From an uncultured Clostridia bacterium (GTDB taxonomy: Bacteria; Bacillota; Clostridia; Christensenellales; Aristaeellaceae), in assembly GCA_947166385.1 (NCBI GenBank), contig CAMVEB010000004.1, forward strand, positions 124,001-188,000: a stretch of 64,000 bases of DNA, in the 5' to 3' direction. Made by a program: the position numbers and the translations under genes. Shown here piece after piece: positions 1-64,000 of the stretch (the stretch's first letter is position 1; each line of letters begins with the position of its first letter). A model generated the notes under the pieces. That model made no database searches. It was given only the letters and a program-made list of their open reading frames with translations, and had not been told where the DNA came from.

Positions 1-444
1 TGCAGTATTCTGATCGGAAATCAAACCGCTGAGAATATAAAAAAAGATCTTGCAACCGCATTGCCGCTTGAAGAGTCCCGATCCATCATCGTTCGCGGAA
101 TTAACCAGCTTAACACTTCGGCCGGTACTGTTTCTTTTTCTTCCTCTCAGGCATATGACGCTGTCAAAGGTCCATGCGCTGCCATCGTAAAGGCAGTTCG
201 CTGGGTTCTGGAAAGAACTCCTCCTGAACTCGCTGCTGATATAATGCGCGGCGGAATCCATTTAACCGGCGATGGTGCTCGGTTATTTGCTTTGGATCGT
301 TATATTTCAGAGAATATCGGAATTCCCGTTCTTCTTGCCCGCGATCCGGGAGATTGTTGTATTCTCGGTGTTGGATACCTGACTGAAAACATTCAGCTTG
401 TCTCACCTCAGAACAAGCGCTCTTCGAAACCTACGTTTGCCTGA
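1..444 (+). CDS. mreB: Rod shape-determining protein MreB, C-terminal part (5' truncated by window edge)
   Basis: The frame is open from base 1, so the gene begins outside the window; 147 residues are visible. Seen: the ERTPPELAADIM segment and the following LTGDGA segment, which match the C-terminal actin-fold region of MreB. MreB forms membrane-associated filaments that organise lateral wall synthesis. The adenosine-side loop, usually GGGA-like in MreB, reads GDGA here. mreC follows after 24 bases, starting the standard mreBCD order. Identification as MreB rather than the paralogue Mbl rests mainly on this context. Confidence 0.9.
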   Translation, partial: CSILIGNQTAENIKKDLATALPLEESRSIIVRGINQLNTSAGTVSFSSSQAYDAVKGPCAAIVKAVRWVLERTPPELAADIMRGGIHLTGDGARLFALDRYISENIGIPVLLARDPGDCCILGVGYLTENIQLVSPQNKRSSKPTFA

Positions 445-468
445 TTCTTTAGGAGGTGATAAAGTCTT

Positions 469-1971
469 ATGGCTCGTGTTCGCCGCAGGCTGCAGCCGAC
501 AGAAGATCCCCGTCCTGTCGTCACGGATGATTTTATCTATGAAACTCCGGATGAAGATGTATCTGCCGGATCAGACACTCCCGAAGAAGCACTCAGAAAA
601 CTGGAGCGTTCCGTACAGGCAGACACCCAGGCTGCATCTAATCTGTCTGATCTTGAAAAAGATGCTTCTGCCTCCGAGTCGCAGAAGCAGCAAAAAGTCT
701 ATTCTTCCGGTATCATGCTGGATGATGATCTGAATCCAATCCATCCGGATAAGAAATCTCGTCGTTCTCATCCTTTCTTGCGTGGACTGATCCTGACGCT
801 TATTACTCTTTCCCTTCTGCTTGTAGCCGCCTCTTATGTTTTTCACCGCGTCGCTCCGAATCTTTCCTTTCTGGCCGTACCGGAAAATGCTGTCAGCTCT
901 GTCATCACACCTGTCCAGTCTTTTTTCTCCGGTTTCACAGAATCCATTGCTAATTATTTCCGTTCCATAAAATTGAGAAATAATATTGAATCGGCATATA
1001 ACGCGCTCCGGGCGGAAAATGAACAGCTGGTTTATAAAGCAATGCTTGCTGACGAGCTTCAGCAGACGCTGTCCCAATATGAGGATCTTTCCGATGAAAT
1101 TGCCGCGAACGCAAATATGCGGCCGATCGTTGCTACTGTCATCGGGAAATCTGATTCTAATTACTTCTCTACCATGACAATCAACAAAGGAACAGATGAC
1201 GGAGTGGAAGACTATATGGCGGTTACCATTTCAGGTGCCTTGGTCGGCTATACAGAAAATACCCAGGCCCATAAGGCAACTGTCCGGACGATTATTGATT
1301 CCAATGCTTCGATTGCAGCCTTGATTCAATCTTCCCGCGACCAGGGCACGGTTCGTGGCACCTTGGGCATTGATGGAACGCCGCTTTGCCGGATGTATTA
1401 TCTGCCGGATGACAATTTGCCCCGTCCGGGCGATCTTGTTGTTACCTCCGGGGTTGGTTTTTCTTTCCCCAAAGGGATTCCGATCGGAGTGGTCCGGGAA
1501 AGCACCCGCGGAATGGATTCCAATAAACAGTATATCGTTCTTGAACCTCAGGTGGATTTTCAGCATCTGGAATATGTCATTGTTTTGCGGTATAAACCTC
1601 AGGCGGAAGCTGTTGAGGGCCGTGATAACAAAAAAACCGAAGTTGAACTGATTCCGATGGCTACTGCCAGGCCATCGCCTGAAATTCCTCAGATCGCTGC
1701 ATCTCTTTTTGATTCTCCTACGTTCGGGCCTGAATCAGCGACAGAAAAGCCCACCGAATCGCCAACTCCTGAACCCACCGAAACCGTTACTCCGACCCCC
1801 GTCCCCACGCCAACTTCTGTACCAACTCCTTATGTCACGCCTCTGGAGTATCAGGTTGTCCATCTTTATGATGAACCAACTGCCACCCCAACCCCAACCC
1901 TCGCGCCAACCTCCACGCCATATTTCACTCCCGATCCCGCCGGAATGACCTACGAAGGAGAGGAGGAGTGA
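469..1971 (+). CDS. mreC: Rod shape-determining protein MreC with long Pro/Thr-rich tail
   Basis: The 500-residue product has a long charged cytoplasmic N-terminus (about residues 1-100), one membrane segment (about 103-125), a coiled-coil stretch (about 165-205) and the beta-rich MreC core (about 215-385). Known MreC proteins form an extracytoplasmic scaffold linking MreB to PBP2 and RodA. The start is supported by a strong AGGAGGTGAT site about 10 bases upstream. Unusual: after the core there is a Pro/Thr/Ser/Glu-rich tail from about residue 425 to the end, with repeated PTP/PTS units, which typical MreC proteins lack. mreD follows after one base. Confidence 0.95.
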   Translation: MARVRRRLQPTEDPRPVVTDDFIYETPDEDVSAGSDTPEEALRKLERSVQADTQAASNLSDLEKDASASESQKQQKVYSSGIMLDDDLNPIHPDKKSRRSHPFLRGLILTLITLSLLLVAASYVFHRVAPNLSFLAVPENAVSSVITPVQSFFSGFTESIANYFRSIKLRNNIESAYNALRAENEQLVYKAMLADELQQTLSQYEDLSDEIAANANMRPIVATVIGKSDSNYFSTMTINKGTDDGVEDYMAVTISGALVGYTENTQAHKATVRTIIDSNASIAALIQSSRDQGTVRGTLGIDGTPLCRMYYLPDDNLPRPGDLVVTSGVGFSFPKGIPIGVVRESTRGMDSNKQYIVLEPQVDFQHLEYVIVLRYKPQAEAVEGRDNKKTEVELIPMATARPSPEIPQIAASLFDSPTFGPESATEKPTESPTPEPTETVTPTPVPTPTSVPTPYVTPLEYQVVHLYDEPTATPTPTLAPTSTPYFTPDPAGMTYEGEEE

Positions 1972-1972
1972 T

Positions 1973-2563
1973 ATGCGGACACATGGAATTCGTAAATATA
2001 TCATCCTTCTCCTTCTGACTCTCTCCGGCTATTTATGCGAAGTCTGTATCATGCCGTATCTGAAAATTGGTAGAGTCACCCCGAATCTTCTGTATGCGAT
2101 TATTGGGATTGTGACCGTAGCCTACGGTAAACTCCGTGCATTTTGGGTTGGGTTGGTTTTTGGCATCGTCATGCAAATCATGATTCCGTCTGTTACCTAT
2201 CTGAATCTTGCGCTTTATTCTATGACAACGCTCTTTTGTTCCTTCCCTTTTGCGGATAAACCGTTGAAAACCCTGGAATATGAAAGGGCCATCAACAGAC
2301 AGAAGAAGGAGCTTCCGCCATGGGTGCGCACTGTTTTATGTGCTGCCTCCAACACGCTGATCTATGAGGTTGTTCAGATTACCTATATTTATCTCAGTGG
2401 TTCGCCTGTATATTTCAGCCATATTTTTCGCGGATTGCTGGATGTTTTTCTGACCGGTGTGCTCTGCCTGATTTTGGCGTTCCCAATCCGGCGTCTGATT
2501 TTCGGTCATCGGATTCAGAAACCCGTTCTGCAGCCTGCCCCCGTTGTTTTCACCAAAAGCTAG
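1973..2563 (+). CDS. mreD: Rod shape-determining membrane protein MreD
   Basis: A 196-residue polytopic protein with about five hydrophobic segments. It sits between mreC and the PBP2 gene, the standard MreD position. MreD is an integral membrane partner of MreC in the elongasome. The start codon lies two bases after the mreC stop codon, and the GGAGAGGAGG-type site is inside the end of mreC, suggesting translational coupling. Sequence conservation in MreD is low, so the call leans on size, hydrophobicity and position. Confidence 0.88.
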   Translation: MRTHGIRKYIILLLLTLSGYLCEVCIMPYLKIGRVTPNLLYAIIGIVTVAYGKLRAFWVGLVFGIVMQIMIPSVTYLNLALYSMTTLFCSFPFADKPLKTLEYERAINRQKKELPPWVRTVLCAASNTLIYEVVQITYIYLSGSPVYFSHIFRGLLDVFLTGVLCLILAFPIRRLIFGHRIQKPVLQPAPVVFTKS

Positions 2564-2610
2564 CATTCATTGACAGTGCTTCTCACTTTTTTCGAAAGGA
2601 GTGATTCCTG

Positions 2611-5115
2611 ATGGATGGAAAGGAAAAGAAAAAAAAGTCATCGCAGTACTGGCGTTATGCCTCCTTTCTGATTGTTCTGTTTGCTATTTTTGTCTGGCTG
2701 ATTTCAGGCCTTGTAAATCTTCAGCTGCGCAACAGTGAGATAAATCAGGAGAAAGCTGAAGATACCAGAACCCACACGATTGCCCTGCGTGGAAAACGAG
2801 GTTCCATATCAACCGCTGATTCCGTTGTTATGGCAGAAGACCAGCTGGTTTATAATGTGACTTTTCAGAAAGACGCTTCTGCAAATTCAAAAGCTTCTTA
2901 TCTTGCTTATACTTCCTCTATTATCGAAGCAATTCAGATTATCGAAAAAAACGGGGGAACGATCTCCGTCAGTTATGTCATTGAACGCGATCCGGAAACA
3001 GATGAATGGGTCTTCAATTTCGGAACAGGGGTCTCGGATTCTGTTCTGGAAACCCGCGAATCACAATGGCGCAGAAATAATTATGCAACCAGCAAAACCA
3101 GATATGGAACTGCGGAGCAATGTATTGAGCAGTTCCGAAACAGGTATCAGATCGATCCGGACACCCCCGAGGATTTGATGCTGAAAATCATGGCGATCTA
3201 TTCTGAAATGCAGATGAATATTTTCAATTCTCAACCGATCGTCATCGCGAAGGATGTCAGATATGAAACAGTGATAGAAATCGAAACACGCTCCATGGTA
3301 CTTCCCGGTATGAGTATTCAGATCGGAACCAAACGTGTTTATCCCCGCTCCACCCTTGCCTCTCAGATCATTGGTTATACCGGTGCCATCCCTTCCAGAG
3401 CCATGTGGCTTAATCTGTATGCCAAGGGTTATGCATATAATGATACCATAGGTCGTGATGGAATTGAATCTTCCATGGAAGACTGGCTTACCCAGAACTC
3501 TTCCCTGCGTAAAGGTTCACGTGTTGTGGAAAGAGACCAGATGTCCCGGGTTGTCCGCGAGCTTTCCTACACCGCGCCTCAGGATGGAAACAACGTCAAA
3601 CTGACATTAAATGCATCTTACCAGAAAATTGCCGAACAGTGTCTTGCCTATAACGTAAACACCACCCGTGATACGCAGGAGCAGAAGCTGGCTTCAGAAG
3701 GATGGCGCGAAGCAAACAAAATGGATATTCATAACCGGGACTGGGAAAAATATCCTCTTGCTCTCGCAGAACATGGCTGTTTGATTGTCCTGGATATGCA
3801 ATGCCGGGTTCTTGCCATGGCAAATTATCCGACTTATGACCTGAACGCCCTGGTTGCCGGAGGAAAAGATGCCATGGCAATCCTCGGTGACTCACGCAAT
3901 CTTCTGCTCAATTACGGAATTCATGCGCGCGGTACTCCAGGATCCATTTTCAAAATGGTAACCGCCATGGGGGCCCTCTCTACCGGCGAACTAAAGCCTA
4001 CTGAAAGAATCTCTGATATGGGATATTACACAAAGTATAATGCGGATGAATCTACCGCTCCAAAATGCTGGATCAGTAAAAATCTTCGTTATAAGCATGC
4101 AAATCAGACCATCATCGACGGATTGACCCATTCCTGTAATTACTTCTTTTATACTTTGGCGGATCGCCTTGGGGAGGATCGCCTTTACCGTTACTCCTCT
4201 CTGTTTGGTTTAACTTCCAAGACAGGTATTGACCTCCCCGGTGAAGTCCGTTCCGTAGTAGGTTCCCAGAATACCCTGTATGATCCGACCAAACCGATGA
4301 ATGAAGCCAATCAGGACACTTCCCTTCCGATCATCGTTTTCAATTCCATCAAGCGTCATCTTCGGAACTGTGGTACTTCCAGGAATATTGATTATGATGA
4401 TGAACGTCTTTCTGTTTGTGCCAAACGGCTGATGGACATGGCCGTTAACTACAATGAAACCGATTGGCTTGACAATATGCGAACCATTCTGATGGAAGAG
4501 CTGAATATGACCAAAGATATGGTTTATCTCCAATCGGTTATCGGCGATACCTATAATTATATGAACGATATCAAATGGGGCGGAGGTCAGACCATTCTGA
4601 CAGGGATTGGACAATCCGTTACGGTTCTGACGCCGATCGCCGCAGCCCGTTATGTCTGTACTGTCGCAAACGGCGGATATCTTTACAATGTATCGCTGAT
4701 TGATTCCATTACTTCCCCGGAAGGGGAAATTCTTTCCCAGCGTGAGCCGACATTAATACATCGTCTCGAACATTCGGATGAATATCTTCCGCTGATCCGG
4801 GAAGGGATGAAAGGCGTGGTTGATGAGTCCGGTACTGCAACCAAGTATTTCAAGAATTATCCTTATAAAGATGATATCGCCGCAAAAACAGGAACAGCTC
4901 AGGTTACTTCCATTGATCTGGAGAACAATTCCTGGTTTGTCTGTTTTGCTCCCTATGAGAATCCTGAAATTGCCGTTGCCTGCTTCATACCCAATGGATA
5001 TTCCGGTTCAGAAGCTGCCATCGCTCCCCGTGATTTCATCAAATGGTACCTGGATCAAAAAGATCTCCGGAATGTAGAAATCATCCTTCCGGCCAGCAAT
5101 TCAATCGCACCCTGA
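2611..5115 (+). CDS. mrdA: Penicillin-binding protein 2 (class B transpeptidase of the elongasome)
   Basis: The 834-residue protein has one N-terminal membrane segment (about residues 14-36), a pedestal/dimerisation region and a C-terminal transpeptidase domain. The three active-site motifs are visible: SIFK with catalytic Ser445, SCN at 508-510 and KTG at 759-761. It cross-links peptidoglycan during elongation with RodA as glycosyltransferase partner. It is longer than E. coli PBP2 (about 630 residues); extra length lies before the SxxK motif and between SxN and KTG. An AAAGGAG site precedes the ATG. It lies between mreD and minD on the same strand. Confidence 0.95.
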   Translation: MDGKEKKKKSSQYWRYASFLIVLFAIFVWLISGLVNLQLRNSEINQEKAEDTRTHTIALRGKRGSISTADSVVMAEDQLVYNVTFQKDASANSKASYLAYTSSIIEAIQIIEKNGGTISVSYVIERDPETDEWVFNFGTGVSDSVLETRESQWRRNNYATSKTRYGTAEQCIEQFRNRYQIDPDTPEDLMLKIMAIYSEMQMNIFNSQPIVIAKDVRYETVIEIETRSMVLPGMSIQIGTKRVYPRSTLASQIIGYTGAIPSRAMWLNLYAKGYAYNDTIGRDGIESSMEDWLTQNSSLRKGSRVVERDQMSRVVRELSYTAPQDGNNVKLTLNASYQKIAEQCLAYNVNTTRDTQEQKLASEGWREANKMDIHNRDWEKYPLALAEHGCLIVLDMQCRVLAMANYPTYDLNALVAGGKDAMAILGDSRNLLLNYGIHARGTPGSIFKMVTAMGALSTGELKPTERISDMGYYTKYNADESTAPKCWISKNLRYKHANQTIIDGLTHSCNYFFYTLADRLGEDRLYRYSSLFGLTSKTGIDLPGEVRSVVGSQNTLYDPTKPMNEANQDTSLPIIVFNSIKRHLRNCGTSRNIDYDDERLSVCAKRLMDMAVNYNETDWLDNMRTILMEELNMTKDMVYLQSVIGDTYNYMNDIKWGGGQTILTGIGQSVTVLTPIAAARYVCTVANGGYLYNVSLIDSITSPEGEILSQREPTLIHRLEHSDEYLPLIREGMKGVVDESGTATKYFKNYPYKDDIAAKTGTAQVTSIDLENNSWFVCFAPYENPEIAVACFIPNGYSGSEAAIAPRDFIKWYLDQKDLRNVEIILPASNSIAP

Positions 5116-5146
5116 TGCAATCCTCTTTTCGAAAGGAGAATTTGCT

Positions 5147-5965
5147 ATGTCCGTTTCCATCATTTTTGCCTCCGGAAAAGGGGGTGTGGGCAAGTCAACC
5201 CTGACTGCCAATATCGGTGCCGCATTGGCGCGTTCCGGTCATTCTGTCATCATTGTTGACGCGGATATCGGTCTTCGCTCTCAGGATACGCTCCTGGGGG
5301 TTGAGAATTCTGTTGTGTACGATATGGTTGACGTAATTCATAAAGAGTGCACATTGGATCAGGCGATCCTGAACTGCCCTGCAGTCTCTGGATTGTCTCT
5401 TTTGCCTGCTTCCCAATTTGCCCGGGTCAGCTCGATGGACGGGGATCAGATGAGAAAACTGATCAAAAAACTGAAATTGTCCTTTGAATATATTCTGGTT
5501 GATTCTCCTGCAGGAATTGAACGGGGTTTCCGCAATGTCGTCAATGCAGGCTGTGATGAGATTATTCTTGTTGTAACCCCTGACGATATCTGCCTGCGCG
5601 ACGCCGAGAGAGCCGCACAAATCATTGAAGCAAAGCATCTGCAGAAACCACGTATTCTTGTCAATCGTCTCGATCATGAACTGATCCACAGGCAGGAAAT
5701 GATGTCTGCAAAGGTTATTTCGGATGTGCTGGATCTTTCCCTGCTCGGTGAAGTTCCGGAGGATCCCGTTGTTTATCGGTCCATCCTGAAGCATGTTCTT
5801 TTTCTGGATTACCAATGCGAAGCAAGGGAAGCAATGATCCGAGTCGCCGGCCGCCTGGCCGGTCAGCAGATTCCCTTCCCGGCAATTGGAAGTAATCCGC
5901 TTCCGCTTTTTCGCCGTCTTTTTAACCGTCGTCTGAAGGAGGTCGCGTCGATTGACATTCATTGA
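5147..5965 (+). CDS. minD: Septum site-determining ATPase MinD
   Basis: A 272-residue deviant Walker A ATPase: GKGGVGKST lies near residue 10 and VDADIG near residue 38. The C-terminus (about 250-262, LPLFRRLFNRR) is an amphipathic helix of the membrane-targeting type. MinD normally acts with MinC to prevent polar FtsZ rings. Here it sits between the PBP2 and rodA genes with no minC or minE in view, so its partners must be encoded elsewhere or are absent. Its last 14 bases overlap the TTG start of rodA. Confidence 0.92.
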   Translation: MSVSIIFASGKGGVGKSTLTANIGAALARSGHSVIIVDADIGLRSQDTLLGVENSVVYDMVDVIHKECTLDQAILNCPAVSGLSLLPASQFARVSSMDGDQMRKLIKKLKLSFEYILVDSPAGIERGFRNVVNAGCDEIILVVTPDDICLRDAERAAQIIEAKHLQKPRILVNRLDHELIHRQEMMSAKVISDVLDLSLLGEVPEDPVVYRSILKHVLFLDYQCEAREAMIRVAGRLAGQQIPFPAIGSNPLPLFRRLFNRRLKEVASIDIH

Positions 5966-7178
5966 GGAAAATCGCCACTCCAGAGCCCATGTCGACGTGG
6001 TTCTGATCGCTTTGGTTTTTGCCATGTCACTCTTTGGTATCATTGCTGTCTGTGTCGCCACTTTTTCGCCGGGTTCGGACACAGAAGCATCTTTTCTCAA
6101 TCATATCTTTGAGTCTTCCTATGCCCTGCGGCAGTGCCTGTTCCTCCTTGTGGCGCCTTTGGTCGTCGGTGTCATTATGGCTTTCCCCTATGACATTCTC
6201 CGTCAGCGTGCTGAGCTGTTTTATTGGATTTCCTTCGTTCTTCTGACTGTTACCACTGTCTTCAACCGTGCCCAGGGTGTGAAAGCCTGGCTCGATATCC
6301 TTTGGGGATATACAATCCAACCCTCCGAGTTTGCAAAGCTGGCGATGATTCTGATTCTCGCGAAAAACCTTTCTCATCAGGATCGTCCGCTGTCTGACCT
6401 TCGTTCTTTTGTCCGTGTCTTTCTGATGGTCATGATCCCGGGCTTTGTCATTTTGCTTCAGGGTGAAACAGGATCCTTGCTGGTGATTGTTTTCCTTTTT
6501 GCTGTTATGATGTATTTTGCAAATGTTTCCCTGAAAACACTTGGAATCCTTGCCGCCATTGCGATTCTCGGCATTCTTTCCATCTATGGCTTCATGATAG
6601 CCACCGGATCCACTGATTACCGCCTGGCCAGAATTGCCGGCTGGCTGAATCCGGAGCTGTACGCTTCTGACGACGCTTATCAGCAAACCATGTCAAAAAT
6701 GACGATCGGTTCCGGAGGTTTGACCGGAATCGGAATGTTTAAAGAAGGTGCGATATCACAATTGAATTATGTTCCTGCGGATTGGACCGATTTTATATAT
6801 TCAACCATCGGTGAAACATGGGGCTTTGTTGGCTGCCTTTTGGTCCTGATCGGATATGTTCTGATTCTCCTTCGTATGCTTTATTTGGCCTGGTATACAA
6901 GGGATAAATTCGGTAATCTCGTGATTATCGGAGTAATGGGTATGCTCCTTTTCCATGTGCTTGAAAACATTGCCATGACGCTCGGTCTGATGCCAATCAC
7001 TGGTATCCCCCTTCCTTTTCTTTCCTATGGCGGATCAAATATGATGACGAATATGGGAGGCATCGGACTTGTTCTGAATGTCACCCGGAATCGCTCTCTT
7101 TCCGTTCCGGTTAATACACCGCAGACAATGCATAATCCATATCGCATTCATAAACAGTTCCGCACACGCCGCCTGTAA
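5952..7178 (+). CDS. rodA: SEDS peptidoglycan glycosyltransferase RodA
   Basis: A 408-residue protein with about ten membrane segments and the SEDS-family pattern, including the QPSEFAKLA segment and the C-terminal GIPLPFLSYGGSN signature. RodA polymerises lipid II into glycan strands with the class B PBP. The start is TTG at 5952, supported by GAAGGAGG nine bases upstream inside the end of minD; the overlap suggests translational coupling. FtsW is the alternative, but linkage to mreBCD and PBP2 favours RodA. Confidence 0.93.
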   Translation: MTFIEENRHSRAHVDVVLIALVFAMSLFGIIAVCVATFSPGSDTEASFLNHIFESSYALRQCLFLLVAPLVVGVIMAFPYDILRQRAELFYWISFVLLTVTTVFNRAQGVKAWLDILWGYTIQPSEFAKLAMILILAKNLSHQDRPLSDLRSFVRVFLMVMIPGFVILLQGETGSLLVIVFLFAVMMYFANVSLKTLGILAAIAILGILSIYGFMIATGSTDYRLARIAGWLNPELYASDDAYQQTMSKMTIGSGGLTGIGMFKEGAISQLNYVPADWTDFIYSTIGETWGFVGCLLVLIGYVLILLRMLYLAWYTRDKFGNLVIIGVMGMLLFHVLENIAMTLGLMPITGIPLPFLSYGGSNMMTNMGGIGLVLNVTRNRSLSVPVNTPQTMHNPYRIHKQFRTRRL

Positions 7179-7204
7179 TATCCCCATGAAAGGAGTAATC
7201 CCCC

Positions 7205-8194
7205 ATGCCTTCAGTTTTTAATCCTGATTTCCTGGTTTCTTCCTCTGATTATGATGCTGTCATGACCAGAGAAGTAATCCCCGCGTTGTCTTCCGTCAGA
7301 AATGATCAGAAGATTCCGGCATCAGATGGAATCCCTCTTTTCTGCTCCTCTTTCGACGCAGAACATCCTGTTGGGACTGTCCTTGTTCTTCATGGGTTTA
7401 CGGAAAACACGCTGAAGTATTCTGAAATCATCTATTCGCTTTTGAAGAACCATTATTCTGTCGTTGCCTATGACCAGCGCGGTCACGGCCTTTCCGGCAG
7501 AGCGTCCGGTCTCTCCGATCCATCTGTCACGCATGTCGATCATTTTTCTGATTATGTGAATGATCTTCGCCTGGTTTGCACTTCTGTACTGACAAAAATG
7601 CCGAAGCCCTGGCTCATCTTCGCCCATTCAATGGGCGGTGCTGTTACTTCTTTGTATCTGGAGCAATATCAGGATACCTTCGCTGCCGCTTCTCTCTGTG
7701 CGCCGATGATTGCTCCGAATACTGGCGGTGTGCCTGGTTTTATGTCTGACAGTCTCTGCCGGCTTGCTTTTCTTTTTGGCAAGGGGAAAAACTATCCGTT
7801 TATAATGAAACCCTACGCAGGCCCGGAGGATTTTTCCTCTTCCTGCGCCACAGATCCCATACGCTTTGCCTGGTATGACAGAATAAAAGCTTCCCACCAG
7901 GAATATCAGAATTCCATTCCTTCCTATCGTTGGGTTTTTGAATCCGTCAAAGTGACAAAACAGATTCTGGCGAAAGGCGCGCCAGAGAGAATTGCCATTC
8001 CTGTTTTGTTAAGCACAGCCGATCAGGATAACAGCGTCATGCCCGACCCGCAGAAAGAGTTTATTTCCCGGGTTCAGAGAGGAAAACATCTGTTTGTTCC
8101 CGGATCAAGACATGAAATTTTCCGTTCTGTCAACGATGTTTTCTTCCCCTGGTGGCATACTGTTCTTACGTTTTATCAGGAGGCGCTTTCATGA
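7205..8194 (+). CDS. Alpha/beta hydrolase, lysophospholipase/monoacylglycerol lipase-like
   Basis: A 329-residue alpha/beta-hydrolase fold. Seen: VLHGFTENT (oxyanion region), YDQRGHGLS, and the nucleophile elbow AHSMGG with Ser142. The later ADQDNS and SRHEIF segments carry the probable catalytic Asp and His. The pattern matches PldB/monoglyceride-lipase proteins, which hydrolyse acyl esters of glycerol or lysophospholipid. No signal peptide is visible, so it is probably cytoplasmic. It follows rodA by 26 bases with an AAAGGAG site and overlaps the next gene by ATGA. The substrate is inferred from family only. Confidence 0.8.
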   Translation: MPSVFNPDFLVSSSDYDAVMTREVIPALSSVRNDQKIPASDGIPLFCSSFDAEHPVGTVLVLHGFTENTLKYSEIIYSLLKNHYSVVAYDQRGHGLSGRASGLSDPSVTHVDHFSDYVNDLRLVCTSVLTKMPKPWLIFAHSMGGAVTSLYLEQYQDTFAAASLCAPMIAPNTGGVPGFMSDSLCRLAFLFGKGKNYPFIMKPYAGPEDFSSSCATDPIRFAWYDRIKASHQEYQNSIPSYRWVFESVKVTKQILAKGAPERIAIPVLLSTADQDNSVMPDPQKEFISRVQRGKHLFVPGSRHEIFRSVNDVFFPWWHTVLTFYQEALS

Positions 8195-8553
8195 AACACA
8201 GATTTTCCTTCTTCTCTTTTGTTTTTGTTTTTGTTGCTTTGCTGTTTTCCTTCTTTATGGCCTGGTATATTCCCTCATACGCTTCTCTTCAAAGCAGGAT
8301 GGAAGAAACTGCCCTGAGTCTGGAAACCAGTCGTGGACGGGAAAACAAGCAGCAGTACGAATATGATCAGGTCGCGGAAGAAATACCGCAGATCAGACAG
8401 AAAATAAGCCAGACAGTCCCTCTTTCTGAAGTAAAGGAGTCCCTTGTTTCGGAATTGAAATCAAAACGAAAGGAACTTCGAAATGAAAAGAAAAAACTGG
8501 AAGAACAAATCGCTGAACTGACTGATCTTTCGGAGGATAAAAGCCATGAGTAA
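8191..8553 (+). CDS. Small single-pass membrane coiled-coil protein
   Basis: A 120-residue protein with a strongly hydrophobic Phe/Val-rich segment at about residues 5-26. A long charged, predicted coiled-coil region follows (about 32-115) and ends Lys/Glu-rich. The start ATG at 8191 overlaps the upstream stop and has an AGGAGG site. The topology resembles FtsL/DivIC-type bitopic division proteins, but I see no family signature, so no function is assigned. It overlaps the next, similarly built gene by 8 bases, so the two probably form a pair. Confidence 0.7.
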   Translation: MKHRFSFFSFVFVFVALLFSFFMAWYIPSYASLQSRMEETALSLETSRGRENKQQYEYDQVAEEIPQIRQKISQTVPLSEVKESLVSELKSKRKELRNEKKKLEEQIAELTDLSEDKSHE

Positions 8554-8869
8554 ACCCCTTAAAGCAATTCTTCTGCTCGTGCTTGTTTTGTCCCTGCTGC
8601 TGATTTTTGTTCATCTGGAGAAATACAGATCTGCCAGCAATGAGTATTCTTTGCTTCTCCACCAACTGGATGACAGCACAGAAAAATGGAATCAAATCAA
8701 TCAGGATAAAATAGCACTTCAGTCTGAATTAAAAGAATTGACAGAACAACTGAGAGAAGCGGAATTGACCATTGAAGAATCAGATAAACGTTCTGATGAA
8801 CTGCAGCAGGATATTGCCCAACTTGAGTCTGATATAGAAAGCATGAAAAAAGACCTTGGCCTGGAATAA
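8546..8869 (+). CDS. Small single-pass membrane coiled-coil protein, partner of the preceding gene
   Basis: A 107-residue protein with an N-terminal hydrophobic segment (about residues 5-22) followed by an almost continuous heptad-like region (about 25-105) rich in Glu, Gln, Leu and Ser. It overlaps the preceding gene by 8 bases and has the same architecture, so the products may form a heterotypic coiled coil. It is the last gene before the tRNA promoter. No specific family is recognised; a division- or wall-related role is only a guess from the rodA neighbourhood. Confidence 0.68.
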   Translation: MSKPLKAILLLVLVLSLLLIFVHLEKYRSASNEYSLLLHQLDDSTEKWNQINQDKIALQSELKELTEQLREAELTIEESDKRSDELQQDIAQLESDIESMKKDLGLE

Positions 8870-8931
8870 TGCGCAGAAGCATTGCCATCAGAACGCTTCA
8901 ATCAAAAATTCCCGGGGATTTTCAATATTTC

Positions 8932-8960
8932 TTGACATGCGGGTCAATTCATGATATGAT
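8932..8960 (+). promoter_or_regulatory. Sigma-A type promoter for tRNA-Pro
   Basis: TTGACA at 8932-8937 and TATGAT at 8955-8960 with 17-base spacing, about 34 bases upstream of the mature tRNA end. The near-consensus elements and correct position support an independent promoter for the tRNA. Confidence 0.8.
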
Positions 8961-8993
8961 ACCTTTCGTTGTCAGGGTTCTCTTTGGCAATGA

Positions 8994-9067
8994 CTGGGTG
9001 TGGCGCAGTTTGGTAGCGTGCTTGAATGGGGTTCAAGAGGCCGGAAGTTCGAATCTTCTCACCCAGA
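8994..9067 (+). tRNA. tRNA-Pro (anticodon GGG)
   Basis: Folded by eye into a full cloverleaf of 74 bases. The seven-base acceptor stem pairs 8994-9000 with 9060-9066, and the D stem pairs 9003-9006 with 9016-9019. The anticodon stem is 9021-9025 with 9033-9037, and its loop carries GGG at 9028-9030 followed by G37. The T stem pairs 9043-9047 with 9055-9059 and has a TTCGAAT loop. The discriminator is A9067; CCA is not encoded. It should read CCC and CCU. Confidence 0.93.
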
Positions 9068-9071
9068 CGTC

Positions 9072-9107
9072 CCGGAAGCTTATAAATCAAGGCTTCCGGT
9101 TCTTTTT
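9072..9107 (+). terminator. Rho-independent terminator after tRNA-Pro
   Basis: CCGGAAGC at 9072-9079 pairs with GCTTCCGG at 9092-9099, followed by a TTCTTTTT tract. It starts five bases after the tRNA, so the tRNA is a single-gene unit. Confidence 0.85.
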
Positions 9108-9157
9108 ATCTGTTTTTCCTCCTTGCTTGCGCCTTTATGACCGAATGGGAGAACATG

Positions 9158-9850
9158 ATGATGACAAATGATGTAACATGCAGGCACCTCTTGGATCTTT
9201 GCCGCCGAAGTGAAAAAACGGGTGCCTGGCAATACTCCGCTTTTCTTTCCCCTGCAGAGCAGAATAGTTTTCTTCTCAGTCCGGAGGGCATGAATTATCC
9301 TTTCCGCCTGATGGGTGGATATGCGACAGCGGAAAGAAAAATACTGGCAGTTGGCCGGGAGGAAGAAGCCGGCCAGCCAGATCCGCCTCTCAGCGTGATT
9401 GCCGTTTCACCAAAAAACATGAAATACGCGGAAGTGTTGACTCATCGGGATTACCTGGGTGCGATCCTTGGCCTGGGCATCGATCGCAGTCTGATCGGCG
9501 ATATTCTTGTAAGGGATCATCAGGCTTGGTTCTTCTGCCTTTCTTCCGCTGCGGATATGATAGCGTCCTCGTTGTCCCAGGTCCGAAAAACGGCTGTAGT
9601 GGCACACATTGCAGCGCCTGATATACCGGAACTGGAACCGCATTTCGCCCAGATGCGTGTGAATGTGGCATCAGAAAGGCTGGATGCCGTAGTAGCTGCT
9701 TTTACCGGGCTTTCCCGTGGTCAAACGGAGAAACTGTTCAATGCGGAAAAGATCTTTGTAAATGGTTTGATTGAAAAAAATCGTAGTGTTCGGCTAAAGG
9801 CTGGAGATATTCTTTCTGTTCGTGGCTTCGGAAAGACCGTTTATGGCTGA
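9158..9850 (+). CDS. YlmH-family S4-domain RNA-binding protein
   Basis: About 230 residues. The C-terminal S4 RNA-binding domain spans about 160-230 and contains SERLDAVVAAFTGLSRG, as in YlmH. The N-terminal part is the YlmH-type domain. YlmH proteins are encoded near division genes in Firmicutes and have been linked to ribosome rescue. Four ATG codons are possible (9137, 9155, 9158, 9161). GGGAG at 9147-9151 best fits 9158 or 9161, so the start is approximate. Confidence 0.82.
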   Translation: MMTNDVTCRHLLDLCRRSEKTGAWQYSAFLSPAEQNSFLLSPEGMNYPFRLMGGYATAERKILAVGREEEAGQPDPPLSVIAVSPKNMKYAEVLTHRDYLGAILGLGIDRSLIGDILVRDHQAWFFCLSSAADMIASSLSQVRKTAVVAHIAAPDIPELEPHFAQMRVNVASERLDAVVAAFTGLSRGQTEKLFNAEKIFVNGLIEKNRSVRLKAGDILSVRGFGKTVYG

Positions 9851-9864
9851 ATCGAACACGAAAC

Positions 9865-9892
9865 GAAAAAAAACAGACTGTGGGTCAGTCTG
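9865..9892 (-). terminator. Terminator for the lipoprotein operon
   Basis: CAGACTG at 9874-9880 and CAGTCTG at 9886-9892 form a perfect seven-pair stem with a five-base loop. An eight-A run at 9866-9873 gives a T tract when read on the minus strand. It lies just beyond the stop of the minus-strand gene ending at 9920. Confidence 0.8.
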
Positions 9893-9919
9893 CAAAAGTA
9901 TATCTAGTCAATCTTATCC

Positions 9920-10531
9920 CTATAGTCCGTTTACAATATACTCCCCGTTCCGGTTCTCCATGCCTGGATAAACATACAGAATGGCAAATCGGTTTTCAGA
10001 ATAATAATACTGAAAAATCGAAGTGCCGTCCTGAGTATTCCATTCGAAGGCTTGTGCCAGGGTGGCCTCTGAATAACGCCCGGGATAAATACAATCCATC
10101 AATCTTTTGATCCTCCGGATATCAGCGCTCTTATTCTCGCCATAAACGGAGCACAAAGCGCCTGTCAGGTATTGATAATTCAGTGTATTTCCTTCTTCCG
10201 CCAGAAATTCGTAGGTAATCATCTGCAGGCTGTCTTTTTGGAACATGTAAACAAGATCAGCCGTGAATCTGCTCACCTCCACAGGTTCGGAAGAAATCAT
10301 GACGGACCAGTCTCCCGATGAATATCTGTCCATTTTAATCGGTTCAGTCTCCTGGACAGAAGTTTGATTCATCCCCCAGGTGACACCGCTGCGGAATTTG
10401 AAAGAAGATTCATAAGTGTTCAGAGTGTCCCGAATACTCGGCACATTTTGTTGTTGCATGTTTTCTGCAGCCGAGCAGGAAATGAAAAGAACAAAGCCCA
10501 ATACCGCAGCTGCAATGACCTTTTTTTTCAT
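9920..10531 (-). CDS. Putative secreted or lipid-anchored protein of unknown function
   Basis: A 203-residue protein with a clear N-terminal signal: MKKK followed by a hydrophobic stretch ending LFISCSAAE. Cys19 could be a lipoprotein cysteine, but Phe at -3 is not canonical; cleavage by ordinary signal peptidase after CSA is the alternative. The mature part has no motif I recognise. Its start overlaps the stop of the upstream MFS-acyltransferase gene (ATGA), so it is the last gene of a three-gene minus-strand operon ending at the 9865-9892 hairpin. Confidence 0.7.
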   Translation of the reverse strand: MKKKVIAAAVLGFVLFISCSAAENMQQQNVPSIRDTLNTYESSFKFRSGVTWGMNQTSVQETEPIKMDRYSSGDWSVMISSEPVEVSRFTADLVYMFQKDSLQMITYEFLAEEGNTLNYQYLTGALCSVYGENKSADIRRIKRLMDCIYPGRYSEATLAQAFEWNTQDGTSIFQYYYSENRFAILYVYPGMENRNGEYIVNGL

Positions 10532-12573
10532 GGCTCATGCATCTCCTCATTCATCGGAATCCCCGCCAGGGTGTTGATCTGCCTTACGGTTTCCTGAATA
10601 ATCCGATTTTGCTCTTCGTGCAGATTGTTTTCAGGATTGAATTCTATGATTTCCCCGAAAGTAAGCATTCTGCGCCTTTTGTTGGCATACAGGGGAAGGA
10701 ATCGCATCCGCTTCCCCTTACGTTTCCAATAGATATCCGCCAGCATGACAAATCCGGGTGACAATTCCCCGATTCCTTCCCGTTCATACTTTTGATCCGG
10801 ATTCTCCGGAAAAATCAGAAGATTGTCTCCTGCAACCATGGCTTCTATGGATGCTCTGAATGTTTCCCTGAGCTTTGCCGGAGATTCGCGATAAACCGGA
10901 ATCGACTCAATCTGGCTCATCACATTCACACTCAGCCACGCTGTCATCCGGGCCAGTATTCTTTGTATGAACACCGGCCAGTTTTCCTGTTTGCTTGTTG
11001 TGTTTTCAAAGATATATTCGGTAACGGCTTTCTGATCATACATCATGGCAGATACCGTCCAGCACCGGATTGGTACCGGAATATAGATTTTGCATACCAT
11101 GGGGCCATAAAACTCACCATGGTTACAAAGAAAAACGATCGGATTCTCATCATCCTGAATAATGTGATCTGTATTCTCAAGTTTGCACCGAAAATGCAGT
11201 CGGCATAAAAACATCAGGAACCCGGACAAATACGGCTGCCTGTAGGGTTCATTCACAACACGGTTGATTTGTTTTCTCAGAGCCGGGTTTTCGACGCCGT
11301 CTTCCTGAAGCTGAAGGACCTTCCGAATCTTCCGGATATAATTTCTGCCGATAGGAAACTGAAACGCGCTGATCAGCGCTCCGATGACTACCAGCAGGAC
11401 AGGGATCACCATCACCGGTTGAAATCTTGCGGCCACTTCTTCTGCTGTATGCGGAATGCCCTTTCGATTAAAATAGCAGAATATCCCCAGGGCTATGATT
11501 GCCATGACATCCCCGAGAAGCCTGGCCAGATCCCAGTTCGTATTTCTCAGCAGCCAGTATCCCTTGGGAACATCCTTTCCGGTTGCTGATACCGCATTCG
11601 GGACTAACTCTTCAATCCTCGCCAGTCCGACATAACTCAGCGCACCGCCGATTGTACAGATGCCCAGGCAAATATAGACCCATATATAATTCAGTCTGCC
11701 GACAATCAGCATCTGAACGCAGAAAACAATCCCGCAAAGCCAGAGGATAAGGCCGGTGCAAATCAGGAATGTAGGATCTTTTTTCCCCTTTTTCTCCATG
11801 GATCGAAGAAAAACGACACCCAGTTCAGCGGGAATGACCGTGCACAGAACGGCGACGATCATGGCCGGCAGCAGCCATTCCCTGTTCGTTGCAAGAAGCG
11901 CATAAATGGATGTCACGGTTAATTCAATACCCATGACAACAAGCAGACTGACTTTTTCAACGGAATGGTAGGCATAAGCATTTCTGAAATCGTTTTCTTC
12001 CAGGTTTTCTTCATATTCTTCCGTAACATCGCTCATTCTCATCGCGTTATAGATACTGCTCAGGATCAGAAAAAGAAAACCCAGTGCCATCGGCCAGCCA
12101 TTGTTCCATCCGAAATTGTAAAACAGAACGCTGCTCATTCCGGCCATAATCAAAAGCTGCAGAATCAGACTTACAGCAATCATCCGAAAGGAGATTCTCT
12201 CCTTGGGATGTGCGATTCTGCTGATTCGCATAGTATTACCTTCAGCACAGATGGATAATACGACTGCGGCATAAAGAATCCAGATTTTTTCATTGTGAAT
12301 GCCGGTGGGAAAAAGACCAACCAGCAGAATCCCGATAGACATCAGGATCACCAGGATCAGAATCATCCACCACTTCGTGTAAGCCGGAAGATATTTCCTG
12401 TTTTTTCCGAAAGTTTTCGAAAATACAATAACCGATTGTCCGCAAAGATACAGCACACCGCCGTAAACAGGCATCTCAGTCAGCATGTTGGAGAGAATCA
12501 TGCAGTAGATGAATCCGAACAGCTTGGGGATAGCGATCCTCAGCGGCATCTTAACGGAATAATGAACGGTCAA
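10528..12573 (-). CDS. Fusion protein: polytopic MFS-like membrane domain plus PlsC-type acyltransferase domain
   Basis: The 681-residue protein has about twelve hydrophobic segments (about residues 10-420), then a soluble domain (about 460-670) resembling glycerophospholipid acyltransferases. The acyltransferase motif I region reads NHGEFYGP with His485. The usual HX4D has Gly where Asp is expected. The later block FPEN at 588-591 matches motif III (FPEG). MFS-acyltransferase fusions are known as lysophospholipid transporter/acyltransferases, so a role in lysolipid flipping and reacylation is plausible but inferred. The start is TTG at 12571-12573, overlapping the upstream stop, with an AAGGA site; ATG at 12549 is the alternative. 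Confidence 0.75.
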   Translation of the reverse strand: MTVHYSVKMPLRIAIPKLFGFIYCMILSNMLTEMPVYGGVLYLCGQSVIVFSKTFGKNRKYLPAYTKWWMILILVILMSIGILLVGLFPTGIHNEKIWILYAAVVLSICAEGNTMRISRIAHPKERISFRMIAVSLILQLLIMAGMSSVLFYNFGWNNGWPMALGFLFLILSSIYNAMRMSDVTEEYEENLEENDFRNAYAYHSVEKVSLLVVMGIELTVTSIYALLATNREWLLPAMIVAVLCTVIPAELGVVFLRSMEKKGKKDPTFLICTGLILWLCGIVFCVQMLIVGRLNYIWVYICLGICTIGGALSYVGLARIEELVPNAVSATGKDVPKGYWLLRNTNWDLARLLGDVMAIIALGIFCYFNRKGIPHTAEEVAARFQPVMVIPVLLVVIGALISAFQFPIGRNYIRKIRKVLQLQEDGVENPALRKQINRVVNEPYRQPYLSGFLMFLCRLHFRCKLENTDHIIQDDENPIVFLCNHGEFYGPMVCKIYIPVPIRCWTVSAMMYDQKAVTEYIFENTTSKQENWPVFIQRILARMTAWLSVNVMSQIESIPVYRESPAKLRETFRASIEAMVAGDNLLIFPENPDQKYEREGIGELSPGFVMLADIYWKRKGKRMRFLPLYANKRRRMLTFGEIIEFNPENNLHEEQNRIIQETVRQINTLAGIPMNEEMHEP

Positions 12574-13523
12574 TGAGCGTTTTCCTTTCTTTCTAAAAGC
12601 AGCATTCCGAGAACAACAGGAATCAGAACAACAATGATCATGGCGATATATAAAAGAAGATTGTTGATATCCGAACGGTCAATGGCAAATTCAATGCCAA
12701 TCACTGCGCCTGCAACACCAACGACACTGAGCGGTGCAACCCAGCGAAGAACCTGATGCCCGTTTTTCACCCGGACTGCAGCAACAATCGCTCCGGCAAG
12801 CAGGTATAATGCAAAAACAATCTGCTGCAGATGAACAAAAGTGATGCTCAGGAAATAATCATATCGTAAACTTTCCAGTACAATACCGGCCGCTCCGCTC
12901 ATTAATAAAAACATGATAAACAGAGATCCGTCCTTGTGATGATCCCGGGCAGCAAGAATGTTCAGAATCAGGAACAGAATGATCGCTGCTGCCGCAGCCA
13001 GGTAATAGGTGCGCAGGTATGTTTCGTATTCTCCCTGCACGGCCAGAAAGCTGGAGGAAAGCCATCCTTCTTCCAGCGGTCTGCCTGTGTTAAAATCCTC
13101 AATCAGCCGGTCTCCCAGTCGCTCAGCGGCAATCAGAAGCGGAATTGCGCATGCGCTTATATCCAGCAGCGTGATTGGAGGCTGTCCGGTTATCTTTCCG
13201 CATGCCCAGGAAGCCGCAAACATGCCGAGAATCAGGCCTGTCAGACTCCATCCTCCGCCTGCGATATTGAACCATGCGGAGACCGGAACAGCCATCCCAA
13301 GGCTTTGATCCATGAGGCAGAAAAACAGTCTGGAACAAAAGCCTCCCATCAGGATGGAGAGAATCATGAGTAATGTGGCTGTCCCGTTCTTCATTTGTTT
13401 TTGCCTGCACCAGATCCCGACGGCAATCCACATGGCTGCAATTCCGACAGCAATATGCAGCCCATAGGAATACATGTCAATATTCAGGATGCTGATCCTG
13501 GCAGCTTCTTCATACAGTTTCAT
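12570..13523 (-). CDS. Lgt-like polytopic membrane protein (prolipoprotein diacylglyceryl transferase family)
   Basis: About 317 residues with seven or more membrane segments. Seen: GGGWSLTGLILG, similar to the Lgt glycine block; AERLGDRLIEDFNTGRP, similar to the Lgt signature around GRIGNFIN; and a late ESLRYDYF, similar to the EFLR region. Lgt transfers diacylglyceryl to lipoprotein cysteines. The signature Asn appears replaced by Asp, so activity is uncertain, and this may be a paralogue with another acceptor. It overlaps the MFS-acyltransferase gene, which supports a lipid-related role. The start is ATG at 13523 or TTG at 13526. Confidence 0.68.
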   Translation of the reverse strand: MKLYEEAARISILNIDMYSYGLHIAVGIAAMWIAVGIWCRQKQMKNGTATLLMILSILMGGFCSRLFFCLMDQSLGMAVPVSAWFNIAGGGWSLTGLILGMFAASWACGKITGQPPITLLDISACAIPLLIAAERLGDRLIEDFNTGRPLEEGWLSSSFLAVQGEYETYLRTYYLAAAAAIILFLILNILAARDHHKDGSLFIMFLLMSGAAGIVLESLRYDYFLSITFVHLQQIVFALYLLAGAIVAAVRVKNGHQVLRWVAPLSVVGVAGAVIGIEFAIDRSDINNLLLYIAMIIVVLIPVVLGMLLLERKENAH

Positions 13524-13538
13524 CAAATCAGCCCTTTT

Positions 13539-14588
13539 TTACTGACCTTCCGGTACCAGTGTACAGACATAGATCATGTCGCTTTGGGGTCTTTCCTTCC
13601 CGCCGGGGGAAGCGCGGTATATTTCATCATGGAATACGATTTCCGCGCTGCCGCCGCCGTCAAGGTTAAAAGCCTGCTGACATCCGATTTTCCCCATCAT
13701 ATCGGCAAGCTGCTGATGATTGACACCCGTTTTACCGTCCCGGTCAGTGGCAGCGGCCAAAACAAACACATAGCTTAATTCACCGGTCTGCCCAATCGCT
13801 GCCCGCGGTTCTCTTCCGTTCCGGTTGTATCCATAGTCGCGTTCTTCCATATTCTGAACAACACCGTCAATCACCAGCCCCGGACCGAATGTGAACGCAT
13901 TGACAACGTTCCCTTCATATATGTATACCCATTGTTCCCTGTTCTTGATTTTTTGCTTTTCAAAAACACCCTGTGAATTCCTGAAAATATGGAAATCTCC
14001 CTTGTCATCGATCAGGAGCATATCCTTTAAACCGTTCCCGTCCTTCCGGATTTCCTTCCCCATCCGGACTTCATAGGTGGTTTTCTTTGGGTCGTTATAA
14101 AGATAGTCGCCGTTTATGGCAATAATCGCATGGTTCTTTTTCGCCATGCTGCTGACGGTAGCGGCTTTTTTTGAAAACGCCGTACGAAGCTGGGATGGAC
14201 TGCTCAGCTGAATTCTGGCAATAACCCATCTTACCTGTTCCTCTTCAATCTCCTCCAGGGTAACCCGAATGGTGGAATCCTCGTATCCTTCCTCTGAATA
14301 ATTTGACTCTGCTCCCTGAGGAGGAATAACAAAATCATCCAGCGGGAGTTCCCATTCCGCAGGGGCAGGATCCAGCCCCTCATTTTGCGGGACGGCTTCC
14401 ACTTCCACTTCGCCTTCCGCATATGCCTTGCCAAAGAACAGGGATCCGATATCACCATAGGATTCATCGGAAAACTGGATCCCATCCTGCACTTCCGGGA
14501 GCATCACAGGAGACGAAACCACGAAAGGAATCCCGGCGATCAGAAGCACGCAAATCAGAATCAGAAAAACCCGGGTCATCTTGTTCAT
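13539..14588 (-). CDS. Phosphodiester glycosidase family protein (NAGPA domain), exported
   Basis: The 349-residue protein has an N-terminal signal/anchor (about residues 5-25). The C-terminal NAGPA/DUF2233-type domain is marked by AIIAINGDYLYN and NLDGGGSAEIVF. Family members cleave N-acetylglucosamine phosphodiesters or act on wall polymers outside the cell; the bacterial substrate is mostly unknown. The ATG at 14588 is supported by an AAGGAGA site; earlier in-frame codons lie inside the upstream gene. It precedes the Lgt-like gene on the same strand by 15 bases. Confidence 0.85.
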   Translation of the reverse strand: MNKMTRVFLILICVLLIAGIPFVVSSPVMLPEVQDGIQFSDESYGDIGSLFFGKAYAEGEVEVEAVPQNEGLDPAPAEWELPLDDFVIPPQGAESNYSEEGYEDSTIRVTLEEIEEEQVRWVIARIQLSSPSQLRTAFSKKAATVSSMAKKNHAIIAINGDYLYNDPKKTTYEVRMGKEIRKDGNGLKDMLLIDDKGDFHIFRNSQGVFEKQKIKNREQWVYIYEGNVVNAFTFGPGLVIDGVVQNMEERDYGYNRNGREPRAAIGQTGELSYVFVLAAATDRDGKTGVNHQQLADMMGKIGCQQAFNLDGGGSAEIVFHDEIYRASPGGKERPQSDMIYVCTLVPEGQ

Positions 14589-14604
14589 GAAGACTGTCTC
14601 CTTT

Positions 14605-14919
14605 TTATTCTTCTTCATCTTCAGCCAAACGGGTGTTGGCAATCTCAATCAGTTTCTCTGCCAGTTCTTCATCTTCGACCAGAATGAACTCCTCGTCTTC
14701 TTCGCCCTCTTCACTTTCAACTGTCTCAACTTTGCATACAATGCACTCTTCGCCTTGATCATCAGCTTCCTGGCCGACTTCAGTCAGCAGGGCATATTCG
14801 TCTCCGTTGTAGAAGAAATAATCCCGAACGGTAAATTCGTACTCATTTCCGTCCTCATCCTCAAATATGATCGTGTCAGGCTCCATCCCTTCGAATGCGT
14901 TCTTTTCCATTTCGTCCAT
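14605..14919 (-). CDS. DUF1292 family acidic protein
   Basis: A 104-residue, strongly acidic protein (many Glu and Asp). The DUF1292 pattern is visible: a IIFEDEDGNEYEF segment followed by YALLTEV. These small proteins are widespread in Firmicutes and have no established function. It is 16 bases upstream of the NAGPA-domain gene on the same strand and is preceded by a near-consensus promoter at 14990-15018. Confidence 0.85.
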   Translation of the reverse strand: MDEMEKNAFEGMEPDTIIFEDEDGNEYEFTVRDYFFYNGDEYALLTEVGQEADDQGEECIVCKVETVESEEGEEDEEFILVEDEELAEKLIEIANTRLAEDEEE

Positions 14920-14989
14920 GTTTCAATCCTTCTTTCTTGATTAATCCGTGTAATGCATCTGATGTGCATGACAATCTTTACAAAAGGAA

Positions 14990-15018
14990 ATTATAATCAA
15001 TCCGCTTTTCTTTGGCAA
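14990..15018 (-). promoter_or_regulatory. Sigma-A type promoter, minus strand
   Basis: Read on the minus strand: TTGCCA (15018-15013), a 17-base spacer and TATAAT (14995-14990). It points toward the DUF1292 gene, leaving a leader of about 65 bases, and may drive the whole run down to 9920. Confidence 0.75.
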
Positions 15019-15044
15019 GTTGACTTTCCGGTTTTATCGTTCTA

Positions 15045-15263
15045 TCATTGTACCGGCGGTTTTTCTTTTTTCTTCAGCGGATGTCTGCTTCCGTCTTTTT
15101 CCTGAACAACGATGCTGTCAAGCATGGCCTTCAGGTTGTTCCTGTATTCGTCCAGGTATTCCTTCCTGAGCTGTGCCTGTTCGGTTTGTTCTTCCTGGTT
15201 GAGTCCGCATGTTTTCTTTTTTCTCGCCAGTTCATTGATCCGGTCGATTTTTTTTGCGTCCAT
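15045..15263 (-). CDS. DUF896 family protein (YnzC-like)
   Basis: A 72-residue helical protein with the family pattern: KIDRINELARKKK, then LTxEEx-like GLNQEEQTEQ, then LRKEYLDEYRNNLKAML. B. subtilis YnzC is a structurally solved two-helix protein of unclear role. The ATG at 15263 is supported by an AGGAGCCTC site; a longer frame upstream is not supported because it runs into the divergent acetyltransferase gene. Confidence 0.85.
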   Translation of the reverse strand: MDAKKIDRINELARKKKTCGLNQEEQTEQAQLRKEYLDEYRNNLKAMLDSIVVQEKDGSRHPLKKKEKPPVQ

Positions 15264-15310
15264 TTGATTTTGAGGCTCCTTTGTAATCAGTCTGTTTGGG
15301 AGGTTATAGG

Positions 15311-15763
15311 ATGGTACAAGGCAAATGGTTTTCTCCCGGGGAAACACTGACCGCTGATGTTCTGTCAGTTCGCTCCTCTGTTTTCGGCGCCAGCGGAAAC
15401 AATTCAGACCCGGAAGCCTGGAATGCCCTGGTATACCTGGATGACCGGCCGGTTGCAACCGGCCGCATCTGGTGGAGTGATAATGCATTCTGGCTGGGGG
15501 GGATCGGTGTCCTTCCGCCGGACCGCGGGCAGCATCTGGGGGATCTTGTGCTTCGTCTTCTGCTGTATAAAGCCCAGTCCCATTTTGCGCGCGAAGTCCG
15601 GCTCCGCTGCCCTCTCGAAACTGAAGGCTTTTTCTCGCGTCTTGGGTTTCAGTCCGTCAGCCGTACGCCCTCCGGTCATGTTGAAATGGCGCTTGCCGGT
15701 CATGATATATCTCTCGATTCCTGCCATCACTGCAAAAAGCAGGATTGCCCGAATCGGAAATAG
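15311..15763 (+). CDS. GNAT-family N-acetyltransferase with Cys/His-rich C-terminus
   Basis: A 150-residue protein. The central part (about residues 45-105) has a GNAT acetyl-CoA binding pattern: LGGIGVLPPDRGQHLGDLVLRLLL, a variant of V-x-P-x-x-R-x-x-G-x-G. The C-terminus ends in a CHHC...C cluster (about 138-146), which could bind metal. The start is supported by a GGGAGG site. The substrate is unknown. The gene is divergent from the DUF896 gene and convergent with the next gene, with one base between stops. Confidence 0.78.
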   Translation: MVQGKWFSPGETLTADVLSVRSSVFGASGNNSDPEAWNALVYLDDRPVATGRIWWSDNAFWLGGIGVLPPDRGQHLGDLVLRLLLYKAQSHFAREVRLRCPLETEGFFSRLGFQSVSRTPSGHVEMALAGHDISLDSCHHCKKQDCPNRK

Positions 15764-15764
15764 C

Positions 15765-16475
15765 TTATTCCCTGCTGTCCTTTCCTGCCAGCAGGCTGAT
15801 AATCGCCATCAGCATACCGCACCCCAGAACCAGCATAAAATCCCCGATCTCACTGCCAACTGTAAAAACATGGTTGCTGTTGAGAATGATCGCAATCCCG
15901 CATCCTGCAGCAGTCACGGATTCCGCTATAATCGTTGCAGTGCTGTTTTCCGTTGCCCGTTTTTTCCGGATCGTCCAGATCGTAAAACATCCTGCAGCCA
16001 GAAGGTAAAAAATCACAGGCATCACACGCAAATCGCCAGCTGAAATCAGCGGATACCTCCTGAGTTGCTCTGTAACGCACCGGATCGTTCCCCACAGGCA
16101 GATAACGGAAAGAAACAGGTCTCCGTTGCCTGGAATTTCTTCCTTTCGTGCCGCCAGCCAGATAATGATTCCCGAAAAGCACGCTAACGCGCATCCTGCT
16201 TCGATTCTGCACGGGAAGAACAGAGATCCGTCTGTAAAAAAGGGAACAGCAGACAGAGGCTCTATCAGAGGTGTTCCTTCTGAAAGATACATGTTCTGTT
16301 CAAAGATTTTCCATACGGCAATGCCCGGCAGCAGTCCGAATCCGATATGATTCATCAGTTCTCCGAATTTGATCGGACGGGATCGTTTTCGCTGATGAAT
16401 CAGGCGAACTGCGGAAAAAAGAATCCAGACCAGAAGGGACAGACCGCCTCCGATGATTGCTGCAGTGCTATCCAT
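15765..16475 (-). CDS. Polytopic membrane protein of unknown function, weakly Lgt-like
   Basis: About 236 residues with six to seven hydrophobic segments. A segment around residues 130-155 (GDLFLSVICLWGTIRCVTEQLR) resembles the late Lgt region that ends in an Arg-containing helix. No glycine signature equal to the Lgt core is evident, so the relation is tentative. The ATG at 16475 overlaps the end of the glycosyltransferase-GtrA gene by 8 bases, indicating co-translation with it. Confidence 0.6.
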   Translation of the reverse strand: MDSTAAIIGGGLSLLVWILFSAVRLIHQRKRSRPIKFGELMNHIGFGLLPGIAVWKIFEQNMYLSEGTPLIEPLSAVPFFTDGSLFFPCRIEAGCALACFSGIIIWLAARKEEIPGNGDLFLSVICLWGTIRCVTEQLRRYPLISAGDLRVMPVIFYLLAAGCFTIWTIRKKRATENSTATIIAESVTAAGCGIAIILNSNHVFTVGSEIGDFMLVLGCGMLMAIISLLAGKDSRE

Positions 16476-17574
16476 CTCTTCTTTCCTCCCTGAACACCCA
16501 CCGTTGCTGTATTCTGTAGCTGGCAAAATACAGTAAGGTATCCATCAGGATTTTTGCAAGCCAGCTGACCATACCCGCTTTCCCAAGCGCCCAGACCCCG
16601 AAATTGGATACGGTAATAATCAGCACACATAATACAACGTATCTCAGCAATGCATTCCCTGCATTCCCTTTCAGCTGGAAAACAAATTTCCTGTTCAGTT
16701 GGAAGTTCAGGATAGCGCTGAGAACACGGGCGGAATATCCGCTCAGGTTGATATTGCTGAGCGTTCCCTTCGCAACTCCGACTGCCGGAAAAAGCCATTC
16801 CCGGAACACCAGAGCAAGCGCCTGGTCAACCGCAAAGCAGATGAGCGAAGATGACATAAATTTGATAAATCCGCCGAGAATTACTTTGTAAATCCGGTAA
16901 CTGTCACGAATCGGATGAAAATGTGTGCCCTCGTTCCCGTTTTCATATACGGTCTCAATCGTAACAGGAATCATGGGGATATCATGCGTTGCGCAGGCGA
17001 TCAGGACCCGCATCTCGTATTCATAGCGTTCCCCGTTGACTTCCAGCATGAAAGGCAGCTCTTCTTTCCGGAAAGCCCGAAGCCCGGTTTGTGTATCCGG
17101 CAGCCATACACCGTACAGCAGTTTGAAAACCGTGGAGGTGATTTTATTCCCGCTTTTCGATTTCGGCGGAACATGAGGCAGATTGAAATCGCGGCTTCCG
17201 AGATACAGAGCCCTTTTACCGTTCTGGATCATTTCAGCCAGATGAATGCAGTCAGGCACCGTGTGCTGTCCGTCCGCGTCTGCGGTAATCACTCCGCGAA
17301 TGCCGGGTGCCTGATCAAGAAGATATCGGTATCCCGTTTTTAAGGCCACGCCTTTTCCGTGATTCACGTCATGATGCAGCACGACAGTCCTGTCCGTTTT
17401 CTCCACTGTCCGGAAAATTTCCTGGTAGTCTTCTCCGCTTCCGTCATCCACCACAACAATCATTCCGAACCCGTTTTCGGATAATTGTTGAATATACGCG
17501 GGAAGCCTCTCATCCGGTTCCAGAGAAGGAATCAATATGGCAACCTGGCTGACTGCGGTATTTGCTTCTGACAT
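16468..17574 (-). CDS. Family 2 glycosyltransferase fused to a GtrA-like membrane domain
   Basis: About 368 residues. The N-terminal GT-A domain (about 8-220) shows ILIPSLEPDE, VVDDGSGEDY and the DADGQH metal-binding motif. The C-terminal part (about 235-365) has four membrane segments of the GtrA type. Such fusions transfer or flip polyprenyl-phosphate-linked sugars for envelope glycosylation, as in DPMS/GtrA proteins; the sugar is not determinable here. ATG at 17574 fits an AGGGAGA site better than 17583. Confidence 0.85.
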   Translation of the reverse strand: MSEANTAVSQVAILIPSLEPDERLPAYIQQLSENGFGMIVVVDDGSGEDYQEIFRTVEKTDRTVVLHHDVNHGKGVALKTGYRYLLDQAPGIRGVITADADGQHTVPDCIHLAEMIQNGKRALYLGSRDFNLPHVPPKSKSGNKITSTVFKLLYGVWLPDTQTGLRAFRKEELPFMLEVNGERYEYEMRVLIACATHDIPMIPVTIETVYENGNEGTHFHPIRDSYRIYKVILGGFIKFMSSSLICFAVDQALALVFREWLFPAVGVAKGTLSNINLSGYSARVLSAILNFQLNRKFVFQLKGNAGNALLRYVVLCVLIITVSNFGVWALGKAGMVSWLAKILMDTLLYFASYRIQQRWVFREERRDG

Positions 17575-17718
17575 TTCTGTCATTCTCCCTTTATTTGTGA
17601 TTCATCATCTGTCTGATTGCTGATGAGAATGAATCCGGCGTTCTTTTCTTTCGGAACAGCCTTGTCTATCATACCAAAAATCCCTTGAAAACACAATATA
17701 TATGGAAACAATCCGTCG

Positions 17719-17747
17719 TTGACATACAATACCTGCAAAGCTATAAT
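17719..17747 (+). promoter_or_regulatory. Consensus sigma-A promoter
   Basis: TTGACA at 17719-17724, a 17-base spacer and TATAAT at 17742-17747: a perfect match. It is followed by a leader of about 25 bases with GGAGG before the ATG at 17778. It should drive the three-gene unit 17778-19886. Confidence 0.88.
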
Positions 17748-17777
17748 ATAATAAGTGTTTTATCTTGGAGGTGCAGC

Positions 17778-18533
17778 ATGGGGATTATTCCTTCCAGAAA
17801 TCTTGAATCACAGCGCCGTGAGCAAAACGGTATTGTCTATTTTGATCGCGGAACCCTGACCGGGAAAAACGGGCGCCGTTATGATCGTTACGCGATACAG
17901 ACTCATTTTGTTGAAGTGGGTGAAAGTCAGGCTGAGCTGGTTCGTCGCTATGTGCTCCCCCTTTATCAGGAAGGTGATCTCCTTTCTTTCGGAGCCAAGG
18001 TCATGGCCATGTGTACGCGCAATGTCAAAACCCGGGAGGAAGTCAAGCCCGGCTTCTGGGCCAGGAAGCTCTGGCGTTTCGCAGGGATTAATACAACCGG
18101 CGTCGGCATGCATGAGCCTTATAAGCTCCAGCTCGTGATTGATATGTGCGGTCTTCCCCGTGTTCTTTTTGCGGCTTTTGTCAGCGCGGTGACCCGTCCT
18201 TTCGGTGTTCATGGCCTCTTTTATAAGATCTGCGGGAAGGGCGTCGGGGGGATTGACGGTTTTTATTTCCGTTCCAGTTTTGACCGCTACAAGGAAATGG
18301 CCCTGATCAATCCTCCGAATCCGGTTGAGCTCTGTAATCAGCTGGAGAAGGATACCGGCATTCCCGTTGTTCTGATGGACGCCAATGATATTGAGCAGAA
18401 TCAGCTAGGCAAATGCTCGGATTTCCCGCTTTCTGATGAGGAGATTCAGGATGCGATGGCCGATAATCCTTCAGGTCAGGGCGATGAACTGACGCCGCTG
18501 ATTCTGATCCGTCCCTTGCCCGCGAAGTCATGA
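17778..18533 (+). CDS. CofE-like (F420-0:gamma-glutamyl ligase domain) protein
   Basis: A 251-residue protein that looks like the F420-0:gamma-glutamyl ligase fold. Seen: YAIQTHFVEVGE, a central GVGMHEPYKLQLVIDMCG region, and LMDANDIEQN near residue 210. In F420-producing microbes CofE adds glutamates to F420-0. No other F420 gene is visible here, so this is more likely one of the stand-alone Firmicutes homologues of unknown substrate. The ATG at 17778 has GGAGG seven bases upstream. It overlaps the next gene by ATGA. Confidence 0.75.
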   Translation: MGIIPSRNLESQRREQNGIVYFDRGTLTGKNGRRYDRYAIQTHFVEVGESQAELVRRYVLPLYQEGDLLSFGAKVMAMCTRNVKTREEVKPGFWARKLWRFAGINTTGVGMHEPYKLQLVIDMCGLPRVLFAAFVSAVTRPFGVHGLFYKICGKGVGGIDGFYFRSSFDRYKEMALINPPNPVELCNQLEKDTGIPVVLMDANDIEQNQLGKCSDFPLSDEEIQDAMADNPSGQGDELTPLILIRPLPAKS

Positions 18534-19144
18534 GACATATTCCTTCTTCCGATACTGTTCACGCGAAAGTGCTTTCTTTCAGGGATGCCCTGATCCCCAC
18601 CGGTGCGGATTTTGACCGGGATCGATGGATTTATGTTCCGGACCACTACAGTGAATATCGTTATATTCTTGGGACGAAAGGCCGCCATCCGCTGATCTGT
18701 ATCGGAATCAATCCTTCCACCGCGTCTCCCGGCTGCCTGGATAACACGTTGAAAAGCGTTCAGCGGATTGCGGCATATAATCATTTTGATTCATTTATCA
18801 TGTTCAATGTATATGCCCAGCGCGCCACGATTCCCGATGATATGGAGCCCATGCTGAATCCTTCCCTTCATCTTGAGAATATGAAGGCTTTTGAATGGAT
18901 TCTGTCAGAATATTCTGCTCCCTGTTCCGTCTGGGCCGCCTGGGGCGCGGTGATAACCAAGCGTCCGTATCTGTCTTCCTGCGTTCGCGATATGGTGGAC
19001 ATCGGTAATAAATATGGTGCTGAATGGTATACTGCCGGATCGAGAAGCAAGGCAGGTCATCCGCATCATCCCCTGTATCTTCGCAGTGATACGGTGCTTG
19101 ACCCCTTTATGGATATCGATTCTTATCTGAACTCACTGAGGTGA
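18530..19144 (+). CDS. DUF1643 domain protein
   Basis: A 204-residue protein with the DUF1643 pattern: YRYILGTKG, IGINPSTASP, and a late HPHHPLYL segment. The family is cytoplasmic and functionally uncharacterised. It overlaps the CofE-like gene by four bases and is followed seven bases later by the thioesterase gene, so the three are probably one operon. Confidence 0.82.
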   Translation: MRHIPSSDTVHAKVLSFRDALIPTGADFDRDRWIYVPDHYSEYRYILGTKGRHPLICIGINPSTASPGCLDNTLKSVQRIAAYNHFDSFIMFNVYAQRATIPDDMEPMLNPSLHLENMKAFEWILSEYSAPCSVWAAWGAVITKRPYLSSCVRDMVDIGNKYGAEWYTAGSRSKAGHPHHPLYLRSDTVLDPFMDIDSYLNSLR

Positions 19145-19151
19145 TCATGCG

Positions 19152-19886
19152 ATGATGAAAACATATGAGGAATCAGTAAAGCTTCTTTCCAAAGACTGCG
19201 ATCTGAAAGGAACCTGGCGCTTAAGCGCTGTTCTGGAGTCCATGCAGGAAGCCGCAGGTTCCCATAGCTTCCTGCTCGGATGCGGCCGGGAGGAACTGCT
19301 GAAAAAGGATATGGTCTGGGTTCTGTCCCGCAGCGAATTGCACATGAGCCGCTATCCCCGGATCGGAGAAACCGTCACGGTCCATACTTTTCCCATGCCA
19401 ACCAGGATCTGCTTCTTTCCCCGCTATTATATCTTTACGGATGAGCACGGCGAAATGGTCGGAAAAGCAGGCACCCTCTGGCTTCTTCTGGATATTCGGA
19501 CCAGAAAAATGCTTCCCCCCGGCGATATCGCCAGGTTGATACCGGACAACCGGGATCTTTCCGTCCCGATGAATCTGCCTGCCACCGTCGGCAATCTGCA
19601 GGGCGAAGAGTTTGTTTCGGAATATACCCCGCTTTATACAGACCTGGATGTAAACGGTCACGTGAATAACACCCGCTATGCCGACTGGCTCTGCAACACG
19701 CTGGGCATTCAGCTGATGTCTTCATGTGAACCGGAATCGGTCATTTTCAATTATAATCATGAAATTCTTCCGGATCAGCGGGTCATCCTGCGCCGGATTC
19801 TGCGGGATCAGCAGTACCGGCTTGTCGGAACGGTCGGTGATTCTGTCGCCTTTGAAATCGGCGGGAAACTCCGTTCCCTGACATAA
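19152..19886 (+). CDS. Acyl-ACP thioesterase
   Basis: A 244-residue double hot-dog protein. Seen: the N-terminal LLSKDCDLKGTWRLS-type segment and the second-domain signature DLDVNGHVNNTRYADW, containing the Asn and His of the thioesterase active site. It hydrolyses acyl-ACP to free fatty acid. It may trim acyl chains for export or envelope lipids; the physiological role is inferred. It is the last gene before a strong bidirectional hairpin. Confidence 0.88.
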   Translation: MMKTYEESVKLLSKDCDLKGTWRLSAVLESMQEAAGSHSFLLGCGREELLKKDMVWVLSRSELHMSRYPRIGETVTVHTFPMPTRICFFPRYYIFTDEHGEMVGKAGTLWLLLDIRTRKMLPPGDIARLIPDNRDLSVPMNLPATVGNLQGEEFVSEYTPLYTDLDVNGHVNNTRYADWLCNTLGIQLMSSCEPESVIFNYNHEILPDQRVILRRILRDQQYRLVGTVGDSVAFEIGGKLRSLT

Positions 19887-19897
19887 ACATCAGGGGC

Positions 19898-19939
19898 AAA
19901 AAAGAGGCAGCGGTCTGATAGGATCGTTGCCTCTTTTTG
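19898..19939. terminator. Bidirectional terminator
   Basis: GAGGCAGCG (19904-19912) pairs with CGTTGCCTC (19925-19933) with one G-T pair. The flanks are an A run on the left and a T run on the right. It can stop both the thioesterase transcript and the convergent GH5 transcript. Confidence 0.85.
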
Positions 19940-19944
19940 TCGGA

Positions 19945-20895
19945 TTAAAGGAAGCTGATCAGTTCGTTCCGGACTCCGTCCAGTCTCGGATCGCTCAGAC
20001 CGAAGTCCATTTGTCTGTAATTCCACGCGCTCCTGCTGATTTCATATTTCTCAAATGTTTTGTGAATCTGCCTGTACCATCTTACGGTATCTTCCGGTGT
20101 TGCGATATCGATCACTCCGTACTCCCCGCAGTACAGGGCAGTCTGGTACTTTTCCGCCGTCTGGATGGCAGTGGCAAACACTTTTTCAAAATACGCCTCA
20201 TCAATTCCTGCTTCTTCGAAGGAAACTCTTTTTTCCCGGTCCAGCTGGGGGACCCAGTACGCTCCCTGATGGGTAAAAGGCAGCGGATCATAGCAGTGGA
20301 AATTATAGATCACTTTTTTGTCTGCCGGCGCATTCAGATCCTTCAGCGCGTCCGGTGCATTGTTATGATAGCTGCCGATCAGAATCAGACTGTCGGGGGA
20401 AATGCTTCTGATCCTCCGGATACATTCCCCGGAGATCCGGTTCCAAGCACCGATAAATTTCTCATCCGTCACTTCGTTCAGCAGCTCAAATGCCACATGG
20501 CCGGGATCGGTAAACTCATGCGCCATCTCTTCCCAGATCCGGTAAAACCGATCCTGGTACAGCGGATTATCAAAAAATCCTTCCTCGGCTTCTCCGATAT
20601 CAAAGGAAAACCCTGCTGTCTTGTGAAGATCAAGCACAACGTTCAGCTTTCTTTTTTCTGCCCATTGCAGCGCTTTCCCGATTCTCCGGTATCCGTCTTC
20701 GTTCCGGCTTCCGTCGGCCTTTTCAATGATGTTGTAGTCAAATGGGATCCTGACGTGATCCAGACCCCATCCTGCAATCACGTCAAAGTCGCTTTCGGTA
20801 ATAAAATGATCCATCCGGTCCTGGGAATAATCGCATTGGGAAAACCATCCTCCCAGGTCAACGCCTCTGTAGAACCCGAAATCCTTCATTTTCAT
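19945..20895 (-). CDS. Glycoside hydrolase family 5 (cellulase-like), intracellular
   Basis: A 316-residue TIM-barrel enzyme. Seen: RGVDLGGWF, HVRIPFDYN, VLDLHKTAGF, FELLNEV with the acid/base Glu, and YCGEYG with the nucleophile Glu. GH5 enzymes cleave beta-linked glucans or mannans. No signal peptide is visible from the ATG at 20895 (supported by GGAGG), so it probably acts on imported oligosaccharides. The exact substrate cannot be read from the sequence. Confidence 0.9.
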   Translation of the reverse strand: MKMKDFGFYRGVDLGGWFSQCDYSQDRMDHFITESDFDVIAGWGLDHVRIPFDYNIIEKADGSRNEDGYRRIGKALQWAEKRKLNVVLDLHKTAGFSFDIGEAEEGFFDNPLYQDRFYRIWEEMAHEFTDPGHVAFELLNEVTDEKFIGAWNRISGECIRRIRSISPDSLILIGSYHNNAPDALKDLNAPADKKVIYNFHCYDPLPFTHQGAYWVPQLDREKRVSFEEAGIDEAYFEKVFATAIQTAEKYQTALYCGEYGVIDIATPEDTVRWYRQIHKTFEKYEISRSAWNYRQMDFGLSDPRLDGVRNELISFL

Positions 20896-20917
20896 CCTGT
20901 TTTCCTCCGTTTCTTTT

Positions 20918-21574
20918 TCAGTATAGATACAGATAGATTCCAAACCAGTGGGCAATCGCCCCAAACAGTACAAAGAAATGCCAGATGAAGTGGGCGCCTT
21001 TCTTTTTGGCGGCGAAAGGGATAATTCCGATCGTATACAGGATTCCGCCGCCCAGCGTGAAAAGGAACAGCGGAATTGACTCCCGGATCATCCGCGGAAT
21101 GAAGATCACACCGCACCATCCAATGGCGATATAGAGGGTCATGTGGAACAATTTCGCTTTTTCCGGCCCGAAAATGCTGATCATGACAATACCGGCCAAT
21201 AAAACGATCCATTCGATGCTGCAGAATAAGACACTATGATCCCCTTGCCAGAAGAGGAGCCACAGCGGGGTAAACGTCCCGCCGATGAGCAGATAGATCG
21301 AGATATAGTCAAATCGTCTCCAGATGCGTTTGACGGTGGTTCCCCATTTGAACGCGTGATACAGGCAGCTCATCAGAAACATCAGGAAAAAACACGTCCC
21401 GTAAACCAGCGAGGAAACCACCTTGATCTCCGTATCGCTGCGCAGCAGCAGCAACGCCAGTCCTGCGATCCCCAGCAGGGCGCCGATTCCGTGAGTCACG
21501 GAATTGCCGACTTCTTCGAGCACGGATCTTTTCGGCGGCTGCTTTACAATTTTCACCGTCATCTGTTCTGTCAT
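20918..21574 (-). CDS. Hemolysin III / PAQR family membrane protein
   Basis: A 218-residue protein with seven membrane segments. It has the family marks EEVGNSVTHGIGALLG at the start, SCLYHAFKW in the middle and HFIWHFFVLFGAIAHW at the end, with the conserved His residues. Family members (YqfA/TrhA) affect membrane energetics or fluidity; hemolysis is historical. It precedes the GH5 gene on the same strand by about 20 bases. Confidence 0.9.
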   Translation of the reverse strand: MTEQMTVKIVKQPPKRSVLEEVGNSVTHGIGALLGIAGLALLLLRSDTEIKVVSSLVYGTCFFLMFLMSCLYHAFKWGTTVKRIWRRFDYISIYLLIGGTFTPLWLLFWQGDHSVLFCSIEWIVLLAGIVMISIFGPEKAKLFHMTLYIAIGWCGVIFIPRMIRESIPLFLFTLGGGILYTIGIIPFAAKKKGAHFIWHFFVLFGAIAHWFGIYLYLY

Positions 21575-21603
21575 CTCAGCAAGCTCCGTGGGTTGTAAAG
21601 AAT

Positions 21604-21632
21604 AACACCGCTGCCGGATCGGAAGCGGTGTT
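21604..21632 (-). terminator. Probable terminator after lysS
   Basis: AACACCGCT (21604-21612) pairs perfectly with AGCGGTGTT (21624-21632). The T tract on the minus strand is short and interrupted, so termination may be partial, with read-through into the hemolysin III gene. Confidence 0.5.
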
Positions 21633-21645
21633 TGGGTATAGAAAA

Positions 21646-23157
21646 TCAGTCCTCGTCCTTTTCTTCCTCATTTCCCTGTTTTTCAATTCGCTTCATCGTC
21701 GGGAAGAGCAGCACATCACGGATCGCTGCCGAGTCAGTCAGCAGCATGCACATCCTGTCGATCCCGAAGCCGATGCCGCCGGTCGGAGGCATACCGATTT
21801 CCAGCGCATTCAGGAAATCTTCATCTGTATGGTTTGCTTCCTCATCTCCGGCCGCGAACTGTTCTTCCTGGAGGGCAAAGCGATGCCGCTGATCAATCGG
21901 ATCGTTCAGCTCGGAATAAGCGTTTGCCATCTCCCAGCCGTTCATAAAGAACTCGAATCTTTCGACATACTCCGGATTGTCCGGCTTCATCTTGGTCAGG
22001 GGGCTGATATCCGTCGGATGATCCATGATGAAGGTCGGCTGAATCATATGTTCTTCGCAGAACTGCTCAAAGAACAGATTCAGAATTTCGCCCTTCTTGT
22101 GCCGTTCTTCATATTCCACATGATGAGCTTTGGCGGCGGCACGCGCGTCTTCCAGGGTATGAATCTCGTTCCAGTCAACCCCGGAATATTGTTTCACCGC
22201 ATCGATCATCGTCATGCGGGCAAACGGCTTCCCGAGATCCATTTCAATTCCGTTGTAAACAATCTTTGTTGTTCCCAGCACTTCCTGCGTAACATAGCGG
22301 TAAAGGTTCTCTGTCAGATCCATCATCCCGTGATAGTCTGTATAGGCCTGGTACAGCTCCATCAGCGTAAATTCCGGATTGTGACGGGTATCAACGCCTT
22401 CGTTGCGGAAAACCCTGCCGATTTCATAGACCCGTTCCAGCCCGCCGACAATCAGCCGTTTCAGGTAGAGTTCCAGGGAAATCCGAAGCTTCACGTCTTC
22501 ATCCAGCGCGTTGAAATGGGTTTCGAAAGGACGGGCAGCCGCTCCGCCCGCGTTGGAAACCAGCATGGGAGTTTCCACTTCCATGAATCCCTGCTGATCC
22601 AGATACCGGCGGATCGCGCTGATAATCCTGGACCTCTTGATGAAGGTCTCCTTCACTTCGGGATTCATGATCAGATCAACATAGCGCTGTCGGTAGCGAA
22701 GGTCGGTATTGGTCAGCCCGTGATACTTTTCGGGCAGAATCTGCAGGCTCTTTGTCAGCAGGACCAGTTCCGTCGCGTGAACGGAGATTTCTCCCGTCTT
22801 TGTTTTGAATACCGTGCCCTTGATACCGATGATATCTCCGATATCCATCTTCTTGAAGTCCCTGTAGGGCTCCTCGCCGATGAAATCCCGGGCAACATAG
22901 CACTGAATGGTTCCTTTCAGATCGAGAACATGGCAAAAAGAAGCCTTCCCCATGATACGCTTGGACATCATTCTGCCGGCAATGCAGACTTCCTTGCCTT
23001 CCAGCACGTCAAAACCTTCTTTAATATCCGCGCTGTGATGAGTCACATCGTATTTAGTAATGGCAAAGGGGTTCTTGCCGGCTTCCTGCAGTTCCGTCAG
23101 CTTGTCGCGGCGGATCTGAAGCAGTTCATTCACATTCTGGGTTTCCGTTCCTGCCAT
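21646..23157 (-). CDS. lysS: Lysyl-tRNA synthetase, class II
   Basis: A 503-residue enzyme of normal length that charges tRNA-Lys. The N-terminal OB-fold anticodon-binding domain covers about 1-150. The class II catalytic core shows motif 2 in FRNEGVDTRHNPEFT and motif 3 in GIGFGIDRMCMLL. The C-terminus is acidic. An AAGGAG site precedes the ATG. It is 25 bases downstream of greA, a conserved Firmicutes order, and probably shares its promoter. Confidence 0.96.
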   Translation of the reverse strand: MAGTETQNVNELLQIRRDKLTELQEAGKNPFAITKYDVTHHSADIKEGFDVLEGKEVCIAGRMMSKRIMGKASFCHVLDLKGTIQCYVARDFIGEEPYRDFKKMDIGDIIGIKGTVFKTKTGEISVHATELVLLTKSLQILPEKYHGLTNTDLRYRQRYVDLIMNPEVKETFIKRSRIISAIRRYLDQQGFMEVETPMLVSNAGGAAARPFETHFNALDEDVKLRISLELYLKRLIVGGLERVYEIGRVFRNEGVDTRHNPEFTLMELYQAYTDYHGMMDLTENLYRYVTQEVLGTTKIVYNGIEMDLGKPFARMTMIDAVKQYSGVDWNEIHTLEDARAAAKAHHVEYEERHKKGEILNLFFEQFCEEHMIQPTFIMDHPTDISPLTKMKPDNPEYVERFEFFMNGWEMANAYSELNDPIDQRHRFALQEEQFAAGDEEANHTDEDFLNALEIGMPPTGGIGFGIDRMCMLLTDSAAIRDVLLFPTMKRIEKQGNEEEKDED

Positions 23158-23182
23158 GTTGATAATCTCCTTATTCTGATCA

Positions 23183-23665
23183 TTACAGCTTCTTAATCGA
23201 CATAATCTTATACTTCAGGGTGCCTGCGGGAATTGCGATTTCAACGGTCTGGTTTCGTTTCGCTCCGAGCAGCCCGGCCCCGACAGGGCTTTCGTTGGAA
23301 ATCTTGTTTTCCATCGGATCGGCTTCGTTTGCGCCGACAATCGCGTATTCGTAGGTCTCGTTGTCGTCGAGATCCTTCACTTTGACAACGGTTCCGATGG
23401 ATACCCGTTCGGTCGTAATTTCATCGTCTGCGACGACCGTCGCGGTACGGATGGTGGCCTGAAGCCGGGTAATCTCTTCCTCCACCTTTGCCTGTTCTTT
23501 CTTGGCCTCGTCGTATTCGGCATTCTCGCTCAGATCTCCGAATCCGCGGGCAATCGCGATCTGTTCGCTGATCTCGTTTCTTCTGACAGAAATCAGATAA
23601 TCAAGTTTCTCCTCCAGCTTTTTCAATCCGCTTTCTGTCAGAATCGTTCCTTTTTCTTCTGCCAT
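23183..23665 (-). CDS. greA: Transcription elongation factor GreA
   Basis: A 160-residue protein of standard length. The N-terminal coiled coil (about 5-75) includes GDLSENAEYDEAKKEQ, the GreA signature whose acidic tip enters the RNA polymerase secondary channel to stimulate transcript cleavage. The C-terminal FKBP-like domain contains VGAGLLGAKRNQTVEI. The ATG at 23665 has an AGGAG site; upstream in-frame codons fall in the leader hairpin. Confidence 0.96.
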   Translation of the reverse strand: MAEEKGTILTESGLKKLEEKLDYLISVRRNEISEQIAIARGFGDLSENAEYDEAKKEQAKVEEEITRLQATIRTATVVADDEITTERVSIGTVVKVKDLDDNETYEYAIVGANEADPMENKISNESPVGAGLLGAKRNQTVEIAIPAGTLKYKIMSIKKL

Positions 23666-23691
23666 ATCACTCAGGCTCCTTTCACATACAA

Positions 23692-23731
23692 GAAACACCC
23701 TGCAGCCGTCCAACGGAGTACAAGGTGTTTC
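23692..23731 (-). promoter_or_regulatory. Hairpin in the greA leader
   Basis: GAAACACC and GGTGTTTC (8 pairs) enclose a second small helix, CCGT/ACGG, within the roughly 80-base leader between the greA promoter and its start codon. No T tract follows, so it is not a standard terminator. Confidence 0.55.
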
Positions 23732-23754
23732 ATCAATCCTTTGGATGTTTTGAT

Positions 23755-23783
23755 ATTATACCTGCTATATCCTTGATTGTCAA
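23755..23783 (-). promoter_or_regulatory. Consensus sigma-A promoter for greA-lysS
   Basis: On the minus strand TTGACA (23783-23778), a 17-base spacer and TATAAT (23760-23755): a perfect match, about 90 bases upstream of the greA start. Confidence 0.9.
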
Positions 23784-23830
23784 TGATGGCGCTGTGCCGT
23801 CGGCTCCTGTTCCGCTTTTTGTTTTTTTGT

Positions 23831-25141
23831 TCAGGCATCTGTAAGAATATGATCCTTCCGAAGCCCTTTCGGATAATGGTTTCTGATTCTTCCGTCGCTT
23901 CCCTTCCCCCATCCGAGAATCAGTCCGTGATACCGGATTCTGGTCCAGCCTTTGATCTCGTGGGCAATCTCCTCCCCGCTGATATATCGGACGGTGTCCG
24001 TCGCATCAAGATCGATGACCGGCCCGCCGCAGGAAAGGAAGCTCATTGCGGCAGCGTGATCTGGAATCAGGTTTCTTCCTTTGATTTCCGCCAGGTGAAG
24101 TCCGGCCCGGATCACACAGATGCCCCGAATCTCAGGAATTTCCGGTACATGCGTCAGAGTATTCCGTATCAGGTAATTTGCTTCCGGCCCTTCCGGAAGC
24201 AGTTCCCCTGCGGCTCTGATCATTTCCCGGTCGGGTTTCATGCCGGCCCCCTGGTGAGCCGCTCGGTCAAATTCGTCATCCTTTTTGCGGATCCGTGCGG
24301 CAAACTGACCCTCTCCGCATACTTGATGGGGATAGCATGTGTAATAAAACCGTTCATTCGCTTCTCCCGGTATGGGAAAACAGTCAGGCTCAAACTCATT
24401 GTGCATGTCCAGGAATCTCAGCACCAGTTTTTCGTTCTCTTCAGGATTGTAGGTACACGTGGAATAGACGATTCTCCCGCCTGGCCGGACCATCTTTGCC
24501 GCCTCGTTCAGGATCTCCCATTGCCTTTTCACACATCCGGCCGCCTGCTCTGTGCTCCATTCCAGCCTGGATTCAGGGCTTCTCCGGAACATCCCTTCTC
24601 CGGAGCAAGGGGCGTCCACCAGGATCTTGTCGAAAACATTCTTCCACCGGGATGCCAGCTGTTCTGGCCTGGCGCAGGTAACCAGGGCGTTGGGAATCCC
24701 GATTCTTTCGATATTTCTGCTGAGGATCTGGGCTCTTTTCAGGACCGGATCGTTGGATACAAGAAGTCCCGTCCCCTTCATGCCGGCCCCAATCTGGGTC
24801 GATTTTCCTCCCGGCGCAGCGCATAAATCCAGGATTCTTTCTCCCGGCTTCGCGTCAAGAAGCGCTCCGGGCAGCATCGCTGCGGGCTCCTGCAGATAGA
24901 AGCCCCCCGCCTCATGAAAAACGGTACTGCCCGCAGGGCTTTCCGCCGCAAGCAGATAACCGTTCTTTTCCCATGGTATTCTTTCTGCAGACTGGTAAAC
25001 TTCTTTTTCCGGAAAAGTTTTCATTGGATTGAGCCGGATGCCGCGGATGGGGTTCCCCTCCAGTGCCCGGAGGAAATCAGGATATTCCTCTCCGAGCTGT
25101 TTCCTCATCCGGTCGGTAAAATCTTTTGGCAGCGGAATCAT
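23831..25141 (-). CDS. RsmB/RsmF-family 16S rRNA (cytosine-5) methyltransferase
   Basis: A 436-residue protein. The N-terminal part has RGIRLNPMK. The SAM-dependent core shows DLCAAPGGKSTQIG, DAPCSGEGMF and YSTCTYNPEENE, containing the two catalytic cysteines of the NOL1/NOP2/sun family. The C-terminal extension (about 300-436) resembles the RsmF type with PUA-like regions. It methylates a cytosine in 16S rRNA, with the exact site inferred only. ATG at 25141 overlaps the upstream stop. Confidence 0.9.
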   Translation of the reverse strand: MIPLPKDFTDRMRKQLGEEYPDFLRALEGNPIRGIRLNPMKTFPEKEVYQSAERIPWEKNGYLLAAESPAGSTVFHEAGGFYLQEPAAMLPGALLDAKPGERILDLCAAPGGKSTQIGAGMKGTGLLVSNDPVLKRAQILSRNIERIGIPNALVTCARPEQLASRWKNVFDKILVDAPCSGEGMFRRSPESRLEWSTEQAAGCVKRQWEILNEAAKMVRPGGRIVYSTCTYNPEENEKLVLRFLDMHNEFEPDCFPIPGEANERFYYTCYPHQVCGEGQFAARIRKKDDEFDRAAHQGAGMKPDREMIRAAGELLPEGPEANYLIRNTLTHVPEIPEIRGICVIRAGLHLAEIKGRNLIPDHAAAMSFLSCGGPVIDLDATDTVRYISGEEIAHEIKGWTRIRYHGLILGWGKGSDGRIRNHYPKGLRKDHILTDA

Positions 25142-25827
25142 GGCGTTTCGTCCATCCATTCCGGTTTCATATGTCTCCGTACGCAAAAAAACGGTGCCTG
25201 GAGACGGCATTGGCGAATGATGTCTTCCATGCCGGATGAACACACCTGGCGAATACCGAGATGATGCGCGCATTCCATCGCTTTCGCCTCTCCCTGCTCA
25301 ATCATGTCGGGGGTCGTCTCTCCGGCCAGATTCGTATTGTTGATGATCATGTCGATTTCGAGCCTGCCGCGGTTCCGGATTCTCTCATACAGGTCTATGA
25401 CATCGGCAATGTTTTGCGTTAAAGGACGCATAAAATTGATAACCAGGGAAACTAGGGTCTGTTCCCTGTTTGCAGCAAAGGAAGGGTAATATCGTCCGAG
25501 CGCAGCCGCTCCGGTATCATCGCCGCCCACGTCAAAGATGACACGGTCGCACGGATTCTCAAATACGCTCTGGATTTCTGCCGGCAGTGCCGGAATATCA
25601 ACCGTTGATAAGGCGAAAGTCGGCATCAGCACACGGATTCCCTTTTCCTTCAGTTCTTCCGCTTTTTCACCGCTTCGAAAATATGGGTTCACAATATCCA
25701 GGTCCACCAGCGTTGTCTTTTCGTTTTCTGCAAACTGAAAAGCTGTATTCAGGGAAATCTCGGTCTTTCCGCTTCCGTAGTTTCCTGTCATAACAAGGTA
25801 TTTATGATGTCCTAACAGATTTTTCAT
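25138..25827 (-). CDS. P-loop NTPase of unknown function
   Basis: A 229-residue protein with Walker A GNYGSGKTE (about 15-23), DLDIVNPYFRS near 45 and DVGGDD near 97, as in SIMIBI-class nucleotide-binding proteins such as ParA-like or CobQ-like ATPases. Asn in NPYFRS and the FMRPLTQN segment are probably family-specific. No partner function is known to me. It overlaps both neighbours by ATGA, so it is translated with the small membrane protein upstream and the rRNA methyltransferase downstream. Confidence 0.75.
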   Translation of the reverse strand: MKNLLGHHKYLVMTGNYGSGKTEISLNTAFQFAENEKTTLVDLDIVNPYFRSGEKAEELKEKGIRVLMPTFALSTVDIPALPAEIQSVFENPCDRVIFDVGGDDTGAAALGRYYPSFAANREQTLVSLVINFMRPLTQNIADVIDLYERIRNRGRLEIDMIINNTNLAGETTPDMIEQGEAKAMECAHHLGIRQVCSSGMEDIIRQCRLQAPFFCVRRHMKPEWMDETP

Positions 25828-26363
25828 GATTCCCGTTCTTCACTCTTTCTCCAGTTTTTGGGATATACCGGTTCATGATAGGCTTCTTTCTGGTCAATCA
25901 GCGGTTGATGGTTTTCGCGGAAATAAAATGGATTTTCCTCCTCGCCTCCGAACAGTCCGCTGACCCGGATTCTTCTGCGCCTGTTCTGGGTTTCCGCATT
26001 CCGAAAATAGACCGGTGTCGGTTTTTCTTCGTTTCTGTTCCATGGTTGATGATAACCCGTTTCTTCCGTTTGGGTGTCGCTTTGCAGCTCGGCTGCAGGA
26101 CTGTCCGGAAGAACATCAGCCGTTTCTTCTTTCATTTCTTCATGCTGCAGCGAACGATACGGTTTCCATCTGTGCAGGTAAACGGCAAAATCAGCGATCA
26201 GACCGATCAGACACAGGATCATCGCGATAATCATCCAGTGGTCGCCGAGAAAGGTAAGAATTGATTGTCCGTCTTTGGCGGTGGCGGAGTGCCAGATCAT
26301 GGAGCAAAGTGTTTTAAACCACCCAAGAAGAATGCTGAATACAATATTGGCAAAGCTTCCCAT
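25824..26363 (-). CDS. Small membrane protein with charged cytoplasmic tail, unknown
   Basis: A 179-residue protein with two hydrophobic segments (about residues 5-25 and 43-63). A long polar tail rich in Glu, Arg, Asn and Tyr follows. The tail contains an RRRRIR basic cluster near residue 130. No family is recognised. It overlaps the P-loop NTPase gene and lies 12 bases after the cdaR gene, so it may be a membrane anchor or partner for that ATPase; this is a context inference only. Confidence 0.65.
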   Translation of the reverse strand: MGSFANIVFSILLGWFKTLCSMIWHSATAKDGQSILTFLGDHWMIIAMILCLIGLIADFAVYLHRWKPYRSLQHEEMKEETADVLPDSPAAELQSDTQTEETGYHQPWNRNEEKPTPVYFRNAETQNRRRRIRVSGLFGGEEENPFYFRENHQPLIDQKEAYHEPVYPKNWRKSEERES

Positions 26364-26375
26364 GATGAACTCCTT

Positions 26376-27446
26376 TTATGGGTGATCTTCCGCGATCTCG
26401 ACCGTCACGGTCACCGTTTCGTTCGACAGCACGGCATCTTCCGAAGGCTTCTGGACTTTCAGCTGCATCACGGTGGTTTCCGACAGATCCTGAACCTTGA
26501 TGATCCTCTCCATCGGCAGTTCCTCCATCTGTTCAAGAACTTCGCCGTGGGCGGCAATGCTGATATACTCCGGGCTGACCTTTGTCGAAACGATCTTGTA
26601 TCCGTCTTTCACTTTCCCCTGGTACTCAATCAGATCCGTGATATTGAATCTTTTCGTCGGGAGAATATTGGCTTCAATCAAAACGGTGTCAATGGGGATG
26701 GATTCGGTTGAAATCCCGAGCAGCTTACTGCTGATTTCTTCTCCGCTTCGGTTATACAGCTTGATTTCCCCGGTCGTCAGGATGGTCCCTTCGGTCCATT
26801 CCAGTGTTTCCGGATCGAGGAATACCCTGGCCCTGGAGAGCGGCTGCACAAGCGATCTCGGTCCGCTGACGGCAATCAGGGCCGGATCCACCGAAAGATT
26901 GGATATATACCACTCTCCGTACCATCCGTTCTGGTAGGCGTCTCCTGTCACAGAAACGGATACGGGAACCCGCTGCCGGATCGCGTATTCCTCAACATCC
27001 ACCATCACAGTGGATGGTACCGTATTGATCACTTTGCCGTACAGGCTGCTGCTGGAACTGAGGATTTTCACTTCCTGCAGCCCTGTCTGGCTGATTTTGC
27101 TCAGGTCAATCCGCAGGTTGTATGCCGAAGCTTCCGCCTGATCATACTGCTTCTGGGGAACAGCCGCGGTCACAGAAACATTTCCCAGGATTTCGCTCAG
27201 ATCGCTGACAACAATCAAAGCATTCCGGTTCAGTGTTTCTGTTCCGGTGATATTCACGTTAACATTCTGCCATGTTTTTTCCCTCGTCAGCGTATCATCC
27301 TGGGAAATCAGTCCGGTCCAGAGCAGCAGGGAAATAATCACCGCCAGCAGTTTCACCCGTCCGTTATGCAGAAAAATATGGTAAAGGGCTTTTTTAAGGA
27401 TATCCAGGATGCCTTTCCTCTTTTTCGCGAAGGATGTCTCACTCAT
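26376..27446 (-). CDS. cdaR: YbbR-domain protein, CdaA regulator
   Basis: A 356-residue protein with one N-terminal membrane segment (about 32-48, LLAVIISLLLWTGLISQ) and an extracytoplasmic part with several YbbR repeats of about 80-90 residues. CdaR regulates the diadenylate cyclase CdaA in Firmicutes. It overlaps the 3' end of cdaA by 8 bases, the conserved pair arrangement. glmM, often third in the cluster, is not adjacent here. Confidence 0.9.
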   Translation of the reverse strand: MSETSFAKKRKGILDILKKALYHIFLHNGRVKLLAVIISLLLWTGLISQDDTLTREKTWQNVNVNITGTETLNRNALIVVSDLSEILGNVSVTAAVPQKQYDQAEASAYNLRIDLSKISQTGLQEVKILSSSSSLYGKVINTVPSTVMVDVEEYAIRQRVPVSVSVTGDAYQNGWYGEWYISNLSVDPALIAVSGPRSLVQPLSRARVFLDPETLEWTEGTILTTGEIKLYNRSGEEISSKLLGISTESIPIDTVLIEANILPTKRFNITDLIEYQGKVKDGYKIVSTKVSPEYISIAAHGEVLEQMEELPMERIIKVQDLSETTVMQLKVQKPSEDAVLSNETVTVTVEIAEDHP

Positions 27447-28302
27447 TTTTCTGATCCTCCGGCTCTTTTTTCAGAATTTTCACAAGACCGAGGATTCCGG
27501 ATTTGCGTTCTTCAAAGATTTTGCCGAGGATTTCCTCCAGATCCTTGACCGTCAGCGGGCGTTTCAGTTCTCCGTCTTTGGCCAAGCTGACAATCCCGGT
27601 TTCTTCCGATACAACCAGAACCACGGCATCCGTGTTCTCCGTGATGCCTACAGCGGCCCGGTGCCGGGTCCCGAGTTCGCGGCTCACCCCGCTTGCCTCG
27701 GCCAGCGGCAGAATGCACGCTGCTGCCATAATTTCGTTCTCGCGAATCACCACAGCTCCGTCGTGAAGCGGGGTATTGGGTTCAAAAATGTTCTCCAGCA
27801 GGGGGGCGGAAATCTCCGCGTCCAGTCTTGTCCCGGTTTCGATAACATCCTGCAGACCGGTTTGCCGTTCAAAAACAATCAGCGCGCCGACGCGTCTCTT
27901 GCTCAGATCCATGATCGTCTGGATGATTTCGGAGATAATCACTGTCCGTTCGTCAACCGTATTTTTCTTGGTACCCTTCCCAATCAGCCGGGTACGTCCC
28001 ATCCGTTCCAGGGCCTTGCGGATCTCCGGTTGAAACAGCACAACCAGCACGATGGCTCCGTTCTGCAGAATGGCGTTCAGCAGCCAGTTCAGGCTGACCA
28101 ACCCCAGCAGGCTGCTGAGGATGGCGATGACTAACAGGAAAAAAAGCCCTTTCAGCAGGGCGCTTCCGCGGGTATGCCGGGTCAGTAGCAGCAGTTCATA
28201 GATGATCACAGCCACAATCAGGATATCGATCACGTCCGTGACCCGGAGCCGGTGAGTCAGATTCCAGATCATGTTCCGGAATAAACCCATTGGATCATTC
28301 AT
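27439..28302 (-). CDS. cdaA: Diadenylate cyclase CdaA
   Basis: The 287-residue protein has three N-terminal membrane segments (about 20-95) followed by a DisA_N/DAC catalytic domain. The active-site motifs are visible: PLHDGAVVI (DGA) and GTRHRAAVG (RHR). It makes c-di-AMP from two ATP, controlling potassium and osmotic balance and wall homeostasis. The C-terminus ends in a charged tail. The gene order cdaA-cdaR is conserved. Confidence 0.95.
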   Translation of the reverse strand: MNDPMGLFRNMIWNLTHRLRVTDVIDILIVAVIIYELLLLTRHTRGSALLKGLFFLLVIAILSSLLGLVSLNWLLNAILQNGAIVLVVLFQPEIRKALERMGRTRLIGKGTKKNTVDERTVIISEIIQTIMDLSKRRVGALIVFERQTGLQDVIETGTRLDAEISAPLLENIFEPNTPLHDGAVVIRENEIMAAACILPLAEASGVSRELGTRHRAAVGITENTDAVVLVVSEETGIVSLAKDGELKRPLTVKDLEEILGKIFEERKSGILGLVKILKKEPEDQKNE

Positions 28303-28400
28303 CTGCTCGCCTCCCCTCCTGATTTCATTTCATTATACACGAGTCATTTTGAAAAAGAAAGATAGCCATTTACATTTATTTCATATTTTTGAAACATTTT

Positions 28401-29372
28401 TCATTCACTGTCAAATTCAGATCCGTTGCTGACGATGTATTTCCGCAGCATAAATCCGTAGGTGCTCTTGATCTTGACGAAATACCATTCGCCTTCTGTT
28501 GTCAGCACGTTGACCTCTGTCCCGGAAGCATAGGAACCGATGGTCTCATAATCGAATCCGGGCCCTTTCCGGAGGTTCACATGCTCTCCGCTCGGATGAT
28601 ACACATAGAATTCCCCATGGGCATGTTCCTGTCCGGAAACTCTGGGCGTTTCCCTCGTCAGGTAAACGGACATCATATATCCTTCCAGTCCGTTGATGGA
28701 AATCCGGCTCCAGGTCTTTCCGGAGCTGATCATCGTCGCCTTCGTCCCCACAGGAATCAGCCCGATGGAAGGATAGCTGGTGGATGGTCCGGTACGAAGA
28801 TTGACCCCCTGCCCGTTTCTGCTGATCACGTGAACCGTATATCCTTCCGTGGGCATAATCTTCTCAGGACTCTTCCCGGTCAGGTATTTCCCCATCATGT
28901 AACCGGTGTATTTTCCGATACGTATTCTGTAGAATGTGCCGACTTTTTCCAGAATCTCACATTTGGTTCCCGGGGCGTATGAAGCCAGTGCGGGATACTG
29001 AGTTCCCGGGCCGGTCCGCAGCCGGACATTCAGACCGTTCTTGCTTGTCACCCAGGCTTCCTGTCCGGGTTTCAGCCCTTCTTCCTTTTTTCCGCCGGTT
29101 ACTTTCAGGTAATTGCCCAGCATAAAGCCTTTCAGCCCGTCCGGTGTGATGACCGCGTACCAGGATCCGTGCTGCGCGGTAATTGTCACAACCGTTCCTG
29201 TGGGATAGCTGGAGATCTGCTTTCCCTGGAAAGACGGGGAGCTCCTCAGGATCAGCCAGCCGCCGCGGACTGTTCCCTTCCATTCGGCGCCTGCTGTGGT
29301 GATCAGCAGGCAGCAGACAATAACCACTGTGGAAAAGAACACTTTCATCTTGCTGACCGGAACATGCTTCAT
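28401..29372 (-). CDS. Secreted protein with four bacterial SH3 repeats
   Basis: About 323 residues: an N-terminal signal peptide (about 10-30, ending near TTAGAE) and then four SH3_3-type repeats at roughly 33-90, 105-165, 178-240 and 258-318. Each contains an LRxGPG/S-type motif and ends in a GxMxxYL-type segment. Such domains bind peptidoglycan. No catalytic domain is present, so it may be a wall-binding or scaffold protein. The ATG at 29372 fits a GAGGA site; a TTG nine bases upstream is the alternative. Confidence 0.85.
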   Translation of the reverse strand: MKHVPVSKMKVFFSTVVIVCCLLITTAGAEWKGTVRGGWLILRSSPSFQGKQISSYPTGTVVTITAQHGSWYAVITPDGLKGFMLGNYLKVTGGKKEEGLKPGQEAWVTSKNGLNVRLRTGPGTQYPALASYAPGTKCEILEKVGTFYRIRIGKYTGYMMGKYLTGKSPEKIMPTEGYTVHVISRNGQGVNLRTGPSTSYPSIGLIPVGTKATMISSGKTWSRISINGLEGYMMSVYLTRETPRVSGQEHAHGEFYVYHPSGEHVNLRKGPGFDYETIGSYASGTEVNVLTTEGEWYFVKIKSTYGFMLRKYIVSNGSEFDSE

Positions 29373-29532
29373 CTCTGTCAATCCTCATTTCATCTGATTG
29401 CTGGGATAATTTTACATGGAAAGCGGGGTTCTTTACAATACCTTTTTTGTGGTTTGCTGAACTTTCCACATGAATGAAAACGATCGGAATCCGGTTTTCC
29501 TTCCATCCTTTTTCCGTTTCTTACCAAAAATG

Positions 29533-29556
29533 AAAAACCCCTTCCGGAGAGAAGGG
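29533..29556 (-). terminator. Terminator after rpsT
   Basis: CCCTTC (29539-29544) pairs with GAAGGG (29551-29556), and a five-A run on the left gives a T tract on the minus strand. It lies 26 bases beyond the rpsT stop. Confidence 0.7.
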
Positions 29557-29581
29557 AGTTTATCATAAGCGAAATGCATGC

Positions 29582-29848
29582 TTATACAGCGGCAGCCTTG
29601 TTCAGCTGTTTCGCCAGCCGGGCCTTTTTCCGGTTCGCGGCATTCTTATGAATGACGCCCTTGGAAACAGCCTTGTCGATCACAGCAGAAGTCGCGGACA
29701 ACTGTGCTGTGGCCTTGGTCGGGTCGGCGGCAACAGCAGCATCAAACTTCCGGATGGAAGTACGCACACCGCTCTTTACGATACGATTCCGCAGATTCTT
29801 CTTCTCGCTGACCTTAACGCGCTTCTTTGCGGACTGGATATTAGGCAA
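29582..29848 (-). CDS. rpsT: Small ribosomal subunit protein S20
   Basis: An 88-residue, very basic protein with the S20 pattern: PNIQSAKKRVK at the start, IRKFDAAV in the middle and KGVIHKNAANRKKARLAKQ at the end. It binds 16S rRNA during 30S assembly. It is a single-gene unit with its own promoter (29893-29921) and terminator. Confidence 0.96.
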   Translation of the reverse strand: MPNIQSAKKRVKVSEKKNLRNRIVKSGVRTSIRKFDAAVAADPTKATAQLSATSAVIDKAVSKGVIHKNAANRKKARLAKQLNKAAAV

Positions 29849-29892
29849 CTCATTTCACCTCCCCTTAGGATCCTTAAAAAACGTTGCATGGC

Positions 29893-29921
29893 ATATTATC
29901 ACGTTTATGATGAAAATGCAA
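29893..29921 (-). promoter_or_regulatory. Promoter for rpsT
   Basis: On the minus strand TTGCAT (29921-29916), a 17-base spacer and TAATAT (29898-29893), about 45 bases upstream of the rpsT start. Confidence 0.65.
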
Positions 29922-30075
29922 GCGTTTCCGAAAAAAAACATCTTTGGTTCTTCCATTTATGATATTTTTAAAGTATAATAAAGAAACCGTCAAAAACATC
30001 ACTTTGGTCTCCCCGTCAGGATGGGGCCTTTCCGTTTTCTGCGGTGTTGAAATGCTTTTCCGGGAGGAAGATTGA

Positions 30076-31185
30076 TTGTCTGAAATCCGTTTGGGGGTTT
30101 ATCTGGATTCGTTTGATCCTGTTTGTCATGACCATTTGGCTGCCGCCCGCTCCCTGCTGGAGGAAAGCCGCCTGGATCAGTTGCTTTTAATTCCGGTGTT
30201 CAGGGACGGGGATGGAACCACCGGCATGGAAGACCACGTCTGGCGGATGCTGGCAGCCGCCTGCAGTGGGGATAAGCGCTTTCTCCCGTATCGTGCCGGC
30301 GCGGATTTCCGGGATCCCGCTTTTCTGGACCGGCTGATTTCCGGTCTGAGGAAGGAATATGCCTGTAAAATGGTCTGTTGCGTCATCCGGGAGGAATGGA
30401 TGCTGCTGGCGCGTTCCTGGCATCGCCCCGATAACCTGGCGGAAATCCGGATTCTTCCCGCGGCTGACACCGCCGATTCATCTTCCCGGATCAGGAGCTC
30501 CCTTTCTTCCGGTCGTGTGCCGTCCGCGCTCAGTCCGTCTGTAGCGGAATATATTACATCTCTCGGCCTTTACGGCTTCCCCGGTCATGTTCCCTGTGCG
30601 GACGGATGGATTCCGAAGCTCTTCTCCGCGTTGAACCCGCATCGTTTCGCTCATTCTCTCGCGGTTGCCGTGACAGCCCGGAACCTGGCGCTTCGTTACG
30701 GAGCCGACCCTCTGCTGGCGGAGCAGGCCGGCCTTCTGCATGATTGCGCAAAATGCCTCCCGCTCGCCGATATGCAGCAGATCGCCCGTCAGGATCATCT
30801 GACGGACGATCCGGATTTCCTTTCTTCCGGTGCCCTGCTTCATTCCGTTGTCGGCGCCCGCGTCGCCCGGGATGCCTACGGGGTCGGCAATCCGGATATT
30901 CTGGAAGCAATCGCTTTTCATAACACAGGCGCTCCCGGTATGTCCCGGCTGGCCATGTGCGTCTGCCTGGCGGATTATATCGAGCCAAACCGCCGGCCTT
31001 TTCCTCTTCTGGAGGAGGTGCGGTCACTGTCCGCGGTCTCGCTGGAGCAGGCGCTTCTCCTTTCGCTGAAGGGGACGGCTGACCATGTTCTCTCTGGTGG
31101 CAACACCCTTCATCCGCAGACGCTGGAGACCATCTCCTGGCTGCAGTCTCTCCCCGCCTGCTCGCCCGCTGTTTCTTCCCCGTAG
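30076..31185 (+). CDS. Fusion of a degenerate NadD-like nucleotidyltransferase domain and a YqeK-like HD hydrolase
   Basis: The 369-residue protein has two domains. Residues 1-165 resemble nicotinate-nucleotide adenylyltransferase: FDPVCHDHL sits where the FDP-x-H-x-G-H signature belongs, SWHRPDNLAEI matches the later Trp/His block, and SSSRIRSSL matches the ISSTxIR block. Residues 180-360 form a YqeK-type HD domain with His193 and HD at 222-223; YqeK hydrolyses Ap4A. The first His of HxGH is Cys17 and Gly is Asp19, so the NadD activity is doubtful. The start is TTG at 30076 with GGAGG eight bases upstream. Confidence 0.85.
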   Translation: MSEIRLGVYLDSFDPVCHDHLAAARSLLEESRLDQLLLIPVFRDGDGTTGMEDHVWRMLAAACSGDKRFLPYRAGADFRDPAFLDRLISGLRKEYACKMVCCVIREEWMLLARSWHRPDNLAEIRILPAADTADSSSRIRSSLSSGRVPSALSPSVAEYITSLGLYGFPGHVPCADGWIPKLFSALNPHRFAHSLAVAVTARNLALRYGADPLLAEQAGLLHDCAKCLPLADMQQIARQDHLTDDPDFLSSGALLHSVVGARVARDAYGVGNPDILEAIAFHNTGAPGMSRLAMCVCLADYIEPNRRPFPLLEEVRSLSAVSLEQALLLSLKGTADHVLSGGNTLHPQTLETISWLQSLPACSPAVSSP

Positions 31186-31244
31186 CCGGTGTTTACGGTG
31201 CCTGCGAAACAAGATATAGTTGAACACAATCAGGAGGTAAAAGA

Positions 31245-31610
31245 ATGGATGACCTGAATCTCTCCCTGCAAATCGCATCCCTGCTGTATCAAAAAAAAGC
31301 CCAGGATATTACGGTCCTGGAAGTTCGTCATCTGACGGTATTGTGCGATAAGCTGATTATCGCCTCAGGCAGAACCGCCAATCAGGTTTCTGCCCTGGCG
31401 GACAGTGTGGACCAGCTGATGGCCGAATCAGGCTGTATCCTCCGGCGCAGTGAAGGCCGGCAGGAAGGCCGCTGGATTGTTCTGGATTACGGTCATATCA
31501 TGATCCACCTCTTTCGCGTGGAAGAGAGAGAATACTATGATCTGGATCGTCTCTGGAATGACGGTTCAAACAGGATTTCCCTTCCTTTTGAAGAGGCTGA
31601 AGGCAACTGA
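31245..31610 (+). CDS. rsfS: Ribosomal silencing factor RsfS
   Basis: A 121-residue protein with the RsfS pattern: KKAQDITVLEV, then DKLIIASGRTANQV, then GRWIVLDYGHIMIHLF. It binds ribosomal protein uL14 and blocks subunit joining under starvation. It follows the NadD-YqeK gene, the usual Firmicutes order nadD-yqeK-rsfS, with an AGGAGG site before the ATG. Confidence 0.95.
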   Translation: MDDLNLSLQIASLLYQKKAQDITVLEVRHLTVLCDKLIIASGRTANQVSALADSVDQLMAESGCILRRSEGRQEGRWIVLDYGHIMIHLFRVEEREYYDLDRLWNDGSNRISLPFEEAEGN

Positions 31611-31615
31611 TTGTT

Positions 31616-32818
31616 TCAGCCCTTTCGCAGGAACAGAATCCGGTCCAGAATGGTATTCGCAAGCTGGATCTTTGTCTGCAGCGGCTGTTCTTCCATTCCG
31701 TCTTTGGTGATAATCGTGGCAATATTGGTGTCTGTATTGAACCCGGCTCCTGGTTTCGTGACATCGTTTGCCACAATCATGTCCAGGTTCTTCTTCTTCA
31801 TTTTCTCTTTGGCGTGTTCAGTAACCTGGTTCGTTTCCGCCGCGAAGCCGACCAGCGTCTGGCTTTCTTTCTTGATCCTGCCGATTTCCTTCGCTACATC
31901 CGGATTTTCTTCCAGGCGGAGAACCAGAGGTTCGCCGCTCTTTTTCTTGATTTTTTCCCTGGCAGTCTCTGCCGGTCGGTAGTCTGCGACCGCCGCCGCC
32001 TGGATAATAATATCCTGTTTCGGTGCCTCTTCCATCATGGCTTTCAGCAGATCTTCCGCGGATTCAATCCCGATGATCCTGATGCGCTGCGTAACTTCAG
32101 CAGTGGTGTTTCCCTTGACCACAGTCACCTCTGCGCCTCTGTCCCGTGCTGCTTCTGCCAGTGCAAATCCCATTTTCCCGCTGGAATCGTTGGACAGGAA
32201 GCGTACGGGATCCAGGCGTTCCCTCGTAGCTCCTGCGGTAACGAGGACGCGCAGTCCCGCCATGTCATTCTTCTTTTGCAGGATCTCTCCGATGCGTCCG
32301 GCAATTTCAGCCGGTTCGCTCATTCTTCCGGCGCCTTCGTCGCCGCATGCCAGCATGCCGCTGTCCGGCCCGATAAAGAGCACGCCTCTTTTTTTCAGCG
32401 TTTCAACATTCTGCCTTGTTGCTTCTGCGGTCCACATTCCTGTATTCATAGCGGGCGCGAGGAGAACCGGAGCCTTGGTCGCCAGCACAGTGGTTGTCAG
32501 CATATCGTCCGCGATCCCCGCCGCCATCTTCGCCAGGAAATTGGCTGTAGCCGGGGCAACAACAAACAGATCGGCCAGTTTCGCCAGTGCAACATGTTCC
32601 ACGTTCCAGTATTCGGGTGCCGCGAAGGTATCCACGGAAACCGGATGGTTGGATAATGTCTGGAACGTCATCGGGGCAATAAACTCCGTGGCGTTCTTTG
32701 TCATGATGACATGCACATGGGCGCCCATATGACGCAAACGGGAGACAAGATCGGCGCTTTTGTACGCCGCGATGCCTCCCGTAACGCCCAGCACAATCTC
32801 CTTGCCGGTCATATCCAT
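31616..32818 (-). CDS. coaBC: Bifunctional phosphopantothenoylcysteine decarboxylase/synthetase
   Basis: A 400-residue enzyme for two steps of coenzyme A synthesis. The N-terminal flavoprotein decarboxylase domain (CoaC, about 1-185) has GVTGGIAAYKSADLVS, APAMNTGMW and the active-site region HVALAK. The C-terminal synthetase (CoaB, about 190-400) has LVTAGATRERLDPVRFLSN and AVADYRP. The start is ATG at 32818, one base after the rpoZ stop. Its stop is five bases from the convergent rsfS stop. Confidence 0.95.
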   Translation of the reverse strand: MDMTGKEIVLGVTGGIAAYKSADLVSRLRHMGAHVHVIMTKNATEFIAPMTFQTLSNHPVSVDTFAAPEYWNVEHVALAKLADLFVVAPATANFLAKMAAGIADDMLTTTVLATKAPVLLAPAMNTGMWTAEATRQNVETLKKRGVLFIGPDSGMLACGDEGAGRMSEPAEIAGRIGEILQKKNDMAGLRVLVTAGATRERLDPVRFLSNDSSGKMGFALAEAARDRGAEVTVVKGNTTAEVTQRIRIIGIESAEDLLKAMMEEAPKQDIIIQAAAVADYRPAETAREKIKKKSGEPLVLRLEENPDVAKEIGRIKKESQTLVGFAAETNQVTEHAKEKMKKKNLDMIVANDVTKPGAGFNTDTNIATIITKDGMEEQPLQTKIQLANTILDRILFLRKG

Positions 32819-32819
32819 T

Positions 32820-33047
32820 TTATCTCTGCACCTCAGATTCATCTGCCTCAGCCGCACGATCATAGGTCAGCAGGCCGCGGTTGATCTCTTCGACCGCGGT
32901 TTTCAGCGGCTTCATCCCATCCGAATCGATCATGGGGAGCGCGCCGTTAACAAGTTCGCGCCCTCTCTTGCTGGCTTCAACAACCAGAGTGTAGCGGCTA
33001 TCGGCATGGTTAAGCAGTTCCAGGACGCTGGGATCGACAATAGACAT
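32820..33047 (-). CDS. rpoZ: RNA polymerase omega subunit
   Basis: A 75-residue protein with the omega pattern: SRYTLVVEASKRGREL and KPLKTAVEEINRG. It helps assemble beta-prime into RNA polymerase. The order gmk-rpoZ-coaBC is conserved in Firmicutes. Confidence 0.93.
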   Translation of the reverse strand: MSIVDPSVLELLNHADSRYTLVVEASKRGRELVNGALPMIDSDGMKPLKTAVEEINRGLLTYDRAAEADESEVQR

Positions 33048-33065
33048 TTTCTTCTCTCCTTCTGT

Positions 33066-33668
33066 TCACTCTTCAATTTCGGGAAAATACCGGACAGAGT
33101 TCTGTTTTTCAGCCCGGACGATCGATGCAAGCTGGTCAAAAGCCAGCTCCAGGTCGTCGTTCACCACCAGATAACGGTATCGTCTCATCTGGTCGATTTC
33201 GCCCCGGGCGTTATTCAGTCTCCGCTGGATCTCTTCTTCCTGTTCCGTGTTCCGTGTATGCAGCCGCACCTTCAGATCATGGTAACTCGGAGGAAGGATA
33301 AAAACGCTCACGCAATCCTTTTCCTTCTCCATCACGGCCCGGGCGCCCTGCGGATCAATGTCCAGCAGAACATTCTGCCCCCGCTCCATCCGTTCATACA
33401 CTTCGCTCTTCAGGGTGCCGTAACGATGCCCGTGAACGCTTGCGTGTTCCAGGAACGCATCGTCTTGAAGCAGTTTATCATATTTCTCTTCGGAAATAAA
33501 GTGGTAATGCACATCTTCAATCTCATTTTCACGGCGGCTGCGGGTCGTAACGCTGACGGAAAAGGCAAAGGAAGGATCCTGATCCAGCAGTTTGGCCACC
33601 AGCGTTCCTTTTCCCGCGCCGGAAGGGCCGGAGATCACAAGCAGCATACCCTTTCGTTTTTCTTTCAT
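33066..33668 (-). CDS. gmk: Guanylate kinase
   Basis: A 200-residue enzyme converting GMP and ATP to GDP and ADP. Seen: P-loop [10 protein letters not shown] near residue 13, [19 protein letters not shown] (GMP-binding) and [11 protein letters not shown]. Normal length. It overlaps the remA stop by four bases. Confidence 0.96.
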
Positions 33669-33919
33669 GAATCTTCACCTTCTGTCTTTCCGTCAATTCG
33701 GGCTGCCACGGTTTCGGGAAGCAGCGGGGACAGGATCACGTGTTCCGAATCCGTAACCAGCACCGCTCTTGTCTTATGTCCGCAGGTCGCGTCGATCACC
33801 CTTCCGTCGTCCCTTGCGTCCTGCACCAGCCTTCGGATCGGTGCCGCGTCCGGGGAAACGATGGCGATCAGCCGGTTTGCCGCGGCCATGTTTCCGTAGC
33901 CAATGTTGATGAATTTCAT
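33665..33919 (-). CDS. remA: RemA family regulator (DUF370)
   Basis: An 84-residue protein starting [20 protein letters not shown] and including [12 protein letters not shown], the RemA family pattern. In B. subtilis RemA is a DNA-binding activator of matrix and osmoprotection genes. It lies between yicC and gmk, the conserved position, overlapping gmk by ATGA. Confidence 0.93.
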
Positions 33920-33925
33920 CTGCGA

Positions 33926-34798
33926 TCACTCCACATTCTGAATCTGTTCCCGCATTTTTTCGATTTCGCTTTTCATCTCAACGACATATCCGGCAATCGC
34001 CGCGTCGGAAGCTTTGCTTCCGATGGTATTTGTTTCCCGGTTCATTTCCTGGATCAGGAAATCCATTTTCTTCCCGATCTCGTTTTTCTCTTTCAGGTAA
34101 AGATCCATCTGACGGATATGGCTTTCCAGCCGGGAAAGTTCTTCGTCAATGGCGCACCGGTCCGCCGCGATGGCAACCTCCTGGGCCAGCCGCTGCGGAT
34201 CCACGGCGTCATGAATCAGGGAATTCAGCCTGATCTCCAGTTTCTCCTTGTACTCCAGCACCACGTTCGGTGCGCGTTCGGCAATCATGGCGCGCAGATC
34301 GCGGATGGCATCCAGGTGCAGCCGCAGGTCGGCCTCCAGGTTTTCTCCTTCCCGCTCCCTCATTTTGATCAGCTGTCCCGCCGCTTCCTGAAGCGATTCC
34401 CGGCAGATCTCGGTAATCTTTTCCTGGTCCATCTCCCGTTCGGAAACAGCCGTCACCCCTTCCATCTGGATCAGCCGGCTGACTGTCACATCGTTCGCGG
34501 TTCCGGTTCTCCGGCTCATCTCTTCCGCAATCTTCATATAGTGACCCGCCAGGTCATAGTCCGCCGTAACGGTCAGCGCTGATTCATCCATGCTTCTGAC
34601 GGTCAGGAATACGTCCAGATGGCCGCGCCGGAGCATCTCGGAAAGGGTAGCTCTGATGCTCTGTTCCAGAAAGGAAAGATTCCTCGGCAGCCGCGTATTG
34701 ATATCAAGGAAGCGATGATTCACGCTCCGGATTTCCGCGGTCACTTCCCATCCGTCTTTCCTGGTGCTGCCGTGTCCGTAGCCTGTCATGCTTCGCAT
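33926..34798 (-). CDS. YicC/YloC family endoribonuclease
   Basis: A 290-residue protein with MRSMTGYGHG at the start, EIRSVNHRFLDINTRLPRN, and the C-terminal KKMDFLIQEMNRETNTIGSK block that defines YicC/YloC. E. coli YicC has been described as an endoribonuclease affecting small RNA stability. The ATG at 34798 has AGGAGG upstream. A longer open frame upstream runs antisense through pfkA and is not part of the gene. First gene of yicC-remA-gmk-rpoZ-coaBC. Confidence 0.92.
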   Translation of the reverse strand: MRSMTGYGHGSTRKDGWEVTAEIRSVNHRFLDINTRLPRNLSFLEQSIRATLSEMLRRGHLDVFLTVRSMDESALTVTADYDLAGHYMKIAEEMSRRTGTANDVTVSRLIQMEGVTAVSEREMDQEKITEICRESLQEAAGQLIKMREREGENLEADLRLHLDAIRDLRAMIAERAPNVVLEYKEKLEIRLNSLIHDAVDPQRLAQEVAIAADRCAIDEELSRLESHIRQMDLYLKEKNEIGKKMDFLIQEMNRETNTIGSKASDAAIAGYVVEMKSEIEKMREQIQNVE

Positions 34799-34826
34799 TT
34801 TTCCCCAGCCTCCTGTCAGATAATGG

Positions 34827-34855
34827 ATTATACCATTGGATCCCGGAAAACGCAA
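34827..34855 (-). promoter_or_regulatory. Promoter for the yicC-coaBC operon
   Basis: On the minus strand TTGCGT (34855-34850), a 17-base spacer and TATAAT (34832-34827), about 30 bases upstream of the yicC start. Confidence 0.65.
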
Positions 34856-34949
34856 CCGGCACGGCATCAGGAAAACAGGCGCCGTTCCCGATGCGGAGCG
34901 CCTGAAAATGCTTGCATGAAATTTTTTCTGCATATTCCCCCGGAAGATG

Positions 34950-34978
34950 TTTTCATCCGGCTCCGATAATGATATAAT
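34950..34978 (+). promoter_or_regulatory. Promoter for pfkA
   Basis: TTTTCA at 34950-34955, a 17-base spacer and TATAAT at 34973-34978, about 49 bases upstream of the pfkA ATG. It is divergent from the yicC promoter. Confidence 0.65.
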
Positions 34979-35026
34979 TTTTTCAAAGGATTCTTCTCTA
35001 TCTCTGACTGAAAGGAGTTTCATCCC

Positions 35027-36103
35027 ATGAAAATGAAAAAAAGGATCGGTATCCTGACCAGCGGCGGAGACTGTCCCGGCCTGAATGCCGCCATCCGCGG
35101 CGTTGCCCGCGCGGCCTATGAAATGTTTGATTGTGAAATCGTCGGCATCCATGATGGGTATCGCGGCCTGATCGAGGGCGACTATACTGAAATGAAGCGC
35201 AGCCAGTTTTCCGGCATCCTGACCCTCGGCGGTACCATTCTGGGCACCAGCCGTACCCCTTTCCGCGATATGCGGAAGATCGGCGATGATAATGTGGATA
35301 AGGTTGCCGCCATGATCAAAACCTATAAGGAACTGAAGCTGGATTGCCTGGTGACCCTGGGCGGCAACGGCACGCACAAAACGGCGAATCTGCTCTCCCA
35401 GGAAGGGCTGAATGTCATCGGCCTGCCCAAGACCATTGACAATGATATCTACGGGACAGATTTCACCTTCGGTTTCCATACGGCCAATGATATTGCCACC
35501 GAAGTGATTGACCGCATCCATTCCACCGCCGCCAGCCATGGCCGCTGCATGGTGATTGAGATCATGGGCAACAAAGCCGGCTGGCTGACGCTGTATTCCG
35601 GTGTCGCCGGCGGCGCCGATGTTATCCTGATTCCGGAAATCCCGTATAATATTGAAAAAGTCGCCGAAGTCGTTAAGCGCCGTGCGGAAAGCAACAAGGG
35701 CTTTACGATCATCGCCGTGGCGGAAGGCGCCATGGATAAGGAAGAGGCCAAGATGAAGAAGAAGGACCGCGAAGCCAGGCGCGCTTCCGAGCATTTCTCC
35801 TCCAGCGCCTATGTGGCGCAGCTGCTCCGGGAGCAGGTCGGCGTCGAAGCGCGGAACGTCGTTCCGGGTCATATCCAGCGCGGCGGTACCCCCAGCGCTT
35901 ATGACCGTGTCCTCTCCACCGAGTTCGGCGTTCATGCCGCTCAGCTGATCCGGGATCGCGTTTTCGGCGTCACGGTCGCCCTCAAGGGCAATGAAATCAC
36001 CCATAACCGCCTCAGCGAAGTCGCCGGCGTCGCCAAGCCCGTTCCGCCGAATCACCAGATGGTGCAGACCGCCAAGAATATCGGAATCTGCTTTGGAGAC
36101 TGA
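35027..36103 (+). CDS. pfkA: 6-phosphofructokinase, group with Gly/Lys nucleotide-site signature
   Basis: A 358-residue enzyme phosphorylating fructose 6-phosphate. Seen: LTSGGDCPGLNAAIRG, GGNGTHKTA and PKTIDND. Gly115 and Lys135 correspond to E. coli positions 104 and 124. Gly at the first is typical of ATP enzymes, Lys at the second of PPi enzymes. The mixed pattern is known in group III phosphofructokinases, so the phosphoryl donor cannot be assigned from sequence. It is longer than E. coli PfkA (320 residues). An AAAGGAG site precedes the ATG. Confidence 0.93.
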   Translation: MKMKKRIGILTSGGDCPGLNAAIRGVARAAYEMFDCEIVGIHDGYRGLIEGDYTEMKRSQFSGILTLGGTILGTSRTPFRDMRKIGDDNVDKVAAMIKTYKELKLDCLVTLGGNGTHKTANLLSQEGLNVIGLPKTIDNDIYGTDFTFGFHTANDIATEVIDRIHSTAASHGRCMVIEIMGNKAGWLTLYSGVAGGADVILIPEIPYNIEKVAEVVKRRAESNKGFTIIAVAEGAMDKEEAKMKKKDREARRASEHFSSSAYVAQLLREQVGVEARNVVPGHIQRGGTPSAYDRVLSTEFGVHAAQLIRDRVFGVTVALKGNEITHNRLSEVAGVAKPVPPNHQMVQTAKNIGICFGD

Positions 36104-36107
36104 CCGA

Positions 36108-36446
36108 TTATTCCCACGTTTCCCACACTGCCGGCTGATACCCGGCAGTGATTTTATTTCCGTTTCTCACCAGCGGCGTCTTCAGCAGCCAGGGGTTCTC
36201 CTGGATCGCCGGAATCAGCAGTTCCGCCCGGTCATAGTAGCAGGCCGGGTGTTCTTTGACTTTGGTGTTCTCCCGGTCCAGCAGGTTCTCAGTTCCGATG
36301 TTCCGGATCATCAGCTGAATCTCCCGCTCGCCCAGCTTGTGTTTTTTCAGGTCCAGGCTCTGGAAAGGGATCCTGCGTTCCTTGAAGTACCGTTCCGCTT
36401 TCTGGGTATCAAAGTTCTTCTTGCCGGAATAAATCTGAATGTTCAT
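36108..36446 (-). CDS. ArsC/Spx-family thioredoxin-fold protein without the usual cysteine
   Basis: A 112-residue ArsC-like protein: IYSGKKNFDTQKAERYFKER at the start, then the ENLLDRENTKVKEH region and TPLVRNGNKITAGYQP at the end. Relatives usually have Cys in the KKCFDT position; here it is Asn11, and the CxxC or CX5R site is absent. It therefore probably lacks arsenate reductase activity. Its stop is four bases from the convergent pfkA stop, and the pfkA terminator hairpin lies within its last codons. Confidence 0.8.
   Translation of the reverse strand: MNIQIYSGKKNFDTQKAERYFKERRIPFQSLDLKKHKLGEREIQLMIRNIGTENLLDRENTKVKEHPACYYDRAELLIPAIQENPWLLKTPLVRNGNKITAGYQPAVWETWE
36126..36158 (+). terminator. 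pfkA terminator inside the convergent ArsC-like coding region
   Basis: CACTGCCGG (36126-36134) pairs perfectly with CCGGCAGTG (36142-36150), with a seven-base loop and ATTTTATTT after it. It starts 23 bases after the pfkA stop. Confidence 0.75.
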
Positions 36447-36449
36447 CTT

Positions 36450-37418
36450 CTACCTTTCAATTCTCCGCAGGTCTTTCCCGTCCAGGGTCAGAACCAGGCA
36501 TTGCTTCGGATCGCACAGCCTGGAAGCGATTCTCTCCGTATATCTCTTCTGCAGCTCTTCCAGGGAAAGATTGGTGCTGATCACGGTGGAAAGGTTCCGG
36601 TTCTGCCGCTCGTTCAGCAGGTGGAAGATCTGCTCCACAGTCACATTCTGCATCATCGGCTCTGCGCCCAGGTCGTCCAGCATCAGCACCGGAACTTCCA
36701 TCAGTTCCTGGACGCCGGTTTCCGCCTCATAGTAGCTCTTCCTGGCCATCTGCAGGAAAGTGTACGCGCTGATCATCAGCACCTGCTGCCCGTGCTCGAT
36801 CAGGCGGTTCGCGATGGCCCGCATCAGGAATGTCTTACCCAGCCCGCTTTTTCCGTTCAGCAGGATATCCCGGACCGGAGGCTTCGGATAGCTGTCCGCC
36901 CACTTTTCACATTGTTTCCGTACAAACAGCGTCTGCTGTCTTTGGGTAAAGCCGGTTTCCGGATTGATCTCGTCCGGAATCATGTTTTCATCAAAGGTTT
37001 CAAACGTTTCCGTTTTCTGGCCGGCCAGCCCGATTTTTTCCCGGAGCTTTTTCAGGTAGGCTTTCTGCATGCATTCGCAGGGCTCCCGGATCAGTTCGCC
37101 GGTATATCCGGTGTCCCGGCATTTCGCGCAGCGGTACACGGGAGCAAGATAGTCCTCCGGGAAGCTGTTCTCTTTCAGCAGTTCCCGGATTTTGCCGTTC
37201 AGCGTCTCCATTTTCTCCGGAAAAGCGTCTTTTTCCGCGTCCTGCTTCAGGATCCGGTGAAGCGTGCCGAAGATCATCTCTTCTCTTTCGCGCACCAGGG
37301 CGTCAATCCCGGGATATTCGTTTCGGATTTTATTCCGCCGGAAGGCTTCGGTCTCTTCGTTTTTTCTGCGTTGGGCGGCATATTCGTTTTCCAGTTCGTT
37401 CAGCAGGTCTTCACGCAT
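36450..37418 (-). CDS. DnaI/DnaC-like helicase-loader ATPase
   Basis: A 322-residue protein. An N-terminal helical part (about 1-115) ends in a cysteine cluster, CAKCRDTGYTG...CEC, which probably binds zinc. The AAA+ domain follows with Walker A NGKSGLGKTFL, Walker B MLDDLGAE, sensor ISTN and SRLCDPKQ (Arg finger region). Homologues load the replicative helicase. It follows the DnaD-domain gene with an 8-base overlap, the usual primosome pairing. Confidence 0.9.
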   Translation of the reverse strand: MREDLLNELENEYAAQRRKNEETEAFRRNKIRNEYPGIDALVREREEMIFGTLHRILKQDAEKDAFPEKMETLNGKIRELLKENSFPEDYLAPVYRCAKCRDTGYTGELIREPCECMQKAYLKKLREKIGLAGQKTETFETFDENMIPDEINPETGFTQRQQTLFVRKQCEKWADSYPKPPVRDILLNGKSGLGKTFLMRAIANRLIEHGQQVLMISAYTFLQMARKSYYEAETGVQELMEVPVLMLDDLGAEPMMQNVTVEQIFHLLNERQNRNLSTVISTNLSLEELQKRYTERIASRLCDPKQCLVLTLDGKDLRRIER

Positions 37419-38892
37419 CGTCCTGCCCTCCCATCATGGAAATCATTCTCTTTCTGGCTTCATCCTGAGCGCCGGTGTAATCGCGCTGGGTATACTGCTG
37501 CGCGGGATTGGTTTTCTCTCCAGGTTTCGTCTTCTTTTCGGAGTACGCATCGCCGTGTGCCTTCCGGTCCTGTTGCGCGGCATCCGGGGTACGGATCCCC
37601 TGCTCGGCCCAGTAGCACAGAATCCGGTCCATATAGCTGAGCGGTTTTTTGGCCTCAAAGGCAAGATCCGCGGACAGCGAAATCATTTCCCTGCTGAAGC
37701 CCATCTCGTTTTCCCATTTTTCAAGCAGCCGCAGGGTTTTCTGGCCGATCTCCGTCTCTTTTCCGTTCCATTTTCCCTTCAGTTCCTGCAGGTACGCCTC
37801 TTTTTCATGGAAGGACCGGATATGTTCCCGGATCTGTTCTTCCTCTGTGAATCCTCTTTCCTTCCAGCTTTCCAGCAGTTTCATCACGGAGTCGAAGTTT
37901 TTCTGTTTGATCGCGCATTCCCGGGCAGCCATCATCAGGATGCTCTGCGGATAGATCTCCTTCATCCGGCTGTATTGCTCTTTCTGTGCCGGAGTCGCCG
38001 CCCCGCGGCAGCCGATCTCGTTCAAAACCTGCCGCAGTTCCTCCCGTTCCCGGGCTGCCGCGTCCACGGCTTCCTTCCCGGCCGGAGCGTTCCCTTTCCG
38101 GTTTTGCCGCGCGTTGTCAAGGATGGCATCAACCAGCGCCAGGCTGGGGTCGCTGGTTCCGGTCCTGTCGCAGGCATCCTCGATGGCCTCCTGGGAATAG
38201 TGCCATTCTTCCGTCCATTTCCGGTACAGCATGACGTTGGCATCCGATGGATTGTATTTTTTTCCGAGTTTCCGCAGCACTTTCCGGATTCCGGCTGTCA
38301 CGGCCTCGTCCCGGTTCAGAACCTCTGCCGCTTCCTCCAGCGTAACCGCCTTTTCGTTGCACAGTTCCATCGCCATCTTTTCGGCATCCCGGATTTTGAA
38401 GCTTTTCCCGCGGGTTCTTGCCATATGCTTCAGCAGCATGACAATCACTTCCGTGGAAAGCTGCATCTCGTTTTTCCATTCATAGCAGGCTGCCAGTTCG
38501 GATCCGTGGAAATCCCGGATATCCTCCAGGCTGTTTTCGATTTTTCGGCAGAATTCGGCATAGTCCGGCTCGATCACGTCGCCGTCTCCGGCCAGGCTGA
38601 TCTGTTTGATATTGAGGTACTGCCATGCTGCCGGATGATCCTGGACTCGGCGGACAACCCCGCGCCGCTCCCAGTAGCGGAAGGCCTTATGAATTTCTTC
38701 CTCCGTCATGCCCAGCTCCTGGCTGATCCGGCTGATGTCCATTTCCTTCTTCGGGTGGTAGCAGCACAGCAGTCCGTAAAGATACACTTTGACATATTCG
38801 CCTTTGGCTCCCGGCAGATACTCCAGGATAAACTGGTTCTCCACAGGGGTGATATCGAACATCGCGAATTGTTCATCAAAGGCAAACGTCAT
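37411..38892 (-). CDS. DnaD/DnaB-family replication initiation protein
   Basis: A 493-residue protein. The N-terminal winged-helix DnaD/DnaB domain (about 15-100) includes YVKVYLYGLLCCYHP and RISQELGMTEEEIHKAFRYW. DnaD C-terminal domains follow (about 140-235 and 370-415) with YxxW-like segments such as KWTEEWHYSQEAIEDACDRT. It works with DnaI-like loaders in primosome assembly. It is translationally coupled to the loader gene and lies 18 bases from the nfnB start side. Confidence 0.88.
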   Translation of the reverse strand: MTFAFDEQFAMFDITPVENQFILEYLPGAKGEYVKVYLYGLLCCYHPKKEMDISRISQELGMTEEEIHKAFRYWERRGVVRRVQDHPAAWQYLNIKQISLAGDGDVIEPDYAEFCRKIENSLEDIRDFHGSELAACYEWKNEMQLSTEVIVMLLKHMARTRGKSFKIRDAEKMAMELCNEKAVTLEEAAEVLNRDEAVTAGIRKVLRKLGKKYNPSDANVMLYRKWTEEWHYSQEAIEDACDRTGTSDPSLALVDAILDNARQNRKGNAPAGKEAVDAAAREREELRQVLNEIGCRGAATPAQKEQYSRMKEIYPQSILMMAARECAIKQKNFDSVMKLLESWKERGFTEEEQIREHIRSFHEKEAYLQELKGKWNGKETEIGQKTLRLLEKWENEMGFSREMISLSADLAFEAKKPLSYMDRILCYWAEQGIRTPDAAQQDRKAHGDAYSEKKTKPGEKTNPAQQYTQRDYTGAQDEARKRMISMMGGQDDA

Positions 38893-38910
38893 GGATCTGA
38901 TTCCCTCCTG

Positions 38911-40293
38911 TCAGTCGGGATGGTCCTCCAGGATTGCGGCTGCCGCCTTCTTTCCGGCGCCCATCGCCAGGATGACGGTAGCGGCGCCGGTCACAGCGTC
39001 CCCGCCGGCATACACGTCCTTTTTCCCGGTCCTTCCCATCTCATCGGCCTGGATCCCGCCCCATTTTTCGGTTGGCAGGTCAGGCGTGGTTTTCTTGATC
39101 AGCGGATTCGGGCTGTTCCCGATCGCGACGATCACAGTCTCCACCGGAATCGCGAAATCGCTTCCCGCAACGGGAACAGGCCTTCTCCTCCCGCGCTCAT
39201 CCGGCTCGCCCAGCTGCATTTCGATGCATTTGATCGCCTTCACGAAGCCGTTCTCGTCTCCTTCGATTTCCGTCGGCGCTGTCAGCATCCGGAAGATAAT
39301 GCCTTCTTCTTTGGCGTGGTGGACTTCTTCCGCCCTCGCCGGCATTTCCTTTTCGCTCCGGCGGTACAGGATGGTCACTTCCGCCCCGAGGCGCTTGGCG
39401 CAGCGCGCCGCGTCCATAGCCACGTTTCCGCCGCCGATCACGGCCACATGTTCTCCGATCTTCACCGGCGTGTCATGTTCCGGGAAGGTATAGGCCTTCA
39501 TCAGGTTCAGCCGCGTCAGGAATTCGTTCGCGGAATAAACGCCGCACAGGCTTTCGCCCGGGATCTTCTGGAAGTTCGGCAGTCCCGCTCCGCTGCCGAT
39601 GAACACCGCGTCGTTGCCTTCTTCCAGCAGTTCGTCCACCGTGAAAGCTTTTCCGGCCACGGCGTTGGTCACAATTTTGACGCCCATCCGCTTCAGCCCG
39701 TCGATCTCCCGGCTGACCAGCTGCTTCGGCAGCCGGAATTCCGGAATGCCGTACATCAGCACGCCGCCTGCAGTGTGCAGCGCTTCATAGATCGTCACGT
39801 CCCATCCGGCTTTCGCCAGTTCCCCGGCGCAGGTCAGACCCGCGGGTCCGCTGCCGATCACGGCGGCCTTTTTCCCGCAGGGCGCTTTCTTTTCCGTCTC
39901 CGCGGCGCCTTCGCTCATCGCGGTGTCGGCGCTGAATCGTTCCAGTCGGCCGATCGCCACCGGCTCGCCCTTGATCCCGCGGACGCATTTGCTTTCGCAC
40001 TGGCTCTCCTGCGGACAGACCCGTCCGCAGATCGCCGGCAGGGCGTTCTGACTCTTGATAATCTGGTAGGCGCCCTGGATATCTCCCTCCCGGATTTTGG
40101 CAATGAAGTTCGGAATCGGCACGTTCACAGGGCATCCGCTGACGCACGGGCTGTTCTTGCAGTTCAGGCAGCGCTCCGCTTCCTCCATGGCGATCTCCCG
40201 GGTGTATCCAAGTGCGACTTCTTTAAAGTTCCGGGCCCGGACTTCCGGTTCCTGTTCGGGCATCGGATGTTTAACCATCGAAAGATTCGGCAT
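38911..40293 (-). CDS. nfnB: NfnB, large subunit of NADH-dependent ferredoxin:NADP+ oxidoreductase (GltD-like)
   Basis: A 460-residue flavoprotein. The N-terminal Fe-S domain has the motif CLNCKNSPCVSGCPVNVPIPN and CGRVCPQESQCESKCVRG. FAD (GSGPAGLTCAGELA) and NADPH (GGGNVAMDAARCAKRLG) sites follow. Alone it could be called a glutamate synthase small subunit, but the adjacent NfnA gene and absence of a GltB gene favour the electron-bifurcating transhydrogenase NfnAB, which couples NADH and ferredoxin to NADP+ reduction. Confidence 0.9.
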   Translation of the reverse strand: MPNLSMVKHPMPEQEPEVRARNFKEVALGYTREIAMEEAERCLNCKNSPCVSGCPVNVPIPNFIAKIREGDIQGAYQIIKSQNALPAICGRVCPQESQCESKCVRGIKGEPVAIGRLERFSADTAMSEGAAETEKKAPCGKKAAVIGSGPAGLTCAGELAKAGWDVTIYEALHTAGGVLMYGIPEFRLPKQLVSREIDGLKRMGVKIVTNAVAGKAFTVDELLEEGNDAVFIGSGAGLPNFQKIPGESLCGVYSANEFLTRLNLMKAYTFPEHDTPVKIGEHVAVIGGGNVAMDAARCAKRLGAEVTILYRRSEKEMPARAEEVHHAKEEGIIFRMLTAPTEIEGDENGFVKAIKCIEMQLGEPDERGRRRPVPVAGSDFAIPVETVIVAIGNSPNPLIKKTTPDLPTEKWGGIQADEMGRTGKKDVYAGGDAVTGAATVILAMGAGKKAAAAILEDHPD

Positions 40294-40295
40294 CG

Positions 40296-41138
40296 TTATC
40301 TTGCCTCCCCTGTCAGATTGCAGATGTGTTTTTCGCGGGCTCTCGCTTCTTCCGGCCGGAACATCCTGCCCCGGGCCATCGCCTCGTCAAAGTCCACCAG
40401 GTGTCCGTCAAAATCCGGCCCGTCCACGCAGGCAAACTTCGTTTCCCCGCCGACGGTCAGACGGCAACCGCCGCACATGCCCGTCCCGTCAATCATGATG
40501 GGATTCATGCTCACGATGGTTTTGATCTGCAGCGGTCTCGTCATTTCGCTCACGGCCTTCATCATCGGAAGCGGACCGATCGCGATCACGGTATCATAGT
40601 CGCGCCCGGCCTGGATCTGCTTTTCCAGTGCCTGGGTCACGAACCCTTTGTTTCCGTTGCTTCCGTCGTCCGTCATGATGATCAGGTTGGTGCATGCGTC
40701 TTCCAGCTCGTCTCTCAGGATGATCAGGTGCTGGTTCCGGAACCCGACGATCAGATCCACCTCAGCCCCGGCTTCATGCAGTGCCTTGGCCTGCGGATAG
40801 GCAATCGCCACGCCCAGGCCGCCGCCGATCACGGCCGCCCGTTTGATCCCCTCGGTCACGCTGGGCTCTCCCAGGGGACCCACAAAGTCCATCAGGCTGT
40901 CCCCTTCGTTCAGGGAGTTCAGCTTCTCCGTCGTATATCCGACTTTCTGGAAAATGATGGTGACCGTTCCTTTTTCCCGGTCAAACCCGGCGATGGTCAG
41001 CGGAACGCGTTCCCCTTCCTCGTCAATCCGGAAGATGATGAATTGTCCGGGTTTTGCTTTTCTCGCCACAAGGGGTGCTTCCACTTCCATCAGGGTGGTG
41101 GTCTCGTTCAATACCTGTTTCCTGATAATAGGGTACAA
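40296..41138 (-). CDS. nfnA: NfnA, small subunit of NADH-dependent ferredoxin:NADP+ oxidoreductase
   Basis: A 280-residue ferredoxin-NADP reductase-like protein. Seen: the FAD-binding region near FIIFRIDEEGERVPLTIAG, the NAD-binding GGGLGVAIAYPQAKAL, and a C-terminal [2Fe-2S] site in DGTGMCGGCRLTVGGETKFAC. This matches NfnA and the related dihydroorotate/sulfide dehydrogenase subunits. It lies two bases upstream of nfnB with its own promoter (41173-41201). Confidence 0.9.
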   Translation of the reverse strand: MYPIIRKQVLNETTTLMEVEAPLVARKAKPGQFIIFRIDEEGERVPLTIAGFDREKGTVTIIFQKVGYTTEKLNSLNEGDSLMDFVGPLGEPSVTEGIKRAAVIGGGLGVAIAYPQAKALHEAGAEVDLIVGFRNQHLIILRDELEDACTNLIIMTDDGSNGNKGFVTQALEKQIQAGRDYDTVIAIGPLPMMKAVSEMTRPLQIKTIVSMNPIMIDGTGMCGGCRLTVGGETKFACVDGPDFDGHLVDFDEAMARGRMFRPEEARAREKHICNLTGEAR

Positions 41139-41172
41139 AATGTATCCCTCCCGTTTCCTAAGAATGTTATTT

Positions 41173-41201
41173 ATTGTACCTTAATCCCTCTGCTTTCGCA
41201 A
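41173..41201 (-). promoter_or_regulatory. Promoter for nfnAB
   Basis: On the minus strand TTGCGA (41201-41196), a 17-base spacer and TACAAT (41178-41173), about 35 bases before the nfnA start. Confidence 0.6.
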
Positions 41202-41297
41202 CTTGTTCTGTGTCTTCCTTTCGTTCTCCTTCGGAGCAGGATCCGTCCGTCTCTCTTTTTGTCTGTTTTACGTCTTTTTTTTCCTTTTTTTCTGTGT

Positions 41298-41303
41298 TAT
41301 AAT
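41298..41303 (+). promoter_or_regulatory. Probable -10 element of the fba promoter
   Basis: TATAAT about 31 bases upstream of the fba ATG. The expected -35 region is T-rich without a clear TTGACA match, so only the -10 is called. Confidence 0.5.
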
Positions 41304-41334
41304 AGGTTTACCATTTTTTAAGGAGGTCTTCTTT

Positions 41335-42273
41335 ATGGCTCTTGTCACCACTACCGAGATGTTTAAGAAAGCTTATGACGGCGGTTATGCTGTCGGTGCC
41401 TTCAATGTGAATAACATGGAGATTATCCAGGGCATTACCGATGCTGCCGGTGAATTAAAGGCTCCCGTGATTCTGCAGGTTTCCAAGGGCGCCCGCGCCT
41501 ATGCCAACCATACCTATCTGGTCAAGCTGGTCCAGGCCGCTGTCGAGCTGAATCCGGAGATTCCGATCGCGCTGCACCTGGATCACGGCGACAGCTTTGA
41601 GCTCTGCAAGAGCTGCATTGACGGCGGGTTCACTTCCGTCATGATCGATGCCTCCTCCAAGCCCTTTGAAGAGAATATCGCCCTGACCCGCCAGGTCGTG
41701 GAATATGCGCATGACCACGGCGTCGTCGTCGAGGCCGAGCTCGGCACGCTGGCCGGTGTGGAGGATGAGGTTTCCGTCGATGCCGACAAGGCGATGTACA
41801 CCCATCCGGAAGAAGTGGTCGAGTTCGCCACCCGTACCGGGTGTGACTCGCTGGCCATCGCGATCGGGACGAGTCACGGCGCCTACAAGTTCAAGCCCGG
41901 CACCAAGCCCCAGCTCCGGTTTGACGTGCTGGAGGAATGCTCCAGGCAACTCCCCGGCTTCCCGATCGTGCTGCACGGTTCCTCTTCCGTTCCCCAGGAA
42001 TTCGTGAAGATCATCAACCAGTACGGCGGCAATATGCCCGGTGCCATCGGCATTCCGGAAGAGCAGCTCCGCCAGGCGGCCCGCAGCGCTGTCTGCAAGA
42101 TCAATATCGACTCCGACATTCGTCTGGCCATGACCGCTGTCATCCGCAAGTATTTCGCGGAGCATCCGGATCATTTCGATCCCCGTCAGTACCTGAAGCC
42201 CGCCCGCCAGGCTGTTCATGACATGGTTGCCCATAAGATCGTGGATGTCCTGGGTTGCGACGGCAAAGCCTGA
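41335..42273 (+). CDS. fba: Fructose-bisphosphate aldolase, class II
   Basis: A 312-residue zinc aldolase cleaving fructose 1,6-bisphosphate. Seen: the metal/substrate residues in LHLDHGDSFELCKSCIDGGF, VEAELGTLAGVEDEV, GTSHGAYKF, and LHGSSSVP. The ATG at 41335 has AAGGAGG upstream. Codon choice is strongly biased to C/G-ending codons even against its neighbours, as expected for a highly expressed glycolytic gene. It ends at a strong hairpin. Confidence 0.96.
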   Translation: MALVTTTEMFKKAYDGGYAVGAFNVNNMEIIQGITDAAGELKAPVILQVSKGARAYANHTYLVKLVQAAVELNPEIPIALHLDHGDSFELCKSCIDGGFTSVMIDASSKPFEENIALTRQVVEYAHDHGVVVEAELGTLAGVEDEVSVDADKAMYTHPEEVVEFATRTGCDSLAIAIGTSHGAYKFKPGTKPQLRFDVLEECSRQLPGFPIVLHGSSSVPQEFVKIINQYGGNMPGAIGIPEEQLRQAARSAVCKINIDSDIRLAMTAVIRKYFAEHPDHFDPRQYLKPARQAVHDMVAHKIVDVLGCDGKA

Positions 42274-42280
42274 TCCCCCG

Positions 42281-42322
42281 AAAAATTCGCGCGCTGATCA
42301 TCTCAGCGCGCGTTTTCTTTTT
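42281..42322. terminator. Strong terminator after fba, usable from both sides
   Basis: CGCGCGCTGA (42288-42297) pairs perfectly with TCAGCGCGCG (42303-42312), with a five-base loop. TTTTCTTTTT follows on the right and five A on the left. It separates convergent fba and the phosphatase gene ending at 42321. Confidence 0.92.
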
Positions 42323-42872
42323 ATCTCAGCCGGATCATTTCGCAGTTGTCACCGGGAATCTTCCAGAAGTCCTCGATGGGCGTCTGCCGGATCTGGCTGA
42401 TTATGCTCCGGTTCATGGCCCCATGGCCGACAATCAGCACGTTCTTCCCTTTTTCCGTCAGCGGTTCGATCTTCTCCTCCAGGAAGGACTTTGTCCTCGC
42501 GAAAAGCTCCGCGAAAGTTTCCGCCCCGCCGATGGATTCGGTATATTGCTCAGGGTGCTGGAACAGGATGTTGATCGGGCAGTCGGGGATGCTGAAGCTG
42601 TTGGCCAGTCCCTCATATTCGCCGAATCCCATCTCCCGCAGCCGGTCGTCCGACAGGATGGGGATATTCCGTCCCCGCAGGAGGATTTCCGCGGTTTCCC
42701 TGGCCCGGATCAGCGGTGAGCAGTAGCACAGATCCAGCGGAATCTCCCGGTATTTCTCCCGGGCTTCTTCGGCCATCTGCCGTCCCGCCGCGTTCAGCGG
42801 AATATCCGTCCCTCCCTGCAGCTTATGCAGGTCGTTCCAGTCCGTTCTTCCGTGTCTGATAATGTACAGCAT
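42321..42872 (-). CDS. Histidine phosphatase family protein (phosphoglycerate mutase-like)
   Basis: A 183-residue protein with the catalytic RHG motif in YIIRHGRTDWN (His7), the CSPLIRARETAEI block, the acid residue region REMGFGEYEG and the second His in VGHGAMNR. Family members are cofactor-dependent mutases or phosphatases; this short type is usually a phosphatase with unknown substrate. Last gene of the minus-strand run from 50274. Confidence 0.88.
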   Translation of the reverse strand: MLYIIRHGRTDWNDLHKLQGGTDIPLNAAGRQMAEEAREKYREIPLDLCYCSPLIRARETAEILLRGRNIPILSDDRLREMGFGEYEGLANSFSIPDCPINILFQHPEQYTESIGGAETFAELFARTKSFLEEKIEPLTEKGKNVLIVGHGAMNRSIISQIRQTPIEDFWKIPGDNCEMIRLR

Positions 42873-42875
42873 ATT

Positions 42876-44588
42876 TTATTCTTTCGCCCTGGAAGGATCG
42901 TAGATCCGTTCCGCTTTCGGTTTGTACTCATCCTGGAACAGTTCTTTCTTCTCCGTCACAACCCCGTCCGTATAGGTGATCCGGTAGCTCTTGACCACAT
43001 ACCCGTCCCGGGCATTGGCCGCGCTTTCCTTGTCGCTCACGTACACCGGTTCCATCAGCACCGGCGGGATCGTCTCGATGATTTCCGATGTCAGCTCGTA
43101 TTTGACGTTCCCCAGGTCCTGCCCGTACATGTTCACCTTGCAGATCAGCCTTTTCTTGTTCGAAGGGTCTGCAAGCACCTGCGCGGTAATATAGATGTTC
43201 TGTTCCGTCGTGTTCTTGAAGCTCAGGTCGATCTTCTTTCCGCCCTTGTACCAGTACACGGTGGCATCCTTCCCGTATTCCGTGTAGGATACGGAGTCGG
43301 AATGCGGCCGCCGTCTCAGGATCTGCAGCCCGGCGCGCACCGCCGCCTGGTATACGGTCGTGCTGGCTTGGCACACGCCCCCGCCGACGCCTTCCACATG
43401 CTCGTCGTAGGCGTATTCAATCGCCGTGTAGAATCCGTTGCTCAGCGTTCTCTCCCCGACGACGTCATTGAAGCTGAAGGTCTTTCCGGGCTTCAGGATA
43501 TATCCGTTGATCGGCTGGAAAGCCCGCCGGATATTGTTGTTCCGGTTGTCGGTGGAATGCTTGTCGATCGGTGTGGTGGCTGAGGAGCGCAGCGCGTAGT
43601 TCTTCTCCAGCTCCCGCTGGGTAACCTGGGGCGCGATTTCTTCCGGAATCAGTTCCACCGTTCCGCTCTGCATCGTGCTCACCATCTGATACAGCTGTTG
43701 GATCACCGGTTCAATCTCCAGCGACAGTCCGGTTTCTTCCGCGTTGAATACAAAGGGATACGGCAGGTCGGGGTTGAATTCCTTCAGAGAGGCATCCTTC
43801 ACGGGCCTGTCGATTTTCGCCTTGATGTTCGTCAGCAGCCGGTCAATCTCCCCGGTGTTTCCGCTTGGTTTGGCGGTATACACCATGTAGGGTTCTTTTT
43901 CCAGCCGTTCCATTTCCGCGTATCTCTCTTCCGCGGTGCCGCTGTGGCCGTGGGTCCAGGCTTCGTTCATCAGCTCGATCAGCTGGTTCTGGTCCACGGC
44001 CATGTTCAGGGTGTCCGTGTTGATGTCCGCTACCACGTTTCCCTGGTACACCAGCTGAACCTTCCACGCGTCATGCCGCTGGTTGATCTGGCTCTGCACG
44101 GAATTCATCGCCTGATCCGGGGTCATCCCGCCCAGGTGGATGCCGTCGACATACACCCCCGGGCAGTACAGCTGGTTATATGGGCTGATTTTGTCGCTGA
44201 TGCGTCTCTTCTCCGCGATATTCTGGGAAGTCCGTACGCCCGCGATAATCGCTCCGGCGATGACCGCGACGGCGGCCACGACGGCGACTGCCTTCCATAC
44301 GCCTTTTTTTCCGCCGTATTTCCTGGGCGGGGTTTCCGGCGCGGGCTGATAGTATCCCCGGCCGTTCTCCGTCCGATAGTGGCTCCCCGTGGTTTGCTGC
44401 CGGGGATCGGCATACGGAATACTCCTGGCAGTCGGCTGCGGGGGAATATATCCCCGGAACGTTCCGTGGGCAGAGGTGTCCCGCATCGCCTGCGCCGCGT
44501 TTTCCACCCGCTCCGGAGCGGATTCTTTACGACTGGAACGTCTTCCTGTCTGTTGCTCTCTCGTTCCAATCTCCGCCTTTCTTCTCAT
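42876..44588 (-). CDS. VanW-family membrane-anchored wall protein
   Basis: A 570-residue protein. It has a basic, Arg/Gln-rich cytoplasmic N-terminus (about 1-95), one membrane segment (about 97-118) and an extracytoplasmic part with a YoaR-like peptidoglycan-binding region (about 130-320). The VanW domain (about 350-500) includes GKTFSFNDVVGERT and GVGGGVCQASTTVYQAA. VanW domains occur with vancomycin-resistance loci but are mostly housekeeping proteins of unknown activity; no other van gene is present. It follows ftsH by 13 bases. Confidence 0.88.
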   Translation of the reverse strand: MRRKAEIGTREQQTGRRSSRKESAPERVENAAQAMRDTSAHGTFRGYIPPQPTARSIPYADPRQQTTGSHYRTENGRGYYQPAPETPPRKYGGKKGVWKAVAVVAAVAVIAGAIIAGVRTSQNIAEKRRISDKISPYNQLYCPGVYVDGIHLGGMTPDQAMNSVQSQINQRHDAWKVQLVYQGNVVADINTDTLNMAVDQNQLIELMNEAWTHGHSGTAEERYAEMERLEKEPYMVYTAKPSGNTGEIDRLLTNIKAKIDRPVKDASLKEFNPDLPYPFVFNAEETGLSLEIEPVIQQLYQMVSTMQSGTVELIPEEIAPQVTQRELEKNYALRSSATTPIDKHSTDNRNNNIRRAFQPINGYILKPGKTFSFNDVVGERTLSNGFYTAIEYAYDEHVEGVGGGVCQASTTVYQAAVRAGLQILRRRPHSDSVSYTEYGKDATVYWYKGGKKIDLSFKNTTEQNIYITAQVLADPSNKKRLICKVNMYGQDLGNVKYELTSEIIETIPPVLMEPVYVSDKESAANARDGYVVKSYRITYTDGVVTEKKELFQDEYKPKAERIYDPSRAKE

Positions 44589-44601
44589 GGTTTCCTGTCT
44601 G

Positions 44602-46662
44602 TCAGTTCAGCAGGTTTTGATCGTCGTTCTCCTGTCCTGCTTCTTCCCGGGCTTTCCGGGCTTCTTCCTCGGCCTTGGCTTCTCTCCGGGCCTTCTCTTC
44701 TTCCTCCAGCACGTCCTTCGCTTCTTCCAGCACCTGCGAAGTCGTCCGGGGCTTGTCAGCCCCGAGTCCTTCCTGAACGCTGCCGGTTTCCATCACGGCG
44801 AGGAACTCGGCGCGGTTCAGTGTCTCATACTTCAGCAGCGCGTCCACCAGCGCGTTCAGTTCCTTGATCTTGTCCGTCAGGATCTGCTTGGCGGTTTCGT
44901 AGCATTTGCTCAGGATGGAGGCGACTTCCCGGTCGATCTTCGCGGCGATCTCTTCGCTGTATTCCCGGCTCTGGCCGAATTCCATGCCGACAAACACTTC
45001 CTGGTCGCTTCCCAGGTAGATCGTGCCGATGTTGTCGCTCATGCCGAACTGCGTCACCATCTTCCGGCACAGTTCCGTGGCGCGCTTCAGGTCGCTGGAG
45101 GATCCGGTATAGATTTCTCCCAGCGCAACTTCTTCCGCCGCGTGACCGCCCAGCATCATGGTAATCTGGTCCAGCAGCTGGCTGCGGCTCATGTTGTCGT
45201 GCTCCTCGGCCGGCAGCGCCAGCGTATGGCCGGCAGCCTGCCCTCTCGGAACCACGGTGATCAGGTGCACTTCGTCGCAGCCCTTCAGCAGGTGGCCGAC
45301 GATGGCGTGTCCGCCTTCATGGAAGGCAACCATCCGCCTGTCCTGCTCGTTTACTTTATGGCTCTTCTTTTCCGGGCCCATCTGAACCCGGGCGATCGCG
45401 TCGATCAGCAGCTGCTGGTCAATCTTCTTCTTCCGGGCCCGGGCAGCCAGGATGGCGGCTTCGTTCATCACGTTTTCCAGGTCCGCGCCGGTGGCAAAGG
45501 GCATCCGTTTCGCGATGTTCTCCAGGTCCACGTCGTCTTCCAGCGTCTTGCCGCGGCTGTGCACCTTCAGGATCGCGACCCGGCCGTTCTGGTCCGGATA
45601 GTTGACCGTCACCTGTCGGTCAAAGCGGCCCGGACGCATCAGCGCGGGATCCAGGATATCGCGCCGGTTGGTCGCTGCCATGACGATAATCCCCTCGTTC
45701 ACGGCAAATCCGTCCATTTCAACCAGCAGCTGGTTCAGCGTCTGTTCCCGCTCATCATGGCCGCCGCCCAGGCCGGCGCCGCGGTGGCGTCCCACCGCGT
45801 CAATCTCGTCGATGAACACGATCGCCGGGGCAACTTTCTTTGCCTGTTCAAACAGATCCCGCACGCGGCTCGCGCCGACGCCGACAAACATCTCCACAAA
45901 GTCGCTGCCGCTGATGGAGAAGAACGGAACCCCGGCTTCCCCGGCCACGGCTTTGGCCAGCAGCGTTTTGCCGGTTCCGGGAGGTCCGACCAGCAGCACG
46001 CCCTTCGGGATCCGCGCGCCGACTTCGGTGTAGTTCTTCGGATTCTTCAGGAAATCGACCATTTCCTGCAGTTCTTCCTTTTCCTCGTCCGCGCCGGCCA
46101 CGTCGGCAAATGTCACCTTGTTTTTGGAGGGATCCTGCATTCTCGCCCGGCTGCGGCCGAAGGACATGACCCGTCCGTTGCCGCCGCCCTGCGCGCGCAT
46201 CATCAGGAACCACACAAGCGCCATGACGCCCAGCATGATCAGGTACGGAATGAATTCATACCACCACGGAACCACGACCGGCGCCCGGTACTGGATATCG
46301 AAGCTCAGGTCGTTGACGGTCACGTCGCTCAGCGAAACGCCTTTTTTGTTTGCTTCCATCTGGCGCACGGTCTCGATAAAGTCGTCGCCGATGGTGGTTT
46401 CAAAGTCGTAGCTCCGCTCCGGGAAATCCGCCTCGGCAACCCGTGTCGCTCCGTTTTTCCCGCCGTATACGCCCACGAGGGAATTGCCGCGGATCGCCAC
46501 CCGGCCGACCTGTCCTTTGTCAATGGCCTCCAGCAGCTGCGGATATTCAATTCTCTTGCTGACGGTCTGGCGCAGTCCGCCGTTCAGCAGAATGGCGATC
46601 AGCAGCAGCGTACCGATCAGGATAAAATATCCGATAATACCCTTTGACGGTTTACTTTTCAA
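44602..46662 (-). CDS. ftsH: ATP-dependent zinc metalloprotease FtsH
   Basis: A 686-residue membrane protease. Two membrane segments (about 8-28 and 132-150) flank a small extracytoplasmic domain. The AAA domain has Walker [14 protein letters not shown], Walker [10 protein letters not shown] and the second region of homology [20 protein letters not shown]. The zinc protease site is HEGGH. It degrades membrane and regulatory proteins. The C-terminal 60 residues are Glu/Ala/Lys-rich coil. ftsH follows hpt and tilS, the conserved order. Confidence 0.97.
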
Positions 46663-46701
46663 ATTGCTTTCCTCCTTGTGCCGGCATTCGGTTGCTGTCC
46701 G

Positions 46702-47265
46702 TCAGTTGTCGGCGTAAATTCTGGGACTCAGTACTCCGATATCAGGCAGGTTCCGGTAGACCTGGTCGTAATCCAGCCCGTAGCCTACCACAAATGCGTC
46801 CGGAATGTCAAAGCAGACATAGTCCACATGCAGGTCCTGAATCTTCCGCCTGGCCGGTTTGTCCAGCAGCGTGGCGATTTTCAGGCTCTTCGCCCCCCGC
46901 TGCTCCAGGATCTTCTTCAGGTAGCTCAGCGTAATCCCGGTGTCCACGATGTCTTCCACCACGATCACGTCTTTTCCGACAATGTCGTGATCCAGGTCCT
47001 TCAGGATCCGGACGACGCCGCTCGTTTTTGTTGCGCTGCCGTAGCTGGAGATCGCCATGAAGTCCAGGGTCACCGGCAGGTCGATCTCCCGGATCAGGTC
47101 TGTGAAGAAGACCGACGCTCCTTTCAGGATGCAGACGAGCACCGGTTTTTTCCCCCGGAAATCGTTCGTAATCTGTGCCCCGAGTTCCCGTACCTTCGCG
47201 GCAATCTCGTCCCGGGTAATCAGCACCCGGTCCAGGTCTTTGTACAGTTCACAGTCTTTCTCCAT
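46702..47265 (-). CDS. hpt: Hypoxanthine phosphoribosyltransferase
   Basis: A 187-residue purine salvage enzyme with LVCILKGASVFFTDL, the PRPP-binding VVEDIVDTGITL and KPARRKIQ. It makes IMP or GMP from the free base and PRPP. The ATG at 47265 lies inside the last 17 bases of tilS with a GAGGAAG site; the longer open frame upstream is not used. Confidence 0.94.
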   Translation of the reverse strand: MEKDCELYKDLDRVLITRDEIAAKVRELGAQITNDFRGKKPVLVCILKGASVFFTDLIREIDLPVTLDFMAISSYGSATKTSGVVRILKDLDHDIVGKDVIVVEDIVDTGITLSYLKKILEQRGAKSLKIATLLDKPARRKIQDLHVDYVCFDIPDAFVVGYGLDYDQVYRNLPDIGVLSPRIYADN

Positions 47266-48622
47266 TGTTTTCTTCCTCGCTTTCCCCGCAGGCCCATGGC
47301 AGCTCGCCGCGCCATTGCAGCCGTATGTTCCTGTTCCCCGCGTTCCATGCCGGCACAGCGCCGGCGCCGACGCCGGCAACCAGCAGCACTTCGTTTCCCC
47401 GGCAAAGCAGCGGAATCTCGTCCCGCCAGATTTCTTCAATCTTCCGGTCTGTCAGGTAATCCTGCAGTTTCCGGCTGCCGTCCATCCCGAAGGGACGGAT
47501 CCGGTCTCCCGGCCTCCGGGTGCGGAGGACGCATCCTTCGGTGAATTCCTCCGGAACCTCCTGGATCCTTTTCCCGTCTCCCGGGTTTCCTTCCGAGGGT
47601 CCGGTCGTCATCGCGTACTGCCCGAACCGGATTTCCCCGCTCTGGTAGGCCGTCTCTTCCGGTGTTTCCCGCCGGATGCCGGTCAGGTGGATATATCCCC
47701 GGCTTCTTTCGGCGTATGTTTCTCCGGGCAGGTTCACTTTTCCCCGTTCTTTCCGGATCAGGGCGGCTAGCGCCTCGGTCTGCGCCGCGCTCAGCCCGCG
47801 CTCCTCCCGTTTCGGCCCGTTCTCTTTCCACCAGGCCCGCAGCACCCGTTTCTGCATCGGTTCCGGCAGTTGTGCCAGGGCCCCGGTCCTGATCCGGTTT
47901 GCCGTGCTGTGGATCCCGAGGAATGTTTCCGCTTCTTCCTGCAGCATCCTGTTCTCTTCCGACAGGATGGCCGCGGTCCTTGCGATCCTTTCCGCCGCGC
48001 CGGGGGCCATTTCCGCCATCAGCGGAATCAGCCGCATCCGGACTTCATTGCGCAGATAATACGGACTTTGGTTTGTTTTGTCTTCCCGCCAGCCGTATCC
48101 GTCCTGCCGGAGCGCTTCCCGGATTTCCGTCCGTCCCGTACCCAACAGAGGCCGCCGGATGGTGTATCCGTTCCGCTGATCGTTTTCGCTCATGCAGTCC
48201 AGGCCTTCCAGCCCGCTTCCCCGCATCAGCCGCATCAGGAAGGTCTCCGCCAGATCGTCCCGGTTGTGGGCCAGCACCAGCGTCCGGACGCCGGTCTCCT
48301 CCATCCGGTCCTCAAAAGCCCGGAAACGGGCTTCGCGGCAGGCGTTTTCGTCCTTCCGTCCGTCCAGCCGTACCCGGACCGTGTGGAAGGGAATCCGCAG
48401 CTCCCGGCAGACTTCCCGGCAGAACGCTTCGTCCCGGTCCGCGTCTTCCCCGCGGATCCCGTGGTTCACGTGGATCGCCTCCGGCCGGGTTTCTCCGTCT
48501 TCCCGGGCCATCGCGGCCAGTCGGATCAGCGCGGTGCTGTCCGCCCCGCCGGAAAACCCGATCAGGCATCGGCCTTCCGGCAGTTTCCCGGCTTTCTGCC
48601 GCAGTGCTTCCAGCCCGGTCAT
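47249..48622 (-). CDS. tilS: tRNA(Ile)-lysidine synthetase
   Basis: A 457-residue enzyme that converts the wobble C34 of the AUA-reading tRNA-Ile to lysidine. The N-terminal PP-loop ATPase shows LIGFSGGADSTALIRLA, and HVNHGIRGEDADRDEAFCR and LAHNRDDLAETFLMRL follow. The C-terminal substrate-binding domains (about 240-455) include the TilS C-terminal block RPGDRIRPFGMDGSRKLQDYL. Its start shares one base with the upstream stop codon (TAATG). Confidence 0.95.
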   Translation of the reverse strand: MTGLEALRQKAGKLPEGRCLIGFSGGADSTALIRLAAMAREDGETRPEAIHVNHGIRGEDADRDEAFCREVCRELRIPFHTVRVRLDGRKDENACREARFRAFEDRMEETGVRTLVLAHNRDDLAETFLMRLMRGSGLEGLDCMSENDQRNGYTIRRPLLGTGRTEIREALRQDGYGWREDKTNQSPYYLRNEVRMRLIPLMAEMAPGAAERIARTAAILSEENRMLQEEAETFLGIHSTANRIRTGALAQLPEPMQKRVLRAWWKENGPKREERGLSAAQTEALAALIRKERGKVNLPGETYAERSRGYIHLTGIRRETPEETAYQSGEIRFGQYAMTTGPSEGNPGDGKRIQEVPEEFTEGCVLRTRRPGDRIRPFGMDGSRKLQDYLTDRKIEEIWRDEIPLLCRGNEVLLVAGVGAGAVPAWNAGNRNIRLQWRGELPWACGESEEENNGERL

Positions 48623-50274
48623 TACTGCTCCCGCAGCGGTGCGCCGCAGACGTTGCAGGGTTTCAGGTTGCTGTACGGAGCCACGTTGATCTCCGCGTAG
48701 GTGAATTGCCCCTGCAGCGGGGTGTACTTCTCGTTGATGATCTTGCAGTAGGGATCCAGGTGGTAGTACTCCCCGTTCTTCGGGTTATAGTACAGCAGCG
48801 TGCTGGGATAAACAGCCGGGGTGGGCGTCGGCGTCGGCGCCTCGGTCACGTTGGGGTCCGGCGTCTCGACTTCTTCATACGTCTGCAGGCTCTGCGGATC
48901 GATGAACCACTCGTTGTTTTCCTTCACCATCAGGATCGTCAGGCGGTAGATTTCCGCGGGTTTCCCGTTGTTCCGGTCGATCTTCGATACCACGGTCACC
49001 CTTCGGCTGGTGTCCGCGTCTGTCCCGGAGACGCTTTCGATCGTGCAGTCTTTCGGGGTCCGGTTGGCCAGCAGGCCGAACAGGCTGTACCGCGGGTTTT
49101 CCATTTTGCTCTGCCAGCTGGGAGAGCACAGTGTCAGCATCTCATCCTGCCGGTTTCCGCTCCAGTAGGTGAAGAAGGTCACCAGCCTCTCCCGGATCGA
49201 GGTGTCCGCGGCGCTCGGGGTTTCCTGGGCGGCCGGCGGCACGTTTGTCACCAGCGCGATCTCCCCCGCGGGCTGCCCGCCCGTGCTGTCGCTCCCCTGG
49301 TCGGGTTCCGCGGTCACGGCCGCGCCGGCCTGTCGGGTCGGATCGCCCGTGGAATTGCTGTCCGGTTTTTTGAGGATGAAACTCACCGCCGTCAGCAGGC
49401 ACAGCGCCAGCGCGATAATCGTGAAGGTCAGCCGTTTGTTGTTGGCCACCAGCGGTTTGACCCACAGCAGGCCGGTCGCCGCCGCGGCCAGGAGCAGGAA
49501 CGCGCCTTTCAGGATCGGGTTTTTCAGGATCAGCACCGCCGCGACAAATAAGGCGATCAGCGCCGCCCCGATCAGGATCAGATGCACGTCGTTGAACCGG
49601 AAGGGCTGCTTGCGGACGGGAACCCGCTGCGGCACATATCCGCCGCCGTTCAGCGGAACCTGCTGCTGCGGCTGCTGCGGCTGCTGGTATCCCGTTTGGT
49701 ATCCTGTCTGGTATCCGGTCTGATATCCGGTCTGGTATCCGGTCTGGTATCCTGTTTGCTGCGGGGGTTGCTGAGCCTGTCCCTGGGGTGGGGTGTACCT
49801 GCCCATCTGGTTGTATGCGTTGTACCCCTGCTGGTATCCGGTGGGTGCCTGGTATCCCTGGCTGGAATACCCGGGGCTGTAGGGAGTCTGGGGAATAAAG
49901 CTGCCTCCGCTTGGATTCTGTCCCGGCGGATTGGCGTATCCGCTCACCGGCGCGTTCGGGTCCGGATATCCGGCAACCGGCTGCGCCTGAAACTGGTATC
50001 CGCCGTAGCCTGATGTCGTATTGGGTCTGGAAGCGTATCCGTTCTCATTCTGTCCGACAATGACCTGCGGGGTGGTATATCCTCGGCTCTGCGGAGTCTG
50101 GTATCCCGTCTGGTAGCCGTTCTGGGGAGCGAACTGCGGATTGTATCCCGGATATCCGCCTGTATTCTGCTGCCTTCCCGGCATCCCCTGCGGCCCGGTT
50201 TCTCCGCCCGGCCAGCCCTGGTTCGGCTGTCCGTACCCGTTATTGCTCTGGTTAAAATAACCGTTTTGATTCAT
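48622..50274 (-). CDS. Membrane protein with Gly/Tyr/Gln-rich repetitive N-terminus and Cys-rich C-terminus, unknown
   Basis: A 550-residue protein. Residues about 1-210 are rich in Gly, Tyr, Gln, Asn and Pro, including tandem GYQT units. Three membrane segments follow (about 232-305), then a Ser/Thr/Gly-rich linker, a domain of about 100 residues with ESVSGTDADTSRRVTVVSK, and a Pro/Thr linker. The C-terminus reads YYHLDPYC...LKPCNVCGAP, a small Cys motif like those at the end of secreted nucleases. No overall family is recognised. It is the first gene of the tilS-hpt-ftsH operon and has its own promoter. Confidence 0.75.
   Translation of the reverse strand: MNQNGYFNQSNNGYGQPNQGWPGGETGPQGMPGRQQNTGGYPGYNPQFAPQNGYQTGYQTPQSRGYTTPQVIVGQNENGYASRPNTTSGYGGYQFQAQPVAGYPDPNAPVSGYANPPGQNPSGGSFIPQTPYSPGYSSQGYQAPTGYQQGYNAYNQMGRYTPPQGQAQQPPQQTGYQTGYQTGYQTGYQTGYQTGYQQPQQPQQQVPLNGGGYVPQRVPVRKQPFRFNDVHLILIGAALIALFVAAVLILKNPILKGAFLLLAAAATGLLWVKPLVANNKRLTFTIIALALCLLTAVSFILKKPDSNSTGDPTRQAGAAVTAEPDQGSDSTGGQPAGEIALVTNVPPAAQETPSAADTSIRERLVTFFTYWSGNRQDEMLTLCSPSWQSKMENPRYSLFGLLANRTPKDCTIESVSGTDADTSRRVTVVSKIDRNNGKPAEIYRLTILMVKENNEWFIDPQSLQTYEEVETPDPNVTEAPTPTPTPAVYPSTLLYYNPKNGEYYHLDPYCKIINEKYTPLQGQFTYAEINVAPYSNLKPCNVCGAPLREQ
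49688..49759. repeat. Six tandem 12-base units encoding GYQT repeats
   Basis: Six copies of a 12-base unit, consensus TATCCGGTCTGG with a few substitutions, lie in the N-terminal coding region of the gene at 48622-50274. The unit keeps the reading frame, so copy-number change would lengthen or shorten the GYQT array without a frameshift. Confidence 0.9.
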
Positions 50275-50347
50275 TCATGATCCCTTTCCGCGTAATCCGC
50301 GTAATCCCTTGCCGCCATGCGATATATGCACAGCAGTACAATCATAA

Positions 50348-50376
50348 ATTTTATCATTCTTGCCCTGGATTGTAAA
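50348..50376 (-). promoter_or_regulatory. Promoter for the minus-strand operon 50274-42321
   Basis: On the minus strand TTTACA (50376-50371), a 17-base spacer and TAAAAT (50353-50348), about 75 bases upstream of the first start codon. Confidence 0.7.
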
Positions 50377-50391
50377 CCTTTTTTTCCTTCG

Positions 50392-50421
50392 TTGACATGC
50401 TTCTTTGTCCTGTGGTAAAAT
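50392..50421 (+). promoter_or_regulatory. Promoter for the plus-strand unit starting at 50456
   Basis: TTGACA at 50392-50397, an 18-base spacer and TAAAAT at 50416-50421, about 35 bases before the GTG start. It is back-to-back with the minus-strand promoter at 50348-50376. Confidence 0.72.
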
Positions 50422-50455
50422 TTGAGCAATAAATAGGAATGGGAGGGATTATCCG

Positions 50456-51874
50456 GTGTCTTCCCGGACTCGTTCGATGCATCAGACGAAGTCGGATCTT
50501 CTCATCGGATTAATGGCCGTCTCTCTTTATTTTCTGTTGGGCATGTCTTTTTTTTGGTGTCTTTCCATCAATAACTTTTTCCTCCGCGTGGTGAACCGTA
50601 CCCTGGCGACCACGCTGCTGACCTATTTTGCCATGTCCTGTGCCATGCACGCCGTCTACGGCGGCTTCGATGTCGGCCGCAAGAAGTCAAAGCCCGTCAT
50701 CTCCGCCATGATTGCCGGCACGGTCATTACCGACGCCGTCACCTATCTCCAGCTGGAGATCATGAACGTCAATGAGCATAACAACGCCACGCTGAAGCTC
50801 TGGGGTCCCGATCTGCTGCTCCTGCTTCTCTGTATTCTGATCCAGACGGTGATCATCATCCTCTTCGTCCGCTTCGGCAATCAGCTGTATTTCCATTTTC
50901 ATCCCCCCCGCAGCTGCCTGATTATTCTCGGTTCCCCCTCCCAGGAGGAGGATATCCGCGCGAAGATCAGCCGCTACCGCCTCCAGTGGCGCGTGGATGA
51001 CGCCGTTCTTTATAATGTGCCGGATCTGATGCAGCGGATCGACCGGGCGGATGTGGTCTTCATCGGCCAGGTCCCCGAGGATGTGAAGTTTCCTCTCCTG
51101 AAGATGTGCTATGATGACCGGAAGGACGTGATGTCCAAGGCCCAGCTGCAGGATATCATGCTCTGCAACGCCCGTCCCACCGTCGTGGATGACGCGGCCT
51201 TCCTCGCCATGGAGTATAACAAGACGACGATTTTCCAGCGGGCGATCAAGCGCGTCAGCGATATCGTGATCTCTCTCCTGGCCATGGTTCTCTTCTCCCC
51301 GTTTATCCTGATCATTTCAATCATGATCCGGCTGGAGGACGGGGGGCCGGTCATTTTCCGCCAGGCCCGGCTGACGGCTGACGGCCGGACCTTCACCATC
51401 CGCAAGTTCCGCACCATGGTTCCGCAAAGCGGGACCGAGGAGGTGCAGACCTCCATCACCGTGGATGATCCGCGGATCACCCGGGTCGGCGCTTTCCTGC
51501 GCCGCTTCCGTCTCGATGAGATTCCCCAGTTTTTCAATATTCTGATCGGGGATATGTCCCTCGTCGGCCCCCGGCCCGAGATGATGGCGAACGTTGCCCG
51601 CTACAAGATGGAGCTTCCCGCCTTCATTTACCGGGAAAAGATGAAAGCCGGCCTCACGGGATACGCCCAGATTGAGGGCCGCTACAACACCTCAGCCGAG
51701 GATAAGCTGATGCTGGATATGATGTATATCGAGTCCTTTTCCATCTGGCTGGATGTCAAGCTTCTGCTGCGGACGTTTACCGTCCTGGCCCGCAAAGATT
51801 CTACCCAGGGCTTTACAACCGCCCCGGATAAGATAATGCCCATAAATATTGCGAAGGAGAATGGAAAAAAATGA
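50456..51874 (+). CDS. Polyprenyl-phosphate sugar-phosphate transferase (WcaJ/exopolysaccharide type)
   Basis: A 472-residue protein with about four N-terminal membrane segments (about 15-135) and a middle nucleotide-fold-like region. The C-terminal bacterial sugar transferase domain (about 265-455) has IKRVSDIVISLLAMVLFSPF, GPVIFRQARLT and KFRTMV, then FLRRFRLDEIPQFFNIL and SLVGPRPE. It loads the first sugar phosphate onto undecaprenyl phosphate for polysaccharide or glycan synthesis. The start is GTG at 50456 with GGGAGGG upstream. It overlaps the next gene by ATGA. Confidence 0.9.
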   Translation: MSSRTRSMHQTKSDLLIGLMAVSLYFLLGMSFFWCLSINNFFLRVVNRTLATTLLTYFAMSCAMHAVYGGFDVGRKKSKPVISAMIAGTVITDAVTYLQLEIMNVNEHNNATLKLWGPDLLLLLLCILIQTVIIILFVRFGNQLYFHFHPPRSCLIILGSPSQEEDIRAKISRYRLQWRVDDAVLYNVPDLMQRIDRADVVFIGQVPEDVKFPLLKMCYDDRKDVMSKAQLQDIMLCNARPTVVDDAAFLAMEYNKTTIFQRAIKRVSDIVISLLAMVLFSPFILIISIMIRLEDGGPVIFRQARLTADGRTFTIRKFRTMVPQSGTEEVQTSITVDDPRITRVGAFLRRFRLDEIPQFFNILIGDMSLVGPRPEMMANVARYKMELPAFIYREKMKAGLTGYAQIEGRYNTSAEDKLMLDMMYIESFSIWLDVKLLLRTFTVLARKDSTQGFTTAPDKIMPINIAKENGKK

Positions 51875-52776
51875 ACACAACGCTTCTGATCATGGCTGCA
51901 GGTCTCGGTTCCCGTTACGGTGGCAACAAACAGATTGACCGGATCGGCCCGAACGGGGAAATCCTGATGGAGTATTCCGTTTATGACGCGATGGAAGCCG
52001 GTTTCGATAAGGTGGTTTTCGTCATCCGCAGGAGCATGGATACGCTCTTCCGCGAGATGATCGGCGATAAGATTGCCAAAAAGGTGGAAGTGCACTACGC
52101 CTACCAGGAGTTTGATTCCCTGCCCGGCGGTTTCGTTCCCCCGGCGGACCGGACCAAGCCCTACGGCACCGTCCATGCCGTCATGTGCGCGAAGGATCTG
52201 ATCCACGAGCCCTTCGCCGTCATCAACGCCGATGACTATTACGGCAAGGATGCTTTCGTGGCCATGGCCGCCTCCCTGAAGCGTCTCCGCACCGCGGAGA
52301 ATATGGCGTCCATGGTCGCCTATTATCTGAAGAATACCGTCTCCAGGAACGGTCATGTCTCCCGCGGCATCTGCGCCACGGATGATAACGGTCATCTGGT
52401 CAAGGTGGTCGAGACTTACAGCATCCTGCCCTTCCCGGATGGCACCATCCGCGATATCCATGATAATCCCGAAGGCGTCATTCTCGATCCCAACGCCCTC
52501 GTCTCCATGAATATGTGGGGGTTCGCGCCCTCCTTCTTCGAGGTCGGCACGGCCTATCTGAAGGATTTCCTCGCGGATACTTCCGGGGATCCCCTGAAGA
52601 AGGAGTGCCTCCTGCCCTCCCTGGTCGATGTCCTGATGCACACCGCCGGCCTGAAGGTCGAAGTGCTCTCCACGGATGCCGTCTGGTTCGGCGTGACTTA
52701 TAAGGAAGACAAGGCCTATGTCACCGCCGAGCTGAAGAAGCTGCATGACAGCGGCAGCTATCCGCCCGCCCTGTAA
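51871..52776 (+). CDS. Sugar nucleotidyltransferase-like protein
   Basis: A 301-residue GT-A fold nucleotidyltransferase. Seen: the signature MAAGLGSRYGGNKQ near residue 8 and VINADDYYGKDAF with the metal-binding Asp near residue 112. Family members activate sugars by NTP transfer to sugar phosphates; the sugar is not determinable. Overlap with the sugar transferase gene suggests it supplies that pathway. The next gene starts nine bases later. Confidence 0.85.
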   Translation: MNTTLLIMAAGLGSRYGGNKQIDRIGPNGEILMEYSVYDAMEAGFDKVVFVIRRSMDTLFREMIGDKIAKKVEVHYAYQEFDSLPGGFVPPADRTKPYGTVHAVMCAKDLIHEPFAVINADDYYGKDAFVAMAASLKRLRTAENMASMVAYYLKNTVSRNGHVSRGICATDDNGHLVKVVETYSILPFPDGTIRDIHDNPEGVILDPNALVSMNMWGFAPSFFEVGTAYLKDFLADTSGDPLKKECLLPSLVDVLMHTAGLKVEVLSTDAVWFGVTYKEDKAYVTAELKKLHDSGSYPPAL

Positions 52777-52785
52777 GGCGCCCGG

Positions 52786-55700
52786 ATGATGAGCAGTGAA
52801 TCTTCCCGGCTTCTCTGCATCGGTTCCTATCCGGATTCCCTGCTGCCGACAGCGCTGACAGTCCTCGCCTGCGGAGCGGTTTCGCCCCTGGGCAGCGCGG
52901 ATGCGCTGGATGTTTTCCGGATTTTGCCGAAATCCGATGCGGAGGATGCTGTCCTTTCCGTCGCGAAGGATTATTCCGCCTGTCCTTTCTTTTTCAAATC
53001 CGCCTTTGCCGTTTCTTCCTGGGTTCCCGTTATGCCGGAGCTCCGGGATCTGGTTTCGGATGCGCAGACGGAGGCCCTGCTTTCCGCCCTGCGCGGAAAG
53101 GGTATGCCCCTGTCTTTCCGCACGGACCGGGAAGCGGTGGAATGGGCCTTTTCCCTGCTGCTGGGCCAGCCGGACCGGCCTGCTTCCGCGCCCTTCTTTT
53201 CCTGGCTGTCCGGCCTGCAGGCGCTGATGGCCCGGGGACAGGAGATTCGCCTCACGGTGCTGGCGGATCCGGCGGACGCCTTTTCCGCCGGCATCGCTTT
53301 CGCCCTGCTGCATCATCTGCGCACGCTTGCCGCCGGCAGTCCGCTGTTCGTTTCCCTCGTGCTGGTTTCGCCCCCCGCTTCCCGTCTCCCGGAGTCGGCC
53401 GCTTCGCTGCGGGCCACCCTGGAGTCCCTGCGGGTCCGTTCCCCCGGGGATGCGCTGTGGCTGCTTTCCCTGCCTTCTTCCGCGGCGGAGACGGATTCGG
53501 CCGATCAGATCGTCGCCTTTGCCGTTGCGGAAGTGATCAGTGAAATCCACGCGCGGGAAGCGCTGCCTTCGCCCGGTTTTCATGGGAAGGAGACGGACGG
53601 AACCCTGACCTTCCGTTCCCTGGGGGATCATGCCGCGCCTTTTGCGGCTTTCCTGTCTTCGGCCCTGCTTCTCCTGACGGATGTCCTTCCCGCCCTCCGG
53701 GATTATCTGAAGCATCCCGGTGCGGGTCTTCGCGCCATCTCCCGGAGTTCCCGCCGGAGCCTCTGCCGTGCCCTGCTTGCGGGCGAGCCAGGCCCGGACC
53801 GGGCGGAGCAGACGGTCTCCGCCCTGGATCGGGCGCTGAAAACCTTCCTGACCCGGCTGCTGTTTTTCCTGCGGTCGCTTCCGTTTTCCCTGCGCCTCTC
53901 CGCGGAGACGGCGAACCTCTGGCAGGAAGCCGTCGCCGCCTGCGGCCGGTATATCACGGTCGCCGCCGAGTATGATACAACCACCGCCGAGGTGCATGAG
54001 ACCGGCCTGGATGCTGTCCGCCCGGTCCATCGGGACACCCTGGATGATACGGATGAGGAGCAGCTCCTGCGCCGCCTGGAGGATATGAAAAAGCAGCTGG
54101 ACGACGAGTCCGCCGCCCGGGATCGTGCTTTTTCCGTTCTGGGCGGTCTGCGTGCCCTCCAGGTCCGGCTGGACTGCCTGACCCGCTGCCGCGCCGCGCT
54201 GGCCGATACCGAGGAAAAGCTTTCCGCTCCCCGGGAGGATACCGAGCGCCTGACGCTGCTGAAGAGGGAGCGCCGCGTCCGTCTTCTCTCGGCCGCCATC
54301 TCCCGTTGCGAGTCCGAGCTCGCGCCGGAAGCCGTCCGCGCTTCCGTGGCCCGTCTTTCGTCAAAGCCGCCGGAGGCCGATGCGGATCCCTATGCCGGCG
54401 TCATCCTTTCGGAGGAAACCTGCCATTTTCTGGAGGGGCTGCTTTCCCGTCCGGATCCGGCCAGGCCGGATCATGTTCCGCTTCTTTTCCCGGATTCCCC
54501 TTCCTTCACGCTGAAATCGCTCCAGAAGCAGCTCACCGCCTCCGTTTCTCCGGAGGAAGCCCGCGGCCTGACGCTCACCGATTATTTCTCCCGGGTTTAT
54601 GCCTGCTGCCTGGCCGCCGTCTCTTCCCTGGAGTTTCCCTCCCGGGGGGAGATGCCCGCCCTGCCGCTCCTGCCGGATCTGCTTCCGCTGTCCCCTCCCG
54701 CCTCGGTGGAGGATCTCCTGGTGCTCCTTCCGCCCCCGCGGACGCCGGAGTCGGATCGTTCGGAGCTCCGCGGCCTCCTGTCCATGCTGCTCCTGCGCCA
54801 GTACCGGCGCCGCGCAGCAGAGGAGGCCGCGCTGACGGTCACCCCCTGTACGCCGGATGCCTCCCCCGTGCTTCGCTTCTGGCTCGCCTCCCGCGGGGCG
54901 GATCAGGTCTCGGTGCTGTCCCTGTCCTCTCCGGAGGGGGCCGCCTGTCCCTTTGCGCTCTTCCTGCCCGGCCGGGGGATCCTGCCCGCCTGGCGCGGCC
55001 AGGATCACGCGAAGCTCATTCCTTCGTTCGTCACCTGGTATGATGCCGATACGGATACCTTTGCCGATCCCGTCTCCCATCTCAGCGATGCCGACAGCCG
55101 CCTGCTCGCGGAGAGGCTGCGGTCTTTCCTGGCCGCCCTGGGAGAGGAGGCCGATCCGGTGCTCATGTCTTTTCTCCGGGATTTCCTCGGCGATCTGTCC
55201 GCCGGTTCCGTTCCCGTCCCGGATCAGAATCAGCTGAAAACCCGGCTCCTCGCCGTCTGCGGCCTGCTGCCGCTGCCGGCGTATGAGCCTGTTCTCTCCG
55301 CGCGGACCACGGTCTATGAGCATGCGCTCTCCCTCGATCCGGTCGGCGCCTGCCTGACCGGGGATCCCGGTTTCCCGGCCGCTTCCTGCGCGGATTTCAC
55401 CGGGGAGGTCTGCTATTGCTGGAAGGACATCCCCTTTGCCCGCTCCCATCCGCGCTTCCTGCTGGACAGCACCCACGCCGCCCAGGAAGCCTATGTCCTC
55501 TCCCGTCTGGCGGAGGAGTGCGCCGCGCTGTCCGGGGCTTCCGATGATTATCAGGATGCGCTTTCCCGCGAACTGAAGGGGATTCTGGACCGCTGTCCGG
55601 ATGCGCAGCCGGAGTGCCGTTCCCTGGCCCTTTCCCTCCTGGACAAGGCAAATAAACCCATCACCGGCCGGGATCCGTCCTTTACCTGGCCCTGGGACCC

Positions 55701-58014
55701 GCTGTCCCCCGCCATGCGCACGATCCTCCACGAGTCCCTCGGCGATCAGCTGGCCGCTCTGGCGCTGGATCCTTTTTCGGATCTCCTGGCGGTTGCTCCC
55801 GCCCGCGGCGAGGAAATCCTCGGGGATTCGATTCTTTCCGCCATGTGCCTGCTCCCGGCGGCCGATCCGCCCTCTGCTCCCGCTGCCGATCCGGCCGGGG
55901 ATCCGGAGCCGGATGCGGCGCCCGCCCCGGCGTCTGTCCCGGTGTCTGTCCCGGGATCTGTCCCGGGATCTGTCCCGATGGAAGCCGCCCCGGCGCCCGC
56001 GGTCCAGCCGGACGCGGTTCTCCCGCCGCTGTCGGCGGCCTTTGCCCGCGCCCTTTGCACCCTGGAGGAGGGCAAGACGCTGCTCCGCCCGGGTTTTCTC
56101 CGCTTCGAGCGCCTCTCAGGCGGCGCCTTCCGCGTTTCCCTGGTGCTGGATGGGGCTTTCCCGGTCCGTCTGGTCCGCAGGTATGCGGAGGAGGAAGTGG
56201 TCCGCCTCTACGCCCATGATATCCCGACAGTCGCGGTCTGGCCTTCCGTGCCCTTCCGCCCGGAGGAATGGCATGCCTATTTTGTCTATGCCCATCTCTC
56301 GGAGGGCTTTTCCCTCTCCGTCCTGCCGGAGGGCGGCTCCTTCGCGGATCTTCCGTCGGTTTCCCCCGGCCGTTTTTCCGCCTGCTATGAATCCTTCCCG
56401 CTCTGTATATCCCTCATGAAGGGGGATCAGACCCTCGGTGCCGTGCCGAATCTCCTGCCCCATCCGGATCTGACCCCCGCCGACCCCACCGTTGTCTGCC
56501 TGGATTTCGGCTCGTCCGCCGCTTCGGTCGTCTGTTCCTCCTCCGGCCGCCGCAGGCCGCTCCAGGGCCCGCCCATGATCCGCGCCCTGCTGGTGAATCC
56601 CGCCTCTTCCAGGGATCTGCTCCGCCGGGAGTTTCTCCCCGCGGTTCCTGTTTCGGCGCTTCTCCCGACGGTCTCGCGGATTTTCCGCAACGCGCCCGGG
56701 ACCCCGCCCGTTCCCTTTGTGGATGGGATCATCCTGATGTCCTCCTCCCTGGAGGATCTCCTCTCCACGCCTTCCGATGCCGTCTATACCTCCCTGAAGT
56801 GGGAGGAGGAGAAAGGCCGTTCCAATTTCCTCTGCCTCCATCAGGTGCTGCTGATGGCGGCCCTGCAGGCTCGTTCCGAGGGGGCCGCTTCCCTTTCCTT
56901 CCGTTTCTCCCTGCCGGATGAGATGGCCCGGGAAGGCCGGGAAAAGCTGATGAATCTCTTCCTCTCCCTGTCGGAGAAGGTGCTGCGGGAGAGCGGCTTC
57001 CCGTTCCAGCCGGAGGGGCTTCCGGTCCTCTTCTCTTCCGAGAGCGCTGCCCTCGGATCCTATTTCCGTTACTGCGCGCCCGAGGATACCCGCGGCGGCT
57101 TCATGGTGCTGGATCTGGGTTCCTGCACGGCGGATATCTCCCTCTTCCTTCGCGGCCGTCCCCAGGCGGTGCGCACCTGCCAGATCCCCCTGGGCGTTCA
57201 TTATATGTTCCTGCCCTCGCTCCTCCGCGATCCGGAGATGATTCTCCGCGAGTTCGGCGCCTGGCCGGAGGATTCCTTCCGCCGGGATCTGCTTCTGCTG
57301 ACGCAGGCGCTCTCCGCCGCCCGCACGGATCCGGCCGCCCTGCGCCGGGCCCGCGTCGCGCTGGATTTCTTCCTGTCGGATCATCTGCCCGCTCTCATCT
57401 CGGCCATGTCCCAGATGATTTCCCAGGGCGTCCCGACGCGCTTCGGCGCCCTCCTGCTCCTGCATTTTTCTTATCTGATGATGCTCTCCGGCCTCGTCCT
57501 TCTGCAGCTCGCTGCCGATCCCAGCCGCAATGATTTTCTCCCCGAGCAGATGACGCTCTGCATCGCCGGCCGCGGCGCCGTGCTGATGGAGGCGCTTCCC
57601 CCGGCGCTGAAGAAGTCCCTCTGGCATTTCCTGACGATGTTCCGCAATAAGCGCGTCGCCGCCCTCTCCCTCCTCTTCTCTTCCGAGAAAAAAATGGAGA
57701 TCCCCGTCGGTCTCTCCATGCTGGAGGAAGTATACGCTGCGCTCCCTCCCGCGGCGTCCGTCCCTGCGTCCATCGCCGTCCGTCCGGAGGAGCTCCTGCC
57801 GGAGTTCCTGCTCCGTTTCCTGCGGGAGTTCCCGTTCTCTGCCCAGCTGCTCTTCCCCGGGTTCTATACCGGTGATTATTATCATCCCTTCTCCCCCCTG
57901 GGAGAAAGCCTGATCGAGTCCTCCATCGCCCAGTCCTTCCCCCCGGCCGAAACCCCGCGTCCCTATGATTCCCTGTCCGCCTGGATCGGAAATCTCCTGG
58001 ATCTCCTGTCCTGA
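52786..58014 (+). CDS. Giant 1742-residue protein with C-terminal actin/Hsp70-type ATPase domain, otherwise unknown
   Basis: Residues 1-1020 are Leu/Ala/Ser-rich and of no family I can assign; about 417-525 look coiled-coil. A Pro/Ala/Asp linker spans about 1022-1082, with four VPGS-type repeats. Residues 1235-1620 show four motifs of the actin/Hsp70 fold in the right order: phosphate-1 LDFGSSAASV (Asp1240), connect-like SESAALGSYF (Glu1419), phosphate-2 LDLGSCTADISLF (Asp1443) and adenosine-like IAGRGAVLME (Gly1595). No signal peptide or membrane segment is evident, so it is probably cytoplasmic. It is the most GC-rich gene in the window. Either ATG at 52786 or 52789 may be the start. It follows the nucleotidyltransferase by nine bases. 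The ATPase call is moderate; overall function is unknown. Confidence 0.72.
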   Translation: MMSSESSRLLCIGSYPDSLLPTALTVLACGAVSPLGSADALDVFRILPKSDAEDAVLSVAKDYSACPFFFKSAFAVSSWVPVMPELRDLVSDAQTEALLSALRGKGMPLSFRTDREAVEWAFSLLLGQPDRPASAPFFSWLSGLQALMARGQEIRLTVLADPADAFSAGIAFALLHHLRTLAAGSPLFVSLVLVSPPASRLPESAASLRATLESLRVRSPGDALWLLSLPSSAAETDSADQIVAFAVAEVISEIHAREALPSPGFHGKETDGTLTFRSLGDHAAPFAAFLSSALLLLTDVLPALRDYLKHPGAGLRAISRSSRRSLCRALLAGEPGPDRAEQTVSALDRALKTFLTRLLFFLRSLPFSLRLSAETANLWQEAVAACGRYITVAAEYDTTTAEVHETGLDAVRPVHRDTLDDTDEEQLLRRLEDMKKQLDDESAARDRAFSVLGGLRALQVRLDCLTRCRAALADTEEKLSAPREDTERLTLLKRERRVRLLSAAISRCESELAPEAVRASVARLSSKPPEADADPYAGVILSEETCHFLEGLLSRPDPARPDHVPLLFPDSPSFTLKSLQKQLTASVSPEEARGLTLTDYFSRVYACCLAAVSSLEFPSRGEMPALPLLPDLLPLSPPASVEDLLVLLPPPRTPESDRSELRGLLSMLLLRQYRRRAAEEAALTVTPCTPDASPVLRFWLASRGADQVSVLSLSSPEGAACPFALFLPGRGILPAWRGQDHAKLIPSFVTWYDADTDTFADPVSHLSDADSRLLAERLRSFLAALGEEADPVLMSFLRDFLGDLSAGSVPVPDQNQLKTRLLAVCGLLPLPAYEPVLSARTTVYEHALSLDPVGACLTGDPGFPAASCADFTGEVCYCWKDIPFARSHPRFLLDSTHAAQEAYVLSRLAEECAALSGASDDYQDALSRELKGILDRCPDAQPECRSLALSLLDKANKPITGRDPSFTWPWDPLSPAMRTILHESLGDQLAALALDPFSDLLAVAPARGEEILGDSILSAMCLLPAADPPSAPAADPAGDPEPDAAPAPASVPVSVPGSVPGSVPMEAAPAPAVQPDAVLPPLSAAFARALCTLEEGKTLLRPGFLRFERLSGGAFRVSLVLDGAFPVRLVRRYAEEEVVRLYAHDIPTVAVWPSVPFRPEEWHAYFVYAHLSEGFSLSVLPEGGSFADLPSVSPGRFSACYESFPLCISLMKGDQTLGAVPNLLPHPDLTPADPTVVCLDFGSSAASVVCSSSGRRRPLQGPPMIRALLVNPASSRDLLRREFLPAVPVSALLPTVSRIFRNAPGTPPVPFVDGIILMSSSLEDLLSTPSDAVYTSLKWEEEKGRSNFLCLHQVLLMAALQARSEGAASLSFRFSLPDEMAREGREKLMNLFLSLSEKVLRESGFPFQPEGLPVLFSSESAALGSYFRYCAPEDTRGGFMVLDLGSCTADISLFLRGRPQAVRTCQIPLGVHYMFLPSLLRDPEMILREFGAWPEDSFRRDLLLLTQALSAARTDPAALRRARVALDFFLSDHLPALISAMSQMISQGVPTRFGALLLLHFSYLMMLSGLVLLQLAADPSRNDFLPEQMTLCIAGRGAVLMEALPPALKKSLWHFLTMFRNKRVAALSLLFSSEKKMEIPVGLSMLEEVYAALPPAASVPASIAVRPEELLPEFLLRFLREFPFSAQLLFPGFYTGDYYHPFSPLGESLIESSIAQSFPPAETPRPYDSLSAWIGNLLDLLS
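55933..55980. repeat. Four tandem 12-base units in the linker of the giant gene
   Basis: Four copies of a 12-base unit near TCTGTCCCGGGA encode the VPGS/VPVS repeats of the Pro-rich linker (about residues 1050-1065). The frame is kept. Confidence 0.85.
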
Positions 58015-58024
58015 AAGGAGCCGT

Positions 58025-58771
58025 ATGGAACAGATTTCTTCCCTCAAAAACCCCCGCGTCGCCGCCTGGCGTTCCCTGCAGGATCGGAAGGGCCGCCGGG
58101 AACAGGATGCCTTTCTGGTGGAGGGCGCCCGGATGGTGCGCGAGGCCCTCGCGTCGGATTTTGAGGTCCGCGCCCTGCTCGTCCGCGAGGGCTTTGATCC
58201 GTCTTTCCCCCTGCCCGCCGGCGTCCCGGCCTGGTCCCTGCCGGATCATGTCTTCGCGTCCGTTTCCGATACGCGCACGCCCCAGGGCATCGCGGCCGTG
58301 CTCTCCCGCCGTGTCCGGCCTCTCAGCGGTTCGCGCTTTGTCGCCCTCGATACCGTGCAGGATCCCGGCAATGTGGGCACGATCATCCGGACGGCGGATG
58401 CCGCCGGCCTTGACGGCGTGATTCTCTCCCCGGATTGTGCCGATCTCTTTTCGCCGAAGGTGCTCCGGTCAACCATGGGCAGCGTCTTCCGCATGACCTT
58501 TGCTTTCCCGCCGGATCTCCCGTCCTTCCTTCGCTCCTTCCGGGGCCGCGGTTTTTCCGTTCTCTCATCCCAGCTCGACGGCGATCCGTTCTATGATCGC
58601 CGGGAGGTCGCCCCCCGGTGGATCCTGGTCATCGGCAATGAAGGAAACGGCGTCTCCGGCCCGGTGATGGCAGAGGCGACGCACCGTCTCTGCCTCCCCA
58701 TGCGCGGAGGCGCCGAATCCCTGAACGCGGCCATCGCCGCCGGAATCATGATGTATGATTTATGCAGGTGA
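58025..58771 (+). CDS. TrmH/SpoU-family RNA 2'-O-methyltransferase
   Basis: A 248-residue SPOUT enzyme. The N-terminal substrate-binding domain (about 1-90) starts EQISSLKNPRVAAWRSL and has FLVEGARMVREAL. The knotted SAM-binding domain has DTVQDPGNVGTIIRTADAAG (motif 1), VIGNEGNGVS (motif 2) and LPMRGGAESLNAAIAAGI (motif 3). The RNA target (rRNA or tRNA) is not certain. The ATG at 58025 has an AAAGGAG site spanning the end of the giant gene. Its last 12 bases overlap the convergent oxidoreductase gene. Confidence 0.92.
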   Translation: MEQISSLKNPRVAAWRSLQDRKGRREQDAFLVEGARMVREALASDFEVRALLVREGFDPSFPLPAGVPAWSLPDHVFASVSDTRTPQGIAAVLSRRVRPLSGSRFVALDTVQDPGNVGTIIRTADAAGLDGVILSPDCADLFSPKVLRSTMGSVFRMTFAFPPDLPSFLRSFRGRGFSVLSSQLDGDPFYDRREVAPRWILVIGNEGNGVSGPVMAEATHRLCLPMRGGAESLNAAIAAGIMMYDLCR

Positions 58772-59965
58772 GGACGTGCTTTCCCCTTTCACCATCGCCC
58801 CGCTCCTGCTGTGATCCGTTTCATAGGTCACATCGCCGCTCTTCCGTACGGTGGACGCGGCGATTCGTTTTTTCAGCTCCCGGTCAAATACGTCCGTCTC
58901 TGCCGGAATCTCGATCCGCTTCCCAAGCCATCCGCTCAGGTGAATCGCATTGCTCAGTTCCAGCGCTCGCAGTCCGTCTTCCGCCTCGGCGGTCATCGGC
59001 GTCCCGTGCAGCAGGTGCGCGGCAAAAGCGTTGATCACCCCGATGTGCTGCGGGTTTTCCCCGTCTGTTTCCAGCAGGTAGTGCGCCTCCGGCTCCTCCC
59101 GGTACCAGGGATCAGGACTCGTAAAGCAGATCTCCCGCTCGCTCTCCCGCATCTGCCACACCTCAACCTGCCCGTTTTCGCACACCATTTTCCCTTTTTC
59201 GCAGTCGATCTCCAGCCGGTTGGTTCCCGGCAGGTCCCCGGTCGATGCCACAAAGACGCCGCTCGCCCCGTTCGGGAATTCCAGCATCGCGCTCACGTCG
59301 TCCTCGACCTCGATCCGGTGCCATTTCCCTTCGCAGCACCGTGCCGTCACGGCTTTCGGCATCCCGCACAGCCAGATCAGCAGGTCCAGCTGGTGCGGGC
59401 ACTGGTTCAGCAGCACACCGCCGCCTTCCCCGGCCCAGGTCGCCCGCCAGCTGCCGGAGTCATAGTATTGCTGTGTCCGGTACCAGTCGGTGATGATCCA
59501 GTTCATCCGTTTGATCGCCCCGAGTTTTCCCGAGTCCAGCAGCGCCTTCATCCCCCGGTATATGCAGTTCGTCCGCTGGTTGAACATGAACGTCAGCGTC
59601 CGCCCGGTCTCCCGGGCCGTCCGGATCATCTCCGCGGCCCGGCTGGCCTGCACCGTTGCCGGCTTTTCGCACAACACGTCGATCCCCGCCCGCATCGCCG
59701 CGGTCGCGGTCTCCTCGTGCGCGTAGTGCGGCACGGCGATCAGCACCGCCTCGCACACCCCGCTGTCAATCAGCGCCTGCCCGCTGCCGAATACGCGCAC
59801 GCTGTCCCCCAGCTTCTCCCGCGCCCATTGCTGCCGCGCTTCGCGCAGGTCGGCCGCCGCGCACAGTTCCACCTCGGGGCACATCCCGCCGGCAATCATC
59901 CGGCAGTGTTCCGATCCCATGTTTCCGATCCCGATCACGCCGAGCCGGATTTTCCTTCTTTCCAT
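58760..59965 (-). CDS. Gfo/Idh/MocA-family oxidoreductase (first of three)
   Basis: A 401-residue NAD(P)-dependent sugar or cyclitol dehydrogenase-like protein. Seen: Rossmann motif GVIGIGNMGSEH, the CEKPATVQ block with the family Lys, and GGGVLLNQCPHQLDLLIWLCG, where the catalytic His lies in the CPHQLD segment. The substrate is unknown. It is 22 bases downstream of a second family member on the same strand. Confidence 0.88.
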   Translation of the reverse strand: MERRKIRLGVIGIGNMGSEHCRMIAGGMCPEVELCAAADLREARQQWAREKLGDSVRVFGSGQALIDSGVCEAVLIAVPHYAHEETATAAMRAGIDVLCEKPATVQASRAAEMIRTARETGRTLTFMFNQRTNCIYRGMKALLDSGKLGAIKRMNWIITDWYRTQQYYDSGSWRATWAGEGGGVLLNQCPHQLDLLIWLCGMPKAVTARCCEGKWHRIEVEDDVSAMLEFPNGASGVFVASTGDLPGTNRLEIDCEKGKMVCENGQVEVWQMRESEREICFTSPDPWYREEPEAHYLLETDGENPQHIGVINAFAAHLLHGTPMTAEAEDGLRALELSNAIHLSGWLGKRIEIPAETDVFDRELKKRIAASTVRKSGDVTYETDHSRSGAMVKGESTSSPA

Positions 59966-59987
59966 GTTCAGCCCTTCTGATCTCCCG

Positions 59988-61064
59988 TCATCCGATTCGC
60001 ACAGCCTTTTCCTGCGCGATCAGGCAAAGCTCCGCCGCCTTGAAGGCATGCTCCTGGGTCATGGCGTTTTCCGTCCGGTTCAGGCAGTCCAGGATCAGCT
60101 GCCCGAAGAAGGGGTATCCTGTCACGCCGGCGGCGTTCAGATATTTTTCCCCCGCGTCCGTCACGACGTACACGTGCCCCCCGCCGTCCTTCTCGCTGGC
60201 CAGGTTCACATATTTCCGCACCTCGATGAATCCCTTCGTTCCCTGGATAAACATCCGTCCGTCGCCCCAGGTGCGCAGCCCGTCCGGCGTAAACCAGTCG
60301 ACCCGGAAATAGTTCGCCGTTCCGTTCTTTCCGCTCAGGCAGCAGTCGCCGAAGTCTTCCAGCTCCGGATATTCGGGGTGCGCGAAGTTCGCGATCCGGC
60401 TGGATGTCACCGTCGCGTCTTCCTCTCCGGCGTAGTACAGGTACTGCTCAATCTGGTGGCTCCCGATGTCGCACAGGATCCCGCCGTATTTCTCCCGTTC
60501 GAAGAACCACGCCGGCCTGCCCGGCGCGCCCAGCCGGTGCGGCCCGAATCCCGTCACCGAGATCACCTTGCCGATCTCTCCGCTGTGGGCGATGTATCCG
60601 GCCAGGATCGATCCCTCGTCGTGCAGCCGTTCCGCGTAGTACACCATGTATTTCTTCCCGGTTCGCTTCGCGGTCTCCCGGGCGGATGCCAGCTGCCCCA
60701 GCGTGGTGAAAGGCGCCTTGTCGGTGAAGTAGTCCTTCCCGGCTTCCATCGCCCGCAGCCCCAGCGCGCACCGCTCGCTGGTCACCGCCGCCCCGGCGAT
60801 CATCTGCGTGTCCGGATCCTCCAGCGCTTCCTCTTCGCTGTTGGCCGCCCGCGCCTGCGGGAAAGCCTTCAGGAAGGCCGCCACCTTTTTCTTGTCCGGG
60901 TCGTAGACATATTTCAGCGTGCCGCCCGCTTCCGTCAGTCCGTTGCACATGCCGTAGATATGCCCGTGGTCAAGCCGCACCGCGGAGAAGATGAATTCCC
61001 CGTTCTTCACCACCGGCTGCGGTTTTCCCTTCGGAGCATAGTTCATTCCGTCTGAAACGTTCAT
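59988..61064 (-). CDS. Gfo/Idh/MocA-family oxidoreductase (second of three)
   Basis: A 358-residue family member. The N-terminus lacks a clean GxGxxG; it reads FSAVRLDHGHIYGMCNGL. The TDKAPFTT segment replaces the usual EKP block, and GGILCDIGSHQIEQYLYY holds the catalytic-region His. This divergent subtype is often found with sugar-utilisation genes. It overlaps the third family member by ATGA, so the three form one operon. Confidence 0.85.
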   Translation of the reverse strand: MNVSDGMNYAPKGKPQPVVKNGEFIFSAVRLDHGHIYGMCNGLTEAGGTLKYVYDPDKKKVAAFLKAFPQARAANSEEEALEDPDTQMIAGAAVTSERCALGLRAMEAGKDYFTDKAPFTTLGQLASARETAKRTGKKYMVYYAERLHDEGSILAGYIAHSGEIGKVISVTGFGPHRLGAPGRPAWFFEREKYGGILCDIGSHQIEQYLYYAGEEDATVTSSRIANFAHPEYPELEDFGDCCLSGKNGTANYFRVDWFTPDGLRTWGDGRMFIQGTKGFIEVRKYVNLASEKDGGGHVYVVTDAGEKYLNAAGVTGYPFFGQLILDCLNRTENAMTQEHAFKAAELCLIAQEKAVRIG

Positions 61065-62224
61065 TGGTTCTCCCCCTTCCTGAAGTTCCCGAAGCTTACT
61101 TCTCCGTTCAGCTCTTCCACCGAGACTGTCTTTTCATAAAAATGCGGGACGCTCTTCCGGATCCCGTCCACCGTGTAGAAGGGATCGTCCTTCGCCAGGG
61201 GCAGCGTCACGGGCGTGTGGGTGCTTCCCGCTTTGTAGATGGCGGTGATCAGCTCGATCGTCCGCCTTCCGTCCTCCCCGGTGATGGCGACGTCCCGCTC
61301 CTCCTCGATCGCTCCCAGCACGTCGTCAATCTGCCCGTCGTGCATTTCGTATTCCACTTTCGGCAGCTGCTGCAGGTAGGCTTTCGCCGCCTTCGCGAAT
61401 GCCTCGTCCGGCTCGGTCAGCGGGAATCCGTTTCCCTGCGGCACAGAGGCATACACGCTGTACGGGAAAGCGATTTTCGCCTTCTCGCATTGGAAGATCA
61501 GCTCCTGCTCTTCCCCGTGGTCTACCACCGAGGCGGTCACCACGGCCAGCGCCCCCGGGTATTCGGCAATGCTGATCGACAGATCCTCGACCTCCGCGTT
61601 GTCGTGCCCGACGTTCGCCAGCACGCTGGTGATCTTCTTCGGCGTTCCCATCATCCACCCCAGCATGTCAATATGGTGCACCGCGTGGTTCAGCGTGCAT
61701 CCGCCGCCTTCCTTTTCCCAGGTTCCCCGCCACCACAGGTCGTAGTAGCAGTGCGCCCGGTACCACAGGGAGTTCACCGTCACGTGCCGGACCGCTCCGG
61801 CTATCCCGCTGTCCAGCAGCGCTTTCAGGTCCCGCACAGGGCCCCGGAACCGGTTCTGCGCGATGATGGACAGTTTCTTCCCGCTCTCGTCCCGCGCCTT
61901 CAGCACCGCGTCGCATTCCTCCAGCGATGCCGCCATGGGCTTTTCGCATACGACGTTTTTCCCGCTCTTCAGCGCGTTGATGGAGATCTCTGCGTGCGCG
62001 AAAGGCGGCGTGCAGACGTCCACCAGGTCGATCTCCTTCCCCAGGATCTCGCGGTGATCCAGGTATACTTCCGCGTCCAGCCCATACTGTTCCTTGACAC
62101 GCTGGGCCTTTCCGGGGATAATATCCACCAGGGCGACGATTTTGCACCGTTCCGGAAATTGAAGATACGCGTGGATATGAGCATGGGAGATCCCGCCCGT
62201 TCCGACGATGGCTACCTTAATCAT
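61061..62224 (-). CDS. Gfo/Idh/MocA-family oxidoreductase (third of three)
   Basis: A 387-residue family member with Rossmann motif AIVGTGGISHAH, the CEKPMAAS block, and GGGCTLNHAVHHIDMLGWMMG with the catalytic-region His. It is probably the first gene of the three-gene operon. The ATG at 62224 is chosen because upstream codons run into the divergent regulator; the AAGGAT site is modest. Only 42 bases separate it from the divergent AraC-type gene. Confidence 0.9.
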   Translation of the reverse strand: MIKVAIVGTGGISHAHIHAYLQFPERCKIVALVDIIPGKAQRVKEQYGLDAEVYLDHREILGKEIDLVDVCTPPFAHAEISINALKSGKNVVCEKPMAASLEECDAVLKARDESGKKLSIIAQNRFRGPVRDLKALLDSGIAGAVRHVTVNSLWYRAHCYYDLWWRGTWEKEGGGCTLNHAVHHIDMLGWMMGTPKKITSVLANVGHDNAEVEDLSISIAEYPGALAVVTASVVDHGEEQELIFQCEKAKIAFPYSVYASVPQGNGFPLTEPDEAFAKAAKAYLQQLPKVEYEMHDGQIDDVLGAIEEERDVAITGEDGRRTIELITAIYKAGSTHTPVTLPLAKDDPFYTVDGIRKSVPHFYEKTVSVEELNGEVSFGNFRKGENQ

Positions 62225-62266
62225 TTTTTTGATCCTTCTTTCTATGAATCCCGGAGGTGATATTTC

Positions 62267-63205
62267 ATGCCAAATCCCCATTCAGTCCCGCTGGAAAGCC
62301 CGCTGGCCGATGAGGTGGTCGCCCCTTTTACTCCCATGGAGCAGGGGCAGCAGGGCTACGAGGCGCATTATGTTTACAGCAAGCGCATGGAGGTCACCCA
62401 GTACCATTGCCATGATTATTATGAGCTCTATATCCATCTTCACGGCGGGGAGTACATGGGCGTGGATAACCGTCTCTTCTCCCTGAAGCCGAATCAGCTC
62501 TTCATCCTGCCGCCCTTCTGCATGCACGGCCTCTCCTGCACGGATGAAATGCGTGATTACGAGCGGGCGTATCTGAATCTCTCTCCCGAGGTCATGCGTG
62601 TCCTCGGCTGCGAGCAGATCGACCTCAATCAGTTTTTCCGCTCCCATACCTCCCGCGGGGTCTGCACCTATCAGCTCAGCGATCAGGATGCCGCCCGCTT
62701 TGTCTCCTGGATCCGCCAGATTCAGGAGAATCAGTCTCCCGAAGGCTCCGCCTTCGACCGTTTCCGCAATTATTCCCTGATGATGAATCTGGTCAATCTG
62801 ATCTGCCAGACGATCCGCCGGGCGGATCCCGTCGAGGGCGAATCCTTCAGCAACGGCATCATCCAGGAGATCCTGACCTATATCAATAACCATTACACTC
62901 AGCCGATCCGCATCGAGAATCTCGCCCGCGGCTTCGGCATCAGCGTCTCCTATCTCTCCCATGAGTTTGTCCGTTTCACGAACCGCAGCATCTATGATTA
63001 TGTCCTCTATCGCCGGGTCATGCTCGCCCGCCAGCAGATGCTCGGCACGTCCTCTCTGAATACGATCGCCTACCAGTGCGGCTTTAATGATTATTCCAAT
63101 TTTCTCCGTTCCTTCACGAAGACCGTCGGCATGTCCCCCAGTCAGTATCGGAAACAGCTCCGCCGCTATCGCAACAAGGAGCTGGATCCGTCCCAGGAGC
63201 TGTAG
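62267..63205 (+). CDS. AraC-family transcriptional regulator
   Basis: A 312-residue regulator with an N-terminal cupin ligand-binding domain (about 40-140, including HCHDYYELYIHLHGG). The C-terminal double helix-turn-helix domain (about 205-305) has IRIENLARGFGISVSYLSHEF and IAYQCGFNDYSNFLRSFTKTVGMSPSQYRK. The divergent placement suggests it controls the Gfo/Idh/MocA operon in response to a sugar or derivative; this is inferred from context. Confidence 0.93.
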   Translation: MPNPHSVPLESPLADEVVAPFTPMEQGQQGYEAHYVYSKRMEVTQYHCHDYYELYIHLHGGEYMGVDNRLFSLKPNQLFILPPFCMHGLSCTDEMRDYERAYLNLSPEVMRVLGCEQIDLNQFFRSHTSRGVCTYQLSDQDAARFVSWIRQIQENQSPEGSAFDRFRNYSLMMNLVNLICQTIRRADPVEGESFSNGIIQEILTYINNHYTQPIRIENLARGFGISVSYLSHEFVRFTNRSIYDYVLYRRVMLARQQMLGTSSLNTIAYQCGFNDYSNFLRSFTKTVGMSPSQYRKQLRRYRNKELDPSQEL

Positions 63206-63242
63206 CCGTCAGCGTATTCGTTCGGATGATGTTTCTTTTAAA

Positions 63243-63272
63243 AGCGGGTGCCGGATACTTCCGGCACCCGCT
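63243..63272. terminator. Terminator between convergent araC-type and solute-binding genes
   Basis: AGCGGGTGCCGG (63243-63254) pairs perfectly with CCGGCACCCGCT (63261-63272), 12 pairs with a six-base loop. The T tract is better on the minus-strand side, so it mainly serves the solute-binding gene. Confidence 0.8.
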
Positions 63273-63302
63273 CGCCATTGGGTCGGTTAGCTCATTTCAG
63301 TC

Positions 63303-64000
63303 TCACAGATCTCCCGGGAAAACTCCGCGGTAGTTGCCGGCCTGGAAGGCGGCGCGGAATTCTTCGATCATCTGGGCGGCGCCGGAGTTCAGGATGTCCT
63401 GAATGCCCGCGTCGAACACTTCGTCAAACTTGTCGGCATCGCAGCTGACCACGTCGGCCAGGAACTTGCCCTGAGCGCTCTTGACGGCGGCGCCGTAGTC
63501 GGTCTCGCTCTGGATGCTGACCGGGAAGCTGATCTGGGTCCAGGCGTCGGTCAGGGAGTCAGCGTAGGAAGCCTTGACGTCTTCTTCATATCCGGCGAAG
63601 GGCAGAGCCAGGGCAGCGGCGTTCTTGGCGTCGTCGCCGTAGCACAGACCGTTGGAGATGAAGCAGATATCGCCGGCATGCATCTTGTTCTCGTCCGGCA
63701 CAGCGTCAGCGCTCTTCACGCCGTAGGGGATGCCGTCTTCGGTCAGGCCTTCATAGTTGATGCCTTCGATACCGTTCTGCATCGCGAACATGTTCTCCGG
63801 AATGGCCATCCAGTCCATGTACTTCATCGCGGCGATCGCCACATCTTCGCTGGTGGTCAGCGGGATGATGATGCTCAGGCCGGCGGGGGCATACATGTCA
63901 TGCAGGGTCTTGTTCAGGCTCTCGTTCTTGAAGGGGTTCACGGTGACCCAGTGGCCGCCTTCAACGTTCTTTTCCAGTTCGATTTCGTAGTTCTTGTCAG
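63303..64000 (-). CDS. Extracellular solute-binding protein of a sugar ABC transporter, C-terminal part (5' truncated by window edge)
   Basis: The frame is open to the window edge; about 231 C-terminal residues are visible. Segments such as LTTSEDVAIAAMKYMDWM, FAMQNGIEGINYE and MIEEFRAAFQAG match large sugar-binding lipoproteins (LplA-type) of carbohydrate ABC transporters. Binding proteins of this type deliver oligosaccharides to permeases, which would lie outside the window. Codon use is strongly biased, suggesting high expression. The neighbouring oxidoreductases and AraC regulator fit a sugar-utilisation locus. Confidence 0.85.
   Translation of the reverse strand, partial: DKNYEIELEKNVEGGHWVTVNPFKNESLNKTLHDMYAPAGLSIIIPLTTSEDVAIAAMKYMDWMAIPENMFAMQNGIEGINYEGLTEDGIPYGVKSADAVPDENKMHAGDICFISNGLCYGDDAKNAAALALPFAGYEEDVKASYADSLTDAWTQISFPVSIQSETDYGAAVKSAQGKFLADVVSCDADKFDEVFDAGIQDILNSGAAQMIEEFRAAFQAGNYRGVFPGDL

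Follow-up and report, generated by a model that had tools for sequence, protein, structure and literature searches.

Profile comparisons indicate that the 1742-residue protein encoded at positions 52786-58014 of the window (the 64,000-nucleotide stretch of DNA analyzed here) is a fusion, in which two neighboring genes of the window's genus, one for a tubulin/FtsZ-like protein and one for an actin-like ATPase, have merged end to end into one. Tubulin and actin, the classic pair of cytoskeleton folds, normally occur in separate proteins; we know of no natural protein described as containing both. Among the papers listed by searches of open-access full texts, none dealt with a tubulin-actin fusion or with the cluster and its actin-like partner. 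The fusion points to a cross-phylum tubulin-plus-actin system, its unfused relatives making up a poorly studied gene cluster that occurs in several phyla of bacteria, and it is evolutionary evidence that separate tubulin-like and actin-like proteins work together. With this evidence, the function of an unnamed gene set spread across phyla becomes testable. We are nearly certain of the anatomy and history of the fusion; the whole statement, in which an ATP-driven actin/pseudo-GTPase scaffold mechanism is added to the end-to-end fusion, is probable.

The open reading frame lies on the + strand, starts with ATG and, as originally predicted, encodes a real 1742-residue protein that is conserved over its full length across the genus. 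Of 37 same-genus genomes (the window's own included), 33 gave a match, in some cases a partial one in a fragmented genome. The first search covered 61 genomes and gave 34 matches overall, the one outside the genus being weak (G058, E 2e-4). In a second collection, 30 of 32 genus loci carry a single uninterrupted frame of 1716-1828 codons, and the remaining two are truncated by contig ends (locus L101 is a fragment and was excluded from counts of the 32). Together, the matches in 33 of 37 genomes and the intact frame in 30 of 32 loci argue that the frame did not arise by chance. The titles of the 33 loci obtained by contig scanning describe uncultured or isolate-labelled Clostridia, Clostridiales or, in one case, Lachnospiraceae, and where they name a source it is animal gut or faeces. 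Long antisense open reading frames are also present at the window locus; the conserved frame is that of the + strand.

Searched as a single sequence, the fusion protein had no significant match in Pfam, NCBIfam, PADLOC or PDB sequences. The earlier claim that its first 1,200 residues match no known family therefore stands for direct searches, but it fails with profiles of relatives, by which these residues are a tubulin-like protein followed by the extension of its actin-like partner. A search for homologues and their gene neighbors, proposed with the original prediction, revealed separate tubulin-like/actin-like gene pairs in relatives. The first clue came from G058 (another family of the same order), in which a protein of 1268 residues shows unmistakable actin-type motifs; the gene directly before it is tubulin-like, with a GGTG loop and a Tubulin_2 match (E 0.003) below the cut-off. 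Its relatives G061 and G063 carry the same pair, which was further found in G639 (another class), in G378 (same class), on three cyanobacterial plasmids (four of six plasmid records were examined) and in one Prevotella record.

In all nine of these loci outside the window's family, the tubulin-like gene precedes the actin-like gene and a small membrane-protein ORF is located just upstream of the tubulin-like gene. At eight of the nine, a lipoprotein-like gene bearing a D.[ST].SM motif of the vWA type is also present, in the opposite orientation in Gloeothece; at the Prevotella locus the lipoprotein match is weak (E 0.005) and lacks the motif. A coiled-coil protein with a membrane segment is encoded after the actin-like gene in six of the examined loci. 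The unfused actin-like protein has an N-terminal extension of ~550-680 residues ahead of phosphate 1. Core genes on the three annotated plasmids are mostly labelled hypothetical or unknown proteins, the exceptions being one “tubulin-like doman-containing protein” and one “prefoldin domain-containing protein”. The cluster is rare in the phylum sample of 398 genomes, where the actin profile matched two (the window's own included) and the tubulin-like profile one. A class-wide Tubulin_2 search matched 10 of 291 genomes; among ten regions retrieved, one from each of these genomes, only that of G378 had an actin-like partner.

One rival reading is that the protein is an anti-phage or conflict component and the cluster a defense island module. 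Copies on cyanobacterial plasmids would fit this reading, as would the G378 locus, where the coiled-coil gene is directly followed by genes similar to those for Zorya ZorA and ZorB (PADLOC E 3e-11 and 5e-19). However, PADLOC at E 1 found nothing in the fusion or in six G639 cluster proteins, and no relative was found in a phage collection queried with the G378 tubulin-like protein or in viral contigs searched with profile A5. Unlike patchy defense genes, the genus gene also occupies a recurrent chromosomal setting and is present in 33 of 37 genomes, and we consider a defense role improbable.

Within the fusion protein, all features of which lie on the + strand, the tubulin/FtsZ-like module comprises residues 1-~620 (52786..54645), as delimited by hhalign to unfused tubulin-like proteins, and contains a degenerate T1 loop (~residues 12-18) and a degenerate T4 loop (~161-169). 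It is followed by residues ~621-1234 (54646..56487; hhalign and BLAST), the extension at the N terminus of the actin-like module, which includes the motif RGLL..LLLRQYRRR at residues 662-676 and an F.DP...L...DR region at 759-771. Residues ~1022-1072 (55849..56001) form a low-complexity Pro/Ala/Val linker in the genus alignment; the linker is partly missing in most genus orthologues, with a majority gap at 1042-1069 (32 aligned rows). The actin-like ATPase domain extends over residues ~1235-1645 (56488..57720; hhalign and motif columns) and contains D1240 (phosphate 1), E1419, D1443 (phosphate 2), GRG at 1595-1597 (adenosine) and a MEIPVGLS segment. The C-terminal tail (residues ~1646-1742; 57721..58011), defined by the genus alignment consensus, terminates in a conserved short hydrophobic segment, RPYDxLSAWIxxLLDL. 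The junction is placed near residue 620 because BLAST matches to four separate actin-like proteins begin at window residues 614-731 and because a look-alike start motif is found near residue 623 (MTFLPDEKDIELS / MPALPLLPDLLPLS). BLAST also aligned residues 23-549 with the separate G822 protein at 24% identity (pairwise E 3e-13). Profile matches to both separate proteins, together with the BLAST junction, account for the whole protein.

Residues ~620-1742 are, as judged by homology, a large ATPase of the actin type; of the families compared, MreB is the closest. The four motif sites predicted near residues 1240, 1419, 1443 and 1595 are all present (CLDFGSS, FSSES, VLDLGSCTAD and LCIAGRG), and the phosphate-1, phosphate-2 and adenosine motifs occur in actin order in 33 aligned rows. 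The spacing between the phosphate-1 and phosphate-2 aspartates is 203 in the fusion versus 207-214 in nine unfused relatives. By hhalign, the C-terminal genus profile matched the nine unfused actin-like relatives with a probability of 99.9 (E 3e-33 to 3e-34). The extension is shared as well: residues 600-1070 align with that of nine unfused actin-like proteins (probability 89.6-92.0, E 1.9e-6 to 6.6e-7) and not with tubulin-like proteins, and residues ~660-1020 match the actin-partner extension of 11 relatives (probability 98.7, E 3.5e-16). The unfused actin-like set in turn matched MreB with a probability of 96.9 (E 2e-10, 122 columns), in a comparison using four of 13 fetched MreB loci, the other nine having failed the motif filter. 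The actin-fold match for residues 1235-1640, on which the original prediction hinged, is thus obtained via unfused relatives. Compared directly with MreB, the actin half of the fusion gave a probability of 51.7 (E 1.5e-4, 105 columns); its genus profile alone found no actin in the PDB, and the fusion is not among the entries returned by a PF06723 search of its own genome. One of five unfused actin-like proteins passes Pfam MreB singly (G639, 28.8 bits versus a cut-off of 27), and a six-frame PF06723 search gives the same place 24.9, below the cut-off.

Among PDB chains, the profile of the unfused actin-like proteins matched actin and MreB best (E 7e-6 to 6e-4), followed by Hsp70, ParM and FtsA (E of 0.003 or higher). 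The predicted actin/Hsp70-type ATPase is therefore borne out in its actin part, and the Hsp70 or chaperone part is the weaker guess, as the unfused relatives match actin and MreB chains more strongly than Hsp70. A chaperone of the actin/Hsp70 type would cycle ATP in its actin domain to hold and release substrates, and its first 620 residues would bind clients, with the tubulin resemblance reflecting distant ancestry only. The Hsp70 chains among the PDB matches are consistent with such a protein, and the loss of the tubulin nucleotide loops makes a tubulin-type activity unlikely. Against it, besides the better scores of actin and MreB chains, no Hsp70 substrate-binding domain was detected by Pfam or NCBIfam after the ATPase domain, where ~100 residues remain. 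We consider a chaperone unlikely, and both it and the defense reading are ranked lower than the fusion explanation.

The fusion explanation requires a tubulin-like N-terminal part, and residues 1-620 are, by way of intermediate relatives that link them to the superfamily, a complete tubulin/FtsZ-like protein. Comparison with distant relatives gave a suggestive result with the first four tubulin-like proteins (probability 72.8, E 3e-5) and probabilities of 24.6 to 71.7, varying with settings, with five- and nine-member sets. Overall, these comparisons had E values of 3e-5 to 8e-4 and scores of 39 to 51, relative to control maxima of 22.1 for 60 column-shuffled profiles per module, 19.1 for a reversed profile, and 24.6 for nine unrelated genus families against that template (or 26.7 when the fusion N-terminal part served as template). 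An hmmsearch with the N-terminal profile against 2715 ORFs plus named relatives placed the G058 tubulin-like protein as the top non-genus match (E 0.008); in the reverse hmmsearch, a tubulin-like profile of four members missed the fusions (best E 3).

The match became decisive when unfused relatives within the window's family were found. By hhalign, residues 1-620 matched nine GGTG-bearing unfused in-family proteins with a probability of 99.5 (E 3.3e-22, 601 columns), contradicting the view of this part as unmatched; nine unfused, mostly degenerate proteins with a probability of 99.9 (E 1.5e-34); and a wider 11-member set (A9) with a probability of 98.7 (E 4e-16). They align with tubulin-like proteins and not with actin-like ones. 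Some unfused tubulin-like proteins of the family match both the tubulin-like profile and that of the fusion N-terminal part (8e-77 and 8e-17, respectively, for G812). The tubulin-like set from outside the family matched seven Tubulin_2 proteins with a probability of 96.4 (E 1.3e-9), and the in-family GGTG-bearing set matched Tubulin_2 proteins more weakly (probability 85.4, E 6e-6). In Pfam, four unfused proteins reached 17.1-25.3 bits with Tubulin_2 (PF13809), under the cut-off of 27, and the fusion itself had no match to this model. The fusion N-terminal part compared directly with Tubulin_2/FtsZl1 proteins scored 13.3, and unrelated MocA-type families reach 34.2 on the same template. At E 1, profile A9 retrieved neither a tubulin nor an FtsZ chain from the PDB.

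An actin-like protein was found in 24 of 100 genomes of the window's family, four of the same genus and 20 of others. All 19 non-genus loci analyzed (G782, E 9e-4, was left out) have separate neighboring ORFs, with the tubulin-like one first (18 by profile, G850 by eye); in G783, stops interrupt the actin-like gene. Both tubulin glycine loops are intact in 18 of the 28 unfused loci (nine outside and 19 inside the family), and one or both are altered in the other 10. GGTG is kept at all nine loci outside the family and in 10 of the 18 tubulin-like proteins examined inside, and is lost in eight. G805 keeps GGTG with a changed T1 loop, and G850, the nineteenth family locus, lacks GGTG by eye. A small membrane-protein gene lies just upstream in 18 of 18 intact-loop loci versus none of the 10 changed-loop loci (within the family, 9/9 and 0/10); available upstream sequence at these 10 is 486 bases for G842 and 4.7 to 5.9 kb for the others. 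Likewise, a lipoprotein-profile match is near eight of nine intact family loci (the ninth contig stops 1.7 kb upstream) and near none of the 10 changed-loop ones, these matches being mostly weak (E 5e-28 to 9e-4) and without the D.[ST].SM motif. Conversely, at least one of the genes neighboring the fusion in the window (sugar transferase, nucleotidyl transferase, TrmH) is near eight of 10 changed-loop loci, the two without being G789 and G783, and near none of the nine intact family loci, of which two lie on contigs shorter than 8 kb.

A tree of actin domains that took in 15 of the 33 fusion rows places them in one clade (100/100), with its sister group not resolved. That these rows form one clade supports a single fusion event, in a lineage with frequent loop loss; prior loss in the direct ancestor is not proved. 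The protein family forms a graded series, from intact loops with a membrane-protein gene, through changed loops without one, to the fusion. This series is a natural experiment in how a cytoskeletal GTPase may become a scaffold.

In the fusion, the two nucleotide sites differ. None of the 33 rows, including one without that stretch, has GGTG (T4 loop), and the T4 region commonly reads D-L-x-D-P-F-x-A-G; neither the glycine-rich T4 loop nor the T1 glycines for GTP were found. The phosphate-1 aspartate and the first phosphate-2 aspartate are conserved in 33 of 33 rows, and GRG is present in all 32 rows that extend to it. The central glycine of phosphate 2 is substituted in 31 of 33 rows, so ATP turnover could be weak. 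From these residues we infer that the fusion binds ATP, probably with slow turnover, and that GTP binding is absent.

Loss of GGTG raises the question of whether the tubulin half is a relic without its own function, tolerated through its joining to the actin-like gene. Across 28 genus rows, identity with the window protein is 30-49% over the N half and 39-74% over the C half, a difference that would agree with this. However, the full-length frame is retained in all genus loci other than the two cut by contig ends, motifs that do not vary among 29 aligned rows lie within the N half itself (R103-G104, PVHR at 413-416, D421-T422 and E424-E425), and GGTG-less tubulin-like proteins persist as separate genes in several genera. 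A mere relic is accordingly an explanation to which we assign a low probability.

Upstream of the fusion, Pfam identified a bacterial sugar transferase (50456-51874, +) and a co-directional nucleotidyl transferase (51871-52776, +); downstream is a SpoU/TrmH-type RNA methyltransferase (58025..58771, +; start inferred at MEQISSLKNP). The sugar transferase and nucleotidyl transferase recur near the fusion across much of the genus and are also found near unfused pairs of other genera. In 31 of 32 genus loci TrmH follows the fusion (the exception is a contig end), and galE neighbors the fusion in 10 of 15 gaps examined. These housekeeping neighbors say little about function, although the sugar genes would suit a role at the envelope. 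A search of 11 genus genomes at E 0.1 gave no separate tubulin-like protein. The lipoprotein profile A6 had weak matches in nine of the 11, with best E values per genome of 7.8e-4 to 0.35, all confined to the first 104 of 622 model positions; the best (G019) has no D.[ST].SM motif. A diverged lipoprotein may still be present in the genus, since A6 is also weak, and its matches motif-less, on family loci that do possess the lipoprotein gene. With neither a separate tubulin-like gene nor a longer lipoprotein match in these 11 genomes, the fusion apparently functions in the absence of the partner genes behind the proposed membrane role.

By the Rosetta-stone argument, the fusion suggests that the separate tubulin-like and actin-like proteins would act as one complex, like FtsZ and FtsA. 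In the genus, the actin-like part may bind and turn over ATP and so drive assembly or a shape change, and the tubulin-like part would be a pseudo-GTPase retained as an interface or scaffold. The most likely site of action would be the cytoplasmic face of the envelope, because intact-loop relatives have a membrane-protein (usually also a lipoprotein) gene and the window has cell-surface sugar genes. An envelope-associated protein in which an ATP-cycling actin module is coupled to a non-catalytic tubulin scaffold is a tentative proposal, for which the odds are less than even. Filament formation by the fusion is possible. A broader and more speculative version is that the cluster encodes an unstudied, widespread machine with its own tubulin and its own actin, a third beside FtsZ-FtsA and MreB, which in this gut lineage would be merged into one chain that assembles as a mixed polymer that uses ATP only and has a pseudo-GTPase tubulin half.

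Among known systems, the fusion shares with MreB (PF06723) the phosphate 1, phosphate 2 and adenosine motifs in equal order, but it is far longer, and separate ordinary MreB genes are present in the same genome. FtsZ-FtsA pairs a tubulin-like ring protein with an actin-like membrane tether. The system described here is similar in that tubulin- and actin-superfamily proteins are encoded adjacently, with joint action suggested by the fusion argument. It is not orthologous to FtsZ-FtsA, in that the fusion and the unfused proteins tested have no above-cut-off FtsA or FtsZ match, a long extension precedes phosphate 1, and the tubulin half is without GTP loops. The closest described group is that of the FtsZl1/Tubulin_2 operons with vWA proteins, for which membrane remodelling was predicted (Makarova and Koonin 2010; PMC2875224). 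Passages of that paper on this group name vWA, GTPase, kinase and OmpA proteins and mention no actin-like partner, and a later tubulin-family study, in its passages on this group, treats Tubulin_2 as divergent and sets it aside (PMC9871819). The unfused relatives resemble this group in matching Tubulin_2, below the Pfam cut-off and by profile to seven proteins, and in the D.[ST].SM lipoprotein-like gene near eight of nine loci outside the family, all nine of which also have the small membrane-protein gene. Unlike the FtsZl1 operons as presented in those passages, the tubulin-like gene is here directly followed by an actin-like gene, and in the window's genus the two are fused.

The tubulin-like protein of G805 (L132:5887-7815), a genome of the same family in which the tubulin-like and actin-like genes are unfused, appears from its sequence to have been caught half way, with the T4 glycine loop GGTG kept and the T1 loop changed. 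Its gene already lies within the sugar-gene/TrmH setting of the fusion's own chromosomal neighbours, and the small membrane-protein gene is absent from this locus. In G783 (L142), another genome of the family with an unfused pair, the actin-like gene looks like a broken copy because in-frame stop codons break it up.

Upstream of the fusion, a 550-residue protein adjoining TilS (window 48622-50274, minus strand) had no match in a Pfam search. Homologues sharing 36-56% identity with it are found upstream of the fusion at 17 of the 32 loci read in the genus. An ordinary MreB gene spans the left edge of the window (window 1-399; G000:C4:123431-124399), approximately 52 kb upstream of the fusion, and a second MreB copy is present on the same contig.

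The unfused cluster is also carried by cyanobacterial plasmids (L120, L121 and L123), where nearly all of its genes are annotated as hypothetical or unknown proteins. In G378, a genome of the same class outside the family, the unfused cluster is followed by its coiled-coil gene and then by two genes (L110:15499-17971) resembling those of Zorya in PADLOC (ZorA, E 3e-11; ZorB, E 5e-19). This resemblance hints at a link between the unfused cluster and MotA/OmpA-type membrane motors.
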